Below are positions 1-26,260 of a stretch of 26,260 nt of DNA, one piece after another. Below the pieces are notes generated by a model that did no database searches, was not told the DNA's origin, and saw only the letters and a list, made by a program, of their open reading frames with translations. The position numbers and the translations under genes were made by a program. The number at the start of each line of letters is the position of its first letter. Position 1 is the first letter of the stretch. The stretch is from a virus, in the IMG/VR virus record IMGVR_UViG_3300021142_001670, positions 1 to 26,260 of that record, one strand, 5' to 3'.

Positions 1-711
1 ATACAAACCAGAGAGCAGGGATTTAGCCCGGTGGTATTACCAATTGATGATCTAGTCAATGGTCTGGCCGCTAGATTATCCAATACCATTCCCAACTTTC
101 ATGCTCCTAGATGGCAAGGTGGAATGTGGGGAATTGATACACCGTACGGAGTAATGAGTGATCGGGATATATCTGCATTGTATGTGGCACTAAAAATTAA
201 TTCCAAATTCCCATTAGATTCTAAGATTGTGGAAATTGGTGGTGGTGCAGGATTTGTTGCCTACTGGCTATATCAAATTGGTTATAGAGATATTACTCTA
301 GTAGATATTCCGGCGGTGTCAACAGCTCAGGCATTTCAATTAGGCACCAACATCGGCAAAGATCAGATTCGATTACCGTTCGAAACACACGATGCTCCAA
401 TCCGATTCATGACTCCAGATCAGTTTAATGCCAGTACAGAAATGATTGATGTTGTGTATAACACCGACAGCATGCCCGAGATGCCACAAAAATCACTACA
501 CGAATACTTAACAACTATTGCAAGAACTGCAAAGTCGTTGTACAGTATCAACCATGAGTGTAGAAATTCCTTTAATGGGGTTCCACAAAATTCTGTCAGT
601 CTAGAAATTAACACAAATTTTGTAGGCGAAATCATCAATCTTGAACGCAATCGTTATTGGCTGCGTGATGGGTATGCCGAAGAGTTTTACGTTACTGAAC
701 ATTGGACCTAA
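1..711 (+). CDS. Putative sugar O-methyltransferase (SAM-dependent), 5' end cut by window
   Basis: The frame is open from the first base, so the true start may lie upstream; a GTG at 31 is the first start-like codon but has no clear ribosome binding site. The visible part carries a class I methyltransferase motif I, VEIGGGAGFVAYW (around 225-265), followed by an acidic residue after the next strand (TLVDIP), as expected for S-adenosylmethionine binding. The upstream stretch, with PRWQGGMWGIDTPYG, resembles the putative sugar O-methyltransferase family found in glycan clusters. It likely methylates a sugar or another small acceptor. It is followed after 1 nt by a small gene and then an SGNH hydrolase, which fits a glycan-tailoring block. 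The fold is fairly certain; the substrate is inferred. Confidence 0.7.
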   Translation: MQTREQGFSPVVLPIDDLVNGLAARLSNTIPNFHAPRWQGGMWGIDTPYGVMSDRDISALYVALKINSKFPLDSKIVEIGGGAGFVAYWLYQIGYRDITLVDIPAVSTAQAFQLGTNIGKDQIRLPFETHDAPIRFMTPDQFNASTEMIDVVYNTDSMPEMPQKSLHEYLTTIARTAKSLYSINHECRNSFNGVPQNSVSLEINTNFVGEIINLERNRYWLRDGYAEEFYVTEHWT

Positions 712-712
712 T

Positions 713-952
713 ATGGAAGGCTTAAAACCACCACGCACTCTAAAGTTTTATCAATTGACCAAACTGTCAATCAGTGGTGGTCTTTATATAACTCCGGCTG
801 GCATTGGTACCGGCACTATCGGGAGCGGTATATTTAAAACTCTAGACGAAGCCGAACAAAATCGCACAATGGAAATACTCAGAGACAAAGACGGTACCGG
901 CACTTACCATGTGTTTGAACTAGAATTTCCCAATCCGGCATATCAAGAATGA
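713..952 (+). CDS. Hypothetical protein, 79 aa
   Basis: The product is not recognised. A longer frame opens at 641, but the ATG at 713 sits 1 nt after the upstream stop and removes a 71-nt overlap, so 713 is preferred. The protein is small and soluble-looking, with a Gly/Thr-rich centre (PAGIGTGTIGSGIF) followed by TLDEAEQNRTMEIL, and has no membrane segment. Its end overlaps the next gene by 4 nt (ATGA), so it is probably co-translated with the SGNH hydrolase. A link to surface-glycan tailoring is suggested only by its neighbours. Confidence 0.6.
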   Translation: MEGLKPPRTLKFYQLTKLSISGGLYITPAGIGTGTIGSGIFKTLDEAEQNRTMEILRDKDGTGTYHVFELEFPNPAYQE

Positions 953-1692
953 TGGTATATGTAAATGGTGACAGTCACAGTGCTGGTGCCGAAATAGCCA
1001 ATCCCTATTGCTTTGCCGAAGACGATCCCTTATATTGGGCACTGGGGCGCAAACCACATCCAGATAATATCAAATTGAGTTATGGTTGTTTGATTGCAAA
1101 CGAACTAGATGCAGTATTAACTTGTGATGCCGAAAGTGCCAGCAGCAATGATCGCATACTGAGAACCACAATAAATACAGTAAGCAACAAACCTGTACCC
1201 GATTTAGTTATTATAGGATGGAGCACGATCGAGCGAGAAGAATGGTGTCATGATGGTGCTTATTATCAGGTTACAGCCAGTGGTAGAGATTCGGTTCCAG
1301 ATGAACTTAGACAACGATATAAAGAATGGGTATTAGACCAAAACAATGTTACTCGAGAAAAAAAATTATTAAAATGGCACAATCAAATCTGGAACTTGCA
1401 TCTTTTATTAAAAGATCAAAATATACCACATATATTTTTTAATACATATTCAGATTTTGAACCAATACGAACAGGACAGTTGGTAACAACAAATAATCAT
1501 ATATCCGAATACAATTGGGATCATTCGTATATAGAACCGTATGATAGCAATTATACCTATTACAATTGGTTAATTTCTAAAGGTTTTGTACCCGATCCAA
1601 ATTCTTATCATTTTGGAGCAGACGCACACTACGCCTGGAGTGTTTTTCTGCTACAACACTATAGAAAATTGCTCTTGACACAGAATGGTTAG
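949..1692 (+). CDS. SGNH/GDSL-type hydrolase-like protein
   Basis: The N-terminus reads VYVNGDSHSAG, with the block I GDS motif of SGNH/GDSL esterases within the first ten residues (candidate nucleophile Ser9). Near the C-terminus, FGADAHYAW supplies the Asp-x-x-His-type pair usual for block V. The length of 247 residues suits the superfamily. Such enzymes add or remove acyl groups on sugars or lipids; with a sugar methyltransferase upstream, a glycan O-acetyl esterase or acyltransferase role is plausible. Its start overlaps the preceding stop by 4 nt. A strong promoter for the next operon begins inside its last codons. Confidence 0.7.
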   Translation: MMVYVNGDSHSAGAEIANPYCFAEDDPLYWALGRKPHPDNIKLSYGCLIANELDAVLTCDAESASSNDRILRTTINTVSNKPVPDLVIIGWSTIEREEWCHDGAYYQVTASGRDSVPDELRQRYKEWVLDQNNVTREKKLLKWHNQIWNLHLLLKDQNIPHIFFNTYSDFEPIRTGQLVTTNNHISEYNWDHSYIEPYDSNYTYYNWLISKGFVPDPNSYHFGADAHYAWSVFLLQHYRKLLLTQNG

Positions 1693-1703
1693 CCTGCTAT
1701 AAT
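1675..1703 (+). promoter_or_regulatory. Consensus sigma70 promoter upstream of the 5' nuclease gene
   Basis: TTGACA at 1675-1680, a 17-nt spacer, then TATAAT at 1698-1703: both boxes match consensus. The bases TGC before the -10 form an extended -10. Spacer positions 4-8 read AATGG, shared with the other promoters of this window. The -35 box lies inside the end of the SGNH gene. The start codon at 1732 is about 22 nt from the predicted +1. Confidence 0.85.
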
Positions 1704-1731
1704 TAGATATATTACTACTATTCAAGATCTT

Positions 1732-2727
1732 ATGCGTTACTTAATTGTTGATACTGCCAATACCTTTTTCCGTGCTCGGCATGCCGCACATCGTCAAAGC
1801 GATACCTGGGACCGACTGGGATTTGCAATACATGTTACACTGGGCAGTGTGGCCAAGTGTTTCCGAGATCAAAAAGCCGATCATGTGATATTTTGTTTAG
1901 AAGGACGCAGTTGGAGGAAAGACTTTTATGAGCCGTACAAAAAGAATCGTGCAGTTGCAAGAGCCGCACTCACAGAAAGCGAAGCCGAAGAAGACCGGTT
2001 GTTCTGGGAAACTTTTGACGCTCTCAAAACCTTTCTCAGCGAAAAGACGAATTGTACTGTTCTCAGGCACGAGCACTTGGAAGCAGATGACTTGGTGGCA
2101 GGATGGATCCAAAGTCACCCCGACGATCACCATACCATTGTAAGCAGTGACAGCGACTTTCATCAGTTGCTGTCTGAAAATGTAAATCAATACAACGGAA
2201 TAGCAGATGAACTCCATACTATCACGGGTATTTTCGACAAGAAAGGTAAAGCAGTCATCGATAAAAAAACTAAGGAAGCAAAAACAATTCCGGACCCTAA
2301 GTGGATTTTATTCGAGAAGTGTATGCGCGGGGACGCTAGTGACAATGTGTTTTCGGCCTATCCCGGGGTCCGCACTAAAGGAACTAAGAATAAAGTGGGG
2401 CTCACAGAAGCCTTTGCAGATAGGGAAAGTAAAGGGTTTAACTGGAATAATCTCATGTTACAACGATGGGTTGACCATAATGGTGTCGAACATCGAGTTT
2501 TAGATGACTACCTGCGTAATGTTACCTTGGTTGACTTGACTGCACAACCCAACGACATTAAGGAAAAGATTGCCACCACCATTGTACAAGGTGCACGCCC
2601 GTTAAGTCGTCCCATGATTGGTGCACAATTTTTAAAATTCTGTGGCCGATTTCAATTGAATAAAATGAGCGAGCAAACAAATCAATACGTCAGTTTCCTA
2701 GAAGCGGCGTATCCCATAAAGGAATAA
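1732..2727 (+). CDS. rnh: T4 RNase H-like 5'-3' exonuclease / flap endonuclease
   Basis: This 331-residue protein has the FEN/5'-nuclease hallmarks: MRYLIVDTANTFFRARH at the N-terminus (metal-binding Asp7), LEADDLVAGW at about 116-125, and SSDSDFHQL at about 138-146. CMRGDASDNVFSAYPGV near residue 200 is the helix-three-turn-helix region with further metal-binding Asp residues. In T4 the homologous RNase H removes RNA primers and processes flaps during lagging-strand synthesis. Its size is close to T4 RNase H (about 305 residues). It has its own consensus promoter, and the next gene starts 1 nt after its stop. The symbol is by analogy with T4. Confidence 0.9.
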   Translation: MRYLIVDTANTFFRARHAAHRQSDTWDRLGFAIHVTLGSVAKCFRDQKADHVIFCLEGRSWRKDFYEPYKKNRAVARAALTESEAEEDRLFWETFDALKTFLSEKTNCTVLRHEHLEADDLVAGWIQSHPDDHHTIVSSDSDFHQLLSENVNQYNGIADELHTITGIFDKKGKAVIDKKTKEAKTIPDPKWILFEKCMRGDASDNVFSAYPGVRTKGTKNKVGLTEAFADRESKGFNWNNLMLQRWVDHNGVEHRVLDDYLRNVTLVDLTAQPNDIKEKIATTIVQGARPLSRPMIGAQFLKFCGRFQLNKMSEQTNQYVSFLEAAYPIKE

Positions 2728-2728
2728 C

Positions 2729-3196
2729 ATGACCGAACTAGTTGCAAAAACTGTTGTAAAAAACAAGATATGGATTGTGGAAAGTAATCACGCCAAAGTT
2801 GGAAACATCATGATGGTGGACGAAGGCGGGGTGGTCTATGTGCACGACGATCAACGTGAAATGTTTCCCAGCATTAAAATACTAAGTCAAAAATACAATA
2901 TAACATTTCTTCCAGCAGAAAAGAAAAAAGTCACAGTTGAGCATGATGTGTACGGATTTCCCACCAGTACCAAGCCGCACAATCAAATACTAGACATACA
3001 ACGCTACCTGCCGATATATACAAAAAATGCCAAAAGCAAAAGTTGTTTTTGTGCAGGACATTACATAGTAAAATATAATGCTGTCTGGGTTCGAGAGTTT
3101 TGTCCAAAGTTGATAACGCTAAATCGTTATGAGTATCAAGGACCATTTCGAACACAAGAGCGTGCAGTGGCTGCAATGAAAGAAGCAAATGAATAA
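2729..3196 (+). CDS. Conserved phage hypothetical protein, 155 aa
   Basis: It starts 1 nt after the 5' nuclease stop, with AAAGGA as ribosome binding site. Notable segments are KNKIWIVESNHAKVGNI, GGVVYVHDDQREMFPSIK and, towards the C-terminus, SKSCFCAGHYIVKYNAVWVREFCPKLITLNRYEYQGPF. From memory this pattern recurs beside the RNase H gene in other T4-like environmental phages, but I know of no assigned function. There is no membrane segment or signal peptide. Its position in the replication/recombination block (in T4, rnh is followed by dsbA, 33 and 59) suggests a nucleic-acid or transcription-related role, which is only an inference. Confidence 0.8.
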   Translation: MTELVAKTVVKNKIWIVESNHAKVGNIMMVDEGGVVYVHDDQREMFPSIKILSQKYNITFLPAEKKKVTVEHDVYGFPTSTKPHNQILDIQRYLPIYTKNAKSKSCFCAGHYIVKYNAVWVREFCPKLITLNRYEYQGPFRTQERAVAAMKEANE

Positions 3197-3407
3197 CAGT
3201 TTGCCATTTCACATACGTGCATTCAATGATCGTGTGAGAAACATGAATCAGAGTAACGCAAAATTATTGACCATGACCGCAGATGAAGCACGAAATCTTC
3301 ATACCGAAATATATAACTTGCTGACGTTCTTAACAACATTGGCCACAGAAGCAAAAAACAGTAACGAAACTGTAACAATCCAAGTTGATGGCGGTAGGTT
3401 TAAATAA
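3189..3407 (+). CDS. Small conserved phage protein, 72 aa
   Basis: It overlaps the preceding gene by 8 nt. The N-terminus, LPFHIRAFNDRVRNMNQSN, and the helical, leucine-rich middle (ARNLHTEIYNLLTFLTTLA) suggest a small all-alpha protein able to form a helical hairpin or dimer. The position two genes after the 5' nuclease is where T4 carries small DNA-binding or transcription accessory genes (dsbA, 33), but I see no motif that proves either identity. It is the last gene before a possible late promoter. Confidence 0.7.
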   Translation: MNNSLPFHIRAFNDRVRNMNQSNAKLLTMTADEARNLHTEIYNLLTFLTTLATEAKNSNETVTIQVDGGRFK

Positions 3408-3413
3408 TCTGCG

Positions 3414-3430
3414 TATTTATTGATAAATAA
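3414..3430 (+). promoter_or_regulatory. Possible T4-type late promoter box inside a palindrome
   Basis: GATAAATA at 3422-3429 fits the T4-like late -10 motif (TATAAATA; NATAAATA in cyanophages) and lies about 24 nt upstream of the ATG at 3454. It is the right arm of a perfect inverted repeat, TATTTAT-TG-ATAAATA (3414-3429). A similar arrangement precedes the gene at 13531. No sigma70 -35/-10 pair is present. There is no experimental support. Confidence 0.4.
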
Positions 3431-3453
3431 ACTGTACATCAAGGAACAGTTTT

Positions 3454-3744
3454 ATGAGTCGACCAAAGCCAAAAGTATTACTAGATAACGTAAACAAAAC
3501 CACATACAAAAGCGAACAGATTCTTGCGGCCGAAGGTATCTATGCAGTATTCTATGATAATGCGCCGGTTAATCTTCGAAGCAGTAATTCTTTAATCAGC
3601 TATCCAGGACCAAAATATCGCAAGTGCAGTTTTAGCAATCCTGGTCATGCAATCAATCTTTGCAAAAAACTCAATACCTTGTTCAAGTCGGATAAATTTT
3701 CAGTTGTACTGTTAAAAGCCGGTGACACCATCTACAAACCTTAG
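3454..3744 (+). CDS. Conserved phage hypothetical protein, 96 aa
   Basis: It begins MSRPKPKVLLDNVNKTTYKSEQ and continues with GIYAVFYDNAPVNLR, then SYPGPKYRKCSFSNPGHAINLCKKLN. I recognise the pattern as one common in T4-like environmental phages but know no function. The basic N-terminus and compact size could suit a nucleic-acid-binding protein. AAGGAA about 8 nt upstream serves as ribosome binding site. It is preceded by a late-promoter-like palindrome and overlaps the next gene by 23 nt. Confidence 0.75.
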   Translation: MSRPKPKVLLDNVNKTTYKSEQILAAEGIYAVFYDNAPVNLRSSNSLISYPGPKYRKCSFSNPGHAINLCKKLNTLFKSDKFSVVLLKAGDTIYKP

Positions 3745-4084
3745 ACAGTACTGGCAGGATCAGTTCACTAGTGGAATAGATCTAGATCCCGAAAAATGGC
3801 CACAATTTTGGTCCAATCCAATTAATCCCACCAGCCTAAGACTCAGCCGAGATGGTGTTAAATGGATATCAATGATTAAAAAATTTCCACAGTATCGGTT
3901 AAAAACTGCACACGCAGTCTATCCCAAGCATCTGTTACAATTGGAAAAACTGTTGACCACTCCTTATGCAATCGGATATGGTAATACTTTAGTATTAATC
4001 GACGAAGCCACTTACATCATGCTTCAACTACATGCTGGCAATCTAGCACAATATCTAGACAATTTAGATAGCCAAAACTCTTGA
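3722..4084 (+). CDS. Conserved phage hypothetical protein, 120 aa, GTG start
   Basis: It starts with GTG at 3722, inside the end of the preceding gene; the next in-frame Met is near residue 52, so GTG is the best start. The C-terminal half, KHLLQLEKLLTTPYAIG then LVLIDEATYIMLQLHAGNL, appears in other T4-like phage proteins I have seen, always without a function. No membrane segment is evident. Its last codons overlap the -35 box of the promoter for the ParB-like operon (4081). Confidence 0.7.
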   Translation: MTPSTNLRQYWQDQFTSGIDLDPEKWPQFWSNPINPTSLRLSRDGVKWISMIKKFPQYRLKTAHAVYPKHLLQLEKLLTTPYAIGYGNTLVLIDEATYIMLQLHAGNLAQYLDNLDSQNS

Positions 4085-4109
4085 CCTTTAATGGCTGGTA
4101 TTGTATAAT
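4081..4109 (+). promoter_or_regulatory. Sigma70-type promoter for the ParB/GIY-YIG/methyltransferase operon
   Basis: TTGACC at 4081-4086, 17-nt spacer, TATAAT at 4104-4109; spacer positions 4-8 read AATGG. The leader of about 60 nt contains the small inverted repeat CCTAA-cacgt-TTAGG (4118-4132) before the AAAGGA ribosome binding site of the gene at 4174; a regulatory role for this hairpin is possible but unproven. Confidence 0.8.
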
Positions 4110-4173
4110 AGATGCAACCTAACACGTTTAGGGAAGTCGAAAGACAAAATACATTATTTTTAAAGGATCAAAA

Positions 4174-5352
4174 ATGACAACCCAATCAGTAACTACACCT
4201 CAGCGCACAGTTTCTCGAGGTGCAAATCCATTTGCGGCTATTGTGAAGCAACAAAATACAGCCCTTACTCCCACCAATACCAGCATTTATGAAAGTCTAC
4301 AAATACGTGGGGATAGAGTATTTGCTAATACAAAAGTACAGGAAGCAATAAAAAATCTCAAGGCACGGCTGAATGGTGAAACCTATAACCAAAAGCATTT
4401 TGGCGAGCTAGTGTTGGTCCGTTGGGGCGACCTAGACATGAACGTTGAAATTCAACGTTTGGAAGATGCCTTGCATATTGCAGAACAAATTATTCCAAAA
4501 TATGATCCGCGTATTGCCATGCCAGTTATGTGTACTAGACTTAAAAATGGTAGATACAGTGCGTGGGAGGGTCAACAAACTTCTTGTACATTCTATGTCT
4601 TACACAAAGCCGGAATCATTGACGACGATACTCTGATTCAAGTCAAGGCATTTGATGAAGATTTAGTAGTTCCAGGAACTACACTGCAAGGAGAAGCAGT
4701 TGGTAATTTGGGTTTCCGTATTATTAATGGTGGTGGACGTAAAGGTATTGATGCATATCATTTGCATCGTAGTCGTGTGAATGGTGTAAGACTTTATGAT
4801 TCCAAATTCCGTGAGGACGTACAGAGCGAAGAGATTCAGCAAATTCTTGAACGGCATCACATGTTCCCGGCCAAGGCCAGTAATGCCGCACGTAATCAGG
4901 CCACTCCAGGCATGGTTACTTACATTCATGGACTTAACTTGGTTGCGGCGCATGACACAGAAAAAAAAGTGTTTGACCTTGCCAAGAAAGATCTCGACTG
5001 GGCCTTGGCCTGGCACGACAGATATTACAGTGGCGAAAAAGGTGTTGATGGTGGTATCATTCTTGCGTTTGGTAGACTAGCGGCGGCGGCAAGAGGTAGC
5101 AAACCTGCTATCAAATTGGATCGTGCAACCGAAGACGATTTATACAATTTGTTTAGAGCCAAATATGGATCACCAAAGGGATTTACAAAAGATTGTAAAG
5201 AACGTTTAAAACGTTTCCAAATTGCAAATAATCTTGCTGAATCCTGGAGTGACAATTGCTTGACACCAATCTTGGTCATGGACTATATCAACTGGGGTGG
5301 TAAATGTGCTTTACCGCAAGTTCACGGAATGACTACATATGCAGGAATCTAA
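4174..5352 (+). CDS. ParB/Srx-like (DUF6551-type) protein
   Basis: A 392-residue protein whose N-terminal half contains MPVMCTRLKNGRYSAWEGQQ followed by TSCTFYVLHKAG. This resembles the ParB/sulfiredoxin-fold core, where a partner-binding strand is followed by a DGQHR-like turn (here WEGQQT). Phage relatives are usually annotated as ParB-like nuclease-domain proteins. The C-terminal half (about 200-392) is helical and Lys/Asp-rich without a recognised motif. It leads an operon: its last 14 nt overlap a GIY-YIG-like gene, itself overlapped by a DNA methyltransferase. ParB-like domains next to, or fused with, DNA methyltransferases are common in phages. Nuclease activity here is not established. 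Confidence 0.65.
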   Translation: MTTQSVTTPQRTVSRGANPFAAIVKQQNTALTPTNTSIYESLQIRGDRVFANTKVQEAIKNLKARLNGETYNQKHFGELVLVRWGDLDMNVEIQRLEDALHIAEQIIPKYDPRIAMPVMCTRLKNGRYSAWEGQQTSCTFYVLHKAGIIDDDTLIQVKAFDEDLVVPGTTLQGEAVGNLGFRIINGGGRKGIDAYHLHRSRVNGVRLYDSKFREDVQSEEIQQILERHHMFPAKASNAARNQATPGMVTYIHGLNLVAAHDTEKKVFDLAKKDLDWALAWHDRYYSGEKGVDGGIILAFGRLAAAARGSKPAIKLDRATEDDLYNLFRAKYGSPKGFTKDCKERLKRFQIANNLAESWSDNCLTPILVMDYINWGGKCALPQVHGMTTYAGI

Positions 5353-5716
5353 AGCACACTATTTGTACTTGTGGAGACACAAGTACGTAGATCCCGATTC
5401 AAACGAAATTGTTGAACGCACCTGCTTTGGCATTACCGGTAACCCGATGCGTCGTATTCAAGGCTATGAAGGACATGTTGGGCACCGAGTAAAGTTTAGT
5501 GCATTGTGGACCGGTCCCGAACGCTTGATACGAGAGCTAGAATCTCAAATCAAAGGTCACAGTGAAGGTTTTAGATTTGCTGGGACTGGTAATTTCAAAT
5601 ACGAATGGATAACCGAAGAAGTGCCGTATGATCAGTTATACGACTGGATCGAATTAACATTGACCAAAAGTGTCGACGGTGTTACAGCTGTTGATCCTGC
5701 AACCATCACATGGTAA
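5339..5716 (+). CDS. GIY-YIG-like nuclease domain protein
   Basis: This 125-residue protein opens with AHYLYLWRHKY (first strand, GIY-like position), then TCFGITGNPMRRIQGY (YIG-like strand followed by the conserved Arg helix), and ELESQIKGH, which places a Glu where GIY-YIG nucleases keep the metal-binding Glu. The order and spacing match a single GIY-YIG domain, though the first motif is degenerate. There is no DNA-binding extension as in homing endonucleases. Start and stop overlap the ParB-like gene (14 nt) and methyltransferase gene (7 nt), so the three are translationally coupled. It may cut or nick DNA in concert with them; the function is inferred. Confidence 0.6.
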   Translation: MQESKAHYLYLWRHKYVDPDSNEIVERTCFGITGNPMRRIQGYEGHVGHRVKFSALWTGPERLIRELESQIKGHSEGFRFAGTGNFKYEWITEEVPYDQLYDWIELTLTKSVDGVTAVDPATITW

Positions 5717-6849
5717 CCGAGTATTACAATCAACTGTGTGCCGAGTGGGCCTTCACACCCACTCAGGATGTCTGCACCGGCTATGAATCTGTGGAAAAGG
5801 ATCTAAGACGATTAACCAAACAGTCTTGGGATCAGCAAAATGAATCAGGCCGACAAGCAATTGAAAATGCTGCTTTTGACATATATCGAAGTGTAGGCAT
5901 ATTGCCCATAGAGTATTACACCCTAGAAGGCTTTCGGCATGCCACTAGAGATCTGTCTCGTATAAACAAAGCAGTGGTTGATGGTAAACTTGGTGGCGGA
6001 GGTCCAGGACAAAACTTGTCGCGTTTTTGGTTTCCCAACATGCAGGATGCGGCTTGGAATACCAATGACACTGTGAGTTTAAAAAGCAGATTCTGGCATG
6101 ATGCCAAGCTACGACGTGCTATCAAGATCTGTTACAAGTTTCGTGACAACGGCAACAAGGCGGTTTTCCCCAACTATCTTAGAACTGCGCTCGAGCTGGT
6201 GAATGGCGGAACCATACAAAACTTCAAGGTCATGAACGCTAGAGCCATTTGGGAACATATTTGTCCTACACTGTTTGGTGATTTGTTAGATTTTAGTTCC
6301 GGTTATGGTGGACGCATGATGGGTGCCATGACCAGTAGAATGCAGTACAACTATACTGGAATAGATCCCAATACCAAAACTTTTGCAGGTCTGCAAGCAC
6401 TAGGTGAATTGATTGCAGGCGAGGGCATGAGTTCGGGATTTACCATGCACAACACAGTAAGTGAAGAATTTGATCCTGACCCGGGTCGTTATGATGCTGC
6501 TTTTTCAAGTCCGCCCTATTTCAATCTTGAACGCTATTGCGACGAGCCCACACAATGCATGAACCGGTATAAAGAATTGGATTCATGGTTTGAGGGTTAT
6601 GTGACTCCTACCATTCGAATGTTGCACCGTGCCCTGTCCGCAGATGGAATATATGCGGTCAACATTGCCGACTATCGACATGGTAAGAACTCTTTTGTCA
6701 TTGTCGAACCCTGGATTGAGTTAAGTGAAAAGTTGGGATTTAGGCATGTGGAAACTGTGCACATGATATTGCCAGTGCGACCCGGAGTTGGCAATAATAG
6801 ACTGGAAAAAACGCACAAGGCTGAAGGAATTTATATATTCAAAAAGTAA
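5710..6849 (+). CDS. DNA N4/N6-type methyltransferase (SPPY class)
   Basis: The SAM-binding motif LLDFSSGYGGRMMGAM lies at about 191-206, followed by YTGIDPN with the acidic residue that binds the SAM ribose. The catalytic motif IV SSPPYF is at about 266-271. SPPY is typical of N4-cytosine and some N6-adenine DNA methyltransferases. Motif I precedes motif IV. The N-terminal ~190 residues are unassigned and may recognise the target. At 379 residues it is complete. It closes the ParB-like/GIY-YIG operon. The likely role is phage DNA modification, to resist host restriction or to mark DNA for the partner proteins; the site is unknown. Confidence 0.8.
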   Translation: MVTEYYNQLCAEWAFTPTQDVCTGYESVEKDLRRLTKQSWDQQNESGRQAIENAAFDIYRSVGILPIEYYTLEGFRHATRDLSRINKAVVDGKLGGGGPGQNLSRFWFPNMQDAAWNTNDTVSLKSRFWHDAKLRRAIKICYKFRDNGNKAVFPNYLRTALELVNGGTIQNFKVMNARAIWEHICPTLFGDLLDFSSGYGGRMMGAMTSRMQYNYTGIDPNTKTFAGLQALGELIAGEGMSSGFTMHNTVSEEFDPDPGRYDAAFSSPPYFNLERYCDEPTQCMNRYKELDSWFEGYVTPTIRMLHRALSADGIYAVNIADYRHGKNSFVIVEPWIELSEKLGFRHVETVHMILPVRPGVGNNRLEKTHKAEGIYIFKK

Positions 6850-6868
6850 TACTCTAGTACTAGTTTTT

Positions 6869-6921
6869 GTTGCAGTTTTACAACGCCCGTTTTTGCTCAG
6901 AAATGGGCGTTCTGCTATAAT
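6869..6921 (+). promoter_or_regulatory. Class II-like promoter with upstream inverted repeat (copy 1 of 3)
   Basis: GTTG-N8-CAAC (6869-6884), 8 nt, then the weak -35 TTGCTC (6893-6898), a 17-nt spacer beginning AGAAATGG, extended TGC, and TATAAT (6916-6921). The same layout recurs at 9726 and 11462. A second inverted repeat, AACGCCC (6882-6888) / GGGCGTT (6905-6911), spans the -35 region and is specific to this copy. It drives the ten-gene small cluster starting at 6951. Confidence 0.75.
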
Positions 6922-6950
6922 AAGATATAGTGAAAAACAAGGAGTTGAAA

Positions 6951-7217
6951 ATGACGACAGAAACTTATGCTCGTTTAAGCGAGAAAGAAAAGCAAGAAGT
7001 GCGTATGTATGGTGTCACAGAAGCCGGCATGCGTGAAGCAGTTGAATCTAGCATTACTTTTAAGTTTAGTGGCCCTGCAATGGTAGTAGCCAGTTACCTA
7101 AGTGATGCACAAGAAATGATGGCATACGAGCAACCTGACTTTAACACTATCGAAGATCAGCGTCAGTTACTGAATCGTGCTAAGTGGGTATTGTTTGAAT
7201 ACATAATGAAGGAGTAA
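6951..7217 (+). CDS. Small conserved phage protein, 88 aa
   Basis: The ATG at 6951 is preferred over an in-frame GTG at 6930, because a strong AAGGAG lies just upstream of the ATG and the GTG would sit in the promoter's initial transcribed region. The sequence is helical: LSEKEKQEVRMYG, TEAGMREAVESSITFKFSGP, AMVVASYLSDAQEMM, RQLLNRAKWVLFEYIM. It looks like a small early protein of T4-like phages; no catalytic motif is visible. It is the first gene behind the copy-1 promoter, so likely the most expressed of this cluster. Confidence 0.75.
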   Translation: MTTETYARLSEKEKQEVRMYGVTEAGMREAVESSITFKFSGPAMVVASYLSDAQEMMAYEQPDFNTIEDQRQLLNRAKWVLFEYIMKE

Positions 7218-7220
7218 ATT

Positions 7221-7415
7221 ATGACAATGGTTGTTGCAAAATTTAAGAATAGGTGGGTTCATGTTGTTAAATTTGCCACAACTGTCGGTTTCAGCGATGA
7301 AAAGAACTGGTTCATGGTTAACTTTGACTTTGAAAAGCCCTTTCGCAAGAGAGAGCAATTTAGGTGGGTTCCCGCTAGTACTAAATTTGATGCCGTAAGA
7401 GAGTTTGTCGCATGA
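7221..7415 (+). CDS. Small hypothetical protein, 64 aa
   Basis: Not recognised. It has a clear AAGGAG ribosome binding site overlapping the end of the previous gene. The protein is basic and aromatic-rich (NRWVHVVKFATT, EKNWFMVNFDFEKPF), suggesting a small beta-rich fold. Its stop overlaps the start of the next gene by 4 nt. The context is a dense row of small, probably early phage genes, many of which act on host proteins in other phages; nothing here identifies a target. Confidence 0.65.
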   Translation: MTMVVAKFKNRWVHVVKFATTVGFSDEKNWFMVNFDFEKPFRKREQFRWVPASTKFDAVREFVA

Positions 7416-7711
7416 AAATAATAAAGTTAAATCGTAGATACCAGGCATTCAAGGAGTATGGGCACACTTATGCCTTTAGGTTTGACACTTGGAATCGAGA
7501 ATCTGGTCGTGTGGAAAATATAATGAAGACCGTATTGGGTAGCCAATACACCACGACAAGTGGCGATGTCGTTGCTCGTTTTCGTGACTGGCGAGGAACA
7601 TTTGGTAGAAGGCCCAATATCAATCTGCCAAGACCTTATATGATATCTTTTCGAGATGAAAGTGTAATAAGTTTAGTATTATTAAAAATGGAAATGAATG
7701 ACAATGTTTAA
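7412..7711 (+). CDS. Small phage protein, 99 aa, member of a local paralogous family
   Basis: It starts MKIIKLNRRYQAFKEYG, followed by AFRFDT and, at the C-terminus, ISFRDESVISLVLLKME. The product of the gene at 9040 shows the same plan (MKxIK, FDT, then LRDEAEVTLMLLTLE), and the 8464 product ends similarly (FRDPRDAVWFSLKF). These look like copies of one small family within 2 kb. Function unknown. It overlaps neighbours at both ends (4 and 14 nt), so it is part of one polycistronic message. Confidence 0.7.
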   Translation: MKIIKLNRRYQAFKEYGHTYAFRFDTWNRESGRVENIMKTVLGSQYTTTSGDVVARFRDWRGTFGRRPNINLPRPYMISFRDESVISLVLLKMEMNDNV

Positions 7712-7928
7712 AGTGTATTGGACCGAGGATTTTGACAAGCCGTATAGTACGACCTTGGACGACTTATCCTCGGCGTTACGGGCCTGCGAGACGTTAAGAA
7801 AGCGAGGCTTCAGGTTTGTGACCATGGTGAGTGAAGATACCGGCAATATCGGCAAGCCCGGCGTTGACAGTGTGGAGAATGGGCGCACCACTGATGGTGT
7901 AGAGTATAGTTGGACCAAACGGAGATAA
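7698..7928 (+). CDS. Conserved small phage protein, 76 aa
   Basis: It reads MTMFKVYWTEDFDKPYS at the start, then ALRACETLRKRGFRFVTMVS and GVDSVENGRTTDGVEYSW near the end. I recall similar short proteins, with FVTMVSE followed by GVDxVE and a basic C-terminus, in many T4-like environmental phages, without assigned function. An alpha/beta fold is likely. ATG at 7698 or 7704 could serve as start; both overlap the upstream gene's end. The next gene starts 2 nt after its stop. Confidence 0.75.
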   Translation: MTMFKVYWTEDFDKPYSTTLDDLSSALRACETLRKRGFRFVTMVSEDTGNIGKPGVDSVENGRTTDGVEYSWTKRR

Positions 7929-7930
7929 CG

Positions 7931-8302
7931 ATGAATTTGACCGAACACAGTGACCTTAAAATACAAGCAACATTCGACCAGTGGGAAGTGGATGGAGAAT
8001 ACGCTCAAATTATGTATAACTACCTGGTGTATGGATTCAATCCTGGCAGTTTTTTTACCAGTGTACTGGCCAATGACTTTGTGGGTGCTATGAGTCACAG
8101 TCATCCCGGCAAATCTATTTCAGCACTGAAACGGCTAGTGGGTTGGATGCGGGACTACATGCCCGCAACGGCCTGGGGCAGTTATGCGGCAGTAAACGCC
8201 TGGGTGGATTCGGATGCAAGTCAGCGTAGACAGATTTTAGAAGAACAGAAATTAATTTTTACCGAACGAGAAGAAACTTGGAAGGTGCTTAATGATGCAT
8301 GA
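7931..8302 (+). CDS. Conserved phage hypothetical protein, 123 aa
   Basis: The frame opens at 7910, but the ATG at 7931 has GGAG seven bases upstream and avoids overlap, so it is preferred. A distinctive central stretch is YGFNPGSFFTSVLANDFVGA then MSHSHPGKSISALKRLVGWM, followed by AWGSYAAVNAW. This pattern is familiar from cyanophage and related T4-like genomes, where it is annotated hypothetical. It appears soluble and mostly helical. The next gene overlaps its stop. Confidence 0.75.
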   Translation: MNLTEHSDLKIQATFDQWEVDGEYAQIMYNYLVYGFNPGSFFTSVLANDFVGAMSHSHPGKSISALKRLVGWMRDYMPATAWGSYAAVNAWVDSDASQRRQILEEQKLIFTEREETWKVLNDA

Positions 8303-8480
8303 AGTAAATGCGTTTGAACGTTTGATAGTCGCAGAAGACCTGCGCCAGCGTGGCTACGATAGTTTTGAAATGCGTCCCGGTAACCGGTGTGTTTGGGTAA
8401 GTGTGCCGCGAGGTGGATACTATTTGGAAATGTATTATATCTTTCAAGATGGTAAACTAGTGGATGTTCAATTTGACTAA
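8292..8480 (+). CDS. Small hypothetical protein, 62 aa
   Basis: Tandem ATG codons at 8292 and 8295 overlap the previous stop, giving translational coupling. The protein has a helical N-terminus (AFERLIVAEDLRQRGY) and a beta-rich C-terminus (GGYYLEMYYIFQDGKLVDVQ). Not recognised; acidic, soluble, without motifs. Its stop lies 17 nt inside the next gene. Confidence 0.6.
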   Translation: MMHEVNAFERLIVAEDLRQRGYDSFEMRPGNRCVWVSVPRGGYYLEMYYIFQDGKLVDVQFD

Positions 8481-8715
8481 AGCAAAGACCGTTAAAATCA
8501 ATGCTGGTAATTGGCATAATGTGTTTGATGCAGAGGAATTTTGCAAAGAGCATTTTGGTCCAGGTGGCGTACAATCAGGCCGACGTTGGTTTTATAGATT
8601 GAATGACGTCATAGATGAACCAAAGTACTATCACGAGAGGTGTCGTGCAGATTTTTATTTTAGAGATCCTCGGGATGCTGTATGGTTCAGTTTAAAGTTT
8701 AAGGTACCAGAATGA
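8464..8715 (+). CDS. Small phage protein, 83 aa, probable divergent member of the local paralogous family
   Basis: The C-terminus, DFYFRDPRDAVWFSLKF, and the segment FCKEHFGPGG resemble the plan of the 7412 and 9040 products (RFGPTY, then a hydrophobic strand ending in RDE and a helix), so it may be a diverged copy. Start chosen at ATG 8464; the ribosome binding site is weak and translation is probably coupled to the upstream gene. Function unknown. Its stop overlaps the next start as ATGA. Confidence 0.6.
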   Translation: MFNLTKAKTVKINAGNWHNVFDAEEFCKEHFGPGGVQSGRRWFYRLNDVIDEPKYYHERCRADFYFRDPRDAVWFSLKFKVPE

Positions 8716-9053
8716 TCGAAATCGTACAATTTTTTAAATGGGTTGGTCGCAGTGCTTGTGACGGAACTCGAAAATGGGTTAAGGAATTTTATAATAGTAC
8801 TATCACCGTAATGAGTGCTTTTCCACTACTGGCCTCACTGGCATGGTTGTTGGTCTGTAGCATGATGTCAGCAGTTGCCGGGGCCTTAACTGTGCTATTT
8901 ACTGGTGATAACCGGTTGGCTGTTGTTATTGCCTACAACATTGTGCCAGTGATTGTGTTGTTATGGTTTGCTACAATAACACGAGTATTGTGGTTAAAAT
9001 TTAAACAGAGTCAACAGGACATTATAGATAGGTTGAAACATGAAGGTAATTAA
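8712..9053 (+). CDS. Small two-helix membrane protein, 113 aa
   Basis: Two strong hydrophobic segments are visible: about 35-62 (FPLLASLAWLLVCSMMSAVAGA and on) and about 70-93 (AVVIAYNIVPVIVLLWFATI), with a basic amphipathic N-terminal stretch (WVGRSACDGTRKWVKEF) and a charged C-terminal tail. It should sit in the inner membrane with both ends on the same side. Lysis (holin-like), superinfection exclusion and host membrane remodelling are all possible; the early-type context argues against holin. It overlaps both neighbours (4 and 14 nt). Confidence 0.7.
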   Translation: MIEIVQFFKWVGRSACDGTRKWVKEFYNSTITVMSAFPLLASLAWLLVCSMMSAVAGALTVLFTGDNRLAVVIAYNIVPVIVLLWFATITRVLWLKFKQSQQDIIDRLKHEGN

Positions 9054-9315
9054 AAGCGACGGCAGACGTAATTATTTTCGACAGGGTTTTACCACTATCA
9101 TTGAGTTTGATACTAGTCTTAAAGACAAAATGATGCGTAGTCGTGCCACAGACTATTTTAGAGCTAGATTTGGTCCAACTTATGACACATATACCCGTCC
9201 TCAAAGCAATGAGAATTGGCGTACACAGTGTTACAGTGGCAATACACGTAAGAGCAAGATTTATTTGCGTGACGAAGCAGAAGTCACGCTGATGTTGTTA
9301 ACCTTGGAGCAATGA
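9040..9315 (+). CDS. Small phage protein, 91 aa, paralog of the 7412 product
   Basis: MKVIKSDGRRNYFRQGFTTI, then EFDT, RFGPTYDTYT, ENWRTQ and IYLRDEAEVTLMLLTLE align in order with the 99-residue protein at 7412. The shared C-terminal strand-RDE-helix is the clearest signature. Function unknown; duplicated small early proteins are common in T4-like phages. It starts within the end of the membrane-protein gene and its stop overlaps the cyclotransferase start. Confidence 0.7.
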   Translation: MKVIKSDGRRNYFRQGFTTIIEFDTSLKDKMMRSRATDYFRARFGPTYDTYTRPQSNENWRTQCYSGNTRKSKIYLRDEAEVTLMLLTLEQ

Positions 9316-9734
9316 TGTTATATTTTGCATATGGTATGAATACCAATCGAGAAGGCATGCGAGGCATGTGCCCACAGTCTCGTAGAATGGGGGTGGCCAA
9401 ATTGCTGGATTGTAGTTTTAGATTTGCTGGATGTGCCGACATCATACTTGACGAAACTGCTTATGTTGATGGTTTGTTATGGGATATCACTGACGACTGT
9501 TTGTTGCATTTAGATTGCTTAGAAGGATACCCGCACTTCTATGACCGTGGTATCTTTCAAGTTGAATTTAACGGAGAGATACTAGATGCCATGAGTTATT
9601 TTATGACTCCGGGTCACGAAACAAGAAATCCCAGTTCAGGTTATCTCAATACTGTGGTAACTGGATATAGGGAAAATGGCATCCCTATGGACCAAATATA
9701 CAATGCTCTGCTAGTCCCAGAACTTGTTGCATAA
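9312..9734 (+). CDS. Gamma-glutamylcyclotransferase-like (AIG2/GGCT fold) protein
   Basis: The N-terminal LYFAYGMNTN matches the glycine-rich YGSN-type loop of the gamma-glutamylcyclotransferase family, and HLDCLEGYPHFYDR supplies the catalytic Glu (about residue 71) in its usual setting. At 140 residues it is a complete single-domain member. Known members convert gamma-glutamyl amines or peptides to 5-oxoproline plus the free amine or amino acid. In phages the substrate is unknown; glutathione-related peptides or gamma-glutamylated DNA or protein adducts are candidates. It ends the small-gene cluster; its last codons form part of the next promoter's upstream palindrome. Confidence 0.8.
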   Translation: MMLYFAYGMNTNREGMRGMCPQSRRMGVAKLLDCSFRFAGCADIILDETAYVDGLLWDITDDCLLHLDCLEGYPHFYDRGIFQVEFNGEILDAMSYFMTPGHETRNPSSGYLNTVVTGYRENGIPMDQIYNALLVPELVA

Positions 9735-9778
9735 AAACAACACCCGGATTTGTCCAGAAATGGCAATTTTGCTATAAT
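9726..9778 (+). promoter_or_regulatory. Class II-like promoter with upstream inverted repeat (copy 2 of 3)
   Basis: GTTG-N8-CAAC (9726-9741), 8 nt, weak -35 TTGTCC (9750-9755), 17-nt spacer beginning AGAAATGG, extended TGC, TATAAT (9773-9778). The upstream repeat overlaps the stop codon of the cyclotransferase gene. The leader ends in AAGGAGTTGA just before the ATG at 9809, nearly identical to copy 1. Confidence 0.8.
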
Positions 9779-9808
9779 ATGAGTATAGTAACAAACAAGG
9801 AGTTGATA

Positions 9809-10021
9809 ATGATTCAAGATTACGGAATGTTTACACCCGAAGGTAATGCTGCAGTTCACGGTATTGTTTTGCTGAGTCGCGTACACAAAGAGAACTGGCT
9901 TTGCACGTGGCAAGCTCTAGTCAACTTGGCCAAGGAGCCTGGCTTTGAAGAAGCCACAGACACCATGGTTCGTGAAATAGTTTACGACGCTTGCCGATTT
10001 ACAACAGATTTTTATGTCTAA
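9809..10021 (+). CDS. Small hypothetical protein, 70 aa
   Basis: The ATG at 9809 has a strong AAGGAG upstream; an in-frame ATG at 9779 overlaps the -10 box and is rejected. The protein is helical, with LLSRVHKENWLCTWQALVNL and FEEATDTMVREIVYDACRF. Not recognised. It is a single-gene unit between the copy-2 promoter and the MoxR promoter. Confidence 0.65.
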   Translation: MIQDYGMFTPEGNAAVHGIVLLSRVHKENWLCTWQALVNLAKEPGFEEATDTMVREIVYDACRFTTDFYV

Positions 10022-10022
10022 T

Positions 10023-10051
10023 TTGACACAAAATGACAATCGTTATATAAT
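10023..10051 (+). promoter_or_regulatory. Strong sigma70-type promoter for the MoxR-type ATPase
   Basis: TTGACA at 10023-10028, 17-nt spacer, TATAAT at 10046-10051. Spacer positions 4-7 are AATG as in the other promoters. There is no GTTG-N8-CAAC element and no extended -10. The -35 begins 2 nt after the upstream stop; AGGAG precedes the ATG at 10074. Confidence 0.85.
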
Positions 10052-10073
10052 ACATTTTTAACCAGGAGTTTTT

Positions 10074-11174
10074 ATGTCAGTATCCGAAAATCGTACCGTT
10101 ACCCCCAACGAAGCACGTAGCCGATTACTTCGTGCTTTTAAAGCCAAACGTCCAGTATTCCTTTGGGGTCCTCCTGGCATTGGTAAAAGTCAAATCATTG
10201 CAGATTTGACCAAAGAACTGGGCGGTATCACAATTGACTTGCGACTGGGTCAAATGGAGCCCACAGACTTGCGCGGTATTCCTTTTTACAACAAGGACTT
10301 GGGCAAGATGGACTGGGCCGAGCCAATTGATCTTCCAACAAAAGAAATGGCCGAACAGTATCCTATTATCACTCTGTTCTTGGACGAGATGAATCAGGCT
10401 GCTCCAGCAGTACAAGGTTCAGCATTTCAGCTGGTACTTGATCGCAGATTAGGCAAGTATCAGTTGCCAGACAATGTGGTAATTGTTGCAGCCGGTAACA
10501 GAGAAAGCGACAAAGGTGTCAGTTTCCGTATGCCAACTCCGCTGGCAAATAGATTTGTTCACTTGGAAGTGCGCAGTGATTACGATAGTTGGGTTGAGTG
10601 GGCGGTCAAGCATCGTGTACACAAAGACGTGGTGGGTTTTATTGGCTTCTCTAAAGATAGTCTAATGGACTTTAATCCACGCAGTGCAAGTCGTGCATTC
10701 GCTACTCCAAGATCCTGGAGTTTTGTAAGCGAATTCTTGTACGACGAGGATGCAACCGATGCAGAACTGAGCGACTTGATTGCTGGTACTGTGGGAGATG
10801 GCATGGGCGTCAAGTTCATGGCACACCGCAAAGTTGCTGGACAGATGCCCAACCCTACTGACATCTTGGCCGGTAGAGTAAATGAACTCAAGATCAAAGA
10901 AGTCAGCGCCATGTACAGTTTGATTGTGAGCATGTGTTATGAGTTACAAGATGCTCATGCCAAACTAAAGACTGCCAAGATTGCAGACTGGCATGCCATG
11001 GCTGATAACTTCTTCCGCTTTGCTATGGACAATTTCAGCACTGAGTTAGTGGTTATGGGTGCACGAGTTGCGTTAACAACTTATGGCTTACCGTTGGTGC
11101 CCGGTAAACTCAAGAACTTTGATGAGTTCCACAAGCGTTTTGGCAAATACATTATCGCAGCCGGTGGCAAGTAA
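10074..11174 (+). CDS. MoxR-type AAA+ ATPase
   Basis: Walker A GPPGIGKS lies at residues 32-39 and Walker B LFLDEMNQ at about 101-108. VIVAAGNRESDKG is a sensor-1-type segment, followed by RMPTPLANRFVHLEV, the usual MoxR arginine region. At 366 residues it is complete. MoxR ATPases act as chaperones or unfoldases with a VWA-domain partner; a metallopeptidase-like VWA protein is encoded just downstream (11537), with only a terminator, a lipoprotein gene and a second promoter between them. Such pairs occur in T4-like phages, where their target is not known. It has its own strong promoter and terminator, which allow separate control from the VWA gene. Confidence 0.9.
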   Translation: MSVSENRTVTPNEARSRLLRAFKAKRPVFLWGPPGIGKSQIIADLTKELGGITIDLRLGQMEPTDLRGIPFYNKDLGKMDWAEPIDLPTKEMAEQYPIITLFLDEMNQAAPAVQGSAFQLVLDRRLGKYQLPDNVVIVAAGNRESDKGVSFRMPTPLANRFVHLEVRSDYDSWVEWAVKHRVHKDVVGFIGFSKDSLMDFNPRSASRAFATPRSWSFVSEFLYDEDATDAELSDLIAGTVGDGMGVKFMAHRKVAGQMPNPTDILAGRVNELKIKEVSAMYSLIVSMCYELQDAHAKLKTAKIADWHAMADNFFRFAMDNFSTELVVMGARVALTTYGLPLVPGKLKNFDEFHKRFGKYIIAAGGK

Positions 11175-11176
11175 AC

Positions 11177-11200
11177 AAAAAGGGGCTTAGGCCCCTTTTT
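11177..11200 (+). terminator. Rho-independent terminator after the MoxR-type gene
   Basis: AAAAAGGGGC, loop TTAG, GCCCCTTTTT: a perfect 10-bp stem with a GC core and a T tract, beginning 2 nt after the stop codon. The A tract on the left arm makes it potentially bidirectional. It is the only convincing intrinsic terminator seen in the window. Confidence 0.95.
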
Positions 11201-11208
11201 CAAAGATT

Positions 11209-11460
11209 ATGCGATATATTATTCTATTGTCACTGTTAACCGGATGTACCGCTCCAGCCATGTTGGGCATAGGAGCCGCCAGCACAGCATCGGTTGTCAC
11301 TACCGGCTCCAGTCCCACAGATCATGCACTCAGTTACGCACGAAAGCAGGATTGCCAAACTGTTAGACTATTAAAAGGTGAACCGGTATGTCAGGATATA
11401 CCTCCCCCAAATACCGGCATAGCAGGCATGGAAAATGCGCTTAAATTGAGGTCACAATAG
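11209..11460 (+). CDS. Small secreted lipoprotein, 83 aa
   Basis: The N-terminus, MRYIILLSLLTGCTAPAM, is a short basic/hydrophobic signal with lipobox LLTGC, so Cys13 should be lipidated by the Gram-negative host machinery. The mature part is small: GIGAASTASVVTTGSSPTDH, then QDCQTVRLLKGEPVC, with two Cys that could form a disulfide in the periplasm. Similar small lipoproteins occur in phages and host genomes without known role. No ribosome binding site is obvious and it lies 8 nt after a terminator, so expression may depend on read-through. Confidence 0.75.
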   Translation: MRYIILLSLLTGCTAPAMLGIGAASTASVVTTGSSPTDHALSYARKQDCQTVRLLKGEPVCQDIPPPNTGIAGMENALKLRSQ

Positions 11461-11461
11461 T

Positions 11462-11513
11462 GTTGTTTTTATACAACTCGCAAGTTGCGCAGAAATGGCG
11501 CCAATGTTATAAT
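11462..11513 (+). promoter_or_regulatory. Class II-like promoter with upstream inverted repeat (copy 3 of 3)
   Basis: GTTG-N8-CAAC (11462-11477), 7 nt, weak -35 TTGCGC (11485-11490), 17-nt spacer beginning AGAAATGG, extended TGT, TATAAT (11508-11513). The spacing from repeat to -35 is one base shorter than in copies 1 and 2. A second small hairpin, CAACT-CGCA-AGTTG (11474-11487), overlaps the -35. It drives the VWA protein gene at 11537. Confidence 0.8.
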
Positions 11514-11536
11514 ATAAGTATTGTAAAGGAGTAGAT

Positions 11537-12811
11537 ATGTCAGATACAACAGCAGACAAAGCAAAAGGCGTAGTTACTGTAACTAACCCCAAAGTTGATG
11601 CCGCGGCAGTTGACAAATTGGTCACTGCCAGAATTGGTTTATTGCTGAGGCAACCATTCTTTGGTAACATGGCCACACGTATGCGCATAATCAATGCCGA
11701 TGCTTGGTGTGCCACTGCTGCAACCGATGGACGCAAATTTTACTACAATAGTGAATTTGTAAACAACCTTCCGCTCAAGCAATTGGAGTTCTTGGTTGGG
11801 CACGAAGTGTTGCATGCGGTTTATGATCACTTAGGACGTAGAGATCATAGAGATCCAAAGTTGAGCAATATTGCCGCAGACTATTGTGTCAATTACGATT
11901 TGGTAGAAGCACGAGTCGGTGATAAAATTCCCAGTGCCTTGTATGATCAAAAATACAAAGGAATGAGCTACGAAGAAGTCTACGACGATTTGTATGCCAA
12001 TGCCGACAAAATCAATGTCAATAAATTGCTTGAGCAGTTACTAGACGAGCATTTGGACGATGAAGGTGATGATGGCGAGGGTGATGGTGATGGAAGTGAG
12101 AAAGATGGTAAAAGTACCGGCCGTCCCCGGTTGACTGAAGATGAACGCAAATCCATCAAAGACGAAATTCGCGAAGCAGTATTGGCATCTGCACAGGCCG
12201 CAGGTGCCGGCAGCTTGCCTGGTGGGGTCAAACGTTTGATCAAGGACTTGACTGAGCCAGTCATGAACTGGAGAGAATTGTTACAACAACAAATCCAAAG
12301 CACAGTGAAAAGTGATTTCAGTTGGAGTCGTCCAAGTCGTAGAGCATGGCACATGGATGCAGTTATGCCAGGTATGAAGCCCGGTGAACAAATCGATGTT
12401 GTGATTGGTATTGATACTTCGGGTTCAATCACTGATCAAGACTTAAAAATCTTTTTAAGCGAGATCAAGGGTATCATGGAAACATACGACGAATATCGTA
12501 TTCATGTGTGTGGCTGGGACACTGCTGTACATAATTCAGAAGTTTTTACTAGCGAAAATTTAGAAAGTATCGAAGGCTTTGATCCCGGTGGTGGCGGCGG
12601 CACCGACCCTCATTGTGTTTGGGTATGGTTGCAAGAAAATCAAATTGAGCCTAAAAAATTGATCATGTTCACTGACTACTGCTTCTTTAGTTGGAGTCCA
12701 GCCGAAGTTGAACAGTATTGCGACACAGTTTGGATTATCAAAGGTAACAAGAGTGCTGAACCCGAGTTCGGGGTTTATGCACATTATGAAGACGCAGGAA
12801 AAGGAGAATAA
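11537..12811 (+). CDS. Metallopeptidase-like / VWA-domain protein (DUF2201-type), MoxR partner
   Basis: The N-terminal domain carries FLVGHEVLHAVYDHLG with an HExxH zinc motif at residues 89-93, and DYCVNYDLV may supply further ligands. A very acidic linker (about 174-192, Asp/Glu/Gly-rich) follows. The C-terminal VWA domain has the MIDAS motif IGIDTSGSI (Asp293-x-Ser-x-Ser). This is the putative metallopeptidase plus VWA architecture that typically pairs with MoxR ATPases; the partner ATPase is at 10074. Whether peptidase activity remains is unknown, though the HExxH is intact. It has its own promoter, and two small genes follow in the operon. Confidence 0.85.
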   Translation: MSDTTADKAKGVVTVTNPKVDAAAVDKLVTARIGLLLRQPFFGNMATRMRIINADAWCATAATDGRKFYYNSEFVNNLPLKQLEFLVGHEVLHAVYDHLGRRDHRDPKLSNIAADYCVNYDLVEARVGDKIPSALYDQKYKGMSYEEVYDDLYANADKINVNKLLEQLLDEHLDDEGDDGEGDGDGSEKDGKSTGRPRLTEDERKSIKDEIREAVLASAQAAGAGSLPGGVKRLIKDLTEPVMNWRELLQQQIQSTVKSDFSWSRPSRRAWHMDAVMPGMKPGEQIDVVIGIDTSGSITDQDLKIFLSEIKGIMETYDEYRIHVCGWDTAVHNSEVFTSENLESIEGFDPGGGGGTDPHCVWVWLQENQIEPKKLIMFTDYCFFSWSPAEVEQYCDTVWIIKGNKSAEPEFGVYAHYEDAGKGE

Positions 12812-12812
12812 A

Positions 12813-13181
12813 ATGGATTTTATCGATCCCAACAAAGTCAAGAGTATTAAAACTGCTAGGCCACACTTGCTGGCTTTGCAGAAACGTATTCTACAACTTG
12901 AAGACTTGCTTGACGATCTTGCACGCAGTGTAGAAATCGCACAACACAGTAGACAGTACAATATTACCGAGGTATTTGTACAACAATCAATGGAAGCATT
13001 AGAGGATCGACTGGTTCTTCCTACTGAAGAAACCACCAGCGATAAACTAAAATGGAAAGTGATTGAAGGTGTTGACGAGAGCACCGTTGACAAAGTAAAC
13101 GATGCCGAAGTATTTGACGAAAAGGTTGAAGGCATTGCAGTGCTAGAAACACATCAAGTTCCTGTGACCAAAGATGCTTAA
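12813..13181 (+). CDS. Conserved phage hypothetical protein, 122 aa
   Basis: The ATG at 12813 is chosen because it lies 1 nt after the VWA stop with AAGGAG just upstream; the longer in-frame start at 12708 would lie deep inside the VWA gene. The N-terminal half is strongly helical (PHLLALQKRILQLEDLLDDL, then ARSVEIAQ) and could form a coiled coil; the C-terminal half is acidic. Not recognised. Position suggests a cofactor of the MoxR/VWA pair, by context only. Confidence 0.7.
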   Translation: MDFIDPNKVKSIKTARPHLLALQKRILQLEDLLDDLARSVEIAQHSRQYNITEVFVQQSMEALEDRLVLPTEETTSDKLKWKVIEGVDESTVDKVNDAEVFDEKVEGIAVLETHQVPVTKDA

Positions 13182-13467
13182 ACACGGGGAAGTAAACCCA
13201 TTGGCAGTGTTTGGGCTTAGAGAACTCGAACACTGCCCACCTCATTTTACAACCGTGGACTTTGATCTAAGGACCACAGATAAAACCATTCGAGACTGGA
13301 TCTGGAGCAATCTTGCGGGTAGATTTTACATGGATGATCACTATTTCAAAAACACTGATAATCAAGTGCATTTTTCCAAAAGAGCCGGATTTGAAATTGC
13401 CGGGGAAGCCAGTATGTTTGCTCTTGTGCTAGATCAAATCAATAGTCACGACACTGATATTTCGTAA
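13174..13467 (+). CDS. Conserved phage hypothetical protein, 97 aa
   Basis: It overlaps the upstream gene by 8 nt. Notable stretches are LAVFGLRELEHCPPHFTTVD, TDKTIRDWIWSNLAGRFYM and FSKRAGFEIAGEASMFAL. I recall similar proteins in other T4-like phages but no function. No membrane segment is visible. It is the last gene of the VWA operon; after it comes a 63-nt gap with late-promoter-like boxes. Confidence 0.7.
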   Translation: MLKHGEVNPLAVFGLRELEHCPPHFTTVDFDLRTTDKTIRDWIWSNLAGRFYMDDHYFKNTDNQVHFSKRAGFEIAGEASMFALVLDQINSHDTDIS

Positions 13468-13495
13468 ATAAAATTTTATCGGTCATTGGTGTTGA

Positions 13496-13521
13496 GTTAA
13501 ATAAATGTAACTGTTTATTTA
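13496..13521 (+). promoter_or_regulatory. Possible T4-type late promoter box within an inverted repeat
   Basis: GTTAAATA (13496-13503) fits an NNTAAATA late box 27 nt upstream of the ATG at 13531, a distance close to that of the 3422 box. It sits in the inverted repeat TAAATAAA (13498-13505) / TTTATTTA (13514-13521). A second candidate, CGTAAATA, is at 13463-13470. No sigma70 promoter is seen here. Confidence 0.4.
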
Positions 13522-13530
13522 GGAGACACA

Positions 13531-13803
13531 ATGACAGATCAGACTCAAGATCAAACCCCGGATACACCTCCCCCTGCAACTGCACCACAATTGCAATTGC
13601 AGGATCTAATGTTGGCCGCACAAGTAATTCAACTTGCTAGCCAACGTGGTGCAATCAAACCCGAAGAAATGGAAGCAATTGGCGGACTATACAGTCGCTT
13701 GATTACATTCCTACAAGCCAGCGGTGCACTACAACCAGCTGCACCTGTAGCCGAAACTGACACACCTGCACCGGCAGCAGATACAGCCGCACAAGGAAAT
13801 TAA
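13531..13803 (+). CDS. Small Ala/Pro/Gln-rich phage protein, 90 aa
   Basis: Low-complexity Pro/Thr/Gln/Ala-rich ends flank a helical core: LQLQDLMLAAQVIQLASQRG, KPEEMEAIGGLYSRLITFLQ. An AGGAG site precedes the ATG. The composition suits a small structural, scaffold-like or adaptor protein, but nothing proves this. It is preceded by a late-like promoter and followed within 1 nt by a larger conserved phage protein, so the pair probably acts late. Confidence 0.7.
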   Translation: MTDQTQDQTPDTPPPATAPQLQLQDLMLAAQVIQLASQRGAIKPEEMEAIGGLYSRLITFLQASGALQPAAPVAETDTPAPAADTAAQGN

Positions 13804-13804
13804 C

Positions 13805-14524
13805 ATGATCAAGCACGTTGGTAAACACAACAGTAAAAAAATTGTACTACTATGGAGAAAGGTGCCTAATGAAGATCATATGGCGCTTGTACTATATAGT
13901 GATACTCTTCCGAGAATGATTCATGACGAAGTAATGAAGCAATTGGAAAGCCCAATTGGACAAAATGCCAAGGATTTCAGTGATGTACTATTCCGTACAA
14001 CATTGAATGACGGGCGCAATGCGTTGGAAGTTTTACACCGCGAGGGATTTATTAAAAAGGTTCCAACCAGTCAAGTTTTAATTACACCCACAATGAAATC
14101 CAGTGTTCGTTTAGATGAACTAAATGGCATCCTAGACGAAATGGACAAAGGTGACGAAGCACTAAAACGCCTTGCCGATATTGACAGAGAAGCCGGAATG
14201 CAACCCAAGAAACGTGTTCGAGAAGGTCGCGAAGTTGGAATGCCACCAAACAACGCCAGCCTGAGCAGAACCAATCAAGCAGTTGATCCAACTGCTACCG
14301 CAGCAGCATATGTAAAAGGTGTTATACCAGATGATGCAGTATTGACTGACGAGCATCTAGCACAACAACGAATTTCACAAGCTGAAACAATGAAGAAGCA
14401 AGCAGAGCAATTACTTGCCGAAGCAAAGAGATTAGAAGCGGAAGCAAATGATTTATCCCCTGCGAAAAATGTCAAACCAACAAGAGCCAAAAAAGCCAAA
14501 GCAACCGAGAAGTCGGCGGCTTAA
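13805..14524 (+). CDS. Conserved T4-like phage protein with helical C-terminus, 239 aa
   Basis: The N-terminal ~100 residues (MIKHVGKHNSKKIVLLWRKV, PNEDHMALVLYSDTLP, DGRNALEVLHREGFIKKVPT) form a conserved globular part that I recognise from other T4-like phage genomes, though without a firm function. The C-terminal half is low-complexity and helical (AETMKKQAEQLLAEAKRLEA), ending in a Lys/Ala tail (about 215-239) that could bind DNA. The stop lies inside the start region of the next gene. A structural or DNA-associated late role is possible. Confidence 0.75.
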   Translation: MIKHVGKHNSKKIVLLWRKVPNEDHMALVLYSDTLPRMIHDEVMKQLESPIGQNAKDFSDVLFRTTLNDGRNALEVLHREGFIKKVPTSQVLITPTMKSSVRLDELNGILDEMDKGDEALKRLADIDREAGMQPKKRVREGREVGMPPNNASLSRTNQAVDPTATAAAYVKGVIPDDAVLTDEHLAQQRISQAETMKKQAEQLLAEAKRLEAEANDLSPAKNVKPTRAKKAKATEKSAA

Positions 14525-14816
14525 TTTAAACAGCAAGGACAAATGGGAACGACTTCTTAAAGAAATCGTTAAAGAACAAGTTCCCGTTACAGTTCTTAAA
14601 GATATATGTGTCAATTTAAAAGATGGCACCACTGTGGAAGTTAATGTTGAGCAACTGCTCAGTGAGGGAGTTGATCCCGAACAATTGGAAAAAATTATCA
14701 ACAAAAAACTTGCTCAGTTAGACATGTACATATCAGATGTGGACTTTCACATCAGTGTAGACAGTGTGGCAAAAACTGTACAACCGTACACAGACAAAAT
14801 ACTTAAAGATCTATGA
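14469..14816 (+). CDS. Conserved T4-like phage protein, 115 aa
   Basis: The frame is open from an ATG at 14448, but the ATG at 14469 gives the typical basic N-terminus MSNQQEPKKPKQPRSRR and a smaller overlap, so it is preferred. The conserved part follows: DKWERLLKEIVKEQVPVTVL, VNLKDGTTVEVNVEQLL, and SDVDFHISVDSVAKTVQPYT near the end. This is a familiar family in T4-like marine and freshwater phages, with unknown function. It overlaps the dihydrofolate reductase start by 4 nt, so expression is coupled to nucleotide metabolism genes. Confidence 0.75.
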   Translation: MSNQQEPKKPKQPRSRRLNLNSKDKWERLLKEIVKEQVPVTVLKDICVNLKDGTTVEVNVEQLLSEGVDPEQLEKIINKKLAQLDMYISDVDFHISVDSVAKTVQPYTDKILKDL

Positions 14817-15313
14817 TAAATGCAATCTTTGCTGCCGACATGTTCGGTGGCATGGGTTACCAAGGCACTTTGCCCTGGCCCCATAATTCCGCTGACTTAA
14901 AACATTTTCAACAACTAACTGAAGGTGACATTGTGGTAATGGGTCGTCGCACATATGATGACCCCAAAATGCCCAAACCCTTGCCTGATAGGACAGTTTA
15001 TGTGATCAGTAATCGAATGATCGCAGATAGTGTGCATCAAATTCAGGGCGATATTGTGAACGAGATATTACGATTAGAACAAGCCAACCCTGATCGAACT
15101 ATTTGGGTTATTGGTGGTGCTGATGTATTAGAAAAATGCGAAAGCATTTATGACAGAATATACTTGACACACATCAAAGGTTCTTATCGTGCAGACACAA
15201 AAATTAATCTTAAATCATTTTTGTCAGGGCGATTAATGCGTAGTGCAAGTGCTGCCCCGGAAGATGACTGTACTTTTGTTGTTTACGAATCAGTCTTTAG
15301 AAGATCTATATAA
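14813..15313 (+). CDS. frd: Dihydrofolate reductase
   Basis: This 166-residue protein shows the DHFR plan: INAIFAADMFGGMGYQGTLP-W with Trp22, an acidic active-site residue in SADLKHF (Asp28), the NADPH-binding VVMGRRTYDD (41-50), VYVISNR, and the second glycine motif IWVIGGADVLEK with the consecutive Gly-Gly. It reduces dihydrofolate to tetrahydrofolate, replacing the cofactor oxidised by thymidylate synthase, whose gene follows after 86 nt. This is the T4 frd-td arrangement, except that here the two genes are separated by a promoter. Symbol by analogy with T4 (folA in bacteria). Confidence 0.93.
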   Translation: MINAIFAADMFGGMGYQGTLPWPHNSADLKHFQQLTEGDIVVMGRRTYDDPKMPKPLPDRTVYVISNRMIADSVHQIQGDIVNEILRLEQANPDRTIWVIGGADVLEKCESIYDRIYLTHIKGSYRADTKINLKSFLSGRLMRSASAAPEDDCTFVVYESVFRRSI

Positions 15314-15363
15314 TACGTTTTTTATACGGTCCGCGAACTACACTAATATTTATTCCATTTAAT

Positions 15364-15392
15364 TTGTTTTTTAATTCATAATCAATTATAAT
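15364..15392 (+). promoter_or_regulatory. Promoter of thymidylate synthase, predicted to give a leaderless mRNA
   Basis: TTGTTT at 15364-15369, 17-nt spacer (AAT at positions 4-6, as in the other promoters), TATAAT at 15387-15392. Only 7 nt separate the -10 from the ATG at 15400, so transcription should start at or next to the start codon. The rest of the 86-nt gap is AT-rich, with no other feature seen. Confidence 0.65.
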
Positions 15393-15399
15393 CTAATCT

Positions 15400-16245
15400 A
15401 TGCACCAATACCTATCTGCACTAAAACAAGTTCTTGAACAAGGAACTGTAAAACAAGATCGCACCGGAACAGGCACTATAAGCCTGTTTGGCTTACAACA
15501 ACGATACGATCTAAGACAAGGTTTTCCAGCAGTTACTACAAAACGACTGGCATGGAAATCGGTTGTCAGCGAACTGCTTTGGTTTATTGAAGGTTCAGGG
15601 GACGAACGACGCCTACGGGAAATCTTACATGGAGATAGAAACTCTCCAAAAGACACCATTTGGACTGCCAATGCCGAAGCACCTTATTGGAAGTCCAAGG
15701 CACAGTATTCTGGAGACTTGGGTCGAGTCTACGGAGTGCAATGGCGCAATTGGAATGGGATAGACCAATTATCACAATTAATCACTGATATTCAAACCAA
15801 TCCATACAGTCGCAGACACATACTAACGGCATGGAATGTTGCTGACTTAGATCGAATGGCATTACCTCCTTGTCACGTGTTGGCTCAGTTCAGTGTAAGA
15901 CATGTACAGAATGGCCCTAATGAACTCAGTTGCCAAATGTACCAACGAAGTTGTGATATGTTTTTAGGGGTTCCATTTAATGTGGCAAGCTACAGCTTGT
16001 TAACGCATATGATCGCTCAAGTGTGCGATCTTGCCGTAGGAGAGTTTGTTCACGTTCTCGGCGACGCTCACATCTACCTTAATCACATTGAGCAGGTAAA
16101 TGAACAATTGAAACGTGAACCCTTACCTGCGCCACAACTATGGCTCAATCCCGAGGTTAAAGACATAGATCGGTTTACTATGGCAGATATAAAATTATTA
16201 GGCTACAAATCGCATGCGGCTATTACTGCGGAAATGGCAGTATGA
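15400..16245 (+). CDS. td: Thymidylate synthase (ThyA type)
   Basis: The full ThyA signature is present: KQDRTGTGTISLFGLQQRYD, GFPAVTTKRLAWKSVVSELL-WF, GDLGRVYGVQWRNW, PPCH with catalytic Cys158, CQMYQRSCDMFLGVPFNVAS, and HVLGDAHIYLNH. Length is 281 residues, close to T4 Td (286). It methylates dUMP to dTMP using methylene-tetrahydrofolate, working with the adjacent DHFR to supply DNA precursors. The start MHQYLSAL aligns with the MKQYLELM start of the E. coli enzyme, so the start codon is firm even though no ribosome binding site precedes it. No intron interrupts it, unlike T4 td. Confidence 0.96.
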   Translation: MHQYLSALKQVLEQGTVKQDRTGTGTISLFGLQQRYDLRQGFPAVTTKRLAWKSVVSELLWFIEGSGDERRLREILHGDRNSPKDTIWTANAEAPYWKSKAQYSGDLGRVYGVQWRNWNGIDQLSQLITDIQTNPYSRRHILTAWNVADLDRMALPPCHVLAQFSVRHVQNGPNELSCQMYQRSCDMFLGVPFNVASYSLLTHMIAQVCDLAVGEFVHVLGDAHIYLNHIEQVNEQLKREPLPAPQLWLNPEVKDIDRFTMADIKLLGYKSHAAITAEMAV

Positions 16246-16877
16246 TTATGATGCACTTTCCGCCAGGAGCAAGAGGCGATTTCCTTGGCGGATTTTTGCT
16301 CGACAATATATCTGAGAGGGATAATTTTGCAGTACATAGTCCAAAATTCAATTATACAAAGATACATTTTCCAAATTCTTTTGATTTTTTAAATAGCAAT
16401 GAGTCAATTAAGATTAGAATAGATGCCAATTTTAATGCTGTTAATTATATTCAAATAGCACACAACCACATTGTTAAAAATGGGCCCGAAGTAAGATTAG
16501 ATGACTCGCTGGATCAACACTATATGTTTATAAAAGACTTGATTAAACGTGACAAAATAGTGTATAATTATAAAGCAAAGTATGATTACTGGATTGACTT
16601 TTCTGCACTAAACGATTTTGATTTTTTATGGGATCTTTATTTGCTAGTCAACAAAACTACACCCGACTCTAGATTGTTAGATCAAGCATTGAAAAATATA
16701 ACGCAACAAATACCAATTGAAAACAATACAAAAAAATTATCAAAGTTATTGGATTTTGAAATAAAATTTAATTTACTAGACCAATATCGATCTTTTGACT
16801 ACACCGAATTTATCAATTCAATTGACTACGAAAGTTTGTTAAAATTAAGCAATTATTCTAAGAATAAATTTATATGA
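16242..16877 (+). CDS. Hypothetical protein, 211 aa, with N-terminal PGxRGDF loop
   Basis: It overlaps the thymidylate synthase stop by 4 nt. The N-terminus MHFPPGARGDFLGGFLLDNI looks like a strand followed by a Gly-rich phosphate-binding turn and helix, reminiscent of sulfotransferase-type or similar nucleotide-binding starts, but the rest shows no supporting motif. The body is AT-rich and Asn/Lys/Ile/Asp-rich, differing from the genes to its left, and begins the AT-rich right part of the window. The next gene is a nucleotide-sugar epimerase (4-nt overlap), so a glycan role is possible. Function not assigned. Confidence 0.65.
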   Translation: MIMMHFPPGARGDFLGGFLLDNISERDNFAVHSPKFNYTKIHFPNSFDFLNSNESIKIRIDANFNAVNYIQIAHNHIVKNGPEVRLDDSLDQHYMFIKDLIKRDKIVYNYKAKYDYWIDFSALNDFDFLWDLYLLVNKTTPDSRLLDQALKNITQQIPIENNTKKLSKLLDFEIKFNLLDQYRSFDYTEFINSIDYESLLKLSNYSKNKFI

Positions 16878-17842
16878 GATATCTTGTAACTGGCGGGGCG
16901 GGCTTTATAGGACACAATGTAGTACGTTCCTTAGAACAAATGGGCTACGAATGCATCATAATGGACAGTATCACTGACTATGGATTTGTCAATAAAGAAG
17001 AATTAGATTACTTAAAAAGAGAACGCAATCGGCGTATTAGAGCCGGAATCCATCATGTGGATTTACGAGATCATGCGGGTGTAAAAGGTGTTATAGGCAG
17101 TTTTGACTTTGCTGGAGTTGTGCACCTTGCCAGTTTCCCTAGGCAAAAAGTATTTGCAAAAAATCCCATTTGGGGAGCAGATGTTATGGGCACTGGGTTA
17201 ATTAATCTATTAGAATGGACCAAAGACTATAAAATACCCAAGTTTGTTTATGTTAGTAGCAGTATGGTGTATGGCGACTTTCAAGATGGTGTTCGAGAAA
17301 CTGCCGAATGCCGTCCTGCAGGGCAGTATGGTATTATGAAATATATGGGAGAAAAACTTGTTGAAGATTATGCTCGTCGTGGCGCTTTTGATCACGTTAT
17401 CATACGGCCCTCTGCTGTATATGGTGAATATGATGTCGAAGATAGAGTAGTGTCAAAGTTCATGCTTGCAGCAATGCGTGACCAAACAATCACAGTGCGT
17501 GGGGCAAACGAATCATTAGACTTTACTCATGTAGATGATGTTGCACAGGGCATTGCATTGGCTGCTAGCAAAACAGAAGCTAATGGTAATACGTACAACA
17601 TGACGCGATGTGCTAGTAAACAGATTACCTTGTTAGATGCAGCTGCACTATGTATCAAGATTGTGGGCCGGGGCAAGATAGACATACAAGACAAAGATCC
17701 GCACTTTCCCAGTAGAGGCCGATTAAATATCGATCGGGCACGACAGGAACTTGGATACGACCCTAAAATAAACATCAAAGAAGGCTTTAAACGTTATCAC
17801 AAATGGTTTCGAGAGAGTGTATATTGGCAACAAAAATTATAA
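16874..17842 (+). CDS. NAD(P)-dependent nucleotide-sugar epimerase/dehydratase (extended SDR)
   Basis: The Rossmann motif TGGAGFIGHN is at residues 6-15. Catalytic elements follow in order: FAGVVHLAS, VYVSSSMVYGD (catalytic Ser region) and the YxxxK pair in QYGIMKY (Tyr152, Lys156), then IIRPSAVYGEYD, a substrate-binding loop. The length of 322 residues is typical of UDP-glucose 4-epimerase and dTDP-glucose dehydratase relatives. It probably makes or isomerises an activated sugar. The DegT-type aminotransferase downstream (2-nt gap) suggests an amino-sugar pathway for phage or host surface glycan. Confidence 0.9.
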   Translation: MRYLVTGGAGFIGHNVVRSLEQMGYECIIMDSITDYGFVNKEELDYLKRERNRRIRAGIHHVDLRDHAGVKGVIGSFDFAGVVHLASFPRQKVFAKNPIWGADVMGTGLINLLEWTKDYKIPKFVYVSSSMVYGDFQDGVRETAECRPAGQYGIMKYMGEKLVEDYARRGAFDHVIIRPSAVYGEYDVEDRVVSKFMLAAMRDQTITVRGANESLDFTHVDDVAQGIALAASKTEANGNTYNMTRCASKQITLLDAAALCIKIVGRGKIDIQDKDPHFPSRGRLNIDRARQELGYDPKINIKEGFKRYHKWFRESVYWQQKL

Positions 17843-17844
17843 AG

Positions 17845-18942
17845 ATGTATGGCGTTGATCGCCAATACCAAAACTTAAAACAGGAAGTACTGGACATAAC
17901 CGACACTGTGTTAAGTACCGGACGAGTTTTGGACGGAGATTATACCACAAAATTTGAACTTGAAATAGCTCATCGATTAAATCGCAATTATGCCATAACA
18001 GTCAATAGTGCCACTACCGGCTTGGTTTTTGCACTAAAATGTTTATTTTCCGGCGAAAAATCAGGTCTTTTAATACCCGCAGTTAGTTATATTGCTACCA
18101 TGAACTCTGCGATACTGTCCAAGTATGCAAATATACAAATCTGTGATGTAGACCCAAGTGGGTTAATGGACTTGGGACGAGCCGACCAAGCAATGGGATC
18201 TGAGATTCAAACTGTTATGTACGTTAATCTTTTTGGTAACACTGTGGACTGGGACCGTTTTAAAATAATGACTCAATTTTTTGGCAGTGAACAGGTTAGA
18301 GTTATTGAAGATGCAGCGCAGAGTTTTGGTGCCAGTTTTAATGGAGTTCCTTCGGGCAAGATGGGCGATGTCAGTGTACTGAGTTTTGATCCCACAAAGA
18401 ACTTGAACAACTTTGGTTCGGGCGGCATGATACTAACTGATGATATCACAGTATACGAGTTAATTAAAAATTTACGCGACAATGGCAAACATACCGGACA
18501 CGAGATGCCAGGCATTAACAGCAAAATGAGCGAAGTCGACTGTGCCATTATGACCATGAAACTCAAACACTTTGATAAATGGCAAGCACGTCGTACTGAA
18601 ATTGCCGATTACTACACACGGGAACTACAAGGATTGGTTGAAGTTCCAGTGGCTACTCCGGGTACCACGCATGCTTGGAGCAAGTATGTTATACGTGTGC
18701 CCAATAGAATGCAGTTAAAGAAACATCTGGATTATAATGATATAGAATCCAAACCAACATACACTCGTGCATTGTATGAGGAGTTTGTGGGCAGGAGTTA
18801 TGCCCCGGGTGGCCCAACAGGCGATGATGGGTGGGAATGTCATAGATTTACTCGGGAATGTTTGTCACTGCCAATCTACCCCGAGTTATACGATAGCGAA
18901 GTTGAACGAGTAGTTAGGACTATTCGAGAGTACTTCCGTTAA
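17845..18942 (+). CDS. DegT/DnrJ/EryC1/StrS-family PLP aminotransferase
   Basis: The start at 17845 follows the epimerase stop by 2 nt; an earlier in-frame ATG-less start at 17803 would overlap it by 40 nt. Family motifs: VNSATTGLVFALK (phosphate site), LIPAVSYIATMNSAI, VIEDAAQSFGA (Asp stacking on PLP) and LSFDPTKNLNNFGSGGM with the Schiff-base Lys185. It transfers an amino group from glutamate to a keto-sugar nucleotide, most likely the product of the neighbouring epimerase/dehydratase. At 365 residues it is complete. Its 3' end overlaps the convergent Bug-protein gene by 23 nt. Confidence 0.9.
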   Translation: MYGVDRQYQNLKQEVLDITDTVLSTGRVLDGDYTTKFELEIAHRLNRNYAITVNSATTGLVFALKCLFSGEKSGLLIPAVSYIATMNSAILSKYANIQICDVDPSGLMDLGRADQAMGSEIQTVMYVNLFGNTVDWDRFKIMTQFFGSEQVRVIEDAAQSFGASFNGVPSGKMGDVSVLSFDPTKNLNNFGSGGMILTDDITVYELIKNLRDNGKHTGHEMPGINSKMSEVDCAIMTMKLKHFDKWQARRTEIADYYTRELQGLVEVPVATPGTTHAWSKYVIRVPNRMQLKKHLDYNDIESKPTYTRALYEEFVGRSYAPGGPTGDDGWECHRFTRECLSLPIYPELYDSEVERVVRTIREYFR

Positions 18943-19873
18943 TGCCAACATTGATATTTAATTTTTTAATTAATAATCTGTATCGTTCGGCATCATCGTT
19001 TAGATCTAATTCAGAAGCATTCCATTTTTTATAATTCTTTACCGCAATAGATTCTTTAACGTTTTCAGTATTAAACGCGGAATTCAATGCATTACGTAGA
19101 ATTAGTTGTATATCATGTGGAACCGATTTATCAATGTAAAAGGCAGCACCTGTTTTTGGGCCATTGATATTTGTTTTTTTGCCAACAAATTCATCCAGTG
19201 TTGGTACATCAGGATAGTCAGCATCTCTGTGTTGCGATGCTATTGCTAAAAATTTAATTTTTCCTGCTTTTTCCAATGCTTTCCCGGAGGCCAAGGTTAC
19301 AAAACTAAAAGACAATTGTTTATTTGATACGTCTATTAACCAAGTACTGTATTCCTTGTACGGAATATGTGTAGCGTCAATTCCTAAATATTGTGCAAAC
19401 TGCGAACTAAAAATATGTCCAGTTGAGCCTATGGCCCAAGACCCATAATACGGATGTTTTTTGATCAGATCTTGTAATTCTTGTATATTCTTTATATCAG
19501 TTGATGATATCAACATCAAATCACTTGATGTTGATGCAGTCAATACTGTTAGATTTTTAATCAACTCTGATTTTCCGTATACCAATGGATAGGCATTGAT
19601 CACTGTGGGATCAGTGAAATAAATAGAGTATCCATCTGCTACACGATTTTTGTATTCTTGTAACGATACTGATCCGTTGCCACCCGGTCGATTCTCCAAT
19701 ACAACTGGAACTTTTAATATTTCTTCTAGAGATTGAGTTAATGCTCTTGTATAACTATCTGGACCCGATCCTACAGGAAATGAAGTAATTATTGTTATTG
19801 TAGATGATGGAAAATCTTTAGCAAATAGCAATGTGCTTGTTGCAATCAATAAACAGATTAAAATTTTTTTCAC
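18920..19873 (-). CDS. Bug/TctC-family periplasmic solute-binding protein
   Basis: MKKILICLLIATSTLLFAKD is a clear signal peptide with cleavage expected after Ala18. The mature protein has the Bug (tripartite tricarboxylate transporter) pattern: ITIITSFPVGSGPDSYTRAL, VVLENRPGGNGSVSLQEY (binding loop), VADGYSIYF, and GSTGHIFSSQF then THIPYKEYSTW, where the family reads YKG. At 317 residues it is full length. Family members bind small carboxylates in the periplasm for TctAB permeases, none of which is encoded here, so host permeases would be needed. It overlaps the ANL gene by 4 nt. AT-rich and unusual in a phage. Confidence 0.88.
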   Translation of the reverse strand: MKKILICLLIATSTLLFAKDFPSSTITIITSFPVGSGPDSYTRALTQSLEEILKVPVVLENRPGGNGSVSLQEYKNRVADGYSIYFTDPTVINAYPLVYGKSELIKNLTVLTASTSSDLMLISSTDIKNIQELQDLIKKHPYYGSWAIGSTGHIFSSQFAQYLGIDATHIPYKEYSTWLIDVSNKQLSFSFVTLASGKALEKAGKIKFLAIASQHRDADYPDVPTLDEFVGKKTNINGPKTGAAFYIDKSVPHDIQLILRNALNSAFNTENVKESIAVKNYKKWNASELDLNDDAERYRLLIKKLNINVGINGSTLE

Positions 19874-21339
19874 TGGAGTTCCTTTAATTTGCTTCTACAA
19901 TATTCTCTAATTTTATTGTAATCTAATTTTCTACTGGCAAAATAAATTTCTTTATTTTGATCTTGCATGACATAATTTATACCAACATTTGTATACGATT
20001 CTTTAAAATACTTATTTAATAACAGTTCAGCATCATTGTTTTCTCTCCAAATTGCTAGATAAATTTTTTCATTTTCTGCATCAATTACCAAATTGGCGTC
20101 AGCACCGAAGTATTTGGTAATTTTACTTTCAATCTCAGATTGGTCAACCCATTCTTCATTTATTCTATATTTGTTACTACGTCCTCTAAAATAGTAATCG
20201 CCATTGATTACATCAAATTTGTCATTGCTGGTTTTCCAGTCTTCTCCCAATTCAGGAATATTGATATGTAATTTTCCTTCAATAACTGCTATACCAAATT
20301 TGTCATCAAGTGGTTTTCCTTGATTCGCGACATCGTATGTTGTTAAATCAGTGTATCGATCAACATGTTTTAAAAAAAATCCCTGCCCGATTGTGGTATC
20401 ACCAAACAATGATTTAATAAATTGAATATTTTTATCTTTGACCAATTTGGCTGATTCTAATGTGATGTTAAACAACGTGTTGATTTTGACTGTGTGGGTA
20501 ACACGTGGAGTATTTGTCAAATAATCTTCTAGCATTTGTTGTGTATATAAAAATAAATTATTAATTTTATTTTCTTGTATAAATTTTATTTGATTAGGCG
20601 GGGTTATATCTGTATATGTAAACTGCTCTTTGCTATTCATAAACGCTGGCAAGAAATGATATGCAATGGAAGCGCCGTGATGCATATTTCTAGTGTGCAA
20701 AACTTTATTATCGGATTCAAAGTTTAATAATCTTGCCATTCGTTCAGCCATGAAATAAACTTTGCGATGACTGTTTATAATTTTCTTTGGGTTTCCTGTA
20801 GTGCCACTACTGGCCGAGTATAGGAAAATTGATTCTGGCGTGGCATCAATTTGATTTTTCATTTGTTCATACAACAAATTACTTTTGATTTTATATCTAT
20901 CGCAGTCTTCTTGAAAAATAATATTATCGGATAATTTTTTATTTCTTTGAATATCCCAATATGCATACATTTTAGAATTTGGATCATAGTAGGATTCTTG
21001 TGTAATTATATAATCAATTTTTCCGTGTATATTCATGTTGTAACTGTGCAGGTCGGATTCTGCATAGGCTCTTGGTAAGTCCACTATTAGAATTAATCCC
21101 AACTCAAGAGCAGCAAATAACACCGAGTAGTAATATATGTTGGGCCCACAATTGAGTAAAATTGTTTGACCTTTTGTTACATTATATTTTTCAACCAGCA
21201 TGGTTTTCCAAAAATTAATCATCTCACACAACTCTGAATGATTGTAGGTATTTTTATATTCTTGTGTATTATTGTCGTGATTGTATATTAGTATATCGGT
21301 ATTAATACAATGTCTAGTTATTATATTTTTATATTGCAT
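19870..21339 (-). CDS. Adenylate-forming (ANL/AMP-binding) enzyme
   Basis: The start ATG at 21339 gives an 11-nt overlap with the upstream stop; a longer frame back to 21438 would overlap 110 nt. Motifs from the 489-residue product: the ATP-binding P-loop YSASSGTTGNPKKI (174-187), FGDTTIGQG (about 312-320, A5-like), and YFRGRSNKYRINEEWVDQSE (about 383-402), the hinge of the C-terminal domain. A late FASRKLDYNKIREY offers the catalytic Lys region, though not the standard PxTxxGK. ANL enzymes activate a carboxylate as acyl-AMP, then usually as a thioester. Downstream lies a Bug carboxylate-binding protein. The substrate is unknown. Sequence is very AT-rich. Confidence 0.85.
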   Translation of the reverse strand: MQYKNIITRHCINTDILIYNHDNNTQEYKNTYNHSELCEMINFWKTMLVEKYNVTKGQTILLNCGPNIYYYSVLFAALELGLILIVDLPRAYAESDLHSYNMNIHGKIDYIITQESYYDPNSKMYAYWDIQRNKKLSDNIIFQEDCDRYKIKSNLLYEQMKNQIDATPESIFLYSASSGTTGNPKKIINSHRKVYFMAERMARLLNFESDNKVLHTRNMHHGASIAYHFLPAFMNSKEQFTYTDITPPNQIKFIQENKINNLFLYTQQMLEDYLTNTPRVTHTVKINTLFNITLESAKLVKDKNIQFIKSLFGDTTIGQGFFLKHVDRYTDLTTYDVANQGKPLDDKFGIAVIEGKLHINIPELGEDWKTSNDKFDVINGDYYFRGRSNKYRINEEWVDQSEIESKITKYFGADANLVIDAENEKIYLAIWRENNDAELLLNKYFKESYTNVGINYVMQDQNKEIYFASRKLDYNKIREYCRSKLKELQ

Positions 21340-23959
21340 TTTTAAATCTTTCTTGTAGCCACTGCCACTCAAATGATAGTTTGAGTTGCTCATAATCCCC
21401 ACCCACTTCATCGTAATACGCAACCGCATCACGAGCACCCGCTAGGCAATATTCTGCATATTTTCCCTCAGCACAAGTGCACCACACATCAAGTCTATGT
21501 GTGTTTTCCACTGTGGGTGCCGTGGCATCAAAGTGTTTCAACTTTATTACTTCACGGAATGCAGTACGCCATGTCATCCAAGGATCCTGGTTAAAATGTG
21601 CTGTTCCAGACAATATTGGCACCGATTCGTGTGGTTGTGATAGCGTAAAGTCTATTCCCGGACTGTTATTTTCCAACACAAGTCGTTTGTTGTATGCTAT
21701 TACACCTTGGTGTCCATACTCTAAATCATTAACAGGATTACGTGCATTAAAGATATAGTGCTTGGGCTCTTGCCAATAGTCCGGCATCCATTCTCGCCAA
21801 GGGAAATGAACATCAACTTCTATTTTGGCAAATACTGCAAAGAACCACGGGGTAGTACTTGCTCTAGCAGCTGCTTGGTAAGCAGCAGTGCGCCCATTGA
21901 CTCCACGTATCCATTTTATGTCACTACCGGTGTTATTAGACAAATAGCATAGCGTATCGTACCACTTCTCCTCATCGGGTTCGCCGTTACTGATATAGAC
22001 AATATCTATCCCAGTAATGGTTTTATTGTTGTAATATTCGTTTATGTGATAATATTTGTCTAGATAAGGATAATCGTACAATTGTGTTTTTAAATATTGT
22101 TTAACATCTCTAGGAACTATACAAGTTGCCCCCGACCTAGTTGCTCGCACTACAGTGCGATCCTTTTTGCTCCACAAGCAATTGGATGAGGTCAAACTCA
22201 AATCGGGTTGGTTAGTAAATACCGCATAAGGAGTTTTAAAATCATAGTTTTTAATCTCGGTGATTAAATCATCACCTTGATAATAATGTACGGGTGTAGG
22301 ATATCGTTCAACTGTTGGGTGGTCAACATAATTAATAACATTGAACCAATCCAACAACTCAAGTTCAACCATTTGTTTTCGAAAAGATTCAACATGTATA
22401 TAAAATGTATCACCGCGTTTTTGCCCATTGCTGGACCAGCAATGTATCATTTCCCGTTGCCAGGGCTCGGGTTCCCAGGTAAAATCAAAAATTGTATATT
22501 TGCATAAACTGCTTATAACCCAAACTGATTCAGTTTCGGCTGTGTTTGCAATGCGTTTTAAAACATCTAAATATTCACCTACAAAACGTGTTCGTATGAT
22601 GTCTCGACTTTTTATATTTCTTAACCAATCTAGATTTTCTTCGCTTTTGGGATTGTTATGATCGATATAATAGATATCGGCAGTGGGATTGGTTTTTACC
22701 ACCGATTGATTTGTTACAAAGTTTAAATTGGGAAATTCTTCTAAACTTTTTGCCCAGGTGCTGTGTCGATCAAATTCGTAACGATTTATTAAAAATGTAT
22801 CGCTCCATTTATTGTGCTGGCTGGGAAACACATGAGTCATAAACTGTTGCCAAGGTTCAGCGTGCCAATAAAAATCAAATTCTTCATAACTGTATTCGCT
22901 GCTGACAATCCAAAATTTAGCAGTGGTTGTTCTATTGGCACAACGCCGTATTGTGTCAAATAACGTGTTGGCATATCTTACTCGTGTTACTTTATGATTT
23001 TTATTAAGATATTCAAATCTGGCTTCGCTGGTAGAATTGCCTTTGTCAATGAAAAATATATCAAGTTCAGTTAATGCAGTTTGTTCGCCTATCACCGGAA
23101 TAGGTCCTGCAAATTTAATTTCTGTTGCACCCGGCACAGTGTAGGTAAGCCCAACACTGGCTTGATACTCAGTACCAAAGTGATATATGTAAGGTGGATC
23201 TTTGGGGTGTGGTACCCAAGAAAAATCTACAGAAGACTGATCTACTTCTTCGGGCACTGTCCAATTGGTCAAGTCTACCACGGTATCAGCATGTTGTTCG
23301 GTCATGTACTTTTCTTTTACCGCACCGGGCACGTTATACTCGGGACCGCCTTCATTGTTCCATTTAGTAGGAAATTTGTATATGTACGGTTCTTCTCGCG
23401 GATGCGGCGTCCAAGAAAAGTCAAAACTATCACGGTCTATATTTGTCGGTACATGCCAATTGGTCATGTCCACTCGTGTGGTTGTTACAAAGTCATATAG
23501 ATATTTGTCGCCTTCGGCTCCGGGCACTCGGTATACTGGACCACCAACATTTTCCCAATTCCATTTTACCGGAAAATGATAATTCAGCGGAGGATCTAGT
23601 GTGTTTGGGCTCCAGCGCCAATCAATACTGTTGGGATCTATGTAGTCGGGTATATCCCAATATTCTTTTACAGGCAGTCGATGCACTGCTGGGCCTGGCA
23701 TAAAGTGTAAACAGTTGTTGGCATTGTTTGTTAAATAAACATTACCGTTTATTTGATGTTGATCCGGCCAAACGTGTGTGTATTGACTTTGCCATGGTAA
23801 TGGCATGTAATCAAAATCAAATCCAGTGTAATCATTACCACCATAAATAAACCAGTAATACTCGGTTCTGCTCTGTCGATGAGCATCCGCCAAGTTCCGA
23901 GCAGGGCGCTCAAACGCAAACAAATTTGGTTTTGGTCCCGAATAAAAAACATCAAACAT
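21329..23959 (-). CDS. Very large modular repeat protein, 876 aa, possibly glycosyltransferase-like
   Basis: The ATG at 23959 is preferred to the in-frame TTG at 23971. Module A (about 95 residues: IFFIDKGN..., WIVSS, FDFxWxxEPWQxxMxH, DTF) occurs at about 1-85, 298-396 and 427-525, with a diverged form at about 650-770 that contains TPWFFAVFAKIEVD. Module B (about 60 residues: VDFSWVPHPKDPPYIYHF, then a VPGA turn) occurs three times at 100-286. I recall similar Trp/Pro-rich repeats in large environmental phage proteins, sometimes labelled glycosyltransferase-like; no DxD motif is certain. It leads the minus operon with ANL and Bug genes. A structural or glycan-modifying role is possible. Confidence 0.75.
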   Translation of the reverse strand: MFDVFYSGPKPNLFAFERPARNLADAHRQSRTEYYWFIYGGNDYTGFDFDYMPLPWQSQYTHVWPDQHQINGNVYLTNNANNCLHFMPGPAVHRLPVKEYWDIPDYIDPNSIDWRWSPNTLDPPLNYHFPVKWNWENVGGPVYRVPGAEGDKYLYDFVTTTRVDMTNWHVPTNIDRDSFDFSWTPHPREEPYIYKFPTKWNNEGGPEYNVPGAVKEKYMTEQHADTVVDLTNWTVPEEVDQSSVDFSWVPHPKDPPYIYHFGTEYQASVGLTYTVPGATEIKFAGPIPVIGEQTALTELDIFFIDKGNSTSEARFEYLNKNHKVTRVRYANTLFDTIRRCANRTTTAKFWIVSSEYSYEEFDFYWHAEPWQQFMTHVFPSQHNKWSDTFLINRYEFDRHSTWAKSLEEFPNLNFVTNQSVVKTNPTADIYYIDHNNPKSEENLDWLRNIKSRDIIRTRFVGEYLDVLKRIANTAETESVWVISSLCKYTIFDFTWEPEPWQREMIHCWSSNGQKRGDTFYIHVESFRKQMVELELLDWFNVINYVDHPTVERYPTPVHYYQGDDLITEIKNYDFKTPYAVFTNQPDLSLTSSNCLWSKKDRTVVRATRSGATCIVPRDVKQYLKTQLYDYPYLDKYYHINEYYNNKTITGIDIVYISNGEPDEEKWYDTLCYLSNNTGSDIKWIRGVNGRTAAYQAAARASTTPWFFAVFAKIEVDVHFPWREWMPDYWQEPKHYIFNARNPVNDLEYGHQGVIAYNKRLVLENNSPGIDFTLSQPHESVPILSGTAHFNQDPWMTWRTAFREVIKLKHFDATAPTVENTHRLDVWCTCAEGKYAEYCLAGARDAVAYYDEVGGDYEQLKLSFEWQWLQERFKNAI
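23102..23662 (-). repeat. Three tandem ~60-residue Trp/Pro repeats within the large modular gene
   Basis: Each unit encodes a Trp-x-Val/Ile-Pro opening, Asp-x-x-Ser-Phe/Val/Ile-Asp, a FSWxPHPxxxPYIYxF core and a GGP/GLTY-xVPGA closing turn (residues 100-165, 168-230 and 232-286). The copies are recognisable as protein but diverged in DNA, so they are old duplications and not recombination hot spots. Confidence 0.8.
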
Positions 23960-25139
23960 GTACAATCTCAACAGTCATTACGAAAATATTTTTCATTATT
24001 TAAACAATATTATAACAGATCCCAGGATGCTTTACCTAATGCCTTATGGGTCAACTCGTCCAGAAAACATAGAACCATTGATGGAATACCGACTGGGTTT
24101 TTGGCCCGGCAATCGAGGGCCGTTATTTTTATTTTATGATCAAGAACCCATACTAGGCGAATTTAATTTTGAGTTATTGGATTATGTATGCAACAATTAT
24201 ATGCAAGGTCAAGATTTTATTTTGGTCACAACCGAAAAAAATAGTGAAACTCTTGATCTAGTTCGCACCAGGTATAAATGTTCCGTAGTTTATTATTTTC
24301 ATCATGTGTTTGCGACACACGATTGGTTTAGGGGTATTCAATTCGATGCAAGATTAATTGCACCCAATCAAAGAAAACTCAAAAAGAAATTTATCTCATT
24401 TAATCGATTGACAAGTAATCTTAGAGTGTATCGTAGTTTATTTATCAGTGAATTAATAAAGAGAAATATACTAGACCAGGGCTACGTAAGTTACAGTGAT
24501 GTTTGTCCAGACAACAATCAGCATTATACAAAAAATCTTGCAGATGCAGTTGATAAAAAATTAATCAATGAAGCGGTTGCTGCTGAAGCCATTGCCAATA
24601 TCAACCACGCCGCGTTGCCGCTACGAATTGATTATTTAGAACAACAATTTATACCTAACAGCAGTTTTGTATTGAGTGCAGTAAAAGAATCACAAGCAAG
24701 TTTTATATATGTTGTAACAGAAACTTGTTATTGGGAACGCAAATGTCATTTGACTGAAAAGATATTTAAACCCATTGTTAGTAGAATGCCATTTATACTT
24801 GTTGGGCCTGCACATAATTTAGCGTACCTACGCAGTTATGGATTTCGAACATTTGATAAATGGATTAACGAAAGTTATGACACTATAGAAGATCCTATTG
24901 CACGTATGAGCATGATTGGGGACGTATTATCAGATTTATGTACATTGAGTTTATATGAACTAGAATGTATGTTAACAGAAATGCAAGAAGTCTTAGACCA
25001 TAACTACAATTTATTTTATAGTCAATCGTTTATTGATCGTTGTTGGCGTGAGTTAACTCTTGGACTTGCTGACGTTTGTAAACAAAGCCCAGTTGTTCCA
25101 GGATTACAGGAAGCCATTTATCAGAATCTTGGGTACTGA
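23958..25139 (+). CDS. Putative glycosyltransferase, 393 aa
   Basis: The C-terminal third contains VVTETCYWERKCHLTEKIFK then PIVSRMPFILVGPAHNLAYL and RSYGFRTFDKWINESYD. A Thr-Glu-Lys-x-Phe/Trp-Lys-Pro-Ile core followed by PFILxG is typical of GT-B-type glycosyltransferases of the fucosyltransferase/exostosin kind and recurs in phage glycan clusters. The N-terminal half (PLFLFYDQEPILGEF, YYFHHVFATHDWF) would be the acceptor domain. Its start codon shares the palindrome CATG with the divergent large gene, and its 3' end overlaps the convergent kinase gene by 110 nt. No ribosome binding site is visible. Donor and acceptor are unknown. Confidence 0.7.
   Translation: MYNLNSHYENIFHYLNNIITDPRMLYLMPYGSTRPENIEPLMEYRLGFWPGNRGPLFLFYDQEPILGEFNFELLDYVCNNYMQGQDFILVTTEKNSETLDLVRTRYKCSVVYYFHHVFATHDWFRGIQFDARLIAPNQRKLKKKFISFNRLTSNLRVYRSLFISELIKRNILDQGYVSYSDVCPDNNQHYTKNLADAVDKKLINEAVAAEAIANINHAALPLRIDYLEQQFIPNSSFVLSAVKESQASFIYVVTETCYWERKCHLTEKIFKPIVSRMPFILVGPAHNLAYLRSYGFRTFDKWINESYDTIEDPIARMSMIGDVLSDLCTLSLYELECMLTEMQEVLDHNYNLFYSQSFIDRCWRELTLGLADVCKQSPVVPGLQEAIYQNLGY
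24009..24017 (-). promoter_or_regulatory. Possible extended -10 promoter for the minus-strand cargo operon
   Basis: Read on the minus strand, TGTTATAAT is an extended -10 (TGN plus TATAAT, box at 24014-24009), about 50 nt before the ATG at 23959. No matching -35 is present at 17 nt. It lies inside the start of the divergent plus-strand gene. It lacks the AATG spacer motif of the other phage promoters, so it is tentative. Confidence 0.35.
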
Positions 25140-25497
25140 CCCTAACATCGTATTTTTCCGGTGGCACAAATACTCGATTAGTATCATCAAACCTACCAGC
25201 ATCTATTGTATCAACCCATACCGTAAAGTCGGCTGCAAATATGTCACGCATTTCGACAAGGGGTGCCACAAAGTCAGCAATTGCATAATCGCTATCTAAT
25301 CGGTCTGCTAATTCTCGCATACGTTTACTTTGTCGTATACGCCCTGCTTCACTAAAATCCCAGTCGTTATATTCTTGTCTAACACGATCGGCATTAAGCC
25401 ACACAGTTTTTTTATTGCATAGATCTAATTGTGTTTGTAATTGTTTAGCTAAAGTAGTTTTACCTGCTCCAGGTAGACCCATTATTAAAATTCTCAT
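25030..25497 (-). CDS. Adenylylsulfate (APS) kinase-like P-loop kinase
   Basis: The P-loop MGLPGAGKTTLAKQL is at residues 6-20, followed by VWLNADRVRQEYNDWDFSEA and GRIRQSKRMRELA, which mirror the APS kinase DGDNVR...FSxxxRxxNxRR region with Asn-Ala-Asp in place of Asp-Gly-Asp. APS kinase makes PAPS, the sulfate donor; phage relatives may instead phosphorylate another small molecule or nucleotide. Length is 155 residues, slightly short for CysC (about 200), with a C-terminal tail of about 18 residues past the usual end. The start overlaps the oxygenase stop by 4 nt. Its end overlaps the opposite gene by 110 nt. Confidence 0.78.
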   Translation of the reverse strand: MRILIMGLPGAGKTTLAKQLQTQLDLCNKKTVWLNADRVRQEYNDWDFSEAGRIRQSKRMRELADRLDSDYAIADFVAPLVEMRDIFAADFTVWVDTIDAGRFDDTNRVFVPPEKYDVRVSTQDSDKWLPVILEQLGFVYKRQQVQELTHANNDQ

Positions 25498-26051
25498 AAT
25501 TGCTTGTACCTTAGGTATATGCTGTGACGTAAAAAGTTTTCAGGGACCGAACTAGAAAGTCCGTGCAATATTTCTGAAGTCTTATCCATACTATACCCAA
25601 AGTTATGTCTATAAGGCAATTGAAGTAACACTCTAGCCGGGTCTTCATAAAAAGTAGTGCCAAGAGATTCATTGGGTGTATCTGTTATGTATATTTGGCA
25701 GCCATGATCGTAAATATCTAGATCTTTATGCGGTATAATAGTATATCCCGGAAGATCGGTCCATAACTCAATTCCTTTAAAAAATACTTTTTTTCCCGAC
25801 ATGCTGGTCATTTGGTCCATCATCTGTTGAGAACCGGCCAACTTAAACACTTGATCAAATGTTGGATCAGAACCTTTGTATACGTATCTGCCAGATCTAT
25901 GCCCAAATGTATCTGGCGAGTGCCAGGAATCTGGATCGCTATCGAAACGTCGAAATAAATTTAATAAATCGTTGGCTATTTGCGTATCAAAAAAATCACT
26001 GAGTAAAAATATACGATTATTGTTTGACAAATTCACAGTGGTTATTCTCAT
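25494..26051 (-). CDS. 2-oxoglutarate/Fe(II) oxygenase-like protein
   Basis: The ATG at 26051 overlaps the carbamoyltransferase stop as ATGA; a GTG two codons upstream is less likely. The product (185 residues) has PGYTIIPHKDLDIYDHGCQI, with iron ligands His108 and Asp110, then EILHGLSSSVPENFLRHSIY, with His163 and the 2-oxoglutarate-binding Arg175. This HxD...H...R order is the cupin-type double-stranded beta-helix of 2OG-Fe(II) oxygenases. Such enzymes hydroxylate small molecules, nucleic acids or proteins. Between a carbamoyltransferase and an APS-kinase-like gene, it likely tailors a glycan or other small metabolite. Confidence 0.75.
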   Translation of the reverse strand: MRITTVNLSNNNRIFLLSDFFDTQIANDLLNLFRRFDSDPDSWHSPDTFGHRSGRYVYKGSDPTFDQVFKLAGSQQMMDQMTSMSGKKVFFKGIELWTDLPGYTIIPHKDLDIYDHGCQIYITDTPNESLGTTFYEDPARVLLQLPYRHNFGYSMDKTSEILHGLSSSVPENFLRHSIYLRYKQL

Positions 26052-26260
26052 GAGCACACCCGTATACCATATAACTTTTCAAATCGATCAGCATCCGCAC
26101 GGTCATTAACCATGGGCTCGCCACGTATGTTTAAACTGGTATTGAGCAACATGGGGCATCCGGTCATGACAAACCATTTCTCTAGCAGTTCTCTTATTCC
26201 TGATCCGTCTCGTGCAACTGTTTGCACTCGGCTTGTACCATCGTGATGTACAATAGCAGG
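26048..26260 (-). CDS. Carbamoyltransferase (NodU/CmcH family), C-terminal part; 5' end beyond window
   Basis: Translating the reverse strand from 26260 gives 70 residues and a TGA at 26050-26048. The segment AIVHHDGTSRVQTVARDGSG, then RELLEKWFVMTGCPMLLNTS and LNIRGEPMVND, is the conserved C-terminal domain of NodU/CmcH/TobZ carbamoyltransferases (family pattern HxDGTxRxQTV and LLNTSFNxxGEP). These use carbamoyl phosphate and ATP to carbamoylate hydroxyl groups of sugars or antibiotics. The gene must extend some 1.4-1.6 kb past the window if full length. Its stop overlaps the oxygenase start, so both belong to one minus-strand operon. Confidence 0.88.
   Translation of the reverse strand, partial: PAIVHHDGTSRVQTVARDGSGIRELLEKWFVMTGCPMLLNTSLNIRGEPMVNDRADADRFEKLYGIRVCS

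Follow-up and report, generated by a model that had tools for sequence, protein, structure and literature searches.

Jumbo phages related to PA5oct repeatedly pair genes for a Bug/TctC-family binding protein and an adenylate-forming enzyme

A recurrent feature of very large bacterial viruses is a gene for a binder of small acids coupled to one for an ATP-dependent acid-activating enzyme, the functions of both being inferred. One such pair, encoding a Bug/TctC-family periplasmic solute-binding protein (Bug) and an ANL adenylate-forming enzyme, lies in the viral DNA analysed here (IMG/VR record IMGVR_UViG_3300021142_001670, positions 1 to 26,260; hereafter the window), a fragment of a jumbo phage from the group related to PA5oct. 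We consider it probable, if not secure, that the pair serves PA5oct-related jumbo phages of betaproteobacterial hosts as an auxiliary metabolic module for taking up an aromatic carboxylate and activating it with ATP; its ligand, acceptor and activity are inferred.

Both genes lie on the minus strand where the initial annotation had placed them (Table 1), and the 4-nt overlap that it described is a GTGA in which the ANL stop meets the Bug start. An AAGGA motif resembling a ribosome-binding site stands upstream of this overlap, which is common to most relatives. The open frame of ANL extends upstream to 21438; we assigned the enzyme 489 residues because the ATG at 21339, the start proposed initially, is where its homologues begin. 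The ANL start overlaps the upstream gene by 11 nt, and Bug and DegT overlap tail-to-tail by 23 nt.

Table 1. Positions of the pair, its flanking genes and selected motifs and residues in the window
Feature	Position	Strand	Basis
DegT aminotransferase, convergent flank of the cassette	17803..18942	+	Pfam 1.6e-68
Bug/TctC-family periplasmic solute-binding protein, 317 aa, GTG start	18920..19873	-	Pfam TctC 3e-31; AlphaFold model pLDDT 89
Trp178 of Bug	19340..19342	-	Invariant in viral clade only
Trp146 of Bug, at the pocket position of Cys136 in Bug27	19436..19438	-	Alignment to Bug27
Signal-peptide-like N-terminus of Bug, MKKILICLLIATSTLLFA	19820..19873	-	Read from sequence
GTGA overlap, ANL stop / Bug start	19870..19873	-	Read from sequence
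ANL adenylate-forming enzyme, 489 aa, ATG start	19870..21339	-	Pfam AMP-binding 1.2e-12; model pLDDT 83.5; homologue starts
Putative catalytic Lys (A10 motif) of ANL	19927..19929	-	Invariant in eight aligned viral ANLs; seen in wider set
ANL P-loop motif, YSASSGTTGNPKK	20782..20820	-	Sequence and wider ANL comparison
880-aa conserved phage protein, upstream flank of the pair	21329..23971	-	Relatives in 13 phage contigs

The pair is located between bona fide phage genes, whose conserved flanks occur both with and without the insert. Relatives of the 880-residue flanking protein (53–67% identity) are found in 13 phage contigs, adjoining DegT without the Bug–ANL pair; DegT is 86% identical in contigs L176 and L185, where Bug and ANL are absent. 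No fewer than three insertion sites are in use; gp47 and gp46 of the phage flank most Bug copies, and the window copy occupies a different slot that is empty in relatives. Because the flanks are conserved and relatives have empty sites, we reject a host fragment or chimera, tight gene packing and the empty-site comparison arguing against an assembly chimera in particular; the genes are indeed phage cargo, as first described. Cargo varies in both the gp47/gp46 and the window slot, as would suit passenger genes, that is, random host cargo in tolerant sites without selection for a joint function.

The distribution of the pair makes such a passenger origin very improbable. A check for recurrence, suggested by the initial annotation, revealed relatives of the window Bug in 22 distinct phage lineages (90% amino acid clusters of Bug, the window included). 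An ANL gene adjoins Bug in 17 of them, with ANL first in 12 and Bug first in 5, mostly with the 4-nt overlap. In two lineages (contigs L135, L136 and L150) the enzyme at Bug is an unrelated, canonical ANL resembling benzoate/anthranilate-CoA ligases; it matches anthranilate-CoA ligase 4wv3 at 1.4e-45 and has AMP-binding plus AMP-binding_C, with the L135 and L136 enzymes scoring about 200 bits against benz_CoA_lig, below the cut-off of 375. Members of the pair have diverged (35–40% identity) while their motifs stay conserved. Repeated pairing, both gene orders, an independent ANL type, conserved motifs, the number of insertion sites and adjacency far above chance are all difficult to reconcile with random cargo.

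In one contig, L032, a hydrophobic, apparently membrane-embedded, transporter-looking protein of 447 residues takes the place of Bug beside ANL; because it matches no Pfam family, even at E 1, and only a weak, unknown PHROG, its symporter-like look is unproven. Such a replacement is what a role in uptake would predict, and it speaks against the phage Bug being a periplasmic decoy, sensor or superinfection-exclusion factor beside which ANL is coincidental. Phages make exported exclusion proteins, and the lack of an encoded TctA permease subunit would be compatible with such a role; conserved binding-loop motifs and metabolic neighbours would not, and we give this reading very little credence.

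The window Bug matches Pfam TctC over 264 residues (109 bits, cut-off 27; profile positions 3–273 of 274), in keeping with its initial description as full-length, and has no PHROGs match. Its N-terminus has a typical n/h/c pattern, judged by eye, and a similar hydrophobic start is present across 14 aligned viral Bugs; secretion is inferred. The AlphaFold model has the two-lobe Bug fold, with Z of 29–31.5 over 281–289 residues against the structures of Bug27, TBP, TphC and Rpa4515. The phage Bug shares fold, Pfam family, signal-like N-terminus and binding-loop motifs with the orphan TctC/Bug proteins (Bug27, BugD, TphC, TBP and AdpC/Rpa4515), which likewise lack linked TctAB, but it differs from those known in being phage-encoded and coupled to an adenylate-forming enzyme. 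It differs also in Trp178, which is invariant in all 14 viral Bugs and Leu in all seven Bugs of the sister clade, while Trp146 is common to one hydroxybenzoate-linked bacterial clade: it is invariant in 14 of 14 viral and 7 of 7 sister-clade Bugs and replaced in most others. The equivalent Cys136 position of Bug27 is a ring contact (PMC11452294). Loops aligned to the Bug27 contacts are conserved or substituted, as judged by alignment without binding data.

The initial annotation had asked with which host clade the Bug branches; in our tree, the viral Bugs form a single clade (SH-aLRT 100) whose sister is a group of seven Burkholderiales Bugs. Two of these seven occur together with genes for gentisate dioxygenase, a fumarylpyruvate-hydrolase-like protein, an isomerase and an FAD-monooxygenase, and one further member occurs with PobA. 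The hosts are probably Burkholderiales-like betaproteobacteria, an inference from gene phylogeny with no CRISPR or isolation data behind it. A match in the gut 'phage' MT836965 (24% identity) was set aside because it falls outside the viral clade and adjoins TctB/TctA-looking genes.

Compared with PDB sequences, the viral Bug profile scores best against Bug27 (1e-46), raising the alternative that the phage protein acts like Bug27 or Bug69 in scavenging pyridine carboxylates (quinolinate, nicotinate) for NAD; these two bind quinolinate at 136 and 70 nM, respectively (PMC11452294), and NAD genes have been described in jumbo phages (PMC7824862). We nevertheless find this improbable: Bug27 sits elsewhere in the tree, its Cys136 and Thr22 are Trp and Pro in the viral Bugs, and linkage to nadC/nadQ was not seen. 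Nor do we know of any role of an ANL in NAD synthesis.

The partner enzyme matches Pfam AMP-binding (1.2e-12; 47.7 bits, cut-off 29.9), and the P-loop first reported as intact is so (core SGTTGNPK). The HHG motif, A7 Asp, A8 Arg and C-terminal Lys are also kept, the retained residues being Asp391, Arg405 and Lys489 in 507-residue numbering; catalytic activity is inferred. The predicted structure (pLDDT 83.5) matches ANL enzymes with Z of about 31. Fold, P-loop, A4/A7/A8 motifs and C-terminal Lys are thus common to the phage enzyme and the ANL superfamily (benzoate/anthranilate-CoA ligases, EntE/PchD-type aryl-AMP ligases and NRPS A domains), from which it stands apart as a divergent phage family of its own. 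In the main clade, that of the window, Thr (GDTT) replaces the canonical A5 Glu, the position being acidic in L006, L001, L016, L147, L138 and L032, and the C-terminal domain has no Pfam AMP-binding_C match, being too divergent for that model. The window ANL has no PHROGs match, an alignment-based genome scan found no relative that could indicate a bacterial source, and 300 Burkholderiales genomes held no close relative, only generic matches (best 5e-14); its substrate therefore cannot be read from homology. Aromatic-acid families were merely among the best of many generic matches, and the score against benz_CoA_lig was 21 bits, short of the cut-off of 375.

In three related lineages (L015/L017, L029 and L131), Bug is followed by a Rieske oxygenase alpha/beta pair with intact catalytic motifs, its closest known counterparts being enzymes of salicylate 5-hydroxylase (NagGH) or anthranilate 1,2-dioxygenase (AndAcAd) type. 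The phage proteins reach 69% identity to a Burkholderiales gene, and bacterial homologues adjoin gentisate 1,2-dioxygenase, fumarylpyruvate-hydrolase-like and maiA-family genes in gentisate (salicylate) clusters. Unlike the NagGH and AndAcAd systems, the phage genes have no reductase or ferredoxin encoded beside them, and the window itself has no Rieske gene.

No match to TctA (PF01970) was found in 12 phage contigs, including those of 337, 320 and 374 kb, in line with the absence of a permease noted initially; unlike a complete tripartite tricarboxylate transporter (TctABC), the phage protein would therefore need a host permease, whose sharing is inferred. Cyanophage PstS, a phosphate-binding protein, is likewise a phage-borne periplasmic binder leaning on a host permease, although it belongs to another family with another substrate class and no co-encoded activating enzyme. 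In Bordetella, it is normal for orphan Bugs to lack a cognate permease (PMC5812351).

Other Bugs on the same phage contigs pair with PP-loop proteins (SGGxDS motif): of ten PP-loop genes, nine have a Bug no more than 700 nt away, against a random mean of 0.44. The PP-loop class is unrelated to ANL and includes AMP-forming ligases; that the phage members adenylate is inferred from the motif only, and no PDB homologue of the partner was found. It is possible, though doubtful, that jumbo phages follow a general strategy in which each orphan Bug, coupled to its own adenylating enzyme (ANL or PP-loop), scavenges a specific environmental acid through shared host TctAB, the acids being attached or channelled as adenylates; no viral counterpart of such a nutrient-acquisition system is known to have been described. 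The linkage to PP-loop proteins also supports the idea that the imported acid is adenylated not for catabolism but as a building block, for ligation to molecules of the phage or its host such as bases of DNA or RNA, nucleotides, surface sugars or amines. Adenylation rather than CoA catabolism would then be the common denominator, and an ANL without a recognisable canonical C-terminal domain would fit; but Rieske and benzoate/anthranilate-CoA-ligase-like partners indicate ring catabolism, consistent linkage to an acceptor or acyl-carrier gene is lacking, and the PP-loop argument rests on a motif alone. We regard this use of the acid as unlikely, though well short of negligible.

We favour a module for aromatic carboxylates because of the frequency of the pairing, the independent canonical ANL, the Rieske neighbours, the hydroxybenzoate-linked sister Bugs and the shared Trp146. 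In this module, Bug would be secreted to the periplasm, bind a small aromatic carboxylate, most likely of hydroxybenzoate or salicylate kind, and pass it to host TctAB or another host permease. The co-translated ANL would adenylate the acid with ATP in the cytoplasm, with CoA or some other acceptor receiving the acyl group; in some phages, the Rieske oxygenase would then, or alternatively, hydroxylate the acid for host ring-cleavage pathways. The core of the initial proposal, carboxylate uptake and ATP activation with a host permease, is supported by recurrence, both gene orders, a second ANL type, the L032 replacement, the Rieske neighbours and the missing TctA, its biochemical function remaining untested. 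The affiliation with PA5oct-related jumbo phages, the likely hydroxybenzoate-kind ligand and the wider pattern of Bugs with ATP-dependent enzymes go beyond that proposal. Weighing against the module, there are no activity, ligand or expression data for the pair; ANL lacks a close bacterial relative and, in the window's clade, the A5 Glu; the window has no Rieske gene; and Bug-family ligands are varied acids, amino acids and pyridine carboxylates included.

The most familiar auxiliary genes of phages concern photosynthesis, phosphate and nucleotides. The initial annotation knew of no phage operon of this kind, and we likewise found no published description of a phage Bug/TctC paired with an ANL, in a search that did not reach most subscription literature and preprints; the only near miss was a TctA domain match in SUP05 phage contigs (PMC4164917). 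If our reading is true, the range of auxiliary genes widens to include, in betaproteobacterial phages, genes that capture and activate organic acids, probably aromatic ones of plant or humic origin. The pairing suggests that large phages help their hosts to feed on or use small, probably aromatic, acids during infection, a benefit that is inferred. It also provides a new handle on the many orphan Bugs of Burkholderiales: each phage copy brings a dedicated enzyme, so that Bug ligand and enzyme substrate can be tested against one another, and the module would give a divergent phage ANL family, without close bacterial relatives in the genomes searched, a testable function.

In the window, a linear IMG/VR virus record of 26 kb, minus-strand genes run in the order 880-aa protein, ANL, Bug. 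We found that the ANL start overlaps the 880-aa gene by 11 nt, and the 4-nt ANL–Bug overlap reported in the initial annotation was confirmed as a GTGA common to the ANL stop and Bug start; the DegT gene terminates 23 nt within the 3' end of the Bug gene. Structure predictions, confident for both Bug (pLDDT 89) and ANL (pLDDT 83.5), bore out the family assignments, the models matching Bug/TctC structures Rpa4515, TBP, TphC and Bug27 (Z 29–31.5) and ANL structures (Z about 31), respectively.

A host fragment or assembly chimera would have refuted the proposed pair; sequence comparison instead places it in a phage locus. The window ATPase (10074–11174) shares 48% identity with the ATPase of Pseudomonas phage PA5oct and relatives, and 64–66% with genes of contigs bearing relatives of the pair. 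Since synteny of the flanks (880-aa, DegT, epimerase, thymidylate synthase and DHFR genes) extends to about ten related phage contigs of up to 354 kb that lack Bug and ANL, the pair is an insert, placed in a cargo site that conserved phage genes enclose; the DegT of the related loci L176 and L185 is 86% identical to the window's. The majority of Bug cassettes sit between phage genes gp47 and gp46, which directly touch in PA5oct and XaC1, with other sites used in the window, L001 and L021. The 880-aa protein (window; L176–L188) is conserved in phages, has internal repeats, reaches 1404 aa in L178 and had no match in Pfam or PHROG searches; cargo genes at the 3' end of its gene vary between phages.

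Coordinates of window genes and of Bug-coupled genes in related viral loci (L-numbers)
Feature	Locus	Coordinates	Strand	Remark
880-aa protein gene	window	23971-21329	minus	first in gene run
ANL gene	window	21339-19870	minus	Pfam AMP-binding 1.2e-12
Bug gene	window	19873-18920	minus	Pfam TctC 3e-31
DegT aminotransferase gene	window	17803-18942	plus	
PP-loop (SGGxDS) protein	L139	4812-5999		coupled to phage Bug
PP-loop (SGGxDS) protein	L140	4806-5999		coupled to phage Bug
PP-loop (SGGxDS) protein	L143	6936-8042		coupled to phage Bug
PP-loop (SGGxDS) protein	L005	6785-7990		coupled to phage Bug
PP-loop (SGGxDS) protein	L023	6790-7989		coupled to phage Bug
PP-loop (SGGxDS) protein	L146	6921-8096		coupled to phage Bug
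PP-loop (SGGxDS) protein	L172	3188-4330		coupled to phage Bug
PP-loop (SGGxDS) protein	L174	3444-4592		coupled to phage Bug
PP-loop (SGGxDS) protein	L175			coupled to phage Bug
Bug + roughly 205-aa protein	L170	4623-6209		
Bug + roughly 205-aa protein	L173	4114-5763		
Bug + roughly 205-aa protein	L175	4196-5784		

The Bug–ANL pair is a real, recurrent phage auxiliary module. Bug profile scans of IMG/VR yielded 21, then 42 loci, and an ANL scan 12; clustering at 90% identity gave 22 Bug lineages, the window included, and ANL is adjacent in 17 of them (ANL first in 12, Bug first in 5), mostly with a 4-nt overlap. Only L029 was detected solely via ANL, so the association is not a search artefact. 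Across seven contigs (1.45 Mb), several of which were picked for having the pair, each of the seven ANL genes has a Bug no more than 700 nt away (0.31 expected), and a generic AMP-binding model found no ANL distant from a Bug. The cassettes vary: L135, L136 and L150 use a different, canonical ANL closest to anthranilate- and benzoate-CoA ligases, and in the gp47–gp46 slot of L032 a hydrophobic, transporter-looking 447-aa protein (6658–8001; no match in a Pfam search) takes Bug's place ahead of ANL, overlapping it by 4 nt. L119 (4484–8395) carries two different ANL genes, one each side of Bug, in the same slot, and in one phage Hsp20 and ClpS genes (Pfam; L001:21–476 and 1032–1403) lie directly upstream of the pair.

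Other Bugs of these phages, some of which belong to separate clades, adjoin PP-loop proteins of about 370–400 aa with an SGGxDS motif, often with a 4-nt overlap (order Bug, PP-loop, Bug in L139/L140) and with no PDB relative found. In the seven contigs, 9/10 PP-loop genes are at most 700 nt from a Bug (0.44 expected), and 15/18 Bugs have an ANL or PP-loop neighbour within that distance; the PP-loop profile was derived from members adjoining a Bug, meaning the count is not unbiased, and some neighbours are not co-oriented. Should this pattern be borne out, what these modules have in common is the pairing of a periplasmic acid binder with an adenylating enzyme, and this leaves standing the possibility that an imported acid is adenylated as a building block for ligation rather than for catabolism. 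Between 3 and 5 distinct Bug/TctC genes occur in each of three jumbo-phage contigs (337, 320 and 374 kb), resembling the Bug expansion of Burkholderiales, and in a third conserved pairing, at orthologous positions of three jumbo contigs, Bug is joined with a protein of roughly 205 aa (MKYIFVAGAPGSKWSSVV...). Near Bug and PP-loop genes lie ORFs that look like binding proteins and show no obvious signal peptide (L175:1869–2852, L172:5420–6367, L175:10219–11178); judged solely by eye, one is similar to 4,5-dihydroxyphthalate decarboxylase-type proteins; L144 has a Bug and a TRAP-type DctP-like binding protein (by eye) amid structural genes (5953–6942 and 9630–10646).

For the favoured reading, uptake and activation of an aromatic carboxylate, the ligand is inferred: Rieske neighbours, sister-Bug gene clusters and the position of Trp146 point to hydroxybenzoate-like acids, several indirect lines without a measurement. 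Rieske oxygenase alpha and beta genes come next in the L015/L017, L029 and L131 cassettes, with [2Fe-2S] and mononuclear iron motifs intact; best matches are anthranilate 1,2-dioxygenase AndAc/AndAd, below curated cut-offs, and for the alpha subunit identity to a Burkholderiales gene reaches 69%. Bacterial homologues (about 60% identity) adjoin a gentisate 1,2-dioxygenase (above cut-off), a fumarylpyruvate-hydrolase-like protein, a maiA-family isomerase and a Rieske ferredoxin, the arrangement of the nag-type salicylate 5-hydroxylase/gentisate cluster. The viral Bugs form one fully supported clade, whose bacterial affinity, left undetermined initially, lies with seven sister Burkholderiales Bugs; two of these sit among gentisate dioxygenase, fumarylpyruvate-hydrolase-like, isomerase and FAD-monooxygenase genes, and another adjoins PobA, 4-hydroxybenzoate 3-monooxygenase. 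Trp146, common to all viral and sister-clade Bugs, aligns with Cys136 of Bug27, a residue that in docking contacts quinolinate's pyridine ring (PMC11452294).

ANL is the weak point of the proposed mechanism: in the main clade Thr replaces its A5 Glu, and neither a genome scan nor a search of 300 Burkholderiales genomes, with generic matches only, revealed a bacterial counterpart. While gene content, coupling, recurrence, motifs and phylogeny are directly shown, catalysis is inferred, as are Bug export and any benefit. The module's parts are members of the known TctC/Bug and ANL families, and the combination is apparently undescribed in phages: as first supposed, literature within search reach held no prior description. 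Just as the window was initially noted to encode no permease, the 337, 320 and 374 kb Bug-bearing contigs have no TctA; in Bordetella a Bug normally has no TctAB of its own, there being 76 Bugs for two tctAB sets (PMC5812351). In the simplest reading, which infers permease sharing, the phage would equip a shared host permease with a replacement or additional periplasmic receptor and would provide the first cytoplasmic enzyme for the imported acid.
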